From assembly GCF_013702265.1 (NCBI RefSeq), contig NZ_CP059348.1, positions 2,790,001-2,854,000 on the forward strand: a DNA stretch of 64,000 nucleotides, in the 5' to 3' direction. Shown in pieces: positions 1 to 64,000 of this stretch; the first letter of the stretch is position 1, and each line of letters opens with the position of its first letter. Position numbers and translations under genes: made by a program. This DNA comes from Providencia rettgeri (lineage in GTDB: Bacteria; Pseudomonadota; Gammaproteobacteria; Enterobacterales; Enterobacteriaceae). The notes beneath the pieces were generated by a model. The model did no database searches and had not been told where the DNA came from. It was given only the letters and a program-made list of their open reading frames with translations.

Positions 1-1
1 T

Positions 2-1099
2 ATCATCAGCCTGCTGCTCGATGAGGCCGGCTTCTTTGAGTGGACCGCACTGCACGTCTCCCGCTTGGGTAACGGGCGTGGTCGCCTGCTGTTTACCTGG
101 ATAGTGTTGCTCGGTGCCGCTGTCGCTGCTTTGTTCGCCAATGACGGCGCCGCGCTGATCCTGACACCAATTGTGATTGCAATACTGCTTGCAATGGGAT
201 TCAGCAAGAGCACAACACTAGCCTTTGTGATGGCCGCAGGATTTATAGCAGATACGGCCAGCCTACCGCTCATTGTTTCTAACCTGGTGAATATCGTCTC
301 GGCGGACTTTTTCGATCTGGGCTTTACTCAGTATGCCTCCGTTATGATCCCCGTAGATGTGGCAGCGATTGCGGCCACGCTGGTCATGCTGCATCTCTTT
401 TTCCTCAGGGACATTCCGGCGACGTATGACGTTTCGCTACTGAAGACTCCTGCCAGTGTGATAAAAGATCCGGCAACGTTCAGGGTGGGCTGGATTGTCC
501 TGTTATTGCTGCTTGTAGGTTTCTTTGTTTTGGAGCCTATGGGGATCCCGGTCAGCGCGATAGCGACTACTGGCGCAGCAGTACTGTTTATAGTGGCGAA
601 AAGAGGTCATGCCATCAACACCGGAAAAGTCCTGCGCGGTGCGCCATGGCAGATCGTTATTTTTTCGCTGGGCATGTACCTGGTGGTTTATGGGCTCCGC
701 AATGCAGGGTTAACGGAGTATCTGTCTGGTGTATTAAACCTGCTGGCAGAAAAGGGATTATGGGCAGCAACGTTTGGCACCGGTTTCCTGACCGCGCTCC
801 TGTCGTCGATGATGAACAATATGCCGACAGTGCTGATTGGCGCGCTGTCGATTGATGGTAGTACGGCGACTGGCGTCGTCAAAGAGGCGATGATTTATGC
901 CAACGTGATCGGCTGCGACTTAGGCCCGAAAATCACCCCGATTGGCAGTTTGGCAACCCTGCTTTGGCTGCATGTGCTTGCCCAGAAAAATATAACGATT
1001 ACCTGGGGATATTACTTCCGCACCGGCATTATCATAACTCTTCCGGTGCTGTTGGTCACTTTGGCCGCGCTGGCGTTACGGCTCTCCATCACTTTGTAA
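2..1099 (+). CDS. arsB: Arsenite efflux permease ArsB, 5' end cut by window
   Basis: Inner-membrane protein that exports arsenite/antimonite, alone or with an ArsA ATPase. The reading frame is open from base 2, so the N-terminus lies outside the window; 365 codons remain of a family usually near 429 residues. The stretch [14 protein letters not shown] and the later [11 protein letters not shown] and [18 protein letters not shown] are hallmark ArsB sequences, and hydrophobic segments run along the whole protein. arsC follows after 12 bases, so the two are co-transcribed. Base composition is visibly richer in G+C than the genes from 1900 onward, which suggests horizontal acquisition. An internal ATG at 65 is not the true start. 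Confidence 0.95.
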
Positions 1100-1111
1100 T
1101 GAGATACAGAT

Positions 1112-1537
1112 ATGAGCAACATTACCATCTATCACAACCCTGCCTGCGGTACTTCTCGCAACACGCTAGAGATGATCCGTAACAGCGGCAACGAACCAAC
1201 GATAATTTATTATCTCGATACGCCACCGACCCGTGATGAGCTGATTAAACTTATTTCAGATATGGGAATTACGGTGCGTGAATTACTGCGTAAGAATATT
1301 GACCCTTATGAACATCTGGGTCTTGATGAAGAGAAATTTAGTGATGAGCAGTTGATTGATTTTATGCTTCAACATCCGATCCTGATTAATCGGCCGGTAG
1401 TCGTTACGCCGCTTGGCACTCGTCTTTGCCGCCCTTCAGAAATAGTGTTGGATATTCTACCGGAAGGTCAGAAAGGAGCGTTTACCAAAGAGGATGGCGA
1501 GAAGGTCATTGACGAAACGGGGAAGCGGGTTAAGTAA
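1112..1537 (+). CDS. arsC: Arsenate reductase ArsC (glutaredoxin-dependent)
   Basis: Cytoplasmic enzyme that reduces arsenate to arsenite for export by ArsB. The 141-residue length is standard for the R773-type enzyme. Cys12 in HNPACGTSRN is the catalytic cysteine, and the downstream NRPVVVTPLGTRLCRP stretch carries arginines known in the family to bind arsenate. It is the last gene of the visible ars operon, 12 bases after arsB. No arsR, arsD or arsA is seen because the window starts inside arsB. A hairpin follows at 1557-1586. Confidence 0.97.
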   Translation: MSNITIYHNPACGTSRNTLEMIRNSGNEPTIIYYLDTPPTRDELIKLISDMGITVRELLRKNIDPYEHLGLDEEKFSDEQLIDFMLQHPILINRPVVVTPLGTRLCRPSEIVLDILPEGQKGAFTKEDGEKVIDETGKRVK

Positions 1538-1556
1538 TCTATCAACTTCAAAATAT

Positions 1557-1586
1557 CGGACACCTGTTCCGCTATGCGGGCGTCCG
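1557..1586 (+). terminator. Probable terminator of arsBC
   Basis: CGGAC and GTCCG form the outer stem, with partial pairing inside, followed by CTTTTCG. It lies 20 bases after the arsC stop. The stem is imperfect. Confidence 0.5.
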
Positions 1587-1796
1587 CTTTTCGCTCAAAG
1601 CAGCCCACCAAATCTTATTGCTCACTTCACTAATCAACCATGTTAGAATAGCAAACAACTTTTTAGCTCACATCTCAAAAATATCAAAATAAACTTTAGG
1701 CCCAACAATAGGCCCAAATTAAAATTTGAATTGCACTTTGTTACTTAAAAATCAATAAAATAAAAGCCTAGTTCAGACTCCGCCAGCGCAAATTAT

Positions 1797-1818
1797 CTTC
1801 TAAGGACGTCCTTAGAAG
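1797..1818. repeat. Perfect 22-base palindrome
   Basis: CTTCTAAGGAC is followed directly by its reverse complement GTCCTTAGAAG with no spacer. Its role is unknown. It lies between the tmRNA-tail-like sequence and a terminator-like hairpin. Confidence 0.9.
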
Positions 1819-1825
1819 ACTGAAA

Positions 1826-1855
1826 AGCCCGCTAATTCATAATCAGCGGACTTTT
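1826..1855 (+). terminator. Terminator-like hairpin
   Basis: GCCCGCT and AGCGGAC flank an 11-base loop, with one mismatch, followed by six T residues on the plus strand. No gene sits directly upstream on this strand, which fits a displaced terminator left behind by an insertion. Confidence 0.55.
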
Positions 1856-1922
1856 TTATATCCTAATCAGCCTAATATTACCTAACTCCCCTCAATCACT
1901 TTAGGCTGCCTCCAATAACCCA

Positions 1923-2567
1923 TCAATGCTCCATCATTTCATGCACAATATCCTTACCGCTCATAGAATATGGATAATACGTTGGCCAATTCTCTAATTG
2001 AGTCAATAAAGCCTCCTGAGATTCATTCCCCATATAGAGATGAAAATGTCCGGCTTTCTCTGGCGCAATAATATGATCACTGAATTGGATAAACTTAGGA
2101 GCCTGGCTCTTTTTATCCTTACACTCAAATAAATAACGGACGCCCTTCTTACCCGAAGAATAATTTAAAACTCGGTAACCCGCGTAATCATATTGGCACT
2201 GAGCAACCTTATCCCCACGGTGGAATTCAATAATATTATTCTCAATACCAATCATATCCACATCAGTTTTATACCCTTTGGCATAATAATCTCGATACTC
2301 TTGCGCAGTTTTATCCTTATTCTTTGCAGCCTTATCCTGCATTACGGGATCTAACGTTCCATTAGCAAGATAAGGCTCCACTGATTGCCAAACACCATCC
2401 CAATCACTCAATTGACGATCTTTAACATCACTATTCTCAAAAATACCTTTTGCCGCATTGCGTTGCGCTTCCGTTTGCGGTTTATCATGATGATGTCCAT
2501 GTGCCATCGCTGTGTGACTGAATAAACTGGCTAATACAAGCAGTGAAAGAATATTTTTTGTCATCAT
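1923..2567 (-). CDS. zinT: Periplasmic zinc-binding protein ZinT
   Basis: Zinc scavenging protein of the periplasm that helps the ZnuABC importer under zinc starvation. A signal peptide covers about residues 1-22, followed by a His-rich start (HGHHHDK). The C-terminal half has the family pattern with GHFHLYMGN, whose HxH belongs to the known metal site. Length (214 residues) is normal. The start codon overlaps the rpmE2 stop (ATGA), so translation is coupled, and ATG at 2567 has GAGAGG just upstream. Both genes are classical zinc-starvation genes, and the operator at 2845 would serve both. Confidence 0.95.
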
Positions 2568-2827
2568 TTTTCCTCTCTGGTTTGAACAAAATTCCCAAAA
2601 CGCTTATTAAAGCGAGCAACATTCCCTTCCTGTGAATGGGTTTTCTGTTTCCCGGTATAAAACGGGTGAGAATGCGAGGACACATCGAGAGGAACATACG
2701 GATAACTTTGCCCTTCAAACTCAATGGTTCTTTCTGTTTTTATAGTTGACCCAACCTTAAAATAAGCATCTGCCGCGGTATCGTGAAAGATCACCACTCG
2801 GTAATCTGGATGAATATTTGGCTTCAT
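2564..2827 (-). CDS. rpmE2: Ribosomal protein L31 type B (zinc-free paralogue)
   Basis: Alternative bL31 (also ykgM) used when zinc is scarce; it replaces the zinc-containing L31 so that bound zinc can be released. The 87-residue sequence begins [10 protein letters not shown], ends with a basic tail, and has no cysteine at all, which defines the C-minus type. It is first in an operon with zinT. Its start lies 17 bases from the end of a Zur-type palindrome. Confidence 0.95.
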
Positions 2828-2844
2828 CGCCAGCTCCTTTTGTT

Positions 2845-2861
2845 ATGTTATAATATAACAT
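2845..2861 (-). promoter_or_regulatory. Zur operator upstream of rpmE2-zinT
   Basis: A perfect 17-base palindrome, ATGTTATAATATAACAT, matches the core of the enterobacterial Zur consensus. It lies immediately before rpmE2, so repression when zinc is plentiful is expected for both rpmE2 and zinT. Confidence 0.85.
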
Positions 2862-3015
2862 TAATATTTTTTGGAGCGATTGACCACTCTTTTTTAACCA
2901 TGGATTTTATATGGGAAATACACGAGAAATATCGACTTAAGATGCACTGAAATAATCTGCACATAATCCCATCAACAATATATAAACTTGAATTTCCTTT
3001 ACCTTGAATACTGAT

Positions 3016-3032
3016 CATGAACTTTCTTCATG
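3016..3032 (+). promoter_or_regulatory. MetR-like box upstream of mesX-mesD
   Basis: The 17-base palindrome CATGAACTTTCTTCATG contains TGAA-N5-TTCA with a central T, the E. coli MetR consensus (TGAANNWNNTTCA). It is 163 bases ahead of the mesX start, a typical distance for an activator. No MetJ-type AGACGTCT array was seen. MetR control is inferred from the motif alone. The rest of the 2862-3194 gap shows no gene. Confidence 0.6.
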
Positions 3033-3194
3033 TTCGAAATGAAATTAAGTCGCTTTAACTCCCCGCTCCGCTCTGGCATAAATTAAACATATTAACTTAC
3101 TGGCTACATAAAAATTGATTAGTGAGAAAACGTGCAACATCTCTGTAATCAAGAAATAAACGCCGTTTTCCTATTAGAGCTAGGATGCAAAATC

Positions 3195-4172
3195 ATGAAT
3201 ACAGAATTTACCTTTAATATCACGCGCAGCATTTTTGATGAAAATTACAACCCATCGGAAAACACGCGAATTACGACCAACTTTGCAAATTTAGCCAGAG
3301 GCAAAAGCCGCCAAGAAAACCTGCGTAACGCATTAGTGATGATCAACAATCGCTTCAATTCACTCGCGTATTGGGATAACCCTAAAAGCTCGCGCTATGC
3401 TGTTGAGTTGGAAATTATCTCTGTCGAGATGAATGTTGAAGAAAACGGCAGCGCCTTCCCTGTCATTGAAATTTTAAAAACCAACATTATCGATAAAAAA
3501 ACGCAGCAACGTATTGAAGGGATTGTGGGGAATAATTTTTCATCCTACGTACGGGATTATGATTTTAGCGTTTTACTGTTGGAACATAATAAAAACCAAG
3601 CAGAGTTTAGCATTCCGACTAAATTTGGCTGCCTGCATGGCAATATTTTTAAATCGTTTATTAATTCCAAAGAGTACAAAGCGAACTTTAATAAATCTCC
3701 AGTGATCTGTTTGAGTGTCTCAAATAGAGATACCTATCATCGCACTGGGAATCAACATCCTATATTAGGCATTGAATATCAGCCAAGTAACGCCTCTTTA
3801 ACGGAGCAATACTTCGGAAAAATGGGCTTACAGGTTCGTTACTTTATGCCGAAAAATAGCGTTGCCCCTTTAGCCTTTTATTTTACGGGAGACTTGCTGA
3901 GCGACTACAGCAACCTTGAGTTAATCAGCACTATTAGCACCATGGAAACGTTCCAAAAAATTTATCGTCCTGAAATTTATAATGCCAACACGGTGGCGGG
4001 TGAATGTTATCAACCGAGCTTAAATCAGCAGGATTACTCATTAACCAAAATTGTTTATGACCGTGAAGAGCGCAGCCAACTTGCCATTGAACAAGGTAAA
4101 TTTACTGAAGAGCACTTCATTAAACCTTACCAAACAATTTTGGAAAAATGGTCTGCAAGCTATTCCGTTTAA
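3195..4172 (+). CDS. mesX: MesX (DUF1852), accessory protein of methionine synthase MesD
   Basis: DUF1852 family protein. The family is known to be needed, together with MesD, for folate-independent methionine synthesis in an oxygen-dependent way; its chemistry is unresolved. I chose ATG 3195 (MNTEFTFNI, 325 residues) because family members start this way and AGGA precedes it; an in-frame GTG at 3132 would add 21 residues without a good ribosome site. The family stretches DENYNPSENTRITTNFAN and RQENLRNALVMI are present. No signal peptide or membrane segment is visible. mesD begins 63 bases later on the same strand. Confidence 0.88.
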   Translation: MNTEFTFNITRSIFDENYNPSENTRITTNFANLARGKSRQENLRNALVMINNRFNSLAYWDNPKSSRYAVELEIISVEMNVEENGSAFPVIEILKTNIIDKKTQQRIEGIVGNNFSSYVRDYDFSVLLLEHNKNQAEFSIPTKFGCLHGNIFKSFINSKEYKANFNKSPVICLSVSNRDTYHRTGNQHPILGIEYQPSNASLTEQYFGKMGLQVRYFMPKNSVAPLAFYFTGDLLSDYSNLELISTISTMETFQKIYRPEIYNANTVAGECYQPSLNQQDYSLTKIVYDREERSQLAIEQGKFTEEHFIKPYQTILEKWSASYSV

Positions 4173-4235
4173 TAGGAATAGGTCAATTTAATAAAATCGC
4201 GTATTTATAAAAAATAAAATAAAAGGTCACCTGCA

Positions 4236-5267
4236 ATGAAAATATTATTACCCACTTCCACCGCCGGCAGCTTGCCGAAACCATCTTGGTTAGCAGAACC
4301 AGAAAAACTCTGGTCGCCATGGAAATTGAACAACGAAGAACTTATCGCTGGCAAACAAGATGCCCTGCGTTTATCTCTGGACGATCAATTACGTGCGGGC
4401 ATCGACATCGTGAGCGATGGCGAACAAACTCGCCAACACTTTGTGACTACCTTTATTGAACACTTGAGTGGCGTGGATTTTGAAAAACGCCAAGTCGTCA
4501 AAATTCGTGACCGTTACGATGCCAGTGTACCAACCGTTGTGGGCGCTGTTGCTCGCCAAAAGCCAGTGTTTGTGGATGATGCCAAATATCTGCGTCAACT
4601 CACTGACAAGCCGATTAAATGGGCACTGCCGGGTCCAATGACCATGATCGACACGCTCTATGATAGCCACTATAAAAGCCGTGAAAAATTGGCGTGGGAG
4701 TTTGCTAAAATTCTTAACCAAGAAGCCAGAGAGTTAGAAGCCGCAGGCGTCGATATCATCCAGTTTGATGAACCGGCATTTAACGTATTTTTTGATGAAG
4801 TGAATGACTGGGGAATTGCTACCCTCGAAAGAGCCATTGAAGGACTAAAATGCGAAACTGCGGTACATATCTGTTATGGCTATGGCATCAAAGCCAATAC
4901 CGATTGGAAAAAAACGTTGGGTTCTGAGTGGAGACAATACGAAGAAGCTTTCCCGAAACTGCAAAGCTCGAATATCGATATCGTTTCACTGGAATGCCAC
5001 AACTCCAACGTTCCAATGGACTTGATTGAACTTATTCGGGGTAAAAAAGTGATGGTCGGCGCGATTGATGTGGCGACCAACACTGTCGAAACCCCAGAAG
5101 AAGTCGCCAATACATTGCGAAAAGCCCTACAATTTGTTGATGCAGACAAACTTTATCCATCAACTAACTGCGGCATGGCGCCATTATCTCGCGATGTTGC
5201 CAGAGGTAAACTCAACGCGTTAAGCGCAGGCGCGGAGATCATCCGAAAAGAACTAGGCGCAAAATAA
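4236..5267 (+). CDS. mesD: Folate-independent methionine synthase MesD (MetE-core family)
   Basis: Short (343-residue) relative of the catalytic C-terminal half of MetE; it lacks the N-terminal folate-binding half. It is expected to methylate homocysteine to methionine using an unidentified methyl donor. The zinc ligands known from MetE are in place: His211 and Cys213 (AVHICYGYG), Glu253 (SLECHNSN) and Cys312 (STNCGMAP). The N-terminal TAGSLPKP and the DGEQTRQHF stretch are typical of this sub-family. The neighbouring mesX fits the MesD class (as against MesA, B or C). RBS AAGGTCAC precedes the start. Confidence 0.9.
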   Translation: MKILLPTSTAGSLPKPSWLAEPEKLWSPWKLNNEELIAGKQDALRLSLDDQLRAGIDIVSDGEQTRQHFVTTFIEHLSGVDFEKRQVVKIRDRYDASVPTVVGAVARQKPVFVDDAKYLRQLTDKPIKWALPGPMTMIDTLYDSHYKSREKLAWEFAKILNQEARELEAAGVDIIQFDEPAFNVFFDEVNDWGIATLERAIEGLKCETAVHICYGYGIKANTDWKKTLGSEWRQYEEAFPKLQSSNIDIVSLECHNSNVPMDLIELIRGKKVMVGAIDVATNTVETPEEVANTLRKALQFVDADKLYPSTNCGMAPLSRDVARGKLNALSAGAEIIRKELGAK

Positions 5268-5276
5268 ATTAACCCA

Positions 5277-5307
5277 GATTTGGCGATCTCATCCATCGCC
5301 AAATCTC
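5277..5307 (+). terminator. Terminator after mesD
   Basis: A perfect 12-base stem (AGATTTGGCGAT with ATCGCCAAATCT) and a 7-base loop lie 9 bases after the stop. The T-run is short and starts a few bases later. Confidence 0.65.
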
Positions 5308-5488
5308 ATCATTTTTAAACCCTTCATAGCCAATCACACCCCTTATTTGTATTTACTGAAAATCCTTGAAATTCTTTCAGCCATTATCACAGAAACCCTC
5401 TATCAATGTTGCTGTCTATGTATTTTCCCTCCTATACTTTTTTTGCTCAAAAAGTGACTAATAACAAAATAACTGGAAGGAAATAATC

Positions 5489-6517
5489 ATGAAATTATCT
5501 CTACTAGGATGTTTATTGGCAGCTTCATTTTCTTTGCACGCTTATGCCGCAAGCGAGCCACCAATCCGATTAGTGATCCACGGGGGAGCAGGTACCATTA
5601 CCAAAAGCACCATTACTCCAGAACAAGAAAAAGAGTATCAAGCAAAACTGACCGAAGCCTTAGAAGCAGGCTATGCGGTGCTCAACAAAGGCGGTAGTAG
5701 CCTTGATGCAGTACAAGCCTCTATTAACGTGATGGAAGATTCCCCACTATTTAACGCAGGAAAAGGCGCTGTATTTACCCATGAAGGTAAAAATGAAATG
5801 GATGCGTCGATTATGGATGGTAGCAACCGTAAAGCGGGTGCTGTAGCTGGCGTCACCAACATTAAAAACCCGATTAATGCCGCTTATGCTGTCATGACCA
5901 AAAGTCCTCATGTCATGATGGTTTCTAAAGGTGCCGAACAATTCGCTGCGGAACAAGGCCTTGAAATCGTTGACCCATCGTATTTCCGAACTGATTTCCG
6001 TTGGCAGCAACTTCAAAAAGCCAAAGAAAAAGAGAAAGTGGTACTCGACCATGACGGTAAAACTGCCGCTCTCTTTATTGACCCAATGATGTATGACTAC
6101 AAATATGGCACCGTTGGCGCGGTCGCTCTCGATAAAAACGGTAATATCGCCGCAGGAACATCCACCGGAGGCATGACCAACAAACGCTTCGGGCGCGTCG
6201 GTGACTCCCCAATCATTGGTGCAGGGAACTACGCTGACAACAATACCGTCGCTGTTTCAGCCACAGGCTCCGGCGAAATGTTTATCCGTACCGCCACCGC
6301 CCACAATATCGCCGCCCAAGTCAAATACAACAAAACACCTATCGACCAAGCCGCCCGTAATGCGCTGGATGAAGTCAAAGAGCTGAACGGAAGTGGGGGT
6401 GTGATTGTGTTGGATAAAACCGGTAACTACGCGATGGAGTTTAACTCAGAAGGGATGTACCGCGGAACAATCGGTAATGATGGTAAACCGCAAGTCGCGA
6501 TTTATAAAAACGATTAA
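5489..6517 (+). CDS. iaaA: Exported plant-type asparaginase / isoaspartyl peptidase
   Basis: N-terminal-nucleophile hydrolase that cleaves L-asparagine and beta-aspartyl dipeptides and matures by self-cleavage before a threonine. The nucleophile is Thr208 in YKYGTVGAVALD; downstream GTSTGGMTNKRFGRVGDSPIIGAG is the substrate-binding signature. Unlike the cytoplasmic E. coli IaaA, it starts with a clear signal peptide (about residues 1-20, ending AYA-AS), so a periplasmic site is likely. ATG 5489 has GGAAGGAAATA just ahead. It stands alone, with a terminator shared with yahJ behind it. Symbol given by family; the true substrate is not known. Confidence 0.88.
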   Translation: MKLSLLGCLLAASFSLHAYAASEPPIRLVIHGGAGTITKSTITPEQEKEYQAKLTEALEAGYAVLNKGGSSLDAVQASINVMEDSPLFNAGKGAVFTHEGKNEMDASIMDGSNRKAGAVAGVTNIKNPINAAYAVMTKSPHVMMVSKGAEQFAAEQGLEIVDPSYFRTDFRWQQLQKAKEKEKVVLDHDGKTAALFIDPMMYDYKYGTVGAVALDKNGNIAAGTSTGGMTNKRFGRVGDSPIIGAGNYADNNTVAVSATGSGEMFIRTATAHNIAAQVKYNKTPIDQAARNALDEVKELNGSGGVIVLDKTGNYAMEFNSEGMYRGTIGNDGKPQVAIYKND

Positions 6518-6555
6518 GTTCCTAGTATTTAAATTTGCTATACCATAAAAATACA

Positions 6556-6577
6556 AAAGCCCACCAATGTGGGCTTT
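6556..6577. terminator. Bidirectional terminator between iaaA and yahJ
   Basis: AAAGCCCAC, a 4-base loop, and GTGGGCTTT form a perfect 9-base stem with T residues on either strand. The two genes converge here. Confidence 0.8.
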
Positions 6578-6621
6578 ATAAACGACATTTCTATAAACTA
6601 TATATCTATAAACCACGGCTC

Positions 6622-8004
6622 TCAGCCTAATGACTTTTCAACTGCGCCACTGGCCAAATACCCTTTATGGAACGCGGCTTGCCTTGGAGAAATACGCGCA
6701 ACCGCCTCTGCTGAGCAAGAGGCATCCACCAGTACAAAACTGGCATCATCGCCTTTTGCTGGCCACACTTGCTGGCCCTTTTCATCCAGTGGCAATACGT
6801 TGCCCGTGGCGATAGCAAGGGAGCGAGATAATGCCAACTCATCAGGGCGCATGTACAACTGCGCATATAAATTGGCTTTTTCTAACATATCCCCGAGACC
6901 AAATGGCGACCAGTGATCAATCACACTGTCAGTCCCTGTCATCACAAACACACCATTTTTATTCAACGTTTTTAATGGCATATGTAATGTACCGATAGGC
7001 ACGGTCGACGCTATAGTGATCTGCTGCTCAGCCAAGCGTTTTGCCATTGCATCGGCATCTTCAGGATTTAACATGGCTAACGCAAATGCATGACTAATTG
7101 TCACCTTGCCACGCAAGCTACGGTTTTCATCCACGGTTTTTATCATATAGTTGATAGCCGCAAGCCCCGCTGGGCTTGTCTCATGCAGGTGGATATCAAC
7201 CCCTTTGTTATAATCCAGTGCAATCTGGAACATCGCATCAAGGGATTTTTCCATCGCACCATCAACATTGGTCGGATCTAGCCCGCCCACATAGTGCGCC
7301 CCCGCTTGCATCGCTTCTCGCATCAAAGGGACTGATTTGGATAGCAGTAAACCATGTTGTGGGAAAGCCACAATTTCGCACGTGAGATCTTGCTGACGCT
7401 TATCCAACACCGTTTGCAGTGCTTCAAGATTTTTCAATCCAGAAACAGGCTCAATGTTGCAATGGCTGCGTGCGATGGTCGAACCATGAGATTGAATTAA
7501 ATCAATCAGCGCATGCGCCCTTTCTTGCGTAAAAGGCTGTAATTCAGGCAACATTTTTTGTTCAAGGGTTATCATATCCATAATGGTTTTTCCTTCACGG
7601 GACTGTGGCGCTTGCCAAGGTCCTCCGTAAAAGGTTTTATCCAGATGAATATGCATATCTCGAAATGCAGGAAGCATCAATTTGCCTTGCGCACTGTACG
7701 TATTCAAAACGGCATTTGGATGCTGTTTATTGGGTAACACCGCCACGATTTTTCCATCATTAATTTCGATGGTTTTTAGCTCAGTTTGCGTCCCAATCAC
7801 CGTACTATCACGGAAATTAAAACCAGTTTCGAGTAGGGCATCATCAAGATAATAATGTTTATCTGTAATACGAGAAACACCGGACTTCGGTGCGCTTTGT
7901 GCCGCCGCTCCCGCAGATACTGAACCTAATAATGTACAAGCGGCCACCACTTTTGCACTTGTCGTCAGAAACTCTCTGCGACCAGACAACTGTTCTGAAT
8001 TCAT
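6622..8004 (-). CDS. yahJ: YahJ-like amidohydrolase with Tat signal
   Basis: Metal-dependent hydrolase of the cytosine-deaminase / N-isopropylammelide group. It is close in length (460 residues) and sequence, as I recall it, to E. coli YahJ, whose substrate is unknown. Motifs: DMHIHLDKTFYGGPW (first metal histidines), ARSHCNIEP, GVDIHLHET, KVTISHAFAL and MTGTDSVIDHW (metal aspartate). The N-terminus SGRREFLTTSAK followed by a hydrophobic stretch is a twin-arginine signal, so export to the periplasm is predicted. It is the last gene of the operon, and a strong RBS AAGGAG precedes ATG 8004. The gap to yahI holds a perfect hairpin. Confidence 0.9.
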   Translation of the reverse strand: MNSEQLSGRREFLTTSAKVVAACTLLGSVSAGAAAQSAPKSGVSRITDKHYYLDDALLETGFNFRDSTVIGTQTELKTIEINDGKIVAVLPNKQHPNAVLNTYSAQGKLMLPAFRDMHIHLDKTFYGGPWQAPQSREGKTIMDMITLEQKMLPELQPFTQERAHALIDLIQSHGSTIARSHCNIEPVSGLKNLEALQTVLDKRQQDLTCEIVAFPQHGLLLSKSVPLMREAMQAGAHYVGGLDPTNVDGAMEKSLDAMFQIALDYNKGVDIHLHETSPAGLAAINYMIKTVDENRSLRGKVTISHAFALAMLNPEDADAMAKRLAEQQITIASTVPIGTLHMPLKTLNKNGVFVMTGTDSVIDHWSPFGLGDMLEKANLYAQLYMRPDELALSRSLAIATGNVLPLDEKGQQVWPAKGDDASFVLVDASCSAEAVARISPRQAAFHKGYLASGAVEKSLG

Positions 8005-8025
8005 AGCAACTCCTTATCATCGAGA

Positions 8026-8052
8026 GTTCGACCTCATCGTATGAGGTCGAAC
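8026..8052 (-). repeat. Perfect hairpin between yahI and yahJ
   Basis: GTTCGACCTCAT and ATGAGGTCGAAC pair over 12 bases around a 3-base loop. There is no U-tract on the minus strand, so it is more likely an mRNA-stabilising or processing hairpin than a terminator. Confidence 0.8.
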
Positions 8053-8060
8053 GACTAGGC

Positions 8061-9011
8061 TTAGCCTTGAATAATATGGGTTCCCGTCTCGCCACGTAAT
8101 GCTGCAGGCAGCGCTTCAGGAGTCGTGATAATCACGCGCTTACCGCCATTAGCGATAAACGATAAACTGGCTTCGATTTTCGGTAGCATGCTCCCCGCTG
8201 GGAAATGCCCCTCTGCCATATAACGTTGCATATCGGTCGTGGAAGTTTCACCAAGGGCTTTTTGTTCCGGTTTGCCAAAGTGAATACACACTTTTTCGAC
8301 GCCCGTAGTGATGATCAAAATGTCCGCATTGAGCTCTTTCGCCAGTAGCGTGGTCGATAAGTCTTTATCAATAACGGCATCCACACTTTGATAACCGCCC
8401 TGCCCATTATTCACCACAGGGATCCCACCACCGCCTGCCGCAACAACTACATAATCATGTTCGGTCAATGTGCGAATTGCCGCTGATTCGATGACTCGTT
8501 TAGGTTCAGGGGATGCCACTACACGGCGATATCCACGCCCTGAATCTTCAACAAAGTGCCAATCTGGGTTTTCCTGCTGCAATACTTCCGCTTGTTCTTT
8601 ACTGAAAAATGCGCCAATCGGCTTAGTCGGTGCCGCAAAGTTTGGGTCATTTTTATCGACTTCCACTTGGGTCACTACCGTTACCGCTTGGCGATGTTGC
8701 TGTTTAGCTAATACGTTAGTGAGTGCTTGCTGGACTAAATAGCCAATACCTCCTTGAGTATCTGCTACACAGTTAGCCAGAGGTGTTAACGGTAAGCCTT
8801 CCGTCACATGAGCGATTTCAGCGCGACGCAAATCCAACCCTACCTGCGGCCCATTACCGTGAGTCAGCACAATATTGTAATTACCTTTAAGCATATCGCT
8901 GATGTGCTGAGCCACTTCTTGAACTGCTTTTTCTTGAGCTTCAATGGATTGGCTGCTGTTATCTTTAATAATACTGTTGCCCCCGATGGCAACAACCACG
9001 AGTTCTTTCAT
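8061..9011 (-). CDS. yahI: Carbamate kinase (YahI-like)
   Basis: Converts carbamoyl phosphate and ADP to carbamate (then CO2 and ammonia) and ATP: the energy-yielding last step of several nitrogen-compound fermentations. The 316-residue protein starts MKELVVVAIGGNS; LTHGNGPQVGLDLRR, KPIGAFFS, DKDLST and the end RGETGTHII are carbamate kinase signatures. ATG 9011 was chosen over an upstream in-frame codon because homologues start here. In this operon it should work on carbamoyl phosphate made by YahE/F/G. It resembles YahI more than the arginine-pathway ArcC. Confidence 0.93.
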   Translation of the reverse strand: MKELVVVAIGGNSIIKDNSSQSIEAQEKAVQEVAQHISDMLKGNYNIVLTHGNGPQVGLDLRRAEIAHVTEGLPLTPLANCVADTQGGIGYLVQQALTNVLAKQQHRQAVTVVTQVEVDKNDPNFAAPTKPIGAFFSKEQAEVLQQENPDWHFVEDSGRGYRRVVASPEPKRVIESAAIRTLTEHDYVVVAAGGGGIPVVNNGQGGYQSVDAVIDKDLSTTLLAKELNADILIITTGVEKVCIHFGKPEQKALGETSTTDMQRYMAEGHFPAGSMLPKIEASLSFIANGGKRVIITTPEALPAALRGETGTHIIQG

Positions 9012-9043
9012 GATTAAGGATCCTGATACCGAATATTTAGCAG

Positions 9044-9072
9044 ATAGTGGGTGTACCGCGCACACCCACTAT
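9044..9072 (-). repeat. Perfect hairpin between the permease and yahI
   Basis: ATAGTGGGTGT and ACACCCACTAT pair over 11 bases around a 7-base loop, without a U-tract. It is placed like the hairpin at 8026-8052. Confidence 0.8.
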
Positions 9073-9085
9073 AAAGATTGGCGTA

Positions 9086-10648
9086 TTACACTGATTTACT
9101 CAGCTTTTCAGTTTTTTCAGCTTGTTGCTGCTCCACTGATTGGCGACCATCTAAAAAGTGTTTGATAACAAACAAAGCCGCCATCATGAGGTATGCGTAG
9201 ACAAACATCAATGCCGAACCTGTTGCAATACCTACAGCTGGGGAATGGATGATGCCAAAGAAGACCAATACCGCCCCCACTGCCGCCGCAATCGCACCAC
9301 GTAACGGCTTGTTTAAGATAGCGAAGATAGCAATACAGCCCCATAACATACTTGCCAATGGTGCGCCGTTACCTAAGTGAACCAGACCTTGATAGTAAAC
9401 ACCTTTGTGTAACAGAACTTCCGTACCAATCGCGCTTGCAGACGTACCTGCCGCTCCCATCACACTGTTAACCATCGTCAATGCCCAGTTCGCAATCCAT
9501 GGGAATAGACAGATGAAAATCACAGGCACTTCGACTTTCGGTGTTTCTCGCACCACTTGGTTGGCGGTCACCACACCAATAAACACTAAGATAGGAACAA
9601 TGGCCGTCATTGGGATCACCGCGAGCATAAATGCGCCAATACCAAATAACGGTACAATAAACATAGTGATACCAGATGCTAAGGTATAACCAACACTCGC
9701 GCCCATCGCTTTCCAACCCGCATGCCCCACATACACAGTCACAGGGAATGGGTTGCCTAGCACGACACCCACGGTTGAAGATAAACCGTTTGCTAGCATC
9801 ACTTTACGTGTGTTGTATTCATCACCCGCAGCGTGAGCACTTTCAATATTTTCAAGGTCAAAGATGTAGTTCGCTAAACCTAAAGGTACCGCTGAGGCTA
9901 AGTACGGCAGTGCGTGAGGTAAACCTTGGAAGAAGCTATCCACATGGATACTTGGCGGGTTAAAACCAAATGATGCCATTGACGCTGTAATCGCTTCTGG
10001 GCTTTGTAAACCCGAAATCCATGCTAAGGCAGAACCCGCAATAAGCAGCAGCAACCCTGTAGGAATACGTGCAAAGATAGGCTTTTTACCAAACCAGTTG
10101 ATGAAAATTAACAGCAGGACAATAAACGAAACCGTTGGGGCTTCAAATGCTTGCAGCATCGGGTTCATTGCCAGTAATAATAATCCGAGACCCGATAAGC
10201 ACGATAATAATACGGTACGTGGGATCATCTTACGGATGGTTTCACCTAGGAAAGATCCACCCACTAAAATCATCGATTCAACAAAACACCAAACCAACGC
10301 AATTTGCAGAGCAAATTCAGGATCTTTGGTGGTTTGGTAAACCGGCATGATCACTAAGAAGGTCACGGTGAAGATAGAAGGTGCGCTTGGCCCTGATGGC
10401 AGTGCCGTAACGTCATTTCGTCCCGTTTGTTTGATCATCTGCTGACCAAAATAAGCGTAACTTACACTGGCAAGCAATACAGCAAAACCAAACGCTGGCG
10501 CGATACGACCATAAACAATTTCCGCTGGGATGCCGACAACAAAAATCAGTAAGCCCATCATGGTGAGTAGGTTCGTGAGGTTATTGGTCATCAAACCAAA
10601 ATAGGCCGCCAAATCACCACGTTTCCATTTAATATTTAATAGACTCAT
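9086..10648 (-). CDS. NCS2-family nucleobase permease
   Basis: Integral inner-membrane carrier of the nucleobase-ascorbate (xanthine/uracil) family, with about 12-14 hydrophobic segments across 520 residues. Near the N-terminus NLTNLLTMMGLL and later LPSGPSAPS, GLANYIFDLENIESAHAAGDEY and GNPFPVTVYVGHAGWKAMGAS are family-type stretches; the substrate cannot be read from them. I placed the start at ATG 10648 (MSLLNIKWKRGD) behind GGGAG. As I recall the E. coli yah locus it lacks this gene, so the permease is a useful clue that the pathway starts from a purine- or pyrimidine-like compound. This is inference. Confidence 0.88.
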   Translation of the reverse strand: MSLLNIKWKRGDLAAYFGLMTNNLTNLLTMMGLLIFVVGIPAEIVYGRIAPAFGFAVLLASVSYAYFGQQMIKQTGRNDVTALPSGPSAPSIFTVTFLVIMPVYQTTKDPEFALQIALVWCFVESMILVGGSFLGETIRKMIPRTVLLSCLSGLGLLLLAMNPMLQAFEAPTVSFIVLLLIFINWFGKKPIFARIPTGLLLLIAGSALAWISGLQSPEAITASMASFGFNPPSIHVDSFFQGLPHALPYLASAVPLGLANYIFDLENIESAHAAGDEYNTRKVMLANGLSSTVGVVLGNPFPVTVYVGHAGWKAMGASVGYTLASGITMFIVPLFGIGAFMLAVIPMTAIVPILVFIGVVTANQVVRETPKVEVPVIFICLFPWIANWALTMVNSVMGAAGTSASAIGTEVLLHKGVYYQGLVHLGNGAPLASMLWGCIAIFAILNKPLRGAIAAAVGAVLVFFGIIHSPAVGIATGSALMFVYAYLMMAALFVIKHFLDGRQSVEQQQAEKTEKLSKSV

Positions 10649-10748
10649 ATTCTTACTCCCATTCCCCTCACACCTTAGCAGCACGTTGTTGACGGTCTAT
10701 CTCTTATGCCACTGAACAATTCAGGGAATGCGTTGCTTTATTTTTATC

Positions 10749-10766
10749 GCCCGACCGAAGCCGGGC
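10749..10766 (-). repeat. UUCG-tetraloop hairpin between yahG and the permease
   Basis: On the minus strand GCCCGGC, loop TTCG, GTCGGGC forms a 7-base stem with one G-U pair. No U-tract follows on that strand. Confidence 0.75.
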
Positions 10767-10803
10767 ATTATTTTTTGCTTAGTGAGTTTTGGGCTCAATA
10801 CCA

Positions 10804-12219
10804 CTATGCATAGTGTTTCGCGTAAGACAGCATCGCTTTTTCGAAGCAATCAAACGGAGGGTGTACAATCCCTGCCCCAATCATTCCAATACCTGCATCT
10901 TTATGCGCAATCGCCGTGTTAATCACCGGAAGAATGCCACTAGCTGCGACTTTCGTGATATCAATCGCTGTCGGAATTCCCATAAAACCTAATAATGGAA
11001 TGGTGACGTTCGGGTTCTCTCCAAGGGTGATCTCTCGCATTTGGCGAGAGAAATCCACCGCTTCCTCAACGGTTCCCCCTACGAGCGCCACGATAGCCGG
11101 TGCTGTTGCCATCGCAAATCCACCAATCCCGTAAGTTTCTGTGATAGCCGAGTCACCAATATCTAAACCTGAGTCTTCCGGTTTATAACCTGCGAACATT
11201 GGACCAATCACTTGCTGAGAAGGGCCTGTAAACCACTGCCCCGGCAAGCCGCTAATGCGTAAACCAAACTCATAACCATTACGCGCCATGGTGGTCACAA
11301 CAGTACTGTATTCAATACCGTGTGCTGCATCCATTGACGCTTTACACATTGCCATCCATGTAGGGCCCGAGAAATAGTCGCTACTTGCCACGAAATCAAA
11401 CACTTCTTTTTGCTGTGCAACCGTAAAATTGGTTTGAATAATTCCTGTTGTTAATGCTTGGATCAGCAATGTTGTTCCCGCATTGTTACGGTTATGGCAT
11501 TCATCACCCATATGTAACGCTTGCGCCAACATTAAACGCAGGTCGATTTCACCCACGATTTTCATGGCGTCACGCAGCATTGGACCCAGCACATCACGCA
11601 TCCAATTCAAGCGGTCAATAACGCTCTGGTCATTGGCGCCCATACGCAAGATTTTTGCCATCTGCTCACTCAAGTTAGTGAATGCGCGGTTACCGTAAGT
11701 TTTGTTTTCGACAATATGCATAAACATCGATGCCGATGTCACACCCGCCATTGAACCTACGCAATCATGTTCATGGCATGGAGAAAAGATAATCTCCCCA
11801 GATGCTGCAACACGTTCCGCATCCGCTAAATCTTTAGCTAGTCCTTCAAAAACTAATGCTCCTGTCACCGCGCCTTTCATCGCACCACACATATCTTTCC
11901 ATGCCACTGGCGGGCCAGCATGTAGAATGGTGTTTTTCGTCATGCCCGGTACCACATTAATGGCTTGGTCATAACCCACGAGTACTGGCTGGGACTGAAT
12001 AATGCGCTCAAGCGCTTGTGCGTTCGCTTCTGCGATTTTTTCTTGTAACGCTGCGTTGCCTTCAATTTGGTCAAGCGCGCGGATCACAGCAACGTTACCT
12101 TGACCCGGCGGCGTCCAATTCAGTTGAGTCACCGGAACGTGCTGTTTTTTCAGATCATCACTGAACATCTCAATGCCGATATTGATAACATTCAATGGTT
12201 GTTTAAATAATGAAGTCAT
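10804..12219 (-). CDS. yahG: YahG-like DUF1116 protein, putative carbamoyltransferase subunit
   Basis: Member of DUF1116, paralogous to E. coli AllG (YlbE). AllF, AllG and AllH together form the oxamate carbamoyltransferase of allantoin fermentation. Length (471 residues) matches YahG/YlbE. Visible family stretches include FSPCHEHDCVGSMAGVTSASM, HMGDECHNRNNAGTTLL and GYEFGLRISGLPGQWFTGPSQ; the conserved His, Cys and Asp residues suggest a catalytic or metal role, but this is not established. Its ATG overlaps the yahF stop (TAATG), so the two are translationally coupled. The acceptor or donor in this cluster is unknown. Confidence 0.9.
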   Translation of the reverse strand: MTSLFKQPLNVINIGIEMFSDDLKKQHVPVTQLNWTPPGQGNVAVIRALDQIEGNAALQEKIAEANAQALERIIQSQPVLVGYDQAINVVPGMTKNTILHAGPPVAWKDMCGAMKGAVTGALVFEGLAKDLADAERVAASGEIIFSPCHEHDCVGSMAGVTSASMFMHIVENKTYGNRAFTNLSEQMAKILRMGANDQSVIDRLNWMRDVLGPMLRDAMKIVGEIDLRLMLAQALHMGDECHNRNNAGTTLLIQALTTGIIQTNFTVAQQKEVFDFVASSDYFSGPTWMAMCKASMDAAHGIEYSTVVTTMARNGYEFGLRISGLPGQWFTGPSQQVIGPMFAGYKPEDSGLDIGDSAITETYGIGGFAMATAPAIVALVGGTVEEAVDFSRQMREITLGENPNVTIPLLGFMGIPTAIDITKVAASGILPVINTAIAHKDAGIGMIGAGIVHPPFDCFEKAMLSYAKHYA

Positions 12220-13769
12220 TACGCTTTCTCCCCTTTCCAGACAAATTCACGTCCTAATAAACCTGTATTGGTACTGCTACTCGCCCAAATCACACCTGCG
12301 TCAGTGAGCATCTTGACCTGTGCATCCATCGATGGCGTATCTTGGTCAGTACCCAGCACATAGCCGAGGATCACCAGTTCACGTCCTTCTTGTTTCGCTA
12401 TCTCTTTTGCTGTTTTGATAGCGTCAATCATCACACCGACCGGATCTTCATGAGAGCCAAAGCCAAGCACGAAATCCATCATGATCACGCCAACTTCTGG
12501 ATCACGAGCTTCTTGCAGTAAACGCTCGATGCGGTTTGTTGGATCGATCATTGGGTGTGGCTTACCGTTGGTAAAATCATCATCGCCAAAGTCGAGGAAG
12601 GTATGGGCGACACTTTTATTGATATCTTTCAGACGGTAGTCAGGATTAGGTTGAATATTGCTGTAGACGTCATCGTATTTTTCCAGCGCTGCAAACATGG
12701 CTTCATCACACAATGTACCGCCACAGAAAAGACCACGAATGTATTTTTGTTCCGGTTTGAGTAACGCTCTAACTTCATCAATTAAAGGTAAGTTGAGAGG
12801 GTGAAGGTCTAAATCTTCTTTACGAATGCCAGTCAGTAAAACCGCTTTCAAAGCAGCTTCTTTGGTACCTTGGGCAAAAGTTAAGCCTGGTTTATCATCC
12901 GGCAACGGTTGACTACCTAAGAAACAAACCACCACTGGCTTATGGCATTTTTCAGCTTGTTCTAACACTTTTTTGGCAACCATAGGTGCTGGTGGCTTAG
13001 AAATGAGTGCAATGACTTGGGTTTCATCATCCGCATCCAGCATTTTGAGTGCATCAATCATCATGATGCCGCCAATTTTTTCACTTAGGTCACGACCCCC
13101 CGTACCGATTAGCTGAGAAACTCCGGCGCCAAATTCATGGATGCGCACACTCAGTTCTTGGCTCCCCGTACCGGATGCCCCAATAATTCCGATGCTACCG
13201 CGACGAACATTGTTACCAAAACACAGGGCTGTCCCATTGATGATCGCTGTCCCACAGTCTGGTCCCATCATCAACAGCCCTTTTTGGCTCGCTAACTGTT
13301 TCAGCGCCAGCTCCTCGTCAATCGAGACGTTATCGGAGAACAGCATCACGTTGAGATCATTTTCCAGTGCAATACGCGCTTCACGAGCCGCAAATTGCCC
13401 ATTAACCGAAATAACCGCTAAGTTGGCATCAGGAATGTGTGTTTTTGCAGAATTGATTGTGGCGTATTTGGCTTCATGCTGCCCGCCACCTTGGTTTTTC
13501 TTGTTAAACAGCTCTTCGATAGCAATCAATGTCGCATCATTGGCTTCATCGCTAGGCCCTTTAATCACTATCATTAAATCGCCGTTTTTGGCTTCTTCTA
13601 ATTCCGGTGTTAATAAACCTAAGTTTCTTAATACACCTTTATTCATTTCTGTTGCCATTGCCACAAAGGCTTGCTCAACATTTTCAAGTTGGTTGGCTTT
13701 GGTGGAAATAGACATCAATGACACGGAATCAAAATAGGTATTCTTTTTTATGACCACTTTAGTCGACAT
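12219..13769 (-). CDS. yahF: YahF-like FdrA/AllF family protein, putative carbamoyltransferase subunit
   Basis: 516 residues of the FdrA family, built like succinyl-CoA synthetase subunits with nucleotide-fold domains. The glycine-rich GIIGASGTGSQELSVRIHEFG and MGPDCGTAIING are family signatures. Its paralogue AllF (FdrA) is part of oxamate carbamoyltransferase, so a carbamoyl-transfer role with YahG and YahE is the best guess; no biochemistry is known to me for the yah version. The start (MSTKVVIKK) overlaps the yahE end by 11 bases, and yahG follows with a one-base stop/start overlap. Confidence 0.9.
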   Translation of the reverse strand: MSTKVVIKKNTYFDSVSLMSISTKANQLENVEQAFVAMATEMNKGVLRNLGLLTPELEEAKNGDLMIVIKGPSDEANDATLIAIEELFNKKNQGGGQHEAKYATINSAKTHIPDANLAVISVNGQFAAREARIALENDLNVMLFSDNVSIDEELALKQLASQKGLLMMGPDCGTAIINGTALCFGNNVRRGSIGIIGASGTGSQELSVRIHEFGAGVSQLIGTGGRDLSEKIGGIMMIDALKMLDADDETQVIALISKPPAPMVAKKVLEQAEKCHKPVVVCFLGSQPLPDDKPGLTFAQGTKEAALKAVLLTGIRKEDLDLHPLNLPLIDEVRALLKPEQKYIRGLFCGGTLCDEAMFAALEKYDDVYSNIQPNPDYRLKDINKSVAHTFLDFGDDDFTNGKPHPMIDPTNRIERLLQEARDPEVGVIMMDFVLGFGSHEDPVGVMIDAIKTAKEIAKQEGRELVILGYVLGTDQDTPSMDAQVKMLTDAGVIWASSSTNTGLLGREFVWKGEKA

Positions 13770-14682
13770 GTGTTTCTCCGAAATAATGAGTCAGAAACAG
13801 CGCATCGCGAATGCCAAATAGCATGTCGCAACCTGAACTAGACCCGATATTTAAAATCTCTAAAATTTGTGGATAAATATTTGTTTCTCGCCCATCAACT
13901 AAACATTGAATTAGTTGATACATATTTTCGCGATACTCTTGGTTTAATGCTTTTTCTAACGTGATGGCGCTGATGGGTGTTGTATTCGCCTTGCTTTGAT
14001 AAATTCCTTGATAAAAACTCTGATAGAAGGAATTTGCAGGGTGATGTTTCAACAACAAAAAAGCCATCAGTCCCACTAAATAATCATCTCCCGAAGGTGT
14101 TAACCCAATTCCTAACCCAACAAACTGGCTCACAATATTAGTTAATGCTTGGTGCCGTTTATTGATTAATAAATTAATTAATCTGGAGCGTAATTCATTT
14201 AATTTTTTTGATGATTCAAGATAAAAACCATTGTCCCCTTGGTAGTTAAACAGAGAGTGTGTTTTATCATTTAAAATAGAATCAATTTCGTTAATTTTAG
14301 ACTGAAGAAAATAACGGTATTTCTCTTCGGCTAATTTTTCATTAATAAAATAAACCGTTGGTGGGTTCCATTTCTTACATAATAAAAATGAAATAGCATA
14401 TTTCTCACCAATATGAATTTCATTATTTAAATTACAAACAGAATCCCCCGCCATTATATTTAACGGTAAAAAATCCTTATTAATTATTCGGCAGCTATTA
14501 GGTGCATTATCCGCTTGCGAGCCAAGCAAAGTATAAAGCTGGTTATCAATAGAAAAATTAATGGCTTTATTAAAAACTTGCTCTACATTCCCTGTTAATA
14601 ATGGCTGATGCAAAAGATCCAAGAAATGCGCATCAGCCGTTAACCCATAAATGCTTTGCCGCTGAGATTGGTGTCTGTCCAC
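13759..14682 (-). CDS. yahE: YahE-like DUF2877 protein, putative carbamoyltransferase subunit
   Basis: 307-residue member of DUF2877, the family of AllH (YlbF), the third oxamate carbamoyltransferase subunit. The conserved GLGIGLTPSGDDYLVGLMAFLL stretch lies near residues 190-215. The first codon is GTG, with AAGGGGG directly upstream. It overlaps yahF by 11 bases and follows yahD by 18. The codon use looks more AT-rich than in yahF and yahG. Function is inferred from paralogy and gene order only. Confidence 0.85.
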   Translation of the reverse strand: MDRHQSQRQSIYGLTADAHFLDLLHQPLLTGNVEQVFNKAINFSIDNQLYTLLGSQADNAPNSCRIINKDFLPLNIMAGDSVCNLNNEIHIGEKYAISFLLCKKWNPPTVYFINEKLAEEKYRYFLQSKINEIDSILNDKTHSLFNYQGDNGFYLESSKKLNELRSRLINLLINKRHQALTNIVSQFVGLGIGLTPSGDDYLVGLMAFLLLKHHPANSFYQSFYQGIYQSKANTTPISAITLEKALNQEYRENMYQLIQCLVDGRETNIYPQILEILNIGSSSGCDMLFGIRDALFLTHYFGETHVD

Positions 14683-14700
14683 AATCCCCCTTATGGGTGG

Positions 14701-15306
14701 TTACGCACCCGCTGCAATCAGTAATTCAGCGATTTCGTGATAGCCTTTTTCCTGGGCCAGCTCTAACGGTTTTTTGCCATATTTGTCCGTCATATGTGGA
14801 TTAGCACCGTGCTCTAACAGCATTTTTACGATTTGCTGCTGTTTTACACCACCATCATTCAGCACAATCGCTTCTAGCAATGGAGTCCAGCCGACAAAGT
14901 TGGTGTGATTAACATTAATGTCCGTGTTTTCCAGTAATTCACGCACAATTTCCACATGCCCTTTTTCACTCGCTGGCGTGATCCCAACACCACCAAAACG
15001 GGTTAACAAATCTAAATTAGGATTAGCCGGTAATACTAAACGTAATAATGTTAAATCATTATTTAGGCAGCTTAATAAAAATGGATTAAAACAAGTTTGG
15101 TCTTGTTTATTAATATCAGCACCCGCATGAATAAGAAAATCAACACACTCATAGTGCTGATTTAAACTCGCATTTACAATAGCAGTGCGACCTTGGCGAT
15201 TGGTGCTATTAATATCAACACCTTTTTCAAGGCAACTTTTTAAAATAGCTAATTGGCCTTGTTCTGCGGCTTTAAGAAAATCTTGAACGAGTGTGTTTTC
15301 TGTCAT
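14701..15306 (-). CDS. yahD: YahD-like ankyrin-repeat protein
   Basis: 201 residues made of about five ankyrin repeats (for example GADINKQDQTCFNPFLLSCL, NFVGWTPLLEAIVL, DKYGKKPLELAQEKGYHEIAELLI). Ankyrin repeats bind proteins; here the partner could be the YahE/F/G complex or the kinase, but that is a guess. It is the first gene of the minus-strand operon. ATG 15306 is preferred to GTG 15318 because GGAG sits 7 bases ahead. No signal peptide is seen. The same gene order (ankyrin gene before yahE) is found in E. coli. Confidence 0.88.
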   Translation of the reverse strand: MTENTLVQDFLKAAEQGQLAILKSCLEKGVDINSTNRQGRTAIVNASLNQHYECVDFLIHAGADINKQDQTCFNPFLLSCLNNDLTLLRLVLPANPNLDLLTRFGGVGITPASEKGHVEIVRELLENTDINVNHTNFVGWTPLLEAIVLNDGGVKQQQIVKMLLEHGANPHMTDKYGKKPLELAQEKGYHEIAELLIAAGA

Positions 15307-15905
15307 AATGCTCTCCACATTTAGCTATTTAAATTTTCTGATAGCCAAATTAAACATGAATTAAAGATTATTTAGCATGGTTAGAGCATATCAATTGCTA
15401 TTAATAAATAGAATCCATTTAAATTTAATTCATCAATCTGCCACCTTATTATTGATTTAAATTCAACAATCAAGCATTTTTGTGCGTGAAAGCATCCTTC
15501 ACTGACCTTTATTGATGTTTTTTTGTCTATTTTCTATGCAATTTGACCAAATTATTTTGTTAATCTGTTTGCCAATTTATTCTTTCTTCAATTTTGTGAC
15601 AGCCATCAAATCAAAGGTTTTTAAATTGTTAACATTGTGATTTTTTGTTTACAAACCCGATATCCTCCAATGGCTGTTTTTTCATTTAATTCAATAATAT
15701 TAATTAGTTTGAATGTGAACATGCATTTCATTAGTTGCTTTTTGTGGTGACATAAATTAAATACTATTTATTGTACAGAATAGATAAATATCCCCGCAGA
15801 GGGCTATCAAAAACAATCAATAAAAAGCCTGTTTTTTAAGCTATTGAATTGTATTCACAGAAAACGTTATTTAGGCTAATTTTCACGCACTTTGGGACAC
15901 AATAC
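15307..15905. promoter_or_regulatory. Divergent control region between yahD and yahB
   Basis: About 600 AT-rich bases without a gene. It must hold the promoters for the yah operon (minus) and yahB (plus). A CRP-like half-matched site TGTGA-N6-TCAAA lies at 15595-15610, which would suit a catabolic operon. Several poly-T/poly-A runs are present. No clear LysR box could be assigned by eye. Confidence 0.4.
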
Positions 15906-16841
15906 ATGAACTCTATTTTTACCGAAGAAAATTTATTGACCTACACCACCGCGGCTAAATTTGCCAGTTTCAGTAAAGCGGCCGAAGAACTTGGAATTAC
16001 CACTTCCGCGGTGAGCTACACTATAAAACGTATCGAAACCTATTTAGATGTCGCACTGTTTATCCGCGATACCCGTAATATTGAATTGACCGAAGCGGGA
16101 TACTATTTTTATCGCAAAGCCACCGACCTTTTGAATAATTTTCATCTCATCAAAAAAAGTATCGATTCCATTGAACAAGGGATTGAAGCCCGTGTTCGCA
16201 TCTGTATCAATCAGTTGATCTACACCCCTTACCATACGGCAAAATTGCTGCAAATCTTGAAAAAGCAATTTGGTACCTGCCAGATAACTGTGACCACGGA
16301 AGTGTATAACGGTGTTTGGGATGCCATTATCAATAACCATGCGGATATTGCGATTGGGGCGCCAGGTACACTCATGGATGGCGGCGGGATTGATTACACC
16401 GAAATTGGTGCCATACACTGGCAATTTGCCATAGCGTCTAGCCACCCTTTAGCCTTAATGCCTGAGCCCATTGCCGAAAGCCAACTGCGCCTCTACCCAA
16501 ATATTATGGTGGAAGATACCGCGCATACCATCAATAAACGCGTTGGATGGTTACTACACGGGCAAGAGGCGATTCAAGTGCCCGATTTCAATACCAAATG
16601 CCAGTGCCAAATCTTAGGTGAAGGGATCGGATTCTTACCCGACTATATGGTCAAAGAACATGTGAAAACCGGTGTCTTAGTCACTAAGCAAATACAAAAC
16701 CCAAGGCAGGATTCTCACATGCTATTAGCCACTCAACACTCTGCGACAGGGCTAGTCACCCAATGGATCAGGAAAGAATTTATGGCAAATGGAGTCTTAA
16801 CGGAACTTTACAGTGATTTGCTCAAGCCCATCGCCAATTAA
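15906..16841 (+). CDS. yahB: LysR-family regulator, YahB-like
   Basis: 311-residue LysR-type regulator with an N-terminal winged helix (TAAKFASFSKAAEELGITTSAVSYTIKRIE, about residues 10-40) and a C-terminal effector domain. I use ATG 15906 (MNSIFTEENLL) rather than an upstream in-frame codon that would add 19 atypical residues. Divergent placement against yahD-yahJ, as in E. coli, makes it the likely regulator of the cluster, responding to a pathway intermediate. Its stop overlaps the end of the convergent LysR gene by four bases. Confidence 0.85.
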   Translation: MNSIFTEENLLTYTTAAKFASFSKAAEELGITTSAVSYTIKRIETYLDVALFIRDTRNIELTEAGYYFYRKATDLLNNFHLIKKSIDSIEQGIEARVRICINQLIYTPYHTAKLLQILKKQFGTCQITVTTEVYNGVWDAIINNHADIAIGAPGTLMDGGGIDYTEIGAIHWQFAIASSHPLALMPEPIAESQLRLYPNIMVEDTAHTINKRVGWLLHGQEAIQVPDFNTKCQCQILGEGIGFLPDYMVKEHVKTGVLVTKQIQNPRQDSHMLLATQHSATGLVTQWIRKEFMANGVLTELYSDLLKPIAN

Positions 16842-17692
16842 CGCGGTTCTAATTGATGAGCTAACTGCGCCGCCAATACTGAAACCATCTCCGATGATTC
16901 TTTGTGGAAATGCATCGCCAGTTCCATCTCTTGGGCAGGAGGAAACCCCTCTTCTGCTGTCAAGATTCGATGCTGAGGTAATTTAGCGCGTACGGGTAAC
17001 AGGCTAACACCTAATCCGTCGGTAATCGCACTTTGGATTCCCGCCAGACTGGTACAGGTGTATGTAATGTGCCAAGGGCGTTGCTCATTATCTAACAACC
17101 TAAACATATCATTCCGGTACAGCCCATTTTCTGGAAAAACAATCAGAGGAACAGAATCCGTGGGAAGAACATATTGCTGGCGACTCGCTAGCCAGCACAG
17201 AGGCTCTGACCAATGATACTCACTATGAAACTCCCCTTTTCGTTGTTTCACAATGATCAAATCCAACTCACCGTGCTGATAGCGTTGCTGTAGTTGGCGA
17301 CTCAATCCGCTAGTCACCTCTAATCGGACATTCGGATGCGCTTGCATAAAGGCCGCCAACGTTGGTGTCACTAAGCCTGATGCCAAATCTTCAGGAAACC
17401 CTAATCGCAGAGTTTGAATAATCGCATTTCCTGTTATTTTCATAAAAAACGTATCATTAAGTGCCAGAATATTTTTCGCATATCCCAGCAACACTTCCCC
17501 TGTTTCTGTCAGGGTTAACACCCGGTGCCCCCTGACAAACAACGGTTGCCCAACAAGACTTTCCAATCGCTGAACTTGCTGGCTCAACGTCGATTGCGTT
17601 GAATTTAATTGCTGTGAAGCCACCGTAAAATTTCCCGTTTCTGCAACGGTAACGAATGTTTTCAATAGCACAAAGTTAAGCAACGAATTCAT
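16838..17692 (-). CDS. LysR-family regulator of the deaminase/MFS module
   Basis: 284 residues; the N-terminal helix-turn-helix is NFTVASQQLNSTQSTLSQQVQRLE, followed by a substrate-binding domain. It is divergent from the guanine-deaminase-like gene and the CynX/NimT-type carrier, which makes it their probable regulator. The closest named analogue by context would be NimR (YeaM) next to NimT, but the sequence alone does not prove orthology. Confidence 0.83.
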   Translation of the reverse strand: MNSLLNFVLLKTFVTVAETGNFTVASQQLNSTQSTLSQQVQRLESLVGQPLFVRGHRVLTLTETGEVLLGYAKNILALNDTFFMKITGNAIIQTLRLGFPEDLASGLVTPTLAAFMQAHPNVRLEVTSGLSRQLQQRYQHGELDLIIVKQRKGEFHSEYHWSEPLCWLASRQQYVLPTDSVPLIVFPENGLYRNDMFRLLDNEQRPWHITYTCTSLAGIQSAITDGLGVSLLPVRAKLPQHRILTAEEGFPPAQEMELAMHFHKESSEMVSVLAAQLAHQLEPR

Positions 17693-17849
17693 TTTTTTAA
17701 TACCTGAGATTTAATTATTTAATTTTTAAATATCACAATTTTTGATTAGATTGAAGGGAACAACGCATTTGATGGACATTACTGAAATGACACCATGTCA
17801 ACTCATCAGTAATCTTATTAGAATACTCGATAAATCAGGAGCACAAGTC

Positions 17850-18317
17850 ATGCTCGATAAACAATTTTTACAACATGCAATCACCCTCGCCTCTGACAAT
17901 GTCGCCGCAGGTGGACGCCCATTTGGTGCAGTGGTCGTCAAAAATGGGCAAATTATTGCCACTGGCGTGAACCAAATGTTGGAACGACACGACCCGACTG
18001 CACACGCTGAATTACTCGCATTACGCCAAGCGGGAGAGGCGCTAAATAGCATCAGACTCGATGATTGCACCGTCTATGCTAGCGGTCAGCCTTGCCCGAT
18101 GTGCCTTGCTGCGATCCGGATGTCTGGCATTAAACGTGTCGTTTATGCCTATTCGAACCAAGATGCTGAACCTTTTGGATTGTCGACAGAGGCGATAGCT
18201 GAAGCATTAAGAGTTTCTCCTGACCAACAAAGTGGTTTGCAATTTATCCAATTAAAACCAAAGGATGAGACGCAATCCATGCTGTATCAAACTTGGTGGC
18301 AACGGCATCACGCGTAA
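17850..18317 (+). CDS. Guanine-deaminase-like nucleoside/base deaminase
   Basis: 155-residue zinc deaminase of the cytidine-deaminase superfamily. The zinc and proton-shuttle motif HAELLAL (HAE) and the PCPMC pair are intact, and GGRPFGAVVVKNG is the typical start. Length and overall pattern suit bacterial GuaD (guanine to xanthine) better than TadA, but substrate choice is uncertain. ATG 17850 has AGGAG 7 bases ahead. The MFS gene follows after two bases, so they are coupled. Together with the neighbouring yah cluster it hints at nucleobase salvage or breakdown. Confidence 0.78.
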   Translation: MLDKQFLQHAITLASDNVAAGGRPFGAVVVKNGQIIATGVNQMLERHDPTAHAELLALRQAGEALNSIRLDDCTVYASGQPCPMCLAAIRMSGIKRVVYAYSNQDAEPFGLSTEAIAEALRVSPDQQSGLQFIQLKPKDETQSMLYQTWWQRHHA

Positions 18318-18319
18318 AC

Positions 18320-19504
18320 ATGAAAAAACCACTTTCTGCCTCTTTTGGCTTGATTCTGACGATTGCCCTTGTCGGTATCAATTTACGCCCTTTTATGACA
18401 GGGCCTGGGCCAGTCATCGATAATATCATTCAAACCACCGGAATGAGCTACCAGAGCGTTTCGCTGTTAACGCTGATCCCCATGTTACTCATGGGTTTTG
18501 GGGCTTTGCTCGTCCCCGCGTTAAATCAAAAATTGGGCGATAAATTGGGGATTAGCCTCGCGATGTTACTGCTGCTGATAGGCTCTTTCTGCCGATTATT
18601 TGTTTCTGATGCGAACGCACTGTTAATGACCGCATTTTTGTGTGGAATGGGAGCAGCTTATATTCAAGCGGTTTTTCCCGGCTTGATAAAGTTTTCGTTT
18701 CCGCAAAAAATGGCCGCCATGACGGGGTTATATTCAGCCACGCTTATGGTCGGTGGCGCGCTGGGAGCGCAATTAACACCGCTAATTACCCACCTTTCTG
18801 GGAATTGGCAAAGTGGGCTTGCATGGCTTGCATTGCCAGCACTGATCGCTCTGATTGCCGTCATCATAAATATTCGTTCTTCAGACACGAAAAATATACC
18901 AGCTCAGTTGAGTGTATTAACCTATCTTAAGCAGCCCAGAGCGTGGCTATTAATGGCGGGATTTGGTTTAGTGAATGCGGGTTACGCAACTGCCGTGACA
19001 TGGCTGGCGCCTTTCTTTCAACAACAAGGTTTCAGTGCTACAGAAAGCGGTTCTCTGGTAGCGGTTTTAACCATTTTCCAAGCGGCTGCGGCACTGATGA
19101 TCCCGATATTAGCGTCCCATAATATTGACCGCCGTTTTTGGCTCACTGTGACGCTGGTAAGCCAAGCCTTGGGATTTGCCGGGTTAATCCTGTTTCCTAA
19201 CACGCTACCGTTGCTGTGGGTGGGTCTATTGGGCTGTGGTTTGGGTGGCTGCTTCGCCTTAACCATTATTACCTCTTTAGATCATATCCCCCACCCTGCT
19301 AGCGCGGGGATCCTGACGGCCTTAATGCAAGCAGGCGGCTTTATCATCGCCGCTTTTGGACCTTTAGTTGCGGCAGCATTACAGCAATTTAGCCACAGTT
19401 TTACCCCTGTTTGGTTGCTGCACTGTGTCCTGGTTATGATGACTTTACTGCTATTTTTGCGTTTAAATCCTAAAGGATATCACCAGATTTTTAGCGTGAA
19501 ATAA
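18320..19504 (+). CDS. MFS transporter, CynX/NimT family
   Basis: 394-residue carrier with about 12 hydrophobic segments. The early GINLRPFMTGPGPVIDNI is a signature of the CynX/NimT (cyanate / 2-nitroimidazole) family. ATG 18320 lies two bases after the deaminase stop, so the two form a translation-coupled pair controlled by the divergent LysR gene. Whether it imports the deaminase substrate or exports a toxic base analogue is open. Confidence 0.85.
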   Translation: MKKPLSASFGLILTIALVGINLRPFMTGPGPVIDNIIQTTGMSYQSVSLLTLIPMLLMGFGALLVPALNQKLGDKLGISLAMLLLLIGSFCRLFVSDANALLMTAFLCGMGAAYIQAVFPGLIKFSFPQKMAAMTGLYSATLMVGGALGAQLTPLITHLSGNWQSGLAWLALPALIALIAVIINIRSSDTKNIPAQLSVLTYLKQPRAWLLMAGFGLVNAGYATAVTWLAPFFQQQGFSATESGSLVAVLTIFQAAAALMIPILASHNIDRRFWLTVTLVSQALGFAGLILFPNTLPLLWVGLLGCGLGGCFALTIITSLDHIPHPASAGILTALMQAGGFIIAAFGPLVAAALQQFSHSFTPVWLLHCVLVMMTLLLFLRLNPKGYHQIFSVK

Positions 19505-19515
19505 GCTTAATAACC

Positions 19516-19543
19516 AAGGAGATGGCATCATTGCCATCTCCTT
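19516..19543. terminator. Bidirectional terminator
   Basis: A perfect 12-base stem, AAGGAGATGGCA with TGCCATCTCCTT, encloses a 4-base loop between the convergent MFS and PACE genes. Confidence 0.75.
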
Positions 19544-19547
19544 CACT

Positions 19548-19988
19548 TTATGCAGTGGTTTCTTCTTGCGCCAATGCGGATTTTGGTAACCCAAAAATTT
19601 TGTCAAATGCCCAGTTAAAGAAAAAGGTATAAATCGGGATAAAGATAATCAGGGCAAAATCTAAAATAAGCGCCTGCCAGAGCGATATTGATAGCCACCA
19701 TGCAATCAGTGGGATCAAAAATACCACCAGCGTTAGCTGGAATAACACCGCATGGGCGAAACGACGTCTAAACGTTCTAATTCTTGATTTCTGCTTTGAT
19801 TCCCAATATTCAAATGCCACATTGAAAATAAAATTCCATGTCACCGCTATCGTGGTGATCACCAGCGCTAAAGGCCCCGTGGTTCCCGCGGAATTCCCCG
19901 AAAGAAAAGCCAGTGCCAACGATGAAATCATCCAGCCAATGACTTCGTAGCTCGTAATAAAAACCACTTTACGTTTAATACCTTGCAT
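19548..19988 (-). CDS. PACE-family multidrug efflux protein
   Basis: 146-residue membrane protein with four hydrophobic helices in two tandem bacterial transmembrane-pair (BTP) domains. MQGIKRKVVFITSYEVIGW and the mid-protein FNVAFEYWESKQ followed by a basic loop are typical of the AceI-type chlorhexidine/acriflavine exporters. The divergent LysR gene at 20086 fits the usual PACE/LysR arrangement. The actual drug range cannot be read from sequence. Confidence 0.88.
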   Translation of the reverse strand: MQGIKRKVVFITSYEVIGWMISSLALAFLSGNSAGTTGPLALVITTIAVTWNFIFNVAFEYWESKQKSRIRTFRRRFAHAVLFQLTLVVFLIPLIAWWLSISLWQALILDFALIIFIPIYTFFFNWAFDKIFGLPKSALAQEETTA

Positions 19989-20085
19989 TTTTTATCTCAT
20001 ATTCTGTTTGCCGAAGACTGGTAAATTAAATCAACATTAATGATAATAAAAGTCAGCTACTATCAACAAAACTGAAAGGTCTAAG

Positions 20086-20970
20086 ATGCCATTTAATAGC
20101 GAAAACCTGATGATTTTTCTCACCGTGCTCGATAAAGGCTCTTTTTCCGCAGCGGCTAGATCGCTGCATAAAGTCCCTTCCGCGGTTAGCATGGCGATTG
20201 CCAACCTTGAAGCTGAACTTGGTTTTTCGCTGTTTGAGCGCCATACGCGAGAACCCAAACCGACAGAACAAGCGCTTTCCCTCGCCCCTTATGCCCGAAA
20301 TATTGTGGATAACTTGCGTCAGTTGAATGTTTTCTCACGGGAACTTACCCAAGGCGTGGAAAGCACGCTCACGATCGGTGTGGCTGAAGGGGTTAATCCC
20401 AATGTGTTAGTTGATGCCTTGCATACATTGAGCCAACGTTACCCCTTGATGCATGTGGAGCTGATCACTGCGCCTCAAGACGATATTTTGCCGTTACTGC
20501 ACAGCGAACGTCTTCAGCTAGCTATTGCCTTCGGTGGGTTATATGTCAATGCTCAGGAACAATTCGAATGTATTGGTTATGAATCATTAACAGCGACCAT
20601 CAGCGCCGATTACCCCTCTAATAAACCGAGTAATGCGCTGTATATCGAAGATCTCGTTCAAACACGCCAAATTATTGTCGCGAGCCCTCACCATCCTATC
20701 AGTGATTTTCGCTCTATCGTTTCTAGCCATTATTGGCGCACAGATAGTTTTACGATGGCGTTAGAATTGGTTAAAAAAGGGATGGGTTGGGGAAACTTAC
20801 CCGCTTCATTAATCAAAACTGACTTAGAGGCAGGTTTACTCAAGCGTTTAGAATTTAAAAACACCCCGAATGGCTTAGTGCTTCCTGTCCATGTCGTTTG
20901 TTTAAAAGGCCAAGTACTCAAACGCGGCGCCCAAGAGTGTATAGAGCTTTTAAAAACAAATATGTACTAA
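20086..20970 (+). CDS. LysR-family regulator of the PACE gene
   Basis: 294-residue LysR regulator with the helix-turn-helix GSFSAAARSLHKVPSAVSMAIANLE near residues 17-41 and a LysR substrate domain. It is divergent from the PACE exporter with a gap of about 97 bases, the arrangement seen for AceR/AceI, so it probably controls that exporter. After its stop, 220 AT-rich bases lead to hemP, with the Fur box at their end. Confidence 0.83.
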   Translation: MPFNSENLMIFLTVLDKGSFSAAARSLHKVPSAVSMAIANLEAELGFSLFERHTREPKPTEQALSLAPYARNIVDNLRQLNVFSRELTQGVESTLTIGVAEGVNPNVLVDALHTLSQRYPLMHVELITAPQDDILPLLHSERLQLAIAFGGLYVNAQEQFECIGYESLTATISADYPSNKPSNALYIEDLVQTRQIIVASPHHPISDFRSIVSSHYWRTDSFTMALELVKKGMGWGNLPASLIKTDLEAGLLKRLEFKNTPNGLVLPVHVVCLKGQVLKRGAQECIELLKTNMY

Positions 20971-21135
20971 CAGTTTTGAGTCATTTCAGAATCGGTTCAA
21001 TTCGCCATCAAAAAGTCAGGTAAATCTCTATTACATCATAAATGTAGCTCCTCATTTGTGATACGGCGCTTTTGTTGGTTAGCAATGTTTGTTGATCAAT
21101 TGTGAAAATCACTTGATATTGCCAATGCTTTTAAA

Positions 21136-21158
21136 GATAATAATTATCAATATCATTC
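21136..21158 (+). promoter_or_regulatory. Fur box ahead of hemP
   Basis: GATAATAATTATCAATATCATT is a near-consensus, partly overlapping double Fur site located 33 bases before the hemP start. Iron repression of the haem operon is expected. Confidence 0.85.
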
Positions 21159-21190
21159 TTATTGACAACAAAATTTCTGTGGTGAACAAC

Positions 21191-21382
21191 ATGACCAAGC
21201 CACTTTCTGACATTATTGAAGAAACCACAAAATCAACCTCATTGACTGATTTTGCTGCTAAAAATGGGCTTATTGAAAGCCAAAAATTATTAGGTGCATC
21301 AGGCAAAATTTCCATTGAGCACCGAGGTGAAATTTATCAATTGCGCCAAACTCGCACAGGTAAATTAATTCTGACCAAATAG
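21191..21382 (+). CDS. hemP: Hemin uptake protein HemP
   Basis: Small (63-residue) conserved protein at the head of haem uptake loci; in some bacteria it is an activator of haem receptor expression. The C-terminal stretch GKISIEHRGEIYQLRQTRTGKLILTK is the defining family motif. ATG 21191 is used; an upstream in-frame codon would put the Fur box inside the gene. hemR follows after 376 bases. Confidence 0.9.
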   Translation: MTKPLSDIIEETTKSTSLTDFAAKNGLIESQKLLGASGKISIEHRGEIYQLRQTRTGKLILTK

Positions 21383-21758
21383 TTTTTAGTTTTCACAACG
21401 TAGTCTGCATTAAAAAGACGGTTTGTTTCAAAAATACAATTAGCTTTAAAAACACAATCTATCTCGCAAGCCACCTAAGTCGTCATACTAGGCAGCCAGC
21501 TTAACTCTATACATCAGGACACAGTTTCTTATGGTGTTTATTACGGGCTTTGCTGCTGTAAATCTGGATAACCTCAAGGCGAACTTTCGAACCCTATCAT
21601 CGCTTGTTGGGTTCAAATACCCCTTTTCCCCTATTCCGTTGAAAGCGTCTTTGTCTCAACACCCTATAAACACGCCATAACGCTCTGATGATAAATCTGT
21701 TTTTAACGGTGCATCGCACTCATCAAAGAGTTAACAATTTTTAGGGAGTATCACCTGT
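21383..21758 (+). other. Long leader between hemP and hemR
   Basis: 376 bases without a convincing gene. A small GAACCC/GGGTTC hairpin lies at 21589-21614 and is followed by a short CCCCTTTTCCCC run. No second Fur box is clear. The length allows a separate hemR promoter or post-transcriptional control. Confidence 0.4.
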
Positions 21759-23780
21759 ATGTCTCAAGTATTACGCTTATCTGTGCTGGCGAGTGCCTTG
21801 CTGCCTCTAATGGCAACCGCACAGACTGAAAAATCTCCAACTAACAATAATCATTTAACTAACAGTCACCACGATGTGATGACGGTTTATGCCACGGGTA
21901 ATGAGCGAGATAGCTTTAATACGCCGATGATGGTTACCGTCATTAAAAATGATTCACCAGAAACCAAAACAGCCAACAATGCTAACGATATTTTGCGCAA
22001 AGTGCCGGGTATTGCACTGACAGGAACTAGCCGTACTAACGGCCAAGATATCAGCATGCGCGGTTTTGACCGTCGTGGAATTTTGACGCTCGTCGATGGC
22101 GTTCGCCAAGGTACAGATACTGGGCACATTAACGGCACATTCCTTGACCCTGCGCTTATCAAACAAGTAGAAATTATTCGTGGTCCGTCCGCGCTTTTAT
22201 ACGGCAGCGGCGCTATGGGTGGCGTGATTGCTTGGGAAACCGTGAATGCGAAAGATTTACTGCGTGAAGGTCAAAACCAAGGTTTCCGTGTCTTTACTCA
22301 AGGCGCAACAGGGGATCACAGCTTTGGCTTTGGCGGCTCCGCTTTTGGTAAAACCGATGACTTTGACGGCCTATTCAGCTTTGTGACGAAAGAAAGCGGT
22401 GATGTTCGTCTTGGCGGCGGCGAAAAAATGGATAACAAAGAAACCATTGCCAATATGCTCGGTAAAGGCACATGGAAACTGGATGATGCGCAAACCCTGT
22501 CTGGGCAGATTCGTTATTACAATAATGATGCCTATGAGCCAAAAGACCCGCAACAACTCGCCACCAGCAAAGATAATAAACAGGTTAACCGTACGACGCG
22601 TCAGCGTGACTTGCAAGCCACCTATCAGTTAAATCCAGACGATAATTCATGGCTCAATTTAAAAGCGACTCCGTATTACTCTGATGTGAATATCACATCC
22701 AAAGGGAAAGAGTCTAACTACGAAGGTCGCAGCCAAAAAACGTATGGTATCAAGTTGGATAACCGCTCTGATATCTATGAGTTACCACTCGCTGCACATA
22801 ACTTCACCTACGGTACTGAAGCATATCGTCAAAAACAGACTCCTTACGCTGGAACCACTCAGTTCCCTGATGCAGAGATCACCTTTGCCGCTGGCTTTAT
22901 TCAGGATGAAATCACGCTAAAAGATTTACCTGTTTCCTTCATTTTGGGTACCCGCTATGACAACTACAAGTCCACCGCCAAGGGCAATAAAGATGTCAAA
23001 GAAGATCAATGGTCATCAAAAGCGGCGGTGAGCATCACTCCAACCGACTGGTCAATGCTGTTTGCATCATACTCTGAAGCTTTCCGTGCACCAACGATGA
23101 TGGAGATGTACAACGATTCTCTTCACTTCAAAGGCGGCCCTATTTCCAACTATTGGCGCCCTAACCCAGACTTAAAACCTGAATCCACACGTACTGCAGA
23201 ATATGGTTTTGGCTTACGTTTTGATGACCTACTCATGGCTCGCGATAACCTGCGCTTCAAAGCCAGCTATTTCGATACGAAAGCCAAAGATTACATTAAC
23301 ACCTACGTCAATACAGACCGTGTTAACTGGAATAATAACTACACCACATCCATCAATACCAAGCGTGCCAAAATTTGGGGAACGGATGTGTCATTGGATT
23401 ACACCACCGACTACTTTGCGTGGGGGCTCGCTTATAACCACACTGTCGGCGTCAATGAATATACTGGCAAAGCCATTGAATCCATTAAACCAGACTCGCT
23501 TACCAGCAACCTCTCCGTTCCTATTGCGGACAGCGGTTTCTCTGTAGGTTGGTTAGGTGAGTTCACTACCCATACCGATTTCGATAAAACATCCAAATTG
23601 AAACAACAACCGGGCTATGCCGTTCATGATTTCTATCTAAATTATCAAGGCGATGGAAGTCTTAAAGGGTTAGGTACCAGTGTTGTTTTAAGAAATGCTT
23701 TTGACAAAGAGTATTACTCCTCTCAGGGGATTCCCCAAGATGGTCGTAATGCTAAGCTGCTCGTCAGCTTCCAATGGTAA
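21759..23780 (+). CDS. hemR: TonB-dependent haem/haemoglobin receptor
   Basis: Outer-membrane receptor of the HemR/HmuR type that binds haem or haemoglobin and passes haem to the periplasm with TonB energy. Signal peptide about residues 1-22 (ending ATAQT), then a TonB box-like DVMTVYATG, plug domain (DILRKVPGIALTG, SMRGFDRRGI, GPSALLYGSGAMGGVI) and beta-barrel ending in F-Q-W. The haem receptor FRAP...NPDL signature is present near residues 446-474 (SEAFRAPTMMEMY, then RPNPDLKPEST). Length 673 residues is normal. RBS GGGAG. It heads the hemRSTUV series. Confidence 0.95.
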   Translation: MSQVLRLSVLASALLPLMATAQTEKSPTNNNHLTNSHHDVMTVYATGNERDSFNTPMMVTVIKNDSPETKTANNANDILRKVPGIALTGTSRTNGQDISMRGFDRRGILTLVDGVRQGTDTGHINGTFLDPALIKQVEIIRGPSALLYGSGAMGGVIAWETVNAKDLLREGQNQGFRVFTQGATGDHSFGFGGSAFGKTDDFDGLFSFVTKESGDVRLGGGEKMDNKETIANMLGKGTWKLDDAQTLSGQIRYYNNDAYEPKDPQQLATSKDNKQVNRTTRQRDLQATYQLNPDDNSWLNLKATPYYSDVNITSKGKESNYEGRSQKTYGIKLDNRSDIYELPLAAHNFTYGTEAYRQKQTPYAGTTQFPDAEITFAAGFIQDEITLKDLPVSFILGTRYDNYKSTAKGNKDVKEDQWSSKAAVSITPTDWSMLFASYSEAFRAPTMMEMYNDSLHFKGGPISNYWRPNPDLKPESTRTAEYGFGLRFDDLLMARDNLRFKASYFDTKAKDYINTYVNTDRVNWNNNYTTSINTKRAKIWGTDVSLDYTTDYFAWGLAYNHTVGVNEYTGKAIESIKPDSLTSNLSVPIADSGFSVGWLGEFTTHTDFDKTSKLKQQPGYAVHDFYLNYQGDGSLKGLGTSVVLRNAFDKEYYSSQGIPQDGRNAKLLVSFQW

Positions 23781-23823
23781 TTCACACTATATTGGTAATT
23801 CACACTACATAAAGGAGAAACCT

Positions 23824-24873
23824 GTGAATTCAGCACTTTTCGAACGTTATCAACAAGCCAAAGCAGATAATAAAGCTAAGTATGCGAGAGATCTCGCCGC
23901 TTATCTGAATGTTTCTGAAGGGGAATTATTACATAGCCGTGTTGGGCGTGATAAAGCTAAACGCCTGAGCATTGATGCGCCAACGTTATTAACTGCTTTG
24001 GAAGCTGTCGGTTCAGTCAAGGCTATTACTCGTAATGAGTATGTGGTTCATGAGCAAGTCGGTCGCTATGAAAATGCCAAATTTAGCCCTCATGGTGGTT
24101 TAATTCTCAACCCACGCGCACTGGATTTGCGTATGTTTTTCTCTCATTGGGACAGTATTTTTGTGCTCACTGAAGAGGCAAAACACGGTGAACGCCATAG
24201 TATCCAATTCTTTGATAAACATGGCGATGCACTGCACAAAGTGTATACCACTGATGAAACCGATATGGATGCATGGAATGCGCTTATCGAAAAATACACC
24301 ACTACCGAAAACCCACTGTTAGCGGTTGAAAAAGTGCAGCCACATCACGCACAACCAATCAGCGATGAGCTAAAACAACAGCTTGACCAAGAGTGGCGCA
24401 ATATGACGGATGTTCATCAATTTTTCATTTTATTGAAGAAGAATAACTTAAGCCGTCAACAAGTGTTCCGCGCGGTCAGTGATGATTTAGCTTGGCAGGT
24501 GCCAAATGATTCATTCAATCAGCTGGTTAATACTGCTTTCGCTGATCAAAACGAAATTATGATTTTCGTAGGTAACCGTGGGTGTGTGCAGATTTTCACA
24601 GGCAAAATCAAACGTTTGATGCCACATCAAACTGAAGGTTCTGACATCAAATGGCTGAACATTTTCAACCCTGATTTCACCCTGCATATGATTGAAAATG
24701 GCGTTGCAGAATGTTGGGTCACTCGTAAACCAACGGAAGATGGATTCGTTACCAGCCTTGAAGTGTTTGATGACCAAGGCAACCAAATCGCACAAATGTA
24801 CGGACAGCGCACTGAAGGGACGCCAGAGCAAGAACACTGGCGCCAGCAAGTCATGTCCCTGCCAAGAATCTAA
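23824..24873 (+). CDS. hemS: Hemin-degrading factor HemS
   Basis: Cytoplasmic haem-handling protein that takes haem from the importer and degrades it or passes it on. I set the start at GTG 23824 (protein begins VNSALFERYQQAKAD, 349 residues) because AAGGAGAAA lies 6-7 bases ahead and homologues begin here; the upstream in-frame ATG would run into hemR. Two tandem HemS domains are seen (for example DKAKRLSIDAPTLLTAL, then GNRGCVQIFTGKI). A duplicated TTCACACTA..ATTGGTAATTCACACTA lies between hemR and hemS. Confidence 0.93.
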   Translation: MNSALFERYQQAKADNKAKYARDLAAYLNVSEGELLHSRVGRDKAKRLSIDAPTLLTALEAVGSVKAITRNEYVVHEQVGRYENAKFSPHGGLILNPRALDLRMFFSHWDSIFVLTEEAKHGERHSIQFFDKHGDALHKVYTTDETDMDAWNALIEKYTTTENPLLAVEKVQPHHAQPISDELKQQLDQEWRNMTDVHQFFILLKKNNLSRQQVFRAVSDDLAWQVPNDSFNQLVNTAFADQNEIMIFVGNRGCVQIFTGKIKRLMPHQTEGSDIKWLNIFNPDFTLHMIENGVAECWVTRKPTEDGFVTSLEVFDDQGNQIAQMYGQRTEGTPEQEHWRQQVMSLPRI

Positions 24874-24888
24874 CACAGGTATTTGACG

Positions 24889-25710
24889 ATGAAACAATGG
24901 CTTCTAATGGTAATCACACTGGCAACCTCGTTGGTTGCCCATGGCGCTGACCGCTTAGTGACACTCGGCGGTGATGTAACTGAAATAGTCTATGCGCTTG
25001 GCGCACAAGGCAGTCTGGTTGGGCGCGACAGTAGCAGTTTACATCCAGAGCAAGCAACTAAATTGCCCGATGTCGGCTATATGCGAACACTGAATCCAGA
25101 AGGCGTACTCTCTTTGCGTCCAACGTTGGTGCTCGCCAGTGAGCTTTCCCAACCTTCAATCGCATTAACCCAAATTGAAAAAAGCGGCGTTAAAGTGATT
25201 AAAGTGACCGGAAAACCGAAATTAGAAGCCATTCCTGAAAAAATCACCACCATCGCTAATGCGGTGGGGTTACCCGAGAACGGAAAAAAGTTAGTCGAAC
25301 AATTTAATACCGAGCTACTTGCCGTTCCAACCAGCCCTTTGAATAAAAAAGTGGTTTTCTTGATGAGTCATGGCGGCGTACAGCCGATGGCTGCAGGGCA
25401 ACAAACTGCAGCAGATAGCATGATCACCGCAGTGGGCGCACAAAATGCCATGCATAATTTCACCAGTTACCGACCGCTTTCCCAAGAAGGTTTGATTTAC
25501 AGCCAACCCGACCTCGTTGTCGTGTCTGAACAAGGTGTGAAATCACTCGGTGGTATTGATAAGGTTTGGGAATTACCGGGGTTAGCACTCACTCCGGCAG
25601 GAAAAAATCGCGCGATTTTAGTCGTGGATGATACTGGTATGCTGAGCTTCAGCTTAAGTACGCCCAAGGTCATGCAGCAGTTAAGAGAGGCGTTAGAAAA
25701 AAGCGAATGA
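24889..25710 (+). CDS. hemT: Periplasmic haem-binding protein HemT
   Basis: Substrate-binding protein of the haem ABC importer. Signal peptide about residues 1-19 (ending AHGAD), then RLVTLGGDVTEIVYALGA, VGYMRTLNPEGVLSLRPTLVLASE and the C-terminal LPGLALTPAGKN, all typical of HmuT/HemT. ATG 24889 is preferred to the TTG at 24883. The last bases overlap the hemU start (ATGA), so the two are coupled. Confidence 0.93.
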   Translation: MKQWLLMVITLATSLVAHGADRLVTLGGDVTEIVYALGAQGSLVGRDSSSLHPEQATKLPDVGYMRTLNPEGVLSLRPTLVLASELSQPSIALTQIEKSGVKVIKVTGKPKLEAIPEKITTIANAVGLPENGKKLVEQFNTELLAVPTSPLNKKVVFLMSHGGVQPMAAGQQTAADSMITAVGAQNAMHNFTSYRPLSQEGLIYSQPDLVVVSEQGVKSLGGIDKVWELPGLALTPAGKNRAILVVDDTGMLSFSLSTPKVMQQLREALEKSE

Positions 25711-26708
25711 GTCGTTTTAAGCACCCTTTATTTAAAATTCTAATGTTATTGGTGCTACTGGGGACAGTCACGCTGGCTGCCTCCACCGCTGGCGCAATTA
25801 ACTTACCTTTAAAAGCGCTTTGGTTTGCACCATCAACCGATCCTGACTGGCAAATTTGGCTCACTATTCGTCTACCAAGAGTGTTACTCGCCATTTTAGT
25901 GGGGCTGGCTTTAGCGGTTTCCGGTGCGATGATGCAAGGGCTATTTCGCAATCCTCTCGCCGACCCTAGCTTATTAGGGATCAGTAGCGGAGCTGCATTG
26001 TGTGTGGCCGCATTCATCATTTTACCGTTATCCTTACCCACATTAATGCTCAATTACGGTCATCTTGGTGCAGCATTCGTTGGCAGTTTAGCGGTTTCGC
26101 TGATCATTTTTAGTCTCAATCGTATGTCTAATGGTAATTTGGCACGGCTGCTATTAGCAGGAATTGCCATTAATGCCCTGTGTATGTCGCTAATTGGGGT
26201 ACTAAGTTATATGAGTAATGACCAACAATTACGCACATTTAGTTTGTGGATGATGGGGTCATTAGGCAATGTGAATTGGATATCGTTAGCAATTGCCGCC
26301 AGCGTGATTATCCCTACGTGCTTACTCTGCTTATGGCAGGGCAATACGCTAAATATTCTACAATTAGGGGATGAAGACGCACACTATTTAGGGATAAATG
26401 TTGAGCGTAGTAAGTTTATTTTATTATTCCTAAGCGCTTTATTAATTGGCTGCGCCGTTGCCATGAGTGGTGTGATTGGCTTTATCGGGCTCGTTGTCCC
26501 TCACTTAATCCGTATGACATTAGGGCCAGATCATCGTTGGCTTATTCCTGGTTCTGCCATAGTGGGTGCTTGCTTACTCTTAGCAGCTGATACCCTTGCT
26601 CGCACTTTAGCCGTTCCCGCAGAAATCCCCGTGGGCTTATTAACGGGTTTGATTGGCGGACCTTACTTTTTATGGCTCATACTGCGCCAACCTGCAGGAA
26701 GGATCTAA
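25707..26708 (+). CDS. hemU: Haem ABC transporter permease HemU
   Basis: FecCD-type inner-membrane permease of 333 residues with about 9-10 helices. GLFRNPLADPSLLGISSGA and GFIGLVVPHLIRMTLGPDHR (the coupling-helix region) are typical. The first helix overlaps the usual signal-anchor position. It is coupled to hemT by a 4-base overlap and followed by hemV after 3 bases. Confidence 0.95.
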   Translation: MSRFKHPLFKILMLLVLLGTVTLAASTAGAINLPLKALWFAPSTDPDWQIWLTIRLPRVLLAILVGLALAVSGAMMQGLFRNPLADPSLLGISSGAALCVAAFIILPLSLPTLMLNYGHLGAAFVGSLAVSLIIFSLNRMSNGNLARLLLAGIAINALCMSLIGVLSYMSNDQQLRTFSLWMMGSLGNVNWISLAIAASVIIPTCLLCLWQGNTLNILQLGDEDAHYLGINVERSKFILLFLSALLIGCAVAMSGVIGFIGLVVPHLIRMTLGPDHRWLIPGSAIVGACLLLAADTLARTLAVPAEIPVGLLTGLIGGPYFLWLILRQPAGRI

Positions 26709-26711
26709 CGG

Positions 26712-27491
26712 ATGCCCAATTTACTCGACGCTAGAAACCTCAGTTATCGTATTAATAACCGAACATTAATCGACGATATCAGTTTATCTATACAACAAAA
26801 TCAAATGGTGGTGATCATTGGCCCTAATGGTGCCGGCAAATCCAGTTTATTGAAATTGCTCACAGGCTACACTTCTCCCTCTCAAGGTGAATGCCAGCTA
26901 GAAGGTCGCCCACTACCGGAATGGGAGCCTCAAAACCTGGCTAAAAAACGCGCTGTAATGAAACAACATAGTCATTTACAGTTTGCGTTCAGTGTTGAGG
27001 ATGTTGTGGCAATGGGAAGAACACCTTACGGTTCTGAACATAAGCAGCACGCCATTGATATTGCTATGGAACAAACCCATTGCACCCCACTACGCCATCA
27101 CGATTATCGCCAATTATCCGGTGGTGAACAGCAGCGTGTTCAACTTGCTCGAGTGTTAGCTCAGTTATGGCAACCAGAGCCAACGCCAGCCTGTTTATTT
27201 CTTGATGAGCCCACTTCAGCCCTTGATTTATATCACCAGCAACACAGTTTACGACTTTTGCATCAGCTTACCCGTGAAAGGCCGCTAGGAGTTTGTTGTG
27301 TACTGCATGATTTGAACCTCACCGCGCTCTATGCCGATAAAGTGTATCTTATTCATCAAGGGAAATTAGTGGTGGCTGGAACGCCACAAGAAGTGTTAAC
27401 TACCGAGAATTTGACTCGATGGTATCAAGCTGATTTAGGGGTTCAGCCGCATCCTGAAACGGCAACCCCCCATGTGTATTTACGCCATTAA
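26712..27491 (+). CDS. hemV: Haem ABC transporter ATPase HemV
   Basis: 259-residue ABC ATPase that powers HemU. Walker [10 protein letters not shown], signature [15 protein letters not shown], Walker [12 protein letters not shown] and the switch histidine in VLHDLNLT are all intact. It is the last gene of the haem operon; a long hairpin follows. Confidence 0.95.
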
Positions 27492-27499
27492 TAAATAGC

Positions 27500-27539
27500 C
27501 GCGGCTTTCATCATGCTATATTTCATAATGAAGGCCGCG
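27500..27539. terminator. Long hairpin between hemV and the bestrophin gene
   Basis: CGCGGCTTTCAT pairs with ATGAAGGCCGCG (one G-U pair) around a 16-base loop. The U-tract is poor; it probably ends the two convergent transcripts. Confidence 0.5.
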
Positions 27540-27547
27540 AATTAACA

Positions 27548-28465
27548 TCATAATAAATTAAAGTATTTATTAGGCTTAGGTGGTAGTGGTAACTGCTTAG
27601 CATCAATCATATCAAGAGCATTGCGTTCAAGCCCCGTACATAACGCATTCAGTGGCAAGCTGTTATCTAATACATCGAATGGGTCTTCCAATTGTTCCGC
27701 TAATGCATCCCACGCTAAAAACGTATAGGAAACAAACACGGAAACCAAAGGCGTCATATAATGTAAATCCCCCACCAGTGCAAACGGTAATAATGTACAA
27801 AATAAATAGACCGTACGTTGCAGGATCAGTGTATAAGCGAAAGGGATCGGCGTATTCGAAATACGTTCACAGCCGCCTAAAACTTCAGATAACCCGTTCA
27901 CATCTTTATTGATGGACTGAAACAGAACATCACTGATCAGATTGTTATCTCGTAATGCCCCCACACTCAAACCAATATGCATAAGAATTCGGCTGGTCGG
28001 AAAAGGGCTTTTAATGACATCTAAAAAAACATCCCGTGGCAATAAACGATACAAATCGATATTTGGGTTAGTGCGTCTAAGTTCGTGATTTAAGCTCCAA
28101 CTAAACGCAATCAACAAATTAGCAAATGTGCGATGCGCTTCAGGATCATTCGGTAATAATCCTTTTATGTTTCTTAAAATATTACGTTGATTGGTTAATA
28201 TTGCGCCCCAAAGCGTTCTGGCTTCAACTAAACGGCTGTAGCAGGCGTTATTACGGAACCCCAAAAAGATAGCTATCGCTATTCCTAATAAGCTAAATGG
28301 GGCTATTGTCAGATGTATTCCTAATTGCTCGTACCATTGATAGATTAAAATAGCGACAATGGACATCATAATATTAAGCGATAATCTAAAGGTGATTTTA
28401 GACAACACGGAACCGTGCCAGTCGAACAACCTAAAGAACCAGTGTTGATGCGGGCGAATGACCAT
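27548..28465 (-). CDS. Bestrophin-family channel protein (YneE-like)
   Basis: 305-residue inner-membrane protein of the bestrophin/YneE family, known in bacteria as anion- or cation-selective pentameric channels. N-terminal WFRLFDWHGSVLSKITFRLS, FLGFRNNACYSRLVEARTLWGA and the C-terminal EDPFDVLDNSLPLNALC are family signatures; four hydrophobic segments are visible. Its ion and role are unknown. It stands alone. Confidence 0.88.
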   Translation of the reverse strand: MVIRPHQHWFFRLFDWHGSVLSKITFRLSLNIMMSIVAILIYQWYEQLGIHLTIAPFSLLGIAIAIFLGFRNNACYSRLVEARTLWGAILTNQRNILRNIKGLLPNDPEAHRTFANLLIAFSWSLNHELRRTNPNIDLYRLLPRDVFLDVIKSPFPTSRILMHIGLSVGALRDNNLISDVLFQSINKDVNGLSEVLGGCERISNTPIPFAYTLILQRTVYLFCTLLPFALVGDLHYMTPLVSVFVSYTFLAWDALAEQLEDPFDVLDNSLPLNALCTGLERNALDMIDAKQLPLPPKPNKYFNLL

Positions 28466-28959
28466 AAATTAATAATAATTGAAAGGATAGTTATGTGTGA
28501 TGATTATCACATAAATTATTTCGGCAATCCATATGATGAGCTCATCGATTTACTCATCTTAAGCTAAATAGTTTAGTGATAAACTATTTTATCTATTCTA
28601 TCATCTATTTATTATTTTTCGTTTTTTTAAGATTTCAGGTATTGACTCAAATTTATTTATAATTAACTTTACCTAGCCAATACTTGAATTTGAAATACTT
28701 ATTTAATTTAAAATTAATTAATCAGTAAACTAAACAATTGATATACAGCATGCAAATATAATCAATTGATTAATTTTTGGCTATATTTTGATTAAATATC
28801 AGTTAACTAGCATTACATTAAATCAAATTCTTAAGGAACTCTTAATATTGGCGATAATATTACCGTTATCATTTAATCATCATTTAAAAAATGATTAATA
28901 TAATTCCAATTATAAAAAAATTAATAAAATCTTAATTTATTAAGAATGGTTGCTTGTTT
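28466..28959. other. AT-rich gene-free stretch
   Basis: Close to 500 very AT-rich bases upstream of the bestrophin gene (minus) and the ATP-grasp gene (plus). Apart from the two promoter areas that must be here, no motif could be assigned. The composition suits H-NS silencing. Confidence 0.4.
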
Positions 28960-29901
28960 ATGAAAAAAACAGAATATTTTCTAAAAAAATTCCGTGCGCT
29001 AATCATGAGTGACAAAAGTTATCTCACGAATAAATTTATTAAAAAACTAGGGTATTACCCTAACTTTAATGCACCGAAAAGCTTTAATGAAAAAGTGAAT
29101 TTCCGTATGATCCATGACCGAAATCCACTGCATAGTCAATTCGCCGATAAACTCGCGGTGCGCGACTATGTTACACAGACTATCGGACAGGAACATATCG
29201 TCCCTATTCTCGCGACTTATCAACATGTGGATGAAATCGATATCACAAAGTTGCCCCAACGCTTTGTATTGAAATGCACCCACGACAGCGGCAGCAGTAT
29301 TATTTGTACCGATAAATCCCGCTTTGATTTGCAAAAAGCCAAAGACAAATTGTCATTCCATTTACTCAAAAATCTCTATTACATTACTCGCGAGCGCCAC
29401 TATAAAAATATTCCTGCGCAGATTATTTGCGAGGAATATATCGATTTGTTTGAGCAGAAAAAAAGAAAGCTGGTACCCGAAACCTGTCGTATTCACTGCT
29501 TCTCTGGTAAGCCCGCTTACGCAGAAATCGATTATACCGACGAAGATGGCACCGAGTTTATCAACCTTTATGACACGGAATGGCAATTGCAGCCGGTGAG
29601 TTTTGGTTATCCTCAAATGCTAGAACCAGTCAGTGAGCCAACCCAATTTAGAGAAATGCTGAGACTGGCCGAAATTTTAGTGACGCCATTTGATTACTGC
29701 CGAGCTGACTTTTTAATGGCAGAAAACAAACTCTATTTTAGTGAACTCACCTTTGCACCCAATGCGGGACGTACCGTGATCAGCCCACTCTCTTGGGACT
29801 TTAAACTTGGGGAGCTGTGGGAGCAGAAAATCACAACGCCAAACATGCTTCATTCACACCAACCTGAGCTTGCTCTCGCCAATCTTAATAAGAAAAAATA
29901 G
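28960..29901 (+). CDS. TupA-like ATP-grasp protein (surface polysaccharide modification)
   Basis: 313-residue protein of the TupA-like ATP-grasp family, usually found in capsule or teichuronopeptide loci where members are thought to ligate amino acids to sugars. Family stretches: PKSFNEKVNFRMIHDRNPL, FVLKCTHDSGSSIIC, ICEEYIDLF, and near the end YCRADFLMAENKLYFSELTFAPNAGR (ATP/metal site). I prefer ATG 28960 to TTG 28954. It is an orphan: no other polysaccharide genes lie in the window. Very AT-rich flanks suggest acquisition or silencing. Confidence 0.82.
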   Translation: MKKTEYFLKKFRALIMSDKSYLTNKFIKKLGYYPNFNAPKSFNEKVNFRMIHDRNPLHSQFADKLAVRDYVTQTIGQEHIVPILATYQHVDEIDITKLPQRFVLKCTHDSGSSIICTDKSRFDLQKAKDKLSFHLLKNLYYITRERHYKNIPAQIICEEYIDLFEQKKRKLVPETCRIHCFSGKPAYAEIDYTDEDGTEFINLYDTEWQLQPVSFGYPQMLEPVSEPTQFREMLRLAEILVTPFDYCRADFLMAENKLYFSELTFAPNAGRTVISPLSWDFKLGELWEQKITTPNMLHSHQPELALANLNKKK

Positions 29902-29905
29902 CCAT

Positions 29906-29944
29906 AAAAAAACGCGCTACTCATTCAAGATAGCGCGTTTTTTT
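29906..29944. terminator. Bidirectional terminator
   Basis: A7-CGCGCTA, an 11-base loop, TAGCGCG-T7: a classic intrinsic terminator that works on both strands, between the ATP-grasp gene and the convergent MFS gene. Confidence 0.92.
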
Positions 29945-29999
29945 GTTTTCATTGCTAGTAGCGAGCGATTTACCCAACTCGGTCAATTTGCCAATCCGA

Positions 30000-31157
30000 T
30001 CAATTTACCAACACACTGGCCTTACGACGTAAACTTGCAATCAGCATATAAATTGCCGTCACTAATAGCACAATAAAGAAGAAGTTAGTTAACCCGCTAT
30101 GTTGTTCTAACAAAGTACCCGCCGCGATAGGCCCCATCGCAGAGCCCACGCTATAACTAAATAACATCACTTGGGTCGCTGCCACAATAAATGACGAATC
30201 CAAGTTATCGCACGCTAAAGTGATCGCAATCGGATACAAGGCAAATGATGACATTCCTAGTAAAGCTAGTGCCACAATCATCACCACATAGTCTGATGAG
30301 ATGTAAATCATGCCCATCGCAAAAACACCTAACAATGACACCATGGCCAATAATAAGGTTTTGCTCATCATTACCGACAGTTTACTGATCACTGGCTGAA
30401 TTAACATGCCACCCAAAATAATGGATGCCATCAGAACGCCAACTTGATCCGTTGTAAAATTATCTTTCTTCAAAGACAGTGGCATTAACCCATAAATGGT
30501 TCCCATCACAATACCGGATACCATACAGCCTATAATGGCGGGCTTACTTAAACGAGTGATCTGCTTAAATGATAATTTTTGATGCAAACCACTTGCCGGT
30601 TGCCCTTGGCGTACCAATAAAGGCGGTAAAACTGCCACAAGCAGTAAACCGAGTACCACAATAAAGGGAACGACTCCCTGAGTACCAATCATACCAATAG
30701 CGAGCTGCCCGAGTGTCGTTCCCCCATATAATGAGGTCATATAGAAACTCAGTCGTTTTGCGCGCTCTTTTGGGTTATCGCCAATCAATAACCAAGATTC
30801 CACCACCACGAAAATCCCTGCTACCGCAATACCCGCAATTAAACGGTTTGGTAGCCAAGCTTCAATCGTCGGTGTCCATGGCAGTAAAACAACCGTTGCT
30901 GCCAACATTAATAGGAAACTAATAAAGGAGAGACGGTGACCAATTTTTGCGATCACGGGCTCAATCATCATTGAGCCAATTAATAAACCAATATAGTAGG
31001 CACTCGCTAACCAGCCTGCATATTGCGTATCAATGCCAAAGCTACCCATTGATAGCGGGATCAAGCTCATCAGGTAACCTGAAGCAATAGCAAATAACGT
31101 TAAGCCTGCAACAGGTACAAAGGTATTGTCGCCTTTACGCATTAACATGGTGGACAT
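30000..31157 (-). CDS. MFS transporter, YcaD-like
   Basis: About 385 residues with 12 hydrophobic segments. QYAGWLASAYYIGLLIGSM and GIFVVVESWLLIGDN are close to YcaD-family sequences. The substrate is unknown. An in-frame GTG at 31163 is an alternative start; ATG 31157 was chosen for its spacing from TAGGA. It is monocistronic as far as can be seen. Confidence 0.83.
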   Translation of the reverse strand: MSTMLMRKGDNTFVPVAGLTLFAIASGYLMSLIPLSMGSFGIDTQYAGWLASAYYIGLLIGSMMIEPVIAKIGHRLSFISFLLMLAATVVLLPWTPTIEAWLPNRLIAGIAVAGIFVVVESWLLIGDNPKERAKRLSFYMTSLYGGTTLGQLAIGMIGTQGVVPFIVVLGLLLVAVLPPLLVRQGQPASGLHQKLSFKQITRLSKPAIIGCMVSGIVMGTIYGLMPLSLKKDNFTTDQVGVLMASIILGGMLIQPVISKLSVMMSKTLLLAMVSLLGVFAMGMIYISSDYVVMIVALALLGMSSFALYPIAITLACDNLDSSFIVAATQVMLFSYSVGSAMGPIAAGTLLEQHSGLTNFFFIVLLVTAIYMLIASLRRKASVLVN

Positions 31158-31762
31158 TTTCACGTCCTACTCTCCAAAAAATAAGGTAAATATTGTGCGC
31201 TGCAGACGTCGATAATCACGGCAAAATTATTCATGAAAATGAATATATTTTAGCGACTAGTGCAGTGATGAAATTAAATAGATGAGGCTAATTTGAGCGC
31301 AATATAGATCTTTCAAGACGGGAATGACAATGAGAAAAACTAATGATGACTAGTAAATTTATTTATGTGAGAAAAATCACGTTTTTTTATGCAGTAAAAA
31401 CCCCTAAAAAATCGCCATAAAAACAATCAAATCATTTATTATCAATGAGATAAACCAATAAAACCAAAACTCCTATCGTTACTTTTTGAAACACAATTCC
31501 TTACTCCTATTCCCTCTTTCAAAATATATTTATCACTTTTCTTAAAAAGAAATCTATTCAAAACTAATTTTGCTAATTAATTAGCCTCAAGCTTATCAAT
31601 ATACTTAATTAGTGGTATTCATTATCTAAACACCCATTTTTATACATTATTATCTTACTTTAATAGTTACCTTCTAATTGCCTTTCTATTGTTTTTGGCA
31701 GTCTTTTGATCGCTTTCTAATAGTCTTCTAACTAGTTTTTGCTGTGGCAAGGCGGCAAATGA
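31158..31762. other. AT-rich gene-free stretch
   Basis: About 600 AT-rich bases between the MFS start and the repeat element behind prpR. No ORF, RNA or clear operator was recognised. The region right after 31170 must carry the MFS promoter. Confidence 0.4.
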
Positions 31763-31840
31763 GCTAATCCCTAGGAGCATACACTAGTATGTGACTAGGG
31801 TTAGCGAGTGAAGCCAACACAGCCACAGTGAAAACTAGGA
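31763..31840. repeat. REP-like palindromic element overlapping the prpR end
   Basis: GCTAATCCCTAG, an inner GCATAC/GTATG pair and CTAGGGTTAGC make a long hairpin, followed by a conserved-looking tail GCGAGTGAAGCCAACACAGCC..AAAACTAGGACGAAG. I recall similar elements at gene ends in Proteus, Providencia and Xenorhabdus. No second copy was noticed in this window. The tail contains the prpR stop codon. Confidence 0.55.
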
Positions 31841-33412
31841 CGAAGACAACCGGCGCCATAAAGTTGTACGACTGATACCAAAATACTCCGCCACCGCCTT
31901 ACGATCCCCATTAAACCTTGCCATCACTTCCTCTAACGTCTCGGTTACTTCCCGAGACTTTGCCGGATTTACCTCTGTTCGCCTTTCTGGTGATAGCATC
32001 TTGAGCATGTCTGGGTTGATGCTTTTATCTGCATAGGCACTACAATAGAGCGCAACACGTTCCATCAAGTTACGCAATTCTCTTACATTTCCAGGCCATG
32101 AATAGGAGAGAAAAAAGTCTCGACAACTGAGAAGTTGCTGAACTCTAAAGGCTGGAAGCGGAAGCTGTAATCCAGCAAAAGCGAGTTTCAATAATCGCTC
32201 TGCCAGCGTGAAAATATCCTCGTTACGCTCTGATAATGCGGGAACTTTCATGCGAAGGACACCTAGGCGATAGAAAAGATCGCCACGGAATCTGCCTTGT
32301 GCTACCCATTCATCCAAATCACAATGGGTTGCACAAATCACACGAACGTTAACCTGTAGAGGTCGATACCCCCCAACTCGTACCACGGAACGCTCTTCCA
32401 ACACACGCAATAACCGAGTTTGTAACGCTATCGGCATCTCACCGATTTCATCGAGAAAAAGGGTTCCGCCATTCGCTAATTCAAACAGCCCTGCACGACC
32501 GCCGCGACGCGAACCAGTAAATGCACCTTCTTCATAACCAAACAGTTCAGCTTCCAGTAATGTTTCAGGAATGGCACCACAGTTAACCGCCACAAACGGC
32601 ATTTGCTGTTTACTGCGTTTTTGCTGATTAAACAAACTGTATTCGTGATGAATAGCTTGTGCCACCATCTCTTTCCCCGTGCCACTTTCACCTTGTATCA
32701 ACACCGTAGCATCTGAACGGGCATACAACATAATGGTTTGCCTAATTCGCTCCATTGCAGGCGATAAGCCAATCAGGTCATTAATCGTGTGTCTAACTTT
32801 TGCTGTATTCTGCTGAGGGTAACGTGATTGTTCAGTTACATGGCGATGGGACATTCTGCTGAGTTCGATAGCATCAGAAAAGGCTTGTCGAATGGTCTGT
32901 GTAGAGTAGATAAAAATCCCTGTCATACCCATTTCTTCAGCGAGATCCGTAATTAATCCCGCCCCCACAACAACGTTTACCCCCATGGCTTTTAGTGCTT
33001 TTAGTTGTGCTCGAGCATCTTCGGCAGTGACATAACTGCGCTGTTCAATCTGTAATCCAAAACTATGTTGAAACTGCTCTAACGCAGGGATAATTTTTTG
33101 ATAACTAATAATGCCAACTTTATGGCTAATTTCCCGAGCCTTCGCCAAGGCCTGCATCACATCAAAGCCGTTAATATTCACAATAATAACGGGAACTGAA
33201 ACATGACTTTTTAAATAAGCCCCATTAGAGCCTGCGCTAATAATCGCGTCACAGTGTCCTTTTTTTAAACGGCGACGAACTTCTTCTGCGGCTTGCTCAA
33301 AACCGATATTCAGTGGAGTGATGTCTGCTTGTGCACTAAATTCAGGGCTAATATCACGAAATAACGTGTAAAGACGAGACACTGACACCGTCCAAATAAT
33401 GGGCTTTTCCAT
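31835..33412 (-). CDS. prpR: Propionate catabolism regulator PrpR (sigma-54 activator)
   Basis: 525-residue activator that senses 2-methylcitrate and switches on prpBCD with sigma-54 RNA polymerase. Domains: N-terminal PrpR_N sensor ([31 protein letters not shown]), central AAA+ domain (Walker A GESGTGKE, the sigma-54 loop [17 protein letters not shown], Walker [14 protein letters not shown]) and a C-terminal Fis-type helix ([17 protein letters not shown]). Start at ATG 33412 follows homologues and GGAG; an in-frame extension to 33544 would cover the activator site. The last three serines and stop come from the repeat element. Confidence 0.95.
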
Positions 33413-33471
33413 TGTTCTTCTCCACTGAGTTTGCTCTGCTTGGGTTTGCTTAGCACTTTGATGTTTCACCT

Positions 33472-33487
33472 TTGTTTCATGAAACAA
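33472..33487. promoter_or_regulatory. Probable PrpR activator site
   Basis: A perfect 16-base palindrome, TTGTTTCATGAAACAA, flanked by an extra TGTTTCA at 33462 and TGAAACA at 33501. It lies about 130 bases before the sigma-54 promoter, a normal enhancer distance, and between prpR and prpB. Confidence 0.75.
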
Positions 33488-33613
33488 TACATCGACCCAA
33501 TGAAACACACCAATCCATTGATTAAAAAATGGCTTTCTTGTCACATAAAAATAAAAATTTTTATCCTATTGATATTTAAGGATTAATAATAATTTCTGTT
33601 TTTCCTTCCGTAC

Positions 33614-33629
33614 TGGCACGTCAATTGCT
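33614..33629 (+). promoter_or_regulatory. Sigma-54 promoter of prpBCD
   Basis: TGGCACGTCAATTGCT has the -24 GG and -12 GC at the required ten-base interval and matches the sigma-54 consensus. It lies 75 bases before prpB. Confidence 0.9.
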
Positions 33630-33703
33630 ATCTAACTATAGTTAATAAAGTCACATAGTTAGTGAAAGTCATTTACAACTGATTAACCAACTCTGAGGTG
33701 TTT

Positions 33704-34594
33704 ATGTCTAGCCGTTCCGCAGGTCAAAAGTTTCGAGATGCCGTTAACAGTGAATCCCCTCTTCAATTGGTCGGCACTATCAATGCAAACCATGCACTTC
33801 TAGCTCAACAAGCTGGCTATAAAGCCATTTACTTGTCTGGTGGCGGCGTTGCTGCTGGCTCATTAGGGATCCCCGATTTAGGCATTTCTACGCTGGATGA
33901 TGTGTTGATTGATATTCGTCGAATTACTGATGTCTGTGATTTGCCGTTAATGGTGGATGCGGATATTGGCTTTGGCCCCTCCGCATTTAACGTAGCCCGT
34001 ACCGTCAAATCGATGGCGAAAGCAGGTGCTGCTGGGCTGCACTTGGAAGATCAAGTTGGCGCAAAACGTTGTGGTCATCGTCCTAATAAAGAAATTGTGT
34101 CGACTCAAGAGATGGTTGACCGAATCAAAGCCGCTGTCGATGCCAGAACAGATGAAAATTTTGTCATTATGGCACGCACTGATGCGCTAGCCGTTGAAGG
34201 GCTTGAGGCCGCTTTAGAGCGAGCAAGTGCTTACATCGAGGCGGGTGCCGATATGCTGTTTCCCGAAGCGATTACTGAGTTAGGCATGTATCAGCAATTT
34301 ACTCAACATACGCAAGTGCCTGTATTAGCTAACTTAACTGAATTTGGTCAAACGCCGCTATTTACTTTGGATGAGCTACGAAGTGTTGGCATCGCCATCG
34401 CCCTGTACCCACTTTCTGCTTTTCGCGCTATGAACAAAGCCGCTGAACAGGTGTACACCACCTTACGCCAGCAAGGCACTCAGAAAAATGTCGTGCCACT
34501 TATGCAGACTCGTGAAGAGCTCTATAAATCCATTAATTACTATCAATATGAAGAAAAACTGGATGCGTTATTTTCACAAAATAAAAAACGCTAA
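33704..34594 (+). CDS. prpB: 2-methylisocitrate lyase PrpB
   Basis: Splits 2-methylisocitrate into pyruvate and succinate, the last step of the methylcitrate cycle. 296 residues. The isocitrate-lyase family active-site motif appears as AKRCGHRP, with the metal-binding VDADIGFG and the conserved MARTDA. ATG 33704 has GAGG 5-6 bases upstream. First gene of prpBCD behind the sigma-54 promoter. Confidence 0.97.
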
Positions 34595-34665
34595 TTTCTT
34601 TCCAATCACTCCATAAACCGTGAATAGAGCAAGTTGTAATCTCCTCTGTCCCCTACAAGGAATCA

Positions 34666-35823
34666 ATGATGAATGAGCAACTTAAGAGTACAGGATTCAA
34701 ACCTAAAAAATCAGTCGCCTTATCAGGTGTTACCGCAGGCAATACGGCACTTTGTACCGTAGGTCGAAACGGTAATGACCTCCACTATCGGGGCTATGAT
34801 ATCCACGATTTAGCCACTCAATGTGAGTATGAAGAAGTGGCCTATTTACTGATCCACGATAAGCTTCCTAACCGCACAGAGCTGGCGGCGTACAAAGAAA
34901 AACTTAAGCCTTTAAGAGGCTTGCCGACGAATGTGAAACAAACCTTAGAATCCATCCCTGCGAATACTCACCCGATGGATGTCATTCGTACTGGAGTTTC
35001 AATGATGGGTTGCGTGTTGCCAGAAAAAGATCTGCATACCGTCGCTGGCGCTAAAGATATTGCCGACCGATTACTCGCCTCTCTGGGTTCCATTTTGCTG
35101 TATTGGTACCACTTTAGTCACCATGGTCGCCGCATTGAAACCATGACTGACGATAACTCCATTGGCGCCCATTTTTTGCATCTGTTACACGGTAAAAAAC
35201 CGCCAGCTCAGTGGGAAAAATTCATGCATATCGCCTCTATTTTATATGCAGAACATGAGTTTAACGCCTCAACATTTGCCGCTCGCGTGATTGCCGGAAC
35301 AGGCACTGACTTCTACTCCGCAATTACCGGTGCCATTGCGGCATTAAGGGGACCAAAACATGGCGGTGCCAATGAAGTTTCATTAGAAATTCAGCAGCGT
35401 TATGCCTCTATCGAGGAAGCTGAACAAGATATCGTGGCTCGAGTTAAAAACTCAGAAGTCATTATCGGCTTTGGCCACCCTGTTTACACCTTGGCGGATC
35501 CTCGCCATCCCATCATTAAATCCGTTGCTCTACAGCTTTCAGAGCAAAGTATGAATCGGCATTTGTACACCATTGCCGATCATATTGAATCGGTCATGAA
35601 GCGTGAGAAAGGCATGTTTCCTAACCTCGATTGGTTCTCTGCTGTGGTTTATCACTTAATGGGCATTCCGACTGCAATGTACACCCCATTATTTGCTATC
35701 GCGCGGATTGCCGGCTGGTCAGCTCATGTGATTGAACAACGCCAAGATAATAAAATTATTCGCCCTTCAGCAAACTACACGGGCCCAGAAAATAAGCTTT
35801 TTGTTCCCATAGAACAGCGCTAA
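34666..35823 (+). CDS. prpC: 2-methylcitrate synthase PrpC
   Basis: Condenses propionyl-CoA with oxaloacetate. 385 residues of the citrate synthase family; [13 protein letters not shown], the [18 protein letters not shown] stretch and [16 protein letters not shown] contain the catalytic His/His/Asp set known for the family. Two ATG codons (34666 and 34669) follow AAGG; the second has the better spacing. The gap to prpB is 71 bases. Confidence 0.97.
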
Positions 35824-35837
35824 TTAAGGTAAAAATA

Positions 35838-37292
35838 ATGACCACGCAAACTCAAACGGCTCCACATGTTCAATTTGATAAAGTGATGACGGATATTGTC
35901 GATTATGTTATTGATTTTCCCATCACTTCAACGTTGACATACGATACTGCCTATTATTGTTTACTGGATACCCTAGGCTGTGGCATGGAATCCCTTGAAT
36001 ATCCAGCTTGCAAAAAGCTATTAGGCCCTATAGTCCCAGGTACACACGTCCCAAATGGTACCAAAGTTCCCGGAACACAGTTTCAATTAGACCCAGTCCA
36101 AGCGGCATTTAATATTGGAACCTTATGCCGCTGGTTAGATTTCAACGACACTTGGCTAGCCGCGGAATGGGGACATCCCTCTGATAACCTCGGTGGTATT
36201 TTAGCCACTGCCGATTGGCTTTCCCGTGAAAATCTCGCTAAGGGCAAAAAACCATTAGTGATCCGTGATGTCCTCACCGCCATGATCAAAGCTCATGAAA
36301 TTCAAGGTTGTATCGCCCTCGAAAACGCATTTAATAAAGTTGGTCTTGACCATGTCATTCTGGTCAAAGTGGCCTCAACCGCCGTCGTTGCTCAAATGCT
36401 AGGACTCTCCCGTGAGCAAATTCTCAATGCGGTTTCTCTTGCATGGGTTGATGGTCATAGCTTGCGTACCTATCGACACACGCCAAACACTGGCTCCCGT
36501 AAATCATGGGCAGCAGGTGATGCCACCTCTCGTGCAGTTCGCTTGGCGCTTATGGCACAAAAAGGTGAAATGGGCTATCCAACCGCATTAACCGCAAAAA
36601 CATGGGGTTTTTACGACTCCCTGTTCCGTGGTCAGCCATTTAAATTCCAGCGACCTTACGGCTCTTATGTGATGGAAAATGTGTTGTTCAAAATTTCTTT
36701 CCCAGCAGAGTTTCACGCTCAAACCGCGGTTGAAGCTGCTTTACAATTGCATGAACAACTTAGTTCAATGGGAAAAACCTCTGACGATATCGAGTCTATT
36801 TCAATTCGTACCCACGAAGCTTGCGTGCGCATTATTGATAAACAAGGCCCATTACAGAACCCGGCAGACCGCGATCATTGCATTCAATATATGGTAGCAA
36901 TCCCGCTTATTTTTGGTCGCCTCACCGCCTCTGACTATGAGGACAGTGTCGCTCAAGATAGCCGAATTGATGCGCTGCGAGCCAAGATGCAGTGTCACGA
37001 AGACTCTACATTTACACAGGACTACCATGACCCTGAAAAACGCTCTATCACCAATGGGCTCACTATCACATTAAAAGATGGGCAAATTTTGGACGAAGTG
37101 GTTATTGAATATCCCGTTGGTCATAAACGTCGTCGCCAAGAAGGTATGCCGCTGTTGCTTAAGAAATTCAGAACCAACTTAGCGCGTCAGTTCCCTGAAA
37201 CTCAGCAGTTGCGAATTTTAGCCGCTGCACTGGATAAACCATTATTTGAAAATATGCCTGTTAATGAGTTTCTCGATTTATGGGTGATTTAG
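35838..37292 (+). CDS. prpD: 2-methylcitrate dehydratase PrpD
   Basis: Dehydrates 2-methylcitrate to 2-methyl-cis-aconitate; 484 residues of the MmgE/PrpD family. [37 protein letters not shown]-type and [19 protein letters not shown] stretches are characteristic. It follows prpC after 14 bases. No prpE (propionyl-CoA synthetase) is found behind it, unlike the E. coli and Salmonella operon. Confidence 0.96.
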
Positions 37293-37312
37293 TTTTGTTA
37301 TTTTTTTGATTT

Positions 37313-37359
37313 ACAGACAGTCAAAGGCTCCACGCTATCGAATACCGTTGACTGTCTGT
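37313..37359. repeat. Long-arm inverted repeat after prpD
   Basis: ACAGACAGTCAA and TTGACTGTCTGT are perfect 12-base arms 23 bases apart. There is no T-run after it on the plus strand. It may end or stabilise the prp transcript. Confidence 0.7.
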
Positions 37360-37378
37360 TCATCACAAATAGCACGGT

Positions 37379-37546
37379 TTATGGCATTTGTGGCACAAGT
37401 GAAGAAATATCATCTTGTCCCGTGGCAATATTTTCCGCTGGTACTAATGACGCCATCACTTCTTCCCTTAACTTCGCCACCTCTTCATCAATTTCTTGAC
37501 GCATTTCTGGTGAACATTTTTCTAATAACTCGCTTAACGTACCCAT
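37379..37546 (-). CDS. Short antitoxin-like protein, probably truncated HigA type
   Basis: A 55-residue reading frame whose start MGTLSELLEKCSPEMRQEIDEE matches the N-terminal helix region of XRE-type antitoxins that partner Gp49/HigB toxins. It stops before the helix-turn-helix that such antitoxins normally carry. GGAGG sits upstream, and its ATG overlaps the toxin end by 13 bases, so it is translated with the toxin. Either it is a natural short antitoxin without DNA binding or the remnant of a longer gene. Confidence 0.6.
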   Translation of the reverse strand: MGTLSELLEKCSPEMRQEIDEEVAKLREEVMASLVPAENIATGQDDISSLVPQMP

Positions 37547-37902
37547 AATCCCTCCGGTTTCACTAAGTGGGATGCATATTCTGCATCTGCTGATTTAATC
37601 AACTTGATATAAAACTGATTTTCATCACAACCTTTTTTATTACCTGCACATAACACAATTCCACAACTTCTTGGATCAAACGCAAAACAGACTCGAATGG
37701 GTACCCCCGAAACTTGGATCCTGAGTTCTTTCATATGAATAAATTTAGAAAGTTTTAATCTATCTGCATAAGGGCGCCCTAAATGAGGCCCATATTCAGA
37801 AAGAATCAAAAGCATCGAAAGTACCTTCTTTTTTACTTGATAGTTTTGAATTTCTAACCAATCGTCAAACAAAATCCTCGTTCTTATCGTCCATGTCAAC
37901 AA
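37534..37902 (-). CDS. Gp49/HigB-type (RelE-superfamily) toxin
   Basis: A 122-residue protein; TIRTRILFDDW at the start, GPHLGRPYADRLKLSKFIHMKELRIQ and FAFDPRSCGIVLCAGNKKG are close to Gp49-type toxins, which cleave mRNA on the ribosome. I put the start at TTG 37902, with AAGGAGA 7 bases before; the frame extends upstream but the extra residues are unlike the family. The antitoxin-like gene overlaps the end. The weak TTG start would keep toxin levels low. Confidence 0.75.
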   Translation of the reverse strand: MLTWTIRTRILFDDWLEIQNYQVKKKVLSMLLILSEYGPHLGRPYADRLKLSKFIHMKELRIQVSGVPIRVCFAFDPRSCGIVLCAGNKKGCDENQFYIKLIKSADAEYASHLVKPEGLWVR

Positions 37903-38170
37903 AACAAATCTCCTTACTTTAAGAAAAAAACTCAACCCTCTGGTTATTAAGAAAAACTCATTTTCTAAAAAAATAAAAATCAAATAACCGATTAAATGCG
38001 GTACATGGCTGTTATAACCAAAAAATTAAGTAGATTAAATAAAAAAAGAAACTCGATAAAATGAATGGAAGGCGCTTCGCAGAAATCGTAGCAAGAATAA
38101 AACAGACGAAATAATATCAAAGTAAATTATTAAGTTTTATTTTCTTATTTTGATTGTAATAGGGATAAAA
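37903..38170. other. Gene-free stretch upstream of the toxin
   Basis: About 270 AT-rich bases holding the toxin promoter area. No further gene or operator was recognised before the dbpA terminator. Confidence 0.4.
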
Positions 38171-38196
38171 AAGCCCCAGTTTGCTCAACTAGGGCT
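38171..38196 (-). terminator. Terminator of dbpA
   Basis: On the minus strand GAAGCCCTAGTT, loop, AACTGGGGCTT is followed by TTTTTATCCC: an 11-base stem with one mismatch and a good U-tract. Confidence 0.85.
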
Positions 38197-38218
38197 TCAA
38201 AAATGTCAGTCTAGGAAT

Positions 38219-39601
38219 TTACTTTAGCAATCTCGCTCTCACTGATTTGCCTTTGATTTTACCTTGCTGTAATTGCTTCCACGCTTTGTTCGCCACTGAT
38301 TTTTTAATAGCGACATAGGCATGCATGGGGTGAATCGCGATTTTACCAATATCATCCCCTTCTAGACCAACCTCTCCGGTTAATGCACCCAAAATATCCC
38401 CAGGACGAATTTTCGCTTTTTTACCACCATCTAGGCATAAGGTCGCCCATTGGGCTTCTAATGGTGTAATGCGCAATCCTGTTGGCTCTGGCAGCCAATT
38501 TAACTTCATGTTAAGCATCTCTTCGAGCACATTTGCGCGTTGAGCTTCTTCTGGTGAACATAGGCTTATCGCTAAACCGCTTTGTCCTGCACGAGCTGTA
38601 CGACCAATTCGGTGCACATGCACTTCAGGATCCCAAGACAACTCAAAGTTAATCACCATTTCCAGTGCTTTAATATCTAAACCTCGAGACGCCACATCCG
38701 TCGCTACTAAGACTCGGCTACTACCATTCGCAAATTGAACTAAGGTTTGATCACGATCGCGCTGTTCCATATCACCATGCAATACTAGGACACTTTGATG
38801 GCTGTCCATTAAAGCATCATAGACAGCCTGACAATCCTTTTTCGTATTACAGAACACGACACAAGAAGCCGGTTGTTCACGGCTTAGCAGCTTTTGCAGT
38901 AAGTCAATTTTGTCATGTCGAGACACTTCATAAAACTGCTGTTCCACATCAGGTAATTCATTAACAGAATTGATTTCAATGGTTTGTGGATTATTTTGGA
39001 TGCGTCGGCTAATTGCTGCAATGCTATCCGGCCATGTTGCTGAGAATAAAAGTGTTTGTCTATCTTCTGGCGCGAAAGAGATTACTGAGTCAATATCATC
39101 CGCAAAACCCATATCTAACATACGGTCGGCTTCATCAAGTACCAGTGTCTGTAAATGATCTAACCGCACCGTTTCTTTATGTAAATGGTCAAGCAAACGC
39201 CCTGGTGTTGCCACCAAAATATGCGCTGCATGCACTAACGAATCGCGCTGAACACTAAAAGGTACACCGCCACATAAAGTTAAAATTTTGAGATTAGGAA
39301 TATAACGCGCTAAACGGCGTAATTCATTTGCGACTTGATCCGCTAATTCTCTTGTTGGACATAAAACGAGGGATTGGGTATTAAAGTTTTTTGCATCAAT
39401 ACGTTGTAATAGCCCTAGGCCAAAAGCAGCCGTTTTCCCACTCCCCGTCTTAGCTTGGGCTCGCACATCTTTGCCTGCAAGGATAGCGGGTAATGCCGCT
39501 TCTTGAATTGGGGTCATGGTTAAAAAGCCCAATTCATTGAGATTGGAGAGTTGCTCCGCAGGAAGCGCATTTAGTTCAGCAAATGAAGTCACAGTTAACA
39601 T
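38219..39601 (-). CDS. dbpA: ATP-dependent RNA helicase DbpA
   Basis: DEAD-box helicase acting on 23S rRNA during 50S assembly. 460 residues when started at ATG 39601 (MLTVTSFAELNALP), which matches E. coli DbpA better than the frame extension to 39625. Motifs: Q-motif region MTPIQEAALPAIL, Walker A AKTGSGKTAAFG, DEADRMLDMGF, SATWP, and HRIGRTARAG. The C-terminal domain (GKKAKIRPGDILGALTG, GKIAIHPMHAYVAI) is the RNA-binding part for hairpin 92 of 23S rRNA. galM lies 55 bases upstream on the same strand. Confidence 0.95.
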   Translation of the reverse strand: MLTVTSFAELNALPAEQLSNLNELGFLTMTPIQEAALPAILAGKDVRAQAKTGSGKTAAFGLGLLQRIDAKNFNTQSLVLCPTRELADQVANELRRLARYIPNLKILTLCGGVPFSVQRDSLVHAAHILVATPGRLLDHLHKETVRLDHLQTLVLDEADRMLDMGFADDIDSVISFAPEDRQTLLFSATWPDSIAAISRRIQNNPQTIEINSVNELPDVEQQFYEVSRHDKIDLLQKLLSREQPASCVVFCNTKKDCQAVYDALMDSHQSVLVLHGDMEQRDRDQTLVQFANGSSRVLVATDVASRGLDIKALEMVINFELSWDPEVHVHRIGRTARAGQSGLAISLCSPEEAQRANVLEEMLNMKLNWLPEPTGLRITPLEAQWATLCLDGGKKAKIRPGDILGALTGEVGLEGDDIGKIAIHPMHAYVAIKKSVANKAWKQLQQGKIKGKSVRARLLK

Positions 39602-39656
39602 TCCGAATAAAATAAAAGAGATCATTACGAGGGATCATAGCCCCTCGTACATGATA

Positions 39657-40697
39657 CTAAAAAATAAATTGATAGCGAGTTTGGCTGGTATAAATATGAT
39701 TAGCTTTGGCAATAATAGGGTTTTTACCATCTGATTCTGTATGCCCTAAACCATCAAATGGGTATTGTGGAGCCAACACTATCCCAGAAAATGGCGTATA
39801 GGTTTTGCTTTTACCTAAAACAGAGATTAAATGGTTCCCCGTATACAAGTGGATAGCAGGTGACGTACTCACCATATTCATTTGCACATCACCATTGGGA
39901 GAGCCCAGTGTCGCCACAATTTGTCGCCCATCGACCACTGACTCATCAAACACAAAAGTATGGTCGTATCCACCTACCGCTTGCTGCTCTTCATCTTGTA
40001 AAAAATCATAGCCAACACGTTTCTTTTGCCTAAAGTCGAAATAACTGTCAGTGACTTCTCGCCATTCTCCCGTTGGGAGCCCTTCACTATCCTGTGGCAA
40101 GAAATATGCTGCCTGCATTTGGAGGTCATGCTCAAATGCAGTGCGATCCGACTGTTCACCCGCAAGATTAAAATAGGTGTAATTAGTCAAGTTAACAGGG
40201 CAATCTTGGTTACATTGATATCGGTAGTTAATGACCACTTGGTTATCGTCAGTGAGCTCATAATGCACTTCAACTTTTAACTCCCCCGGAAAACCTTGGT
40301 CACCATCAGAAGAGACAAGGGTAAAAATCGCTTGCTGCTGATCAGGCTGAGCGATTGACCACACTCGATAACTGAAGTTATCACGCCCACCATGCAAGCA
40401 ATGTGCGCCTTGATTATGCGCAAGTTGATATTTACGACCTTCAAGGTCAAAAGTGGAGTTTGCAATGCGATTTGCGACTCGCCCTACCGTTGCACCAAAA
40501 TAAACTCGCTGTTCCATTTGAGCGGCCATATTAGGTGAACCTAAAATGATATCGCGTTTACCACTCGCCAACGGCAATATACAGCTCACCCAGCTGGCGC
40601 CTAAACTACTCAAAATAATTTTCATTCCCTGTTTATTTGTGAGTGCAACGACCTTCGGTGTGCGTAGAGTATGACGTTGTTGCTTGGTAAACTGCAT
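39657..40697 (-). CDS. galM: Aldose 1-epimerase (galactose mutarotase)
   Basis: Interconverts alpha and beta anomers of galactose and glucose. 346 residues; GRVANRIANSTFDLEGRKYQLAHNQGAHCLHGG contains the family's sugar-binding arginine and histidines, and YTYFNLAGE and VLAPQYPFDGLGH (with a conserved acid nearby) fit. No galKTE genes are near, so it stands apart from the usual gal operon and is instead placed before dbpA. Confidence 0.92.
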   Translation of the reverse strand: MQFTKQQRHTLRTPKVVALTNKQGMKIILSSLGASWVSCILPLASGKRDIILGSPNMAAQMEQRVYFGATVGRVANRIANSTFDLEGRKYQLAHNQGAHCLHGGRDNFSYRVWSIAQPDQQQAIFTLVSSDGDQGFPGELKVEVHYELTDDNQVVINYRYQCNQDCPVNLTNYTYFNLAGEQSDRTAFEHDLQMQAAYFLPQDSEGLPTGEWREVTDSYFDFRQKKRVGYDFLQDEEQQAVGGYDHTFVFDESVVDGRQIVATLGSPNGDVQMNMVSTSPAIHLYTGNHLISVLGKSKTYTPFSGIVLAPQYPFDGLGHTESDGKNPIIAKANHIYTSQTRYQFIF

Positions 40698-40784
40698 TTT
40701 TCCCTAATATTCCTTATATTTCCGCTTATCGTGGAACCAACATAATTTAACAATAATAAAACGAATTCTCGATTACGTAAAAAG

Positions 40785-40817
40785 AAAAAAGCTGAGCGCA
40801 TAATACGTCAGCTTTTT
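40785..40817 (-). terminator. Terminator of the CDF gene
   Basis: GCTGA and TCAGC extended by A/T runs form a 10-11-base stem around a 12-base loop; on the minus strand it is followed by TTTTTTCTTTTT. Confidence 0.8.
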
Positions 40818-40844
40818 CAAAAATGCTTAATACTTAAATAGGAA

Positions 40845-41774
40845 TCAATGCAAACAATCTTTATCGTAAGGGTCTAAGTGGGTCATAACATCCAGTATTT
40901 GTGGATTTTTCATTAACTGTTTCCGTACGTTCACTGCAATATCATGCCCTTCTAGAATTGTCATTTGGCCATCTAATTCTAAGTGGACATCTACAAGGAA
41001 AAAGTCACCAGATTTGCGTGTTTTCAAATCATGGAATCCTTTAACTCCAGAAATACCTCGAAGAACATCGCTCATTTGTTCGAGCGTTTCTTCATCTGCT
41101 CCTTTATCCATTAAATCTTGCATAGACTGATAAGTGAATTTGAATCCCATACGGAAAACGAATGTCCCCACAATTAAAGCGGCAATGGGGTCAAGAATAC
41201 GGATACCACATAAACTCCCAATAATCCCGATAGCGACCACTAATGAAGAAGCAGCATCAGAACGTGCATGCCAAGCATTCGCCACTAACATACTCGAATT
41301 CACTTTATTTGCCACATGCAGCATGTAGCGGAATAAGCCTTCTTTCGCAACCAGAGCCGTTAATGCAGCAACTAATGCAATCGTATGAACTTCGGGGATT
41401 AAATCTGGGTTAATCATTTTTTCGACCGCAGACCAGCCCATACCGACACCAACGATCAACAAAATAATCCCTAAAATAAGGGAAGCCCCGTTTTCATAAC
41501 GAAAATGGCCATATGGGTGGTCAGCATCAGGTTTTTTATGACTTTTTTTATTCGCAATAAGGACAACAAAGTCTGCAATTAAATCCGAAAGTGTATGAAT
41601 ACCATCAGCAATTAAGCCTGATGAGTGGGAAAATATACCGACAATAATTTGCCAAATAGACAACAGCGTATTCACCGCCACACTGATCAATGTACTTTTT
41701 TTTGCGGCTTTAAATTTCTCTTGTTGTAGTTCGAATTCATTTTTCCCGGAAGTTGGGATTTCATGTTTATGCAT
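40845..41774 (-). CDS. Cation diffusion facilitator metal exporter
   Basis: 309-residue CDF proton/metal antiporter with six helices and a C-terminal cytoplasmic domain (GFHDLKTRKSGDFFLVDVHLELDG). The transport-site pairs are H-xxx-D in helix 2 (DGIHTLSDLIADF) and H-xxx-D in helix 5 (NAWHARSDAAS). An HD-HD set is typical of zinc carriers, while the iron/zinc exporter FieF has DD-HD. Substrate is therefore probably zinc, but this is inference. A Fur-like sequence (TGAGAATGGTTATTC) lies at 41914-41928, about 140 bases upstream. Confidence 0.88.
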   Translation of the reverse strand: MHKHEIPTSGKNEFELQQEKFKAAKKSTLISVAVNTLLSIWQIIVGIFSHSSGLIADGIHTLSDLIADFVVLIANKKSHKKPDADHPYGHFRYENGASLILGIILLIVGVGMGWSAVEKMINPDLIPEVHTIALVAALTALVAKEGLFRYMLHVANKVNSSMLVANAWHARSDAASSLVVAIGIIGSLCGIRILDPIAALIVGTFVFRMGFKFTYQSMQDLMDKGADEETLEQMSDVLRGISGVKGFHDLKTRKSGDFFLVDVHLELDGQMTILEGHDIAVNVRKQLMKNPQILDVMTHLDPYDKDCLH

Positions 41775-42133
41775 AGTTTATTTTCTTAATGAAAAGCAAA
41801 ACAATTATCATTTAAATATAGTGTATTTTCAATAACTTAATTAATCATGGTGATACTCTCATATTATTTGTTAAATGTCCCATAATAAATTGTAAATAAT
41901 TGATTACATTGATTGAGAATGGTTATTCTTTATTTTTCTATCTCTAATCAGATAAAAGCCACAAATAGAAGGTATTCATGACTAACCTAGTCTCTATTAT
42001 AGATAGAGTGTAGATTTATCTTTATTAGATAGCCATGCTCCTATGAATCCAATATCACAAAATCATAAGTGTAATATGACTTATAAAATGATAGGTATAT
42101 AATCAAATTAAAATAACAAATGAAGAGGTGGCT
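41775..42133. other. Divergent promoter region CDF / universal stress gene
   Basis: About 360 AT-rich bases with a weak Fur-like palindrome at 41914-41928 (10 of 14 positions by eye). No gene or RNA recognised. Confidence 0.35.
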
Positions 42134-42571
42134 ATGTATAAGAAAATATTGGTTCCTATTGATCTGTTAGAAGATGATTTAAATTCAAACATCATCAAAC
42201 ATGTGGAATATTTGGCAACATTGGGTAAGCCTGAGATTCACTTTTTCTCGGTGATCCCGAGTGTAGAACTATTTTTTGGTATTGAAGTCGCTATTTTACC
42301 TGAAAGCCATAAAAATTCGGCTGAGCGTGCAACACTCGCGATGCGGGCATTAGAAGAAGTGATCAAAGAGACTAAAATTCCAAGTTCTCAAATTACATGT
42401 CAAGTAAGCATTGGTTCAGCAAAAGACGAAATTTTAGACTATGCTAAAACCATTAATGCCGACCTGATTGTCGTCGGTTCTCATCATCCAAGCACATCCA
42501 CCTATTTATTAGGTTCGACAGCATCCGCTATTGTGCGTCATGCACAAACATCCGTGTTTGTCGTTCGTTAA
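42134..42571 (+). CDS. Universal stress protein, UspF-like
   Basis: 145-residue nucleotide-binding stress protein. It starts MYKKILVPIDLLED and has the ATP-binding pattern VVGSHHPSTSTYLLGSTASAIVRHAQTSVFVVR at its C-terminus. ATG 42134 lies behind AGAGGTGG. Related to UspF/UspG (YnaF-type). Single gene with a shared terminator behind. Confidence 0.88.
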   Translation: MYKKILVPIDLLEDDLNSNIIKHVEYLATLGKPEIHFFSVIPSVELFFGIEVAILPESHKNSAERATLAMRALEEVIKETKIPSSQITCQVSIGSAKDEILDYAKTINADLIVVGSHHPSTSTYLLGSTASAIVRHAQTSVFVVR

Positions 42572-42590
42572 TCTAAAGCTTACAAAATAA

Positions 42591-42626
42591 AAAATGCCGC
42601 ATCATAGAAAACTGACGCGGCATTTT
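42591..42626. terminator. Bidirectional terminator
   Basis: AAAATGCCGC and GCGGCATTTT pair over ten bases around a 16-base loop between the convergent stress-protein and ecotin genes. Confidence 0.8.
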
Positions 42627-42632
42627 AATGCA

Positions 42633-43112
42633 TTATTTCATAGTAGAGTTCATTAATTTATCGTCTGTCGACCAGATACGATATTTCACTTCCATATCTT
42701 TTGGTGCATAAACAACAATTGGGAGTTTGCTGTTATAACGAACAAATGCTTCATCACCTAACTGAGTGGTAATAAACCGATCTTTTGCAGGCTCGCTACA
42801 AGCCATCATTGTTGAGGCAGGTCCTTTGACTTCGTCTAATTTGTAGTAGTTATATCCCCAACCCTCTAAGGTTTTTTCTTCTAAGTCACCCATAAACCAT
42901 TGGCGGTTACAATCCGCTTTGATTGTTTTACCGATAACCAGCTCAACCATGTAGTCATATTCATTTTGCTGAGTATCAAGCTGGATCACATGACGAGTCA
43001 TACCTGATTCTGCTTTCGGGTATGGCGCGATCTTTCCTAAATCTTCAGTCGCCATTGCACAAGAAGACACTGCCACCGCAGCCATTACAGACAAAATCGC
43101 TTTTTTCATCAT
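42633..43112 (-). CDS. eco: Ecotin, periplasmic serine protease inhibitor
   Basis: Dimeric inhibitor of trypsin-, chymotrypsin- and elastase-like proteases. Signal peptide about residues 1-22, then IAPYPKAESGMTRHVIQLD, KTLEGWGYNYYKLD and NSKLPIVVYAPKDMEVKYRIW as in E. coli ecotin. The reactive loop STMMACSEP has Met-Met and one of the two disulfide cysteines, the other being in KADCNRQW. Length (159 residues) is normal. Single gene. Confidence 0.95.
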   Translation of the reverse strand: MMKKAILSVMAAVAVSSCAMATEDLGKIAPYPKAESGMTRHVIQLDTQQNEYDYMVELVIGKTIKADCNRQWFMGDLEEKTLEGWGYNYYKLDEVKGPASTMMACSEPAKDRFITTQLGDEAFVRYNSKLPIVVYAPKDMEVKYRIWSTDDKLMNSTMK

Positions 43113-43374
43113 AAAATTCCTATTGGTAAAAAAATAACAACATTAAAAACTAGGGTTTAATACATAGTAGGTCAATTCAACCACTTTAATCACTATAGAT
43201 GATTCTTAATTACAAAAATATAGATAACTCATTAATCCTTTAGTGATAATACTTAATATTAGTATAAGGATCATAAAATTAATAAAAATTATGTAAATCC
43301 CCCCCTTCAATATGTACATAAAACAATCAATGGTTATACTGATAGTGAGGCTTAATTCATTCTGAGGAGGTAGT

Positions 43375-43587
43375 ATGTTATCTGCTGATCAAGATTTAGT
43401 TTCACAATTAATCTCCACACATCCCCGCTTTCAATCTCTCTATGAGAAGCATCACCAGTTAGATAAAGAAATTAGCAAGCTTGAAGGTCCTTCCGGTGCC
43501 GGCTATAACGAACAGGTTGCCAAACTTAAAAAAGAAAAACTGCATCTAAAAGATGAAATGCAGAGAATAATGCAAACCAGTCGATAA
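43375..43587 (+). CDS. ydcH: YdcH family (DUF465) small protein
   Basis: 70 residues, mostly helical: HPRFQSLYEKHHQLDKEISKLEG and LKKEKLHLKDEMQRIM are the family pattern. Function is unknown; in E. coli ydcH is a stationary-phase or stress-related small gene. A very strong RBS GAGGAGG precedes ATG 43375. A terminator hairpin stands 117 bases after the stop. Confidence 0.85.
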   Translation: MLSADQDLVSQLISTHPRFQSLYEKHHQLDKEISKLEGPSGAGYNEQVAKLKKEKLHLKDEMQRIMQTSR

Positions 43588-43701
43588 GGTGCCTTTAAAC
43601 TACAGCTAATCTTACTTTATCAAGTACATTGGAGCCTTAGCTTCAGTGTATTAAGCTCCAATAAAGATAGCGGTTATACAACTGGCGATAATACAGTGTT
43701 A

Positions 43702-43729
43702 ATGGCATAAGAAATTTATCTTATGCCAT
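43702..43729 (+). terminator. Intrinsic terminator downstream of ydcH
   Basis: ATGGCATAAGA and TCTTATGCCAT form a perfect 11-base stem with a 6-base loop, followed by TTTTTGC. A second imperfect hairpin (TTGGAGC..GCTCCAA) precedes it near 43630-43662. The distance from ydcH leaves room for a 3'-UTR RNA. Confidence 0.8.
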
Positions 43730-43794
43730 TTTTGCTATTACTGGAGGTAAAAATGCTTTTATATTGATTTAATCGCCTATGAATAGTTACCTTA

Positions 43795-43817
43795 AAGATA
43801 TATATTAAATGTATCTT
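43795..43817 (+). promoter_or_regulatory. NsrR-type operator of ygbA
   Basis: The 23-base inverted repeat AAGATATATATTAAATGTATCTT has the AAGAT..11..-ATCTT arrangement of the enterobacterial NsrR site and sits 16 bases ahead of ygbA, a gene known to be under NsrR in E. coli. Confidence 0.8.
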
Positions 43818-43833
43818 TAATTGTGAGGAAACG

Positions 43834-44193
43834 ATGATGGTGGGTAAAAGAATATCTCGGGAAATCGTAACGATAGAGAAAATGATAAAAATCTATGAAA
43901 AGGCACACCCTGCTCCTGAAGACGCCCCTGAACATTACCAAACACTTTTTTCCTATGCGATTAAACGCCTAAAAAAATGCCGCTATGGTGAAGAAAAACC
44001 AGCTTGCAAACAGTGTCCTATACACTGCTACCAACCGAAGCAACGAGAGCAAATGAAAGTGATTATGCGTTGGGCCGGCCCCAAAATGCTCTATTGCCAT
44101 CCCATCTTAGCAATTCGTCATCTCATCGATGATAAAAAGCCAGTCCCTGAATTACCACCAAGGCAACGCATAACATCTAATAGAGGTAAATAA
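43834..44193 (+). CDS. ygbA: YgbA (nitrous-oxide/NO-stimulated family)
   Basis: 119-residue protein of the 'nitrous oxide-stimulated promoter' family. Cysteines form a likely iron or zinc site: KKCRYGEEKPACKQCPIHCYQ, followed by KVIMRWAGPKMLYCHPILAIRHLID. In E. coli it belongs to the NsrR regulon and supports recovery from nitric oxide stress. GAGG lies ahead of the start. An NsrR-like palindrome overlaps its promoter. Confidence 0.9.
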   Translation: MMVGKRISREIVTIEKMIKIYEKAHPAPEDAPEHYQTLFSYAIKRLKKCRYGEEKPACKQCPIHCYQPKQREQMKVIMRWAGPKMLYCHPILAIRHLIDDKKPVPELPPRQRITSNRGK

Positions 44194-45081
44194 CTCTAAG
44201 TGCAAAATATTTTACCAAGCCAATAGAAGAGTGATCCTGTAGAAACTAAATCCCCCCATGTAAATGTTAAATATATTTAACCACTACTTATTCGTCTAAA
44301 TCTTCGGTTTATTTTTACTATTCTATTGGTTTTTTATCACTTTTTAAAACATCACAGATCCGATATTCAGTTTCTGACAAATAAAGTCTATTTACTTAAA
44401 CACATCATCAATATTCCCCTCTCTAAAAATGACGTTCTTATAAAAATTAGTAACCAATAAAAATTAATAACCAAAAACCATATTTATAAAAAAGCCAAAA
44501 TCAATAACTCAAACCTATACATGTTAAAAATGAGATTTAAATCTCAATATTTGACTTAAATTGAGCTTTTAATGAAAATATTAAATCTTATTAATTTAAA
44601 TTATTAATTGATAATGAGACTAACGATAAAAATCATTAGAAAAATTCATTATTGATACTTTTAACGAATGTATCCCAAATAATTTACATCGCTATTATTT
44701 ATGATAAAACACAAATAATGACTACTTACCTTTAAAAGTCAAAAAAACATCAAAAAAGCGTAAAAAAACATAAAATATTTAAATCCATAGAATTGAATAA
44801 AGTTAGAATTTAAAACTATAGTTACCCGTAACCATCAGAATAAACGAATAGAACACTAAATGAGTTACTCGAAATAACCGATGAATATATGCGAATAAAT
44901 CGTAAAAACCATATTTCGAAACATTTATTAATACTTTAATTTACGATATGACATATAAAAAAACAGCTCATATAATTTTAATCATCAAAGTTATAGTGAT
45001 TTTTTATATCAATAGAAGTTAAAAAGTTGACATTTAATTTCGACTATTACTTAAAGAGCTAATTTTAATAAAGGTGCTACC
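44194..45081. other. Long AT-rich gene-free stretch before the AraC gene
   Basis: Almost 890 bases with many A/T tracts and no credible gene or RNA. Such long AT-rich leaders are common before H-NS-silenced regulator genes. The region at 44955-45060 must carry the AraC promoter. Confidence 0.45.
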
Positions 45082-45897
45082 ATGAACAGCAAATTAAGTC
45101 ATCAGGTGATAAAAAAAGTTCGCATAGATAAAAATAACCCACATGCGATACTCGATTTAACCTCTAAAGGTCTTATCATCATAGAAAAAGGGGCGATTTT
45201 ATTAGAAACCCCTGCGGCAAATCAAAGCCTGCATGAAGGTGATATTCTCTATCACAAACAGGGATCATACTCGTTTAAAACAGAGAGTAATGCATTAGAC
45301 GGCGAATTCTTATGGATCTCATTGGATGATAAGTTTTTACGCGAGTACTTATCTCACTATGGTTCTCAATTAAGTGAGATCGAGCGCACTGAAAGCGCTG
45401 CAAAAGACATCATTAAATTTACAACAAACCCATTAATTAATGAGTTAAAAAATAGTTTAGAGTCATTTATTCAAACTCAGTACCCGGAAATGATTCTTAA
45501 ATTAAGGATTAATGAGCTACTCTTGTTATTATCCTACAGTGAGCAAGGTGCAACCCTATTGTCCAATTTACGACAACTCAGTAATCGCCAAGCTGAGCGT
45601 TTGCAGACCTTCATGGAAAATAATTATTTAAAAGAGTGGAAGTTAAATGAGTTTGCCAGAACGTTTGGCATGGGCTTAACAACATTCAAAGAGCTATTTC
45701 ATACTGTTTATGCGACATCACCACGTTCTTGGATCAGTGAGAAGCGCATCATGTATGCACATCAATTATTGATAAATACGTCGATGAGTATCGTGGAAGT
45801 TTCTATGGAAGCAGGCTTTTCAAGTCAGTCTTACTTTACTCAAAGCTATCATAGACGCTTTGGTTATACCCCCAGTAGGTCGCGCAAAGCCGCCTAA
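45082..45897 (+). CDS. AraC-family transcription regulator
   Basis: 271 residues: N-terminal cupin-like sensor (GLIIIEKGAILLETP, HEGDILYHKQGSYSF) and C-terminal double helix-turn-helix (WKLNEFARTFGMGLTTFKELFHTVYATSPRSWISEKRIMYAHQLL, then VSMEAGFSSQSYFTQSYHRRFGYTPSRSR). The type resembles ExsA/VirF-like virulence activators, but no type III secretion or pilus genes are in the window. Targets are unknown; neighbours are ygbA and the coiled-coil protein. Confidence 0.85.
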   Translation: MNSKLSHQVIKKVRIDKNNPHAILDLTSKGLIIIEKGAILLETPAANQSLHEGDILYHKQGSYSFKTESNALDGEFLWISLDDKFLREYLSHYGSQLSEIERTESAAKDIIKFTTNPLINELKNSLESFIQTQYPEMILKLRINELLLLLSYSEQGATLLSNLRQLSNRQAERLQTFMENNYLKEWKLNEFARTFGMGLTTFKELFHTVYATSPRSWISEKRIMYAHQLLINTSMSIVEVSMEAGFSSQSYFTQSYHRRFGYTPSRSRKAA

Positions 45898-45984
45898 TAC
45901 CTTCCTCACGTTATATGCCCTGTCAGTATAGGATTGATGTCTTAGCTACACTGACAGAAAGGCAACCCCACATACCGTTGGAAA

Positions 45985-46018
45985 TAAAAAAAGAGCCTAC
46001 TATTTAAGTAAGCCCTTC
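45985..46018 (-). terminator. Terminator of the coiled-coil/FKBP operon
   Basis: On the minus strand GGGCTTACT, loop, AGTAGGCTC is followed by TTTTTTTATTT; stem with one G-U pair. Confidence 0.75.
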
Positions 46019-46041
46019 TTTCTATTTAGCATCTTTATTGA

Positions 46042-49000
46042 TCAGTTCGCTTGAATCACTTTCAAATCAATAATTGACATCGAATTTGGCGGCACTTCAC
46101 CGGGAATACCGTCTGGGCCATAACCACCTTCAGGCTCAATATAAATTTTGACCATTCCGCCTACCCCCACTTTTTCTACGAACGAGTTCATCGGTGGTGG
46201 AAGTTGATCATAAGGTAACACCATTGGATTTTTCTCTGTATGCATAACGGTCACCTTACCATCGGTGAGTTGTTCACGCATAATTAATGTGATTTTCTTA
46301 TCTTTCACATTTGTAATTGGCGTACCTTTTTGTAAAACCTTATAGTAAGTATAGTTATCTAACTTACTGTATTTCTGCTGTTTTATATCCTGCAGGATCT
46401 TTTGATTCCGCTTTTCATTCTCTTTAGCAATAGTCGCATTATCCGTAGATGGGATTTGGATAATGGTCGGCGTCTTACCTGTAGATGTTTTTTTACTCGC
46501 TCTTAATGCTTCATTCTCTTCACGCAACTGAGTCACGCGCTGATTGAGATCCCTAATTTGCGTTTTCAATCCCTCATCCGTTGAAAATGCTTTCAAAGAT
46601 GCCAGCTCATCTTTTGCTTTCTTCAAACTATCTTGAACACTAGCAAGCTCCAGCTTAGATTTGTTATCCGCCGCTGTTTTTTCATCGAGCTGTTTCTTAA
46701 GTTGAAGCAATTCCTGATCTTTTTTCGAGAGATTCTCTGCATTAAATTTTTCAGCATCTAACTTCAACGCATTCAGTTGGTTGTTTGCTTCTAGCAACTT
46801 TTGCTCGATTTCAGCTTGCTGTTTGTTACGATTGGCAATGTCACTTTCAAGCTTAGCAATCAATGCTTCTTTTTCTTTGGCTTGTGACAACAACTGAGAA
46901 TTTTGAGACTCTAGCTGCTGTTTATCAGACAGTTGCGCTTTTAACGAATCTTGAATGCCTTTATTCTCTTGATCTAACTTGGTTAAAGCTTCTTCTCGGC
47001 CTTTGAGTAAGCTAATTTGCTTATTCAATTCCGCCGTTAATTCTTTGACTTGTAGGTCAGTATCTTTGCCTGCAAGCTCAGTCTGTTTTTCTAATTCAGC
47101 ACGCAGTTTTTGCACTTCAGTATTTGCTTGCGCTAACTGTTTTTTCGCATCCGCATAACTTTGTTCATTCGATGCTAGCTGCGCTTGTAGTTGTGCGTAC
47201 TGATTTTGGCTATCTGCCAGTTGCTTAGCTATTTTTTCATGAGCATTTTGCTGAGTCGCCTGTTGTTTCTTCGCTTCTGCTAACTCAACATCCAGTGCAT
47301 TTTTTTGTACTAACTTGGCAGTTTGCTCAACCAATGTCGCTTGAGCTTTGTCGTTCTGCTGCGATTTTTCAGCGAGTTGAGTCAAGAGCTTCTGATTTTG
47401 CTCAGATAAAGCTTTAACTTGTTTGTCGCTAGCTTGAGCCATCAACACTGCTTTATTTTCCAGCTCTTGCTTCACGTTTTGCAAGTCTATATTAGCCTTA
47501 GCTAGCTGCTGCTTAGAGGTGGCTAATTCAGCTTCTACCGCAGATTTTTGTTTTACTTTATCTATCAGTTGCTGATTCTGTTGTTCAAGCTGCTTAACCG
47601 CATCTTGCTGTTGCTTCAGTGCTAATTGGACATCACTTTTTTGCGTTTGAGCCAGCTTAAGCTCATCCTCACGCTGCTTCAATAAGGCTTCTTGCTGTAA
47701 TAAGTTGGCATTCACAGACTTCAACTGCTCATCCGTATTGCCGGATGACTGCAATTGCTGTTTCGCATCAGATTGTAGTTTGGCAATCTCAGTGGTTAAT
47801 TGCTCGATACGCTGATGAGCATCCGTGACTTGCTTGTCTTTGTCGGCCAACTGCAGCTTCATTTGCTCAGCCAGTTGCTGATTCTGTTGTTCAAGCTGCT
47901 TAACCGCATCTTGCTGTTGCTTCAGTGCGGATTGGACATCACTTTTTTGCGATTGAGCCAGCTTTAACTCATCTTCACGCTGCTTCAGTAAGGCTTCTTG
48001 CTGTACTAAGTTGGCACTCACCGATTTCAACTGCTCATCCGTATTGCCGGATGACTGCAATTGCTGCTTCGCATCAGATTGTAGTTTGGCAATCTCGGAG
48101 GTTAATTGCTCAATGCGCTGATGAGCATCCGTGACTTGCTTGTCTTTGTCGGCAAGTTGTTTTTTCGCATTTGTCGCTTCAATCACGCCATCACTCAGCT
48201 GTTTTTCCAACTGTTTGATAGTGTCTAATGACTGGCTATTTTGTTTGGTAAGGTTATCCAGATTAGCTTGCTTTTCAGCAATCACTTTCTGCGATTTGGT
48301 TAATTCATTGTTCAACCCATCGATAACAGCTTTATTATCAACAGATTTTACAACATTTTGTAATTGCTCAATTTGCAACTTACTTGCTGCAATGTCATCA
48401 CTGAGTTTAGCTATCGTCGTTTGCTTTTCAGTAATGATGCGATTTAATTCAGCAATGTCTTTATTGTAGTTAGTCAGCTTAGTGACTAACTGACTATCAG
48501 TTAACAGCCTATTGTACGAAATAAGCTCACCAACGCCTTGAGCAACACCAAAGCGATACAGATTTTTTAATTGCTGCTGCTCAATGAGTTTTGCCAACTG
48601 AGCCAGATTGACTGAGTTATCAGTCCCTGCTTTCTTCGTGAAACTCGAAGAATATAAGCCAAGAGGATCAATAATGACTTGGTATTTGGCAAAATCTTTC
48701 GCCAAATACTTAGGATTCCATTGACTACCTTGTAGCAAATAGGAAGATGCAGGCTGGTAAGATTGAGACTCAGAAGGCAACGAACAGACGTCGATAACAG
48801 GTTTTTCTGTGCCTGCTACTTGAGCTGGTTCTGTTACTTGAACTGGTGTTGTAGGCTCAACAGGCGTTGATACCGATGCTTTTGTACTTTGAGATTGGGA
48901 TGACGTCACCGCATTCGATGATCGCTGAGCCACCTTTTTCTCTTTAGTGTTCTTTGCTTTACCCGTCGTAACTTGACGGCTTTCTTTCGGCACAGGAACT

Positions 49001-49218
49001 GGCGAAAGAGAGGATAAGACATCATAACCTTGGGCTTGTGATTTAACACTCAGTGGTACTTCGACAGGTCGTGGCTTTGGTTTTTGACCTTCATTTTCAG
49101 ATTGAAGGTAAGTATCAAAGTCATCTATGACATTATTAAAACGCTCCGCATAGGAAGCGGTTGAAAAACATGTCGAAAAAAGTGCCAAAGAGACACAAAG
49201 CCTTAGGTTAAGTCTCAT
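46042..49218 (-). CDS. Giant exported coiled-coil protein with FKBP-like ends
   Basis: 1058 residues. Signal peptide 1-24 (ending ASYAER), a Pro/Thr/Val-rich linker to about 140, an FKBP_N-like dimerisation region near 165-260, a coiled coil rich in Gln, Lys, Leu and Ala to about 915, and an FKBP-type domain near 955-1056 (GGMVKIYIEPEGGYGPDG, PPNSMSIIDLKV). Residues 355-456 and 457-558 are near-identical 102-residue repeats. The FKBP pocket residues (FDNS-type Asp/Phe and the Trp before GL) are missing, so isomerase activity is doubtful. It overlaps the lipoprotein gene by four bases. A periplasmic spanning or tethering role is a guess. Confidence 0.8.
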   Translation of the reverse strand: MRLNLRLCVSLALFSTCFSTASYAERFNNVIDDFDTYLQSENEGQKPKPRPVEVPLSVKSQAQGYDVLSSLSPVPVPKESRQVTTGKAKNTKEKKVAQRSSNAVTSSQSQSTKASVSTPVEPTTPVQVTEPAQVAGTEKPVIDVCSLPSESQSYQPASSYLLQGSQWNPKYLAKDFAKYQVIIDPLGLYSSSFTKKAGTDNSVNLAQLAKLIEQQQLKNLYRFGVAQGVGELISYNRLLTDSQLVTKLTNYNKDIAELNRIITEKQTTIAKLSDDIAASKLQIEQLQNVVKSVDNKAVIDGLNNELTKSQKVIAEKQANLDNLTKQNSQSLDTIKQLEKQLSDGVIEATNAKKQLADKDKQVTDAHQRIEQLTSEIAKLQSDAKQQLQSSGNTDEQLKSVSANLVQQEALLKQREDELKLAQSQKSDVQSALKQQQDAVKQLEQQNQQLAEQMKLQLADKDKQVTDAHQRIEQLTTEIAKLQSDAKQQLQSSGNTDEQLKSVNANLLQQEALLKQREDELKLAQTQKSDVQLALKQQQDAVKQLEQQNQQLIDKVKQKSAVEAELATSKQQLAKANIDLQNVKQELENKAVLMAQASDKQVKALSEQNQKLLTQLAEKSQQNDKAQATLVEQTAKLVQKNALDVELAEAKKQQATQQNAHEKIAKQLADSQNQYAQLQAQLASNEQSYADAKKQLAQANTEVQKLRAELEKQTELAGKDTDLQVKELTAELNKQISLLKGREEALTKLDQENKGIQDSLKAQLSDKQQLESQNSQLLSQAKEKEALIAKLESDIANRNKQQAEIEQKLLEANNQLNALKLDAEKFNAENLSKKDQELLQLKKQLDEKTAADNKSKLELASVQDSLKKAKDELASLKAFSTDEGLKTQIRDLNQRVTQLREENEALRASKKTSTGKTPTIIQIPSTDNATIAKENEKRNQKILQDIKQQKYSKLDNYTYYKVLQKGTPITNVKDKKITLIMREQLTDGKVTVMHTEKNPMVLPYDQLPPPMNSFVEKVGVGGMVKIYIEPEGGYGPDGIPGEVPPNSMSIIDLKVIQAN
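47545..48156 (-). repeat. Two tandem 306-base direct repeats inside the coiled-coil gene
   Basis: Copy 1 is 47851-48156, copy 2 is 47545-47850; each encodes 102 residues starting LADKDKQVTDAHQRIEQLT. Protein copies differ at only a few positions in the first 90, so the duplication is recent or kept uniform by recombination. Confidence 0.92.
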
Positions 49219-49715
49219 AATCCATTAATTTTCTGCAAAGTTGATTCCGTTGATAGCACTGCGTTGTAACGCACCTTAGCACAAAGAACTTTTGTTTTAG
49301 ATTCTATAGCCATTTGCAATAGCTCAATGGTATCTGGGCTAGCAGTTGCTTCGATTTGTTTGTACAGCTGATTAATTTCACTCACTTCTTTAAATGATCC
49401 TACCAGGCGATTATAACTTTCTGGTGATAGCGTTTTCAGTGAACTGAGTTCTTTAATACAAGTATTTAGCGGCGCAACACCTTGCTGCTCAACAGCATTT
49501 GGTGAACGATCTAAAGCATTATTTAAAACATTCTGAGATTCAGGATAAGAATCATCAGCCTTACTATTTTGCTGTGAATTATTCGTTGCTGCTGTGGTGG
49601 CTTGAGAATCAGCTAATGCCGTCTTTTGCGCATTTGGACCAGTGACACAGCCAGAAAGTAAAACCGTGCTTACCGCAAGCAAAGACGCGACATAAAATTT
49701 ATTTTTTAAAAACAT
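49215..49715 (-). CDS. Lipoprotein coupled to the coiled-coil protein
   Basis: 166 residues with a lipobox LLSGC (Cys near residue 23), a low-complexity Ala/Thr/Asn/Gln/Ser linker and a helical C-terminal part with two cysteines (PLNTCIKELSS and KVLCAKVRYN) that could form a disulfide. No known family was recognised. Its stop overlaps the start of the 1058-residue gene by four bases, so both are made together and probably work as a pair in the envelope. Confidence 0.75.
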   Translation of the reverse strand: MFLKNKFYVASLLAVSTVLLSGCVTGPNAQKTALADSQATTAATNNSQQNSKADDSYPESQNVLNNALDRSPNAVEQQGVAPLNTCIKELSSLKTLSPESYNRLVGSFKEVSEINQLYKQIEATASPDTIELLQMAIESKTKVLCAKVRYNAVLSTESTLQKINGL

Positions 49716-50370
49716 ATATTTACCTTACCAGTACTTTTCTTCGCTATTATTATGATGTCCTAGAAACCTAGTGTAAGCTAAAAACTCGCTATTTTCTATA
49801 TAGCCGAATAGAGAAATAGAGACTTCTCATAAATCTTATGCATTTTTATTTTGTGCCAATTTAGTTTTACAACCACGGAATTGTTATTTCAGTACATTAA
49901 TACTCATATGTCTTTAAATAAGATATCGCATACTTGTGTTTATTGGTGGCTCTTGCACATTAATTAACATCAAAAACACATTTTATTAGTAATAAATCAA
50001 AATAAACTCTGCTTAATCATCCTATCTTTCAGGTTTTTATAAACTTAGTCTAATTAATCAACTTAGAATCATGGTATTACAAACAGGTACATTTACTCAC
50101 TCAAAAATTGAAAATACTCACATTTTGGAATATCCCAATGAAATGATAAAGGCTACTCCGATGATAAAGATAGGTATTGAGTAAAATAAAATTCTACACT
50201 TATTAAAGTAGTCAATGAATAGCAGTTATCTTAAAAAGATATTGAGCTTAAATTAACGCATAACGTGATGTAACGCAGATTTTTATTTTTATACTGGAAA
50301 GGTACAACAAATTAATTATGGGTTTGAATGAGGGAATTAAATAAAAATATCATGATTAATTGCTAATATT
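49716..50370. other. AT-rich gene-free stretch before the lipoprotein gene
   Basis: About 650 bases of AT-rich sequence between the lipoprotein start and the lysS end; it must contain the lipoprotein promoter. No operator or RNA was recognised. Confidence 0.4.
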
Positions 50371-50395
50371 CATGCCCAGTTATTAACTGGGCATG
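50371..50395 (-). terminator. Hairpin behind lysS
   Basis: CATGCCCAGTT, 3-base loop, AACTGGGCATG is a perfect 11-base stem, 12 bases after the lysS stop. Only a few T residues follow on the minus strand. Confidence 0.6.
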
Positions 50396-50406
50396 AAAAG
50401 CAAAGA

Positions 50407-51924
50407 TTAAGCTTTGCTAGGACGTAATGCAGGGAATAGAATTACATCACGAATAGTATGGCTATTGGTAAATAGCATGACCATGCGGTCAATACCAATG
50501 CCTAAACCTGCTGTTGGTGGTAAACCGTGTTCTAATGCGGTCACGTAATCTTCGTCGTAGAACATCGCTTCGTCGTCACCTTCGTCTTTCTGACGAACTT
50601 GCTCAGCAAAACGTTCTGCTTGGTCTTCTGCGTCATTTAACTCAGAGAAACCGTTACCGATTTCACGACCACCGATGAAGAATTCGAAGCGGTCTGTAAT
50701 GAATGGGTTGTCATCATTACGGCGTGCTAAAGGAGAAACTTCAGCTGGATATTCAGTGATAAAGGTCGGCTGAATTAAGTGGCTTTCAGCAACTTCTTCA
50801 AAGATTTCGCACTGAACACGACCTAAGCCCCAGCTCTTCTCAATCTTGATACCGATGGACTGAGCAATCGCAACCGCTTTATCCATATCATCCAGATCAG
50901 CAACGTTAGTTTCTGGACGGTATTTGCAGATAGCTTCTTTCATGGTCATTTTGGTAAATGGCTTACCAAAATCGAACTCTTGCTCACCGTATTTAACAAC
51001 GGTATTGCCTAATACTTTCTGCGTTAAGATACGGAACAAGTCTTCAGTCAGCACAATCAGGTCACGGTAATCGGCATACGCCATATACAGTTCCATCATC
51101 GTGAATTCTGGGTTATGGCGTGGAGATAAACCTTCGTTACGGAAGTTACGGTTGATTTCGAATACACGCTCAAAACCACCTACAACTAAGCGCTTCAGAT
51201 ACAGTTCTGGCGCAATACGCAGATACATATCGATATCTAATGCATTATGATGCGTAACAAATGGACGCGCAGAAGCACCACCAGGAATAACTTGCATCAT
51301 TGGGGTTTCTACTTCCATGAATCCATGCTCAACCATGAAGTTACGAACTTCAGCTAAGATCTTAGAACGGATGATGAAAGTGTTACGAGACTCGTCGTTA
51401 GCAATCAGGTCAAGGTAACGTTGACGATAACGTGTCTCTTGGTCTGATAAACCGTGGAATTTGTCTGGTAATGGACGCAGAGCTTTAGTCAACAAACGAA
51501 CTTCATGACAGTGAACGGTCAATTCGCCTGTTTTAGTTTTAAATAAACGACCTTTAGCGCCTAAAATGTCACCTAAGTCCCATTTTTTAAACTGCTCGTT
51601 GTAGATGCCTTCTGGCAGATCATCACGTGAAACGTAAATCTGAATACGGCCACCAACATCTTGCAATGTTGCAAATGACGCTTTACCCATGATACGACGA
51701 GTCATCATACGACCCGCGATAGTCACTTCAATGTTCAGGTCTTCCAGCTCTTCAGCTGATTTTTCACCAAATTCAGCGTGAAGCTTATCGGAGACATTTT
51801 CACGACGAAAATCATTTGGGAATGGAATACCCTGTTCGCGCAACGCAACCAGTTTTTCTTTACGGGCTTTGAGTTCGTTATTTAAATCGGGAGCTTGTTC
51901 TGCACCCTGTTGCTCTTGAGACAT
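50407..51924 (-). CDS. lysS: Lysyl-tRNA synthetase
   Basis: Class II synthetase that charges tRNA-Lys; 505 residues as in E. coli. Anticodon-binding OB fold at the N-terminus ([24 protein letters not shown]), then class II motifs: [43 protein letters not shown], and [14 protein letters not shown]. It lies 7 bases behind prfB, the usual enterobacterial prfB-lysS operon. Confidence 0.98.
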
Positions 51925-51931
51925 TTTTTCC

Positions 51932-53033
51932 TCACAGGCCAGCTTTTAAACTAGCTTCAATGAATTTATCCAAATCACCATCCAGCACGGCTTGCGTGTT
52001 ACGCGTTTCCACACCAGTACGTAAGTCTTTAATACGTGCATCATCAAGGACGTAAGAACGAATTTGGCTTCCCCAGCCAATGTCCGATTTATTCTCTTCC
52101 ATCGCTTGCTTATCTGCGTTCTTCTTCTGCATTTCCAGTTCGTATAATTTCGCTTTTAACTGGCGCATGGCTTGATCTTTGTTTTTATGCTGTGAACGGT
52201 CGTTCTGGCACTGAGTCACAATGTTGGTCGGTATATGGGTGATACGTACCGCAGACTCAGTTTTGTTAACGTGCTGACCACCGGCACCCGAGGCACGGTA
52301 TACGTCGATACGTAAATCAGCAGGGTTAATTTCGATATCAATATCATCATCAACTTCAGGATAGATAAACGCTGAACTAAATGAGGTATGACGACGACCG
52401 CCGGAGTCAAATGGGCTTTTACGCACTAAACGGTGAACACCCGTTTCAGTTCTTAACCAGCCATAGGCATAATCACCGATGATTTTAATTGTTGCAGATT
52501 TTAACCCCGCCACATCACCATCTGACTCTTCGATAATTTCTGTTTTGAAGCCTTTTGACTCAGCCCAACGCAGATACATACGCATGAGCATACTCGCCCA
52601 ATCTTGCGCTTCTGTACCGCCAGAACCTGCTTGTAAGTCGATGTAGCAATCAGCACTGTCATATTCACCGGAGAACATACGGCGGAATTCAAGTTGTTCT
52701 AACTTGCCTTGCAGTACTTCTAACTCAGCGCCCGCTTCGTTGAACGTTTCTTCGTCATCAGCTTCTACCGCTAATTCCAATAAACCTTCTACATCTTCAA
52801 TACCTTGGGTCAGTTGGTCAATTGTCTCAACAATCGCCTCAAGGGAAGAGCGTTCTTTGCCAAGTGCTTGAGCGCGTTCTGGTTCATTCCAGACATCCGG
52901 CTGCTCAAGTTCTGCATTCACTTCTTCTAAGCGTTCTTTCTTGGCATCATAGTCAAAGATACCCCCTCAGAACCGTTGTCCGTTCAGACAGGTCCTGAAT
53001 TTTGCTTTTTACTGGGTTTATTTCAAACGTCAT
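51932..53033 (-). CDS. prfB: Peptide chain release factor 2, with programmed +1 frameshift
   Basis: Terminates translation at UGA and UAA. The first 26 codons ([17 protein letters not shown]) run from ATG 53033 to an in-frame TGA at 52953-52955; a +1 shift at CTT-TGA continues as [38 protein letters not shown] carries the internal Shine-Dalgarno and slippery CTT of the known autoregulatory site. The SPF anticodon-like motif (KSPFDSGG) and GGQ (SGAGGQHVN) are intact. recJ is upstream and lysS downstream. Confidence 0.98.
52953..52967 (-). promoter_or_regulatory. prfB recoding site
   Basis: AGG-GGG-TAT-CTT-TGA on the minus strand: internal Shine-Dalgarno, slippery Leu codon and UGA stop. RF2 level controls its own frameshifting. 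Confidence 0.97.
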
Positions 53034-53160
53034 TTTCACTATCTTATAGTTGATCAATAAAGATAAATATTTTCATTCACGAACCGTTTAGTATAACGGA
53101 ATTCCTGTCAGGTTTATAGGGCATCAATCCTCTATTTCTGAACGAACTTTTACCGTGGTT

Positions 53161-54894
53161 TTAATCTGGCCAAATATGTTCAATCATCAATTGCACATTT
53201 TTATTACCACGGAACTCGTTCACATCTAACTTAAACGCAATTTTTGCTTTTTTGACGCTATTATCTGGCCATCTGCGAACATCAATATTGAACATAATGC
53301 CATCCAACATCGGCCCGCCATTGACGGGTTCTAACATCAATTTTAAATGTTTCTCGCCCACCAGTTTTTGTTGCAATAACTGGAAATGCCCATCAAATAC
53401 TGGTTCAGGAAAAGACTGCCCCCACGGACCGCTTTCGCGAAGTAATTCAGCCGTCTCTAATGACAGTTGATTACGCAATAATTCACCGTCACTCCAAATA
53501 ACGCCCGATAATTGCTCAGGTTGAATAAGTTCTCCCATCAGCATTTCAAAATGGTATTTGAATGCGTCAAATTTGCTCTCTTCGAGCGACAGACCCGCAG
53601 CCATGGCGTGCCCACCAAACTTTTGCATTAAACCCGGTTGCAACGTATTTAATCGCTCTAATGCATCGCGCATATGCACGCCTTGCACAGAACGACCTGA
53701 ACCTTTTAATAATCCATCTCCGGCTGGTGCGAACGCAATAACGGGACGGTGAAACTGCTCTTTAATTCGTGAAGCCAAGATCCCAACCACCCCTTGATGC
53801 CATTCGGGATGATATAACGCTAAACCATTCGGTAACTGATTTTCGCTGTATTCTATTTTGTTAAATAACACCAATGCTTCTTGCTGCATACCCGCTTCAA
53901 TTTCACGGCGGGTCTGATTTAAACCATCTAACTCATTGGCTAGCTGGCGTGCATGCGCCATATCATCCGTCAGTAGTAATTCAATACTGACAGACATATC
54001 ATCCAGCCGACCTGCCGCGTTAAGCCTAGGCCCCAGTGCAAAGCCAAAATCATTCGCGACCAGACGAGAGGAATCTCGTTTGGACACCTCAATTAACGCT
54101 TTGATCCCAGCGCAGCAGCGCCCTGCTCTCACTCTGTTCAACCCTTGGTGCACCAAAATGCGGTTGTTCGTATCTAATGGCACCACGTCTGCTACGGTAC
54201 CCAGCGCAACTAAATCAAGGTATTCCGCTAAATTAGGCTCGCTGATCCCTTGTTTTTCAAACCACTGCTGCTGGCGTAAATGGGCTCTTAACGCTGACAT
54301 TAAATAAAACGTCACCCCAACACCAGCCAGTGATTTCGAGGCAAATTGGCAATCATTAAGATTCGGGTTGATGATAGCATCCGCCGTCGGTAGCGTTTCT
54401 CCCGGTAAATGGTGGTCGGTAATAATCACCTTCATCCCATACTCGTGAGCAGTGACCACGCCATCATGAGAAGAAATACCGTTATCTACCGTAATAATCA
54501 GGTCAGTTCCCTGCTTATAGGCTTCATCCACCACTAATGGCGTTAAACCATAGCCGTTTTCAAAACGGTTCGGGACGATATAGTTTAAATTCCTATACCC
54601 CATCGCTTTAAGCGCACGTATAGCTAATGCGGTGCTCGTTGCACCATCAGCATCAAAATCCCCAACGATAGTGATTTTTTGGTGTTCCACCAGCGCCAAA
54701 TAGAGCAGCGTTAGTGCATTTTCAACCCCTGATAGCGAACGATAATCAAGCAAATTAGATGCTTTACGCTCCAATTGAGCGAGAGAGGTTATCCCTCTGG
54801 AGGCATAAATGCGCTGTAAAAGTTCAGGAACATTAGGTAATGCTGCAGCATCGCCCGTTAATTCTCTTTGACGTAAAAAAGTTTCGACATTCAC
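53161..54894 (-). CDS. recJ: Single-strand DNA exonuclease RecJ
   Basis: 5'-3' ssDNA exonuclease of recombination and mismatch repair; 577 residues. DHH-family motifs: VGDFDADGATSTALAI, VTVDNGISSHDG, ITDHHLPGE, and in the DHHA1 half GSGRSVQGVHMRDAL and GGHAMAAGLSLEE. It sits between dsbC and prfB as in E. coli. Confidence 0.97.
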   Translation of the reverse strand: MNVETFLRQRELTGDAAALPNVPELLQRIYASRGITSLAQLERKASNLLDYRSLSGVENALTLLYLALVEHQKITIVGDFDADGATSTALAIRALKAMGYRNLNYIVPNRFENGYGLTPLVVDEAYKQGTDLIITVDNGISSHDGVVTAHEYGMKVIITDHHLPGETLPTADAIINPNLNDCQFASKSLAGVGVTFYLMSALRAHLRQQQWFEKQGISEPNLAEYLDLVALGTVADVVPLDTNNRILVHQGLNRVRAGRCCAGIKALIEVSKRDSSRLVANDFGFALGPRLNAAGRLDDMSVSIELLLTDDMAHARQLANELDGLNQTRREIEAGMQQEALVLFNKIEYSENQLPNGLALYHPEWHQGVVGILASRIKEQFHRPVIAFAPAGDGLLKGSGRSVQGVHMRDALERLNTLQPGLMQKFGGHAMAAGLSLEESKFDAFKYHFEMLMGELIQPEQLSGVIWSDGELLRNQLSLETAELLRESGPWGQSFPEPVFDGHFQLLQQKLVGEKHLKLMLEPVNGGPMLDGIMFNIDVRRWPDNSVKKAKIAFKLDVNEFRGNKNVQLMIEHIWPD

Positions 54895-54902
54895 AATGAT
54901 GA

Positions 54903-55604
54903 TTATTTCTGTTCAAGTATTTGGAGTAATTCGTCAGGTTTTAAAAAGCCAGGGAGTACTTGTCCGCTTGGTAGAACAATGGCCGGTGTTCCCGTAACTT
55001 TAAATAATTGACCTAATTTCAAATGATTACCTAAATCGATTTTACAGTCATCAATCATGGCAACTTCGTCACCTTTGAACGCTTTAGTCAACGCATCTTT
55101 TGGTAACGCATTACACCAGATGGATGCCATCTGTTTTGCCGTGTCGCTCTTCATCCCTTGACGCGGGAAGGCTAAGTAGCGCACAGTCACCCCTTTACTG
55201 TTTAGCTCACCCACTGTTTCGTGCAATTTCTTACAGTAACCACAGCTAATATCAGTAAAGACAGTTACCGCATATTTTTCATTGGGTGCTTTGAAGATGA
55301 TCATCTCGTTTTTCAACGCTTCCATCTTCTTCAACAAAGGCTGGTTACTGATGTTCACCGGAACTTTTCCGCTGAGGTCATAAATTGGACCTTGTAACAG
55401 GTATTTACCGTCATCAGTCACATAAATTACGCCGTTATCCGTTTCCACCGTATTTAATCCCACAATTGGGGAAGGCTTAATGGATTCCACTTGCATATTA
55501 TAATGTGCCAGTTTTTCGATAATCAGTTTTTCTTCCGTTGCGCCATAAACCGATGCCGTTAATGACGCGATGCAGGCGGCTAAAACAAGTAGTTTGCGTT
55601 TCAT
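54903..55604 (-). CDS. dsbC: Thiol:disulfide isomerase DsbC
   Basis: Periplasmic isomerase that corrects wrong disulfides, kept reduced by DsbD. About 233 residues with signal peptide 1-21 (ending SVYGATEE), an N-terminal dimerisation domain, and a thioredoxin fold with the CGYC active site in DISCGYCKKLHE. ATG 55604 was chosen because AAGGAT lies just ahead; ATG 55619 would add five residues. It follows xerD and precedes recJ. Confidence 0.95.
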   Translation of the reverse strand: MKRKLLVLAACIASLTASVYGATEEKLIIEKLAHYNMQVESIKPSPIVGLNTVETDNGVIYVTDDGKYLLQGPIYDLSGKVPVNISNQPLLKKMEALKNEMIIFKAPNEKYAVTVFTDISCGYCKKLHETVGELNSKGVTVRYLAFPRQGMKSDTAKQMASIWCNALPKDALTKAFKGDEVAMIDDCKIDLGNHLKLGQLFKVTGTPAIVLPSGQVLPGFLKPDELLQILEQK

Positions 55605-55622
55605 ATTTATCCTTTTCACCCA

Positions 55623-56525
55623 TCACCCTCTTGGATGATGCTGCTCATGTAAAGCACGTAGCCGCTCAGTAGCGACATGTGTGTAAATTTGGGTTGTGGA
55701 TAGGTCACTGTGACCTAACAACATTTGTACAACGCGCAAGTCCGCGCCGTGATTCAATAAATGGGTTGCAAATGCATGCCTTAATACGTGAGGAGATAAC
55801 GCATCCCCATCAATATTCGCAAGAACGGCATAATATTTTATTCGGTGCCAAAATGTCTGGCGGGTCATCTTTGTACCACGTTTGCTTGGAAATAAAACAT
55901 CGCTAGTTTTCCCATTCAGTAAATCTGGGCGCCCCTGCGCGATATATTTTTCTAACCAGTAAATCGCCTCTTCTCCCAGAGGGATCAAACGCTCTTTATC
56001 ACCTTTACCAACGACCCGAACGACGCCTTGACGCAAACTGATATCCGAAAATGTTAGCCCTGTCAGCTCAGAGACTCGTAAGCCACAAGCATACAGTACT
56101 TCCAACATAGCTTTGTCTCGTAACTCAAGCGAGTCTTCAGTCGCAGGTGCATTCAACAAATCTTCAACTTGTTGTTCACTGAGATCTTTGGGTAATCGCT
56201 GCGGAATTTTTGGTGCTGCGATTACCGCAGAAGGATCATCCGCTCTTATCTTTTCGCGGTAAAAATATTGAAATAACCGGCGAATCGAACTTAATAAACG
56301 CGCAGAACTTGCGGCTTTGTATCCGCTATCAATGCGTTCTGCGAGAAAAGATTGCAAATCAATCGACTGAACACTTTCCAAATGCAATTGCTGTGCATCC
56401 AGCCATCTATCTAACGATTGCAGATCATTACGATAAGATGCCAAGGTGTTTTCAGCAAGATCTTGCTCCAACCAAATTGTATCAAGAAACTGTTCAATTA
56501 AAGGATTTAGTTGTTTACGTTCCAC
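55623..56525 (-). CDS. xerD: Site-specific tyrosine recombinase XerD
   Basis: With XerC resolves chromosome dimers at dif. 300 residues. Catalytic residues: Arg in YACGLRVSEL, Lys in GKGDKERLIP, HVLRHAFATHLL (His, Arg), LLGHSDLST (His) and the nucleophile Tyr in TQIYTHV. N-terminal SAM-like DNA-binding domain. First gene of the xerD-dsbC-recJ block. Confidence 0.97.
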   Translation of the reverse strand: MERKQLNPLIEQFLDTIWLEQDLAENTLASYRNDLQSLDRWLDAQQLHLESVQSIDLQSFLAERIDSGYKAASSARLLSSIRRLFQYFYREKIRADDPSAVIAAPKIPQRLPKDLSEQQVEDLLNAPATEDSLELRDKAMLEVLYACGLRVSELTGLTFSDISLRQGVVRVVGKGDKERLIPLGEEAIYWLEKYIAQGRPDLLNGKTSDVLFPSKRGTKMTRQTFWHRIKYYAVLANIDGDALSPHVLRHAFATHLLNHGADLRVVQMLLGHSDLSTTQIYTHVATERLRALHEQHHPRG

Positions 56526-56642
56526 GCCAGATCCTATGCCTCTTTATTATTACAGTGCAATCTATTATGCCTGATTGTAGCACCATCTGTTACAATACGT
56601 CCCTCGTGATAAAAACCAGCGCTGGATATAGTAATAATATAT

Positions 56643-57161
56643 ATGAAAATAGGTCTTTTTTACGGTTCAAGTACCTGCTATACCGAAATGGTCGCAGAAA
56701 AAATACGTGACATTCTTGGTGATGATTTCATTACCCTCCATAACGTCAACGATACACCGCCAGAATTAATGGAACAGTACGATGTTCTTATTTTGGGGAT
56801 CCCTACGTGGGATTTTGGTGAAATTCAGGAAGATTGGCTAGAAATTTGGGAAGCGCTTCCCAAACTTAACCTTGCGGATAAAATGGTCGCAATGTATGGC
56901 ATGGGTGACCAAGTTGACTATAGCGAATGGTTTTTAGATGCGCTCGGCATGCTCTATCACCAGCTTAAACCAACAGGCGCACAGTTTATTGGCTTTTGGC
57001 CGACTGAAGGCTATGAGTTTGAAAGCCCGAAACCGCTCACTGAAGATGGTAAGATGTTTGTGGGTCTTGCATTAGATGATGTGAACCAGTTTGAACAAAC
57101 TGATGAGCGAGTCGCACAATGGTGCGAGCAGATCCTACAAGAAGTTGAAGCTGCTCTTTAA
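56643..57161 (+). CDS. fldB: Flavodoxin FldB
   Basis: FMN electron carrier of 172 residues. The phosphate-binding loop is [14 protein letters not shown], the flavin-stacking regions are [14 protein letters not shown] and [13 protein letters not shown], and the 'long-chain' loop [12 protein letters not shown] is present. Divergent from xerD, as in E. coli. Confidence 0.95.
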
Positions 57162-57186
57162 ACACCAAGTACAACTAACTGCAATA

Positions 57187-57597
57187 TCAAATATCAGGAT
57201 ATTGCAGTAGTAATTGATTGAGATTGCGCCAGTTCTCTTCGGAAACAGAATCTTTTGCAATCCACAAGCGAAGCTTCTGAGGCTTACCCTGCAACGCATT
57301 AAGTGTTAATAAAATACCAAAGCGACTACACCATGGCGCTTTGATAATTTCCCACTCATTCTTTTTCCATTGCAGCTTGTTGCCATTCACCAATACAGCC
57401 ACACCTTTGACTTTACTGATATTTTTTTGGCTTTTCGCCCAACTTGCTACCAACACAACTAACAATGGCAGCCAAATCATTGAATTACCTGGGGCCCATG
57501 GTGCAACCAGCAAAATAATGCCCATTACCCCATGAAGACAGGTGGAAAAAAGCTGAGTTTTCCATGAAATGGAAAGATTAGATTTCCACAGGACCAC
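57187..57597 (-). CDS. cptA: YgfX/CptA family membrane protein
   Basis: 136-residue protein with two close N-terminal transmembrane segments and a soluble tail; [28 protein letters not shown] and [16 protein letters not shown] fit YgfX. In E. coli it has been described as a toxin acting on the cytoskeleton and is paired with the upstream sdhE (cptB) gene. It overlaps sdhE by 20 bases, so the two are coupled. Confidence 0.88.
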
Positions 57598-57877
57598 GAT
57601 TTTTATTTCTTTCTTGAATGAGTTTAATCATAGAGAACAGTTCTTCGTCCTCTGGACGCCCGTGATTCATTAGCCAATTGAACAAATCTGGGTCTGGGTA
57701 CTCGAGCAGGCGCACAAAAACACGTTTGTCGTGATCTGTTAGCTCGTCATATTCATATTCAAAAAATGGCATGATAGAAATATCAAGCTCACGCATGCCT
57801 CTTCTGCACGCCCAATGAATTCGCGCCTTGTTATTGATATCGATTTGACTTTGCCCGCTAGGCATTCCATTATCCAT
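57578..57877 (-). CDS. sdhE: FAD assembly factor SdhE (CptB)
   Basis: Helps attach FAD to succinate dehydrogenase and fumarate reductase flavoproteins. 99 residues, with the conserved RRGMRELD (RGxxE) motif and [17 protein letters not shown]. First gene of the sdhE-ygfX pair; divergent from ygfZ, with a gap of 258 bases. Confidence 0.95.
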
Positions 57878-58135
57878 TTCACTACGACCTTTTGTTGCAG
57901 TTGACTGATAAGATTGATTATTTTAGATACTCTATCAGATAATCTGTCAATAAAACATGTCACACTCTACATAGTTCACATTTTAGGTTGTAAAATACCG
58001 TTTTTCTACAAACTATTTACCCTCTTATGCTGAATAATAAGATAACGGAACTTTAATGCGGGTTTAGGCTTGCAATGTGACCTAGCTATTTTACCATTAA
58101 GCACCATTATCAGATAAAGAACAACAGGTGAAATC

Positions 58136-59122
58136 ATGACTTCCCATGTAGACAACACACAACAGTTTCCCCTCGATTCTCAGTCTTTACCCCTTGTTTT
58201 GATTTCACTGGAAAACTGGGAACTTATTCATCTCCACGGCGCCGATGCAGAAAAATATCTGCAAGGGCAAGTCACCGCCGATATCAGCACACTTGAACAT
58301 GCGCACACATTAACCGCCCATTGCGATCCCAAAGGGAAAATGTGGAGTGACCTACGCTTATTCCATCACTTAGACGGTTTTTCTTATATTGAAAGACGCA
58401 GTGTTGCCGATGCCCAGCTCACTGAATTAAAAAAATACGCGGTTTTCTCAAAAGTCACTTTTGAAAAGAAACCGGAACTGAAATTACTTGGCGTTGCAGG
58501 ACAAGGGGCGCGAGAAGCACTTTCGTCCGTGTTCGCCACACTACCGGATACCCAAAACCAAGTTGTTGCCGATGGCAACAGCACCCTTCTGCATTTTGAT
58601 CTTCCCGCAGAACGTTTTTTAATTATTACGGATGAAGCGACTGCGCAAAATCTCGCAGAGACCTTAAATGCAACACAGGTTTCTGACCAACAATGGTTAG
58701 CATTAGAAATTGCCGCAGGCTTTGCCGTTATCGACCAAGAAAATAGTGCCCAACATTTGCCACAAGCGGCAAATTTACAAGCTATTCCTCACGGTATTAG
58801 CTTTAAAAAAGGCTGCTATACCGGCCAAGAAATGGTCGCACGCGCCAAATTCCGTGGTGCCAATAAACGCGCTATGTACTGGCTAACGGGCACAGGTTCC
58901 TCACTCCCTACTATTGGTGATGGTGTTGAGTGGCAACTGGGTGAAAACTGGCGCCGTACAGGAACAGTACTTGCCGCCGTGCGTTTAGGAAATGAAGAAT
59001 TGAGCATCCAGATTATCATGAACAACGATATGGAAGCCGATAGCGTGTTTCGTGTTATGGGTGACGAACAAAGCCGCCTGACCATTGCACCACTACCTTA
59101 TTCATTAGAAGAAGATAAATAA
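58136..59122 (+). CDS. ygfZ: tRNA-modifying / Fe-S cluster protein YgfZ
   Basis: Folate-dependent protein of the GcvT fold required for MiaB activity and Fe-S cluster maintenance. 328 residues; the diagnostic KGCYTGQE motif is at about residues 224-231. The 5' neighbour sdhE is divergent, the usual order. RBS AACAGGTGAAATC. Confidence 0.96.
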
Positions 59123-59133
59123 CTGAGGTTTTT

Positions 59134-59754
59134 ATGTCATCTGCAACAAGTAATAAGCCACTCGATGTTTTGAATTTTGGGGCTTTTACTGAAGTCGTCC
59201 AATTTTTGATGGAGCTCGATAAACTGAAAAGCGTTTATCGCAAGAATAAGTTATTAAACCGCGAAAGACACGAAAACACCGCCGAACACAGTTGGCAGTT
59301 TGCTGTTGCTGCGATGGCGTTTGCCCCTTATGTGCCGGGTGTTAACCTCGAACGTGCCATGAAACTTGCGCTCGTTCATGATATCGTCGAAATCGATGCG
59401 GGTGACGTTTTGGTGTTTGATAATGCCGCTCGTGAAGCTATTCATGATGAAGAAGTCAAAGCAGCTAACCGCCTGTTTAACTTACTGCCTAGTCCTCAAA
59501 ATGCTGAGTTCTTAGCATTATGGAATGAATATGATGCCGTCGAGACATTGGAATCTAAGTATGCCAATGCCATTGATAGAGCGATGCCAATGTTAATGAA
59601 CCTGCATAACCAAGGCCAAAGCTGGATTGACAATCATATTCGCCATGAGCAAGTTGTCAGTAAGTGTGACTATATTCAGGAGATCCTCCCTGAATTTTGG
59701 TTGCAACTTAAACAGCAATTAGAGCAAGCCCACCAAAAAGGCTGGCTGCTGTAG
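59134..59754 (+). CDS. HD-domain phosphohydrolase (HD_3 family)
   Basis: 206-residue metal hydrolase of the HDDC2/YfbR group of 5'-deoxynucleotidases. Metal ligands are visible in ENTAEHSWQFAV (H), LVHDIVEIDAGDV (HD) and the later acidic EYDAVETLESKYANAIDRAM. Substrate not proven. It lies 12 bases after ygfZ on the same strand and shares a terminator with gcvP. Confidence 0.85.
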   Translation: MSSATSNKPLDVLNFGAFTEVVQFLMELDKLKSVYRKNKLLNRERHENTAEHSWQFAVAAMAFAPYVPGVNLERAMKLALVHDIVEIDAGDVLVFDNAAREAIHDEEVKAANRLFNLLPSPQNAEFLALWNEYDAVETLESKYANAIDRAMPMLMNLHNQGQSWIDNHIRHEQVVSKCDYIQEILPEFWLQLKQQLEQAHQKGWLL

Positions 59755-59771
59755 TTAAAAAAATAAAACAA

Positions 59772-59800
59772 AAAACGCCAGATAAAATATCTGGCGTTTT
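59772..59800. terminator. Bidirectional terminator
   Basis: AAAACGCCAGATA and TATCTGGCGTTTT pair over 12-13 bases with a very short loop and A/T tracts on both sides; it separates the HD gene from gcvP. Confidence 0.92.
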
Positions 59801-59824
59801 CATATTAAGAAACTCGAAAATTAA

Positions 59825-62701
59825 TTACATATACTCATCGATAGGCACGCAAGAGCAATGTAAATGACGGTCGCCATAAACATCATCAAGGCGTTTTACC
59901 GCTGGCCAATATTTGTTCACTCGTGTTGCGTGAGATGGGAATACCGCCAATTCACGGCTATAGCCATGTGCCCACTCTTCCGCTAACTCAGTTTGAACGT
60001 GTGGCGCATTGACTAACGGGTTATCTTCCAGCGTCCATTTACCTTGAACCACTTGCTCAATCTCATCACGGATAGCCAGCATGGCATCGATAAAGCGGTC
60101 GATTTCCACAATACTTTCTGATTCAGTTGGCTCAATCATCAACGTGCCCGCCACTGGGAATGACATCGTTGGCGCATGGAAACCATAGTCAATCAGGCGC
60201 TTAGCAATATCTAGCTCACTGATGCCCGTGTCTTTCTTGATTGGACGCAGATCCACGATACATTCGTGAGCCACATAACCTTCTTGTCCGGTATAGAGGA
60301 TCTCATAACGGCTCGCTAAACGTTTGGCAATATAGTTAGCATTTAAGATTGCCACTTGGCTGGCTTTTCTCAGCCCGTGGGAGCCCATCATGCGGATATA
60401 CATCCAGCTAATTGGCAGAATAGAAGCACTACCAAATGGCGCCGCAGAAACCGCACCTTGTTCGGTCAGCATTTCTTGAGTGACGACAGAGTGACCCGGT
60501 ACAAACGGTGCTAAATGTTTTTTCACACCGATAGGTCCCATACCAGGACCACCACCGCCATGAGGAATACAGAAGGTTTTATGTAAGTTCAAGTGAGACA
60601 CATCCGCACCGATAAAGCCCGGAGTTGTCAATCCCACTTGTGCGTTCATATTCGCGCCATCTAAGTAAACTTGCCCGCCATATTGGTGGATAATTTCACA
60701 CACTTCGCGAATGCTCTCTTCATATACACCATGAGTTGACGGGTAAGTAACCATTACGCAAGAAAGCGCCGCGCTGTGTTCCTGCGCTTTTTCTCGCAGG
60801 TCAACAAGGTCAATGTTACCTTCATCATCACAGCGAACTACCACCACTTCCATACCCGCCATGTGAGCAGATGCTGGGTTAGTTCCGTGAGCAGAGGCTG
60901 GGATCAAACAGATATTACGAGCGCCTTCATTGCGACTTTCATGGTAACGACGGATAGCTAACAGACCCGCATATTCCCCTTGCGCCCCGGAGTTAGGTTG
61001 CATACAGACAGCATCATAGCCCGTTAATTGAACTAACCAGTGGGAAAGCTGCTCAATCATTTGGTGATAACCTTGCGCCTGCTCCGGTGGGCAGAATGGG
61101 TGTAATTCACCAAATTCAGGCCACGTAATTGGTAGCATTTCAGCCGCAGCATTCAGTTTCATGGTGCATGAACCTAATGGGATCATAGCTTGGTTCAGCG
61201 CTAAATCCTTACGTTCTAAGCTGTGCATGTAGCGCATCATTTCCGTTTCGCTATGATAACGATGGAAATTTGGATGAGATAAAATCACGTCATCACGCAA
61301 CATGGCGGCTGGGATTGCATTTTCACTTTCTGAAACTTGCTTATCTAATTTTTCGAAATCCAGTTTTTGGTCAATTCCCGTGATCACAAAGAACAGTTCG
61401 TTGAGATCTTGGCGCGTGGTGATTTCACTGAATGTGACACCCACTGCACCGTGAATATCTGTGCGCAAGTTTATTTGCGCTTTTTCGGCACGCGCTAAAA
61501 CAGCCGCTTTGTCTGCCACTTCGATAGCCAGAGTATCGAACCACGTTTTATGGCGCAGAGCGATGCCAGACTCTGTAAGCGCTTTAGCAAAAATCGAGCT
61601 AAAGCGATGAATGCGCTGAGCGATCATTTTCAAGCCTTCAGGCCCATGATACACCGCGTACATCGCAGCAATATTGGCCAATAAAACTTGCGAGGTACAA
61701 ATATTGGAGTTCGCTTTTTCGCGGCGGATATGCTGTTCACGAGTTTGCATCGCCATACGTAGTGCAGTATGGCCTGCCGCATCACGAGAAACCCCGATAA
61801 TGCGTCCCGGCATCGCACGTTTGAACTCATCTTTACAGGCAAAGAACGCAGCATGAGGACCACCGTAACCCATTGGCACACCAAAACGCTGCGCCGAACC
61901 GAAAACGATATCAGCCCCTTGCTTTGCAGGTGCTGTTAATAGCACTAATGCCATCATATCGGCAGCCACACAGCTAACAATATTCTTCGCTTTTAGTTTG
62001 GCAAATAGCTCGCTGTAATCGTGGATATTCCCCGTGGTGCCCACCTGTTGCAGTAATGCACCGAATACCCCCTCGTGTTCCAGTACTTTCTCTGCGCTGT
62101 CCACAATCACTTCAAAACCAAATGTACCCGCACGAGTCCGCACAACATCAAGAGTTTGAGGATGGACATCATCCGCAACAAAAAAGCGCTCTGCATTTTT
62201 CAATTTACTGATGCGTTTTGCCATCGCCATGGCTTCCGCAGCAGCTGTTGCTTCATCCAATAACGATGCTGAAGCTAAATCTAAGCCCGTTAAATCAATC
62301 GTTAATTGCTGGAAGTTCAGCAGTGACTCAAGACGACCTTGAGAAACTTCGGGCTGGTAAGGAGTATAAGCCGTATACCAACCTGGGTTTTCAAGTAAAT
62401 TACGTAAGATAACAGGAGGAAGGATCACTGGGGCATAACCCATGCCGATGTAACTTTTATAACGTTTATTCAGGGAGGCAATCCCTTTTAATTCTGCGAG
62501 GGCTTCTTGCTCAGTAGCACCACCGCCGACTCTTGGTGGCTCAGGCAGTAAAATGGCTTTCGGGACAATTTTGTCCATTAAATTATCGAGGGAAGTCGCG
62601 CCAACAGTACCTAACATGGTTTTTATTTGTTGTTCTGATGACCCTATGTGGCGCGAGATAAATTCTGAACGGTTTTCTAGTTGACTCAGTGACATCGACA
62701 T
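59825..62701 (-). CDS. gcvP: Glycine dehydrogenase (decarboxylating), P protein
   Basis: PLP enzyme of the glycine cleavage system; decarboxylates glycine and passes aminomethyl to lipoyl-GcvH. 958 residues. N-terminal half [15 protein letters not shown] and [23 protein letters not shown]; the PLP lysine is in [20 protein letters not shown]. Last gene of gcvTHP, with 191 bases before it that hold a hairpin. Confidence 0.98.
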
Positions 62702-62840
62702 ATCTGTGTTCCCATCCTTTTTGCTATGCGTAGCGTAGGTTATAAGACTCTAGCGATGATAAAACCTATTGATAAACTGCGAGATAAGTAGACTAGCTCA
62801 AACTAACCTTGGTTAAAAAATATTCATTATGTTCTTGATA

Positions 62841-62877
62841 TTTCGCACTGTAGCAAGCGATTACACTACAGTGCGAA
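62841..62877 (-). repeat. Hairpin between gcvH and gcvP
   Basis: TTTCGCACTGTAG and CTACAGTGCGAAA pair perfectly over 13 bases around a 12-base loop. No U-tract; it probably processes or stabilises part of the gcv transcript. Confidence 0.8.
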
Positions 62878-62892
62878 ACATGATGATGTGGA

Positions 62893-63285
62893 TTACTCTT
62901 CCGCAGCGATCATGCTCAGATAACCTTGAGCATCAATAAGATCAGCTAACTGAGAGTCATCGCTCATCTTAATACGGAAAATCCAGCCTTCTTGATATGG
63001 CGATTCGTTCACCAGCTCTGGAGAGTCGCTGAGTGCATCGTTAACCGCGATAATTTCACCACTAATCGGTGCGTAAATATCGGATGCTGCTTTCACAGAT
63101 TCAACGACAGCACAGTCGTCCCCTGCGCTCACTACATCACCCACGTCCGGTAAATCAACAAACACCATGTCGCCTAAAGTTTCTTGCGCATGTTCAGTGA
63201 TACCCACCGTGAATTCACCATTACCTTCATCACGCAGCCATTCGTGTTCGCGGGTATATCTTAATTCTTTAGGTGCATTGCTCAT
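62893..63285 (-). CDS. gcvH: Glycine cleavage system H protein
   Basis: Lipoyl carrier of the glycine cleavage system; 130 residues. The lipoyl lysine is in [12 protein letters not shown], and [20 protein letters not shown] and [13 protein letters not shown] are standard. It lies 92 bases behind gcvT. Confidence 0.98.
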
Positions 63286-63377
63286 TTCTAGCCTCTCTTT
63301 TGATTCTGACTATATGTTCTTGAGAAAAAGTTTTTGAGAAAACGTTTTAAAATCAATTTGTATTAGAAAATATCTAA

Positions 63378-64000
63378 TTACACTAATGCCTTACCTTCGC
63401 GGACAAATCCGGGTTTTACTACTTCAACCGGCATTTCCCGCTGACGGATTTCAACGATGGCGTGATTTTTAATGTCACTCGGTACACGCGCTAACGCGAT
63501 ACTGAAACCCAATGTAGGAGAGAATGAACCACTGGTGATCACCCCCTCATGCAATTTACCTGATTCATCCGTAAAGCGCACAACCTGTTCGGCACGCAGA
63601 ATGCCTTTTTCGCGCATCACTATGCCCACCAGCTTATCGGTACCCTTGGCCCGCTGTTTTTCCAGCGCTTCACGACCGATAAAGTTTCTGTCTTGCGGCT
63701 CCCAAGCAATTGTCCACCCCATATTGGCCGCTAATGGAGAAATAGACTCATCCATATCTTGCCCATAGAGATTCATACCTGCTTCAAGGCGCAGAGTATC
63801 GCGAGCACCTAAACCTGCTGGATGAACGCCTGCCTTCAGTAATTTGTGCCAGAAATCCACGATCTGCTGTTTCGGCATCGCAATTTCATACCCTTTTTCA
63901 CCCGTGTAACCTGTGGTTGCAATAAACAGATCACCTGTTTGCACACCATAGAAAGGCTTCATATCTTTGATGGCAGCACGCTGTTCATCGGTCAGTAAAG
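63378..64000 (-). CDS. gcvT: Aminomethyltransferase GcvT, 5' end cut by window
   Basis: T protein of the glycine cleavage system, which moves the methylene group to tetrahydrofolate and frees ammonia. The frame is open to the window end, entering with [19 protein letters not shown], so about 207 C-terminal residues are present. [34 protein letters not shown] and [17 protein letters not shown] are family signatures. First gene of the visible gcvTHP operon. Confidence 0.97.

Follow-up and report, generated by a model that had tools for sequence, protein, structure and literature searches.

The window, a 64,000-nucleotide stretch of Providencia rettgeri contig NZ_CP059348.1, carries on its reverse strand a lipoprotein gene of 166 codons (49215..49715) followed by the gene for an exported protein of 1058 residues (46042..49218), with bases 49215-49218 common to both ORFs. 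The first-pass annotation had claimed this four-base overlap and both kinds of product. The shorter bears an LSGC lipobox with Cys23, making it a predicted outer-membrane lipoprotein, and the longer begins with a Sec-type signal peptide (residues 1-24; 49147..49218, reverse strand), judged by eye and with a putative cleavage site. The ORF call, Pfam, AlphaFold and structural alignment together mark the longer product as a giant coiled-coil pseudo-FKBP. Convergent to the pair on the forward strand lies a gene for an AraC-type regulator in which Pfam detects an ExsA_N domain (45082..45897); a related gene occurs near the pair in five of six clustered Providencia/Proteus-type loci, and a functional link between regulator and pair is only suggested. 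A search for RNA elements returned none at the gathering threshold, and sigma-70-like sites between 49600 and 50500 (4 versus 5.5 expected) are uninformative on promoters.

Both the lipoprotein and the 4-nt overlap recur in 22 of 22 same-genus genomes. Across 90 loci we counted 54 pairs of lipoprotein and FKBP genes that share a strand and lie no more than 3.5 kb apart, 36 of them overlapping by exactly 4 nt. The two genes are under purifying selection, with dN/dS of 0.01-0.10 in four of five pairs for the FKBP gene (dS being saturated in the fifth) and of 0.14-0.32 in four pairs for the lipoprotein gene. This kept adjacency, together with the overlap, the secretion signals and the selection on both genes, supports the earlier suggestion of an unrecognised, genetically coupled envelope pair, and we found no description of a lipoprotein/coil-FKBP pair in the open-access PMC literature. 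The first-pass annotation had also raised the matter of homologues lacking a lipoprotein and found in unrelated contexts, and the pair largely withstands this objection: of 81 strong pseudo-FKBP matches (A2 model, E no worse than 2.5e-22), 65 have a family lipoprotein adjoining and six have none in the fetched stretch, four of these adjoining usher genes and two not; one more ends at a contig edge and nine were not read. Weaker sublineages (e.g. L127, L131, L144, L147, L167, L269), which score near ordinary FkpA or below the line, stand outside this count. One of the 65 (L272) has its lipoprotein at the opposite end of the FKBP gene, and this locus and the six exceptions rule out a rule by which the lipoprotein always lies upstream of such an FKBP gene. 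One same-species genome interrupts the long gene with an in-frame stop after codon 62; the product may not be needed in that genome, or the base call may be wrong. In 20,395 E. coli records neither the window pair nor that of one relative had a DNA match, though remote homologues may remain there, and a pattern scan of viral contigs recovered no relative of the FKBP part.

The lipoprotein is probably anchored in the outer membrane, facing the periplasm. An Asp directly after the lipobox Cys causes inner-membrane retention of a lipoprotein; the window protein, with signal peptide, lipobox and Cys, reads LSGC-V and has no Asp next to Cys23, and the residue after Cys is never Asp in the 97 of 102 family ORFs readable by pattern, the remaining five giving no lipobox by pattern. 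Residues 81-164 (49224..49475, reverse strand) are predicted from the model and alignment to form a helical domain of three helices (block pLDDT 64-86) within a model that is weak as a whole (mean pLDDT 62.7), and Cys86 and Cys145, invariant in a 16-row alignment, might form a disulfide. A Foldseek search of the PDB with this model gave no match at E 0.001 or better; its top row, a FAT domain at E 0.25, was not used as evidence for the fold. The family members scanned had no Pfam or NCBIfam match above cut-off. Our A1 lipoprotein model, which takes both partner classes together, identified members in 111 of the 392 genomes, and in 54 of the 154 genera, sampled from the bacterial family. Partner type tracks the lipoprotein tree, with 14 label changes where shuffling gives a mean of 32; of the 102 members in this tree, 15 with neither partner inside the scored distance were kept as class N, and class F includes hand-assigned loci in which the FKBP part is split off or past a contig edge.

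The second partner class consists of inverse autotransporter adhesins of the intimin/invasin type, whose genes follow those of further lipoproteins of this family: at 15 of 16 loci a class-I lipoprotein is encoded on the adhesin's strand no more than 700 nt ahead of it, which accounts for 15 of the 23 class-I lipoproteins and leaves eight placed otherwise. Neither window protein matches the barrel of these adhesins (IAT_beta, Pfam PF11924). Inverse autotransporters near a lipoprotein carry a motif such as MxETxxGLxALM in 11 of the 14 ORFs with a visible signal peptide (two of 16 without one being left out), at a shuffle rate of 0.0004, whereas the motif occurs in 3 of 25 lacking a lipoprotein in the fetched stretch, these controls being the best-scoring barrels, near-copies included, rather than a random draw. 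Among the three misses, L159 is only the downstream piece, and the motif is present in the piece ahead of it; the three motif-bearing controls come from genomes that carry family lipoproteins elsewhere. No LysM domain was found in ten lipoprotein-linked starts, compared with nine of ten selected starts without a lipoprotein, five of them above the Pfam cut-off; these ten were taken from the 25 controls, eight of them for matching an in-house LysM model that was built from only two controls, and the Pfam result was used instead. Shared ancestry within one subgroup, and not docking, may be what lies behind the motif and LysM patterns.

In both partner classes most proteins bear, directly behind the signal peptide, a short motif peculiar to their class. 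In the window's long protein this element is a mature N-terminal helix (residues 25-42; 49093..49146, reverse strand) modelled at low confidence (block pLDDT 46-54) and containing FNxVIxDFDxY, which, going by sequence, we propose as a docking motif for the lipoprotein. A scan of this position in 68 FKBP-class ORFs gave 28 with FNxVIxDFDxY, 28 with xPxLL (a loose motif expected at about 3% by chance), three with LLxxLxxE and nine with none, four of the nine being downstream pieces of split genes. The motifs of the FKBP class differ among themselves. Residues 44-240 (48499..49089, reverse strand) constitute a linker with a low-confidence model that is probably disordered. An FKBP_N-like region had been placed ahead of the coil, and this assignment has to be withdrawn: the long protein has no Pfam FKBP_N match, residues 44-244 are modelled by AlphaFold at block pLDDT 23-45, and an FKBP_N model from six relatives, which scores 97.3 and 90.8 bits on two other relatives, reaches 1.9 bits at best on the window protein. 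In six of six relatives outside the Providencia/Proteus group, a Pfam scan gave the order coil-FKBP_N-FKBP_C.

The coiled coil, put at about 650 residues in the first reading, is borne out by a model that is helical from about residue 241 to 909 (46492..48498, reverse strand; some 670 residues, with short breaks and block pLDDT 34-84), by a hydrophobic period of 3.5 with a power of 0.71 versus a maximum of 0.47 in 200 shuffles, and by the absence of proline from residues 186-916. Across five coils tested, the power at this period exceeded all shuffles in three and not in the other two. Proline-free runs range from 726 to 1568 residues in 16 Providencia-genus genes, a more than twofold spread within the genus (the coil of G019 contains five unknown residues), and the coils of this genus contain tandem units of 102 or 165 residues, in frame and with conserved ends. 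Two copies with a 306-bp period in the window (47872..48153 and 47566..47847, reverse strand) are identical at 266 of the 282 bases compared, and a same-species genome has one 306-bp unit more, in a single within-species comparison that involves the gene with the early in-frame stop. Given a helix rise of 0.15 nm per residue and a periplasm some 20-30 nm wide, 670 helical residues would extend, if continuous, to about 100 nm, i.e. several times the width of the periplasm. The earlier view that such a coil could reach most or all of the way across the periplasm understates this length, and a simple periplasm-spanning strut fits poorly with both this several-fold excess and the variation in length within the genus. 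Coils of up to 230 nm when extended have no obvious fit inside the periplasm.

One way to accommodate such lengths, which we consider unlikely, is that the coil passes through the outer membrane to form a stalk with its FKBP-like head outward, the tandem units setting its height and the lipoprotein acting as surface anchor or export partner. The in-frame units with conserved ends, the one-unit difference between two same-species genomes, the extended length far beyond the periplasm and the adhesin-type neighbours in relatives are all consistent with this possibility, as are the length-variable periscope proteins of bacterial surfaces (PMC8201768) and the FKBP-type isomerase that is an outer-surface lipoprotein of BAM in Bacteroidota (PMC12578637). 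However, the pair encodes no export apparatus, and the pre-barrel region of inverse autotransporters, where the lipoprotein-linked motif lies, is taken as periplasmic (for the LysM domain of YeeJ, PMC5595812), on account of which we favor a periplasm-facing lipoprotein.

At the other end of the long protein, the C-terminal FKBP-like region reported earlier is recovered by Pfam (FKBP_C, residues 972-1053; 23.2 bits, the cut-off being 21.1), by phmmer (E 8.8e-7 to E. coli FkpA) and by structure prediction, each protein being modelled singly, which gives an FKBP fold at residues 931-1058 with block pLDDT 76-92. Structural alignment of this head (residues 925-1058; 46045..46446, reverse strand) to FkpA yields Z 15.2 and rmsd 3.6-3.7 over 132-133 residues. 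The PPIase residues have been lost: in FKBP12 numbering, all 55 aligned domains (19 from this genus) have other residues at Y26, F36, D37 and W59 and a proline at I56, the window protein having M, T, V and M at the first four positions, with Y82 kept in the aligned pseudo-FKBP domains; two ordinary FKBPs of the same genome, similarly aligned, keep all seven residues. From this residue alignment we infer that the head is probably inactive as an isomerase. For four of the six relatives just mentioned the FkpA model NF008150 gives E 5e-26 to 3e-36, matches that fall short of its cut-off, and one relative matches the BamJ model weakly (E 4.4e-7, 30.3 bits versus a cut-off of 100). The head could belong to a non-catalytic FkpA/Mip-like chaperone that binds unfolded outer-membrane or fimbrial proteins, with a long coil of nearly neutral length and the lipoprotein only as tether. 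The coil-FKBP_N-FKBP_C order of the six relatives and the NF008150 matches agree with such a holdase, as do the fimbrial neighbours in relatives and the occurrence, next to the lipoprotein, of forms with as few as 409 and 346 residues; yet neutral length alone leaves the linked lipoprotein unexplained and the client is still hypothetical, and we regard this alternative as improbable.

Those fimbrial neighbours are ushers, present at 10 of the 42 loci of the FKBP class that lie outside the genus, versus 1.7 expected, an enrichment that weakens with the densest genome as background (P 0.012), and some of these loci share one genome or genus. In the 22 Providencia-genus loci no usher was found; the Providencia/Proteus locus itself adjoins housekeeping genes and the AraC regulator, with no fimbrial or autotransporter neighbor seen. 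This setting devoid of visible adhesin genes, along with the very long coil, is what one might expect of a spacer or lateral filament lying along the periplasm or bundled, which would organise the outer membrane or peptidoglycan without any link to adhesins. We hold it to be very improbable in view of coil lengths that differ more than twofold within the genus, the fimbrial and autotransporter context of the relatives, and the lack of any peptidoglycan-binding domain in the Pfam results.

We instead tentatively posit, as a reading that is plausible though somewhat short of probable, that the lipoprotein, facing the periplasm from the outer membrane, binds the short mature N-terminal helix of its co-translated partner, whose coil would be an arm with a reach that shifts by gain or loss of tandem units, such unit change being seen at the DNA level. 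The arm would carry the predicted non-catalytic FKBP head, which might bind a client instead of isomerising it, most likely in the assembly or positioning of surface adhesins or other envelope components. That purpose is suggested by the sister lipoproteins preceding inverse autotransporters and by some non-Providencia pseudo-FKBP genes adjoining chaperone-usher fimbriae. More generally, the Enterobacterales lipoprotein family might be an exchangeable periplasmic docking platform with lineage-specific recognition of a partner helix, belonging either to an inverse autotransporter, where it replaces the LysM domain that binds peptidoglycan, or to a pseudo-FKBP, whose coil in Providencia would have a repeat-set reach of about 100-230 nm if extended; we regard this wider scheme as doubtful. 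If right, these proposals would define, across 54 of the 154 genera sampled, a lipoprotein family with two alternative partner types, for whose scanned members neither Pfam nor NCBIfam gave a match above cut-off, and a concrete docking motif open to experiment. The lipoprotein cousins beside adhesins hint at a shared, putative envelope docking system, the FKBP folds now without catalytic residues form a set for study, and a well-defined question arises as to whether a coiled coil so long and so quick to change is housed in the narrow periplasm or lies outside the cell.

Among known systems, BamJ and the FKBP-type subunits of the type 9 translocon in Bacteroidota share the FKBP fold and sit in an outer-membrane complex; the head aligns to 6h3i_B with Z 12.1, a chain which, as in 6h3j, is presumably the FKBP-type one. 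There is, however, no sequence evidence of orthology, the phylum is another, and to our knowledge these subunits are not coil proteins. In the Salmonella Sen2 operon a lipoprotein gene stands ahead of an intimin/invasin-type gene (Tsai et al. 2010, PMC3008723), similar in gene order to the class-I lipoproteins that precede inverse autotransporters; the partner of the window lipoprotein is a coil-FKBP and not a barrel. The passages on SinH/IatB and sinI in PMC6714894 contain no link to the lipoprotein family. With periscope proteins (PMC8201768) the long protein shares highly similar tandem units, conserved ends and in-frame unit change between strains, but its units are coil rather than globular domains. 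Finally, like FKBPs of the FkpA/Mip type, the window protein is secreted and has the FKBP_C fold together with the end of the helix that leads into it, and the six relatives outside Providencia/Proteus, though not the window protein, which is without FKBP_N, have FKBP_N directly before FKBP_C; unlike them, these pseudo-FKBPs have lost isomerase residues, contain hundreds of coil residues and come with a partner lipoprotein.

Our likeliest model for this pair, to which we give somewhat less than even chances, has the lipoprotein docking an arm of variable length that bears a non-catalytic binding head and would serve surface-adhesin or envelope assembly. The pair consists of two open reading frames on the minus strand, one for a 166-residue lipoprotein (49215-49715) and one for a 1058-residue coiled-coil protein (46042-49218), which overlap by four bases in the window. 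They lie downstream of genes that, from their sequences, we take to be lysS, prfB and recJ, in a host genome of 4.02 Mb assembled as a single contig, and are convergent with an AraC-type regulator in which Pfam detects an ExsA_N domain (45082-45897, plus strand). A relative of this regulator is found near the pair in five of the six Providencia/Proteus-type loci clustered and is absent at the sixth (L160).

The long protein begins with a signal peptide recognizable by eye. Behind it the structure model shows a helix spanning residues 23-42, then a region of low confidence (44-244), a series of helices interrupted by short breaks (241-909) and an FKBP fold (931-1058, block pLDDT 76-92). Because the whole-protein model, built with 8 sequences, is poor (mean pLDDT 58, pTM 0.25), we trust the FKBP part alone as a fold. 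There FKBP_C exceeds its Pfam cut-off, sequence searches retrieve FkpA as a relative, and re-examination of the Foldseek matches recovers FkpA structurally too (Z 15.2), along with long-helix rows at Z up to 13.5. The nearest named relatives of this part are from Providencia (best, P. alcalifaciens DSM 30120, 94% over 97 residues), followed in order by Moellerella, Proteus, Atlantibacter, Lelliottia and Serratia. The first-pass annotation's observation of the pair and its reading as an envelope pair are sound, except for the FKBP_N-like region that it placed ahead of the coil, which is supported neither by Pfam, nor by the structure model, nor by an FKBP_N model built from relatives. That last model finds FKBP_N in the relatives of loci L076 and L077 after the coil, adjoining FKBP_C as in FkpA, and Pfam places it likewise in six further loci (L118, L125, L133, L136, L140 and L145); the window lineage therefore seems to have lost it.

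We aligned 55 of these FKBP domains (the window's, 18 more from the genus and 36 others) with two ordinary FKBPs that the same genome encodes. In FKBP12 numbering, Y26, F36, D37 and W59 are gone and I56 is replaced by proline in all 55, each of which retains Y82. The head is under strong purifying selection, with dN/dS of 0.01-0.10 in four of five pairs and saturated dS in the fifth. Together, the loss of isomerase residues and this selection argue that the head, predicted from its sequence to be inactive, is kept for a role other than ordinary isomerase work. A plain tethered holdase is a live rival to the docked-arm model as a whole.

The 3.5-residue hydrophobic period of the window's coil is stronger than in 200 of 200 shuffles, as are those of genome G017 and P. 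mirabilis; in genomes G010 and G024 it does not rise above the highest shuffle. Among the 16 genus genes readable without a break, the window's included, total length ranges from 1058 to 1903 residues and the longest proline-free run from 726 to 1568, with tandem units accounting for much of the difference. In the window and three relatives the unit is 102 residues long, and in the remaining twelve genes 165; each of these lengths leaves a remainder of 4 when divided by 7, which corresponds to a single heptad stutter in every unit. Sequence comparison places two copies in the window (47566-48153, minus strand), identical at 266 of 282 bases, versus three in a same-species genome whose long aligned blocks are 98.7 and 99.6% identical to the window. 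The gene of that genome is interrupted after codon 62 by an in-frame stop. Among the genus genes, four are split (L057, L058, L067, L071) and two are cut off by contig ends (L061, L064), a state that may be genuine or stem from assembly error in repeats. At a rise of 0.15 nm per residue the coils, if extended, would be ~100 to 230 nm long against a periplasm of ~20-30 nm, which the earlier suggestion of a simple periplasm-spanner does not fit. A surface stalk is a second live rival to the assembly arm.

A model built from 16 lipoproteins, in which Cys23 (the lipid-bearing residue), Cys86, Leu93, Lys140 and Cys145 are invariant, matches 111 of 392 genomes and 54 of 154 genera of the host's family; an order-wide draw gave 11 matches in 295 genomes at E 1e-6, ten within that family and one outside. 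The 90 loci read hold 102 lipoproteins, which we classed by nearby partner: 64 as FKBP/coil, 23 as inverse autotransporter and the remaining 15 as neither. Coupling in the FKBP-class pairs is tight, with the 4-nt overlap in 36 of 54, gaps of -1 to 100 nt in 13, a 70-nt overlap in one and more than 1 kb between the genes in four. On a 96-row lipoprotein tree, which has few columns and several long branches, partner labels require 14 changes, compared with 32 on average after shuffling. For the FKBP class the number is five, three of them forced by well-supported branches; hence either partners were exchanged repeatedly or the tree is in error at those branches. Relatives also occur on plasmids: the lipoprotein query weakly matched 75 Escherichia plasmid records, and the IncF E. 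coli plasmid AP027849.1 (L079, 8674-11403) carries two in tandem near a LuxR/EAL-like gene (by eye), with no autotransporter or FKBP in the stretch read. On Arsenophonus nasoniae plasmid paIh1 (L083, 579-8261) family lipoproteins flank an inverse autotransporter gene on both sides, and one Providencia genome (G011, L078) has, in addition to the coil-FKBP pair, several autotransporter-type copies distributed over its chromosome and a 120-kb replicon.

Directly after the signal peptide, 28 FKBP-class proteins, including those of all 22 genus loci outside the window, carry FNxVIxDFDxY, another 28 carry xPxLL (~3% chance expectation per sequence) and three carry LLxxLxxE; nine of the 68 proteins match none of these motif types, four of them downstream pieces of split genes. 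Of the 14 lipoprotein-linked inverse autotransporters whose signal peptide is visible, 11 have MxETxxGLxALM (rate in shuffles 0.0004); a motif of this type is present in 3 of 25 autotransporter ORFs lacking a lipoprotein in a fetched stretch of only ~1.5 kb each side. These controls are top-scoring barrels, some near-copies, of 26 genomes picked for holding lipoproteins. Pfam finds LysM in none of ten lipoprotein-linked autotransporter starts and in nine of the ten control starts selected for scanning from the 25, five above cut-off; the LysM of YeeJ binds peptidoglycan and aids localisation (PMC5595812). Based on this pattern and the role of LysM in YeeJ, we propose that the lipoprotein would dock the N-terminal motif of its partner from the periplasmic side. 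Common descent of one autotransporter subgroup could also produce the motif and LysM pattern.

A fimbrial usher, verified by Pfam in four cases, occurs in 10 of 42 FKBP-class loci outside the genus. The expectation is 1.7, based on the 285 ushers that 26 genomes with such loci hold in 124.5 Mb, or 4.5 with the densest genome as background (P 0.012); the loci are not independent. No usher occurs in the 16 autotransporter-class, 13 neither-class and 22 genus loci. At L113 (8151-9581) and L139 (4753-7026) the fimbrial genes are separated from the pair by two or three regulator-like genes, one LuxR-type by Pfam and the others recognized by eye. Within the family, 59 of 81 strong pseudo-FKBP matches have a listed lipoprotein at most 9 kb upstream. 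Thirteen of the other 22 were read: six have a weaker or displaced lipoprotein, one ends at a contig edge, and six (L266, L268, L270, L276, L278, L279) have none in the fetched stretch, usher genes adjoining four of these six and not the other two.

The pair is comparable to the FkpA/Mip proteins, to autotransporter loci in which a lipoprotein gene is present (PMC3008723), to periscope proteins (PMC8201768) and to BamJ, the FKBP subunit of the Bacteroidota BAM (PMC12578637); as far as tested, it fits the full definition of none of these four.
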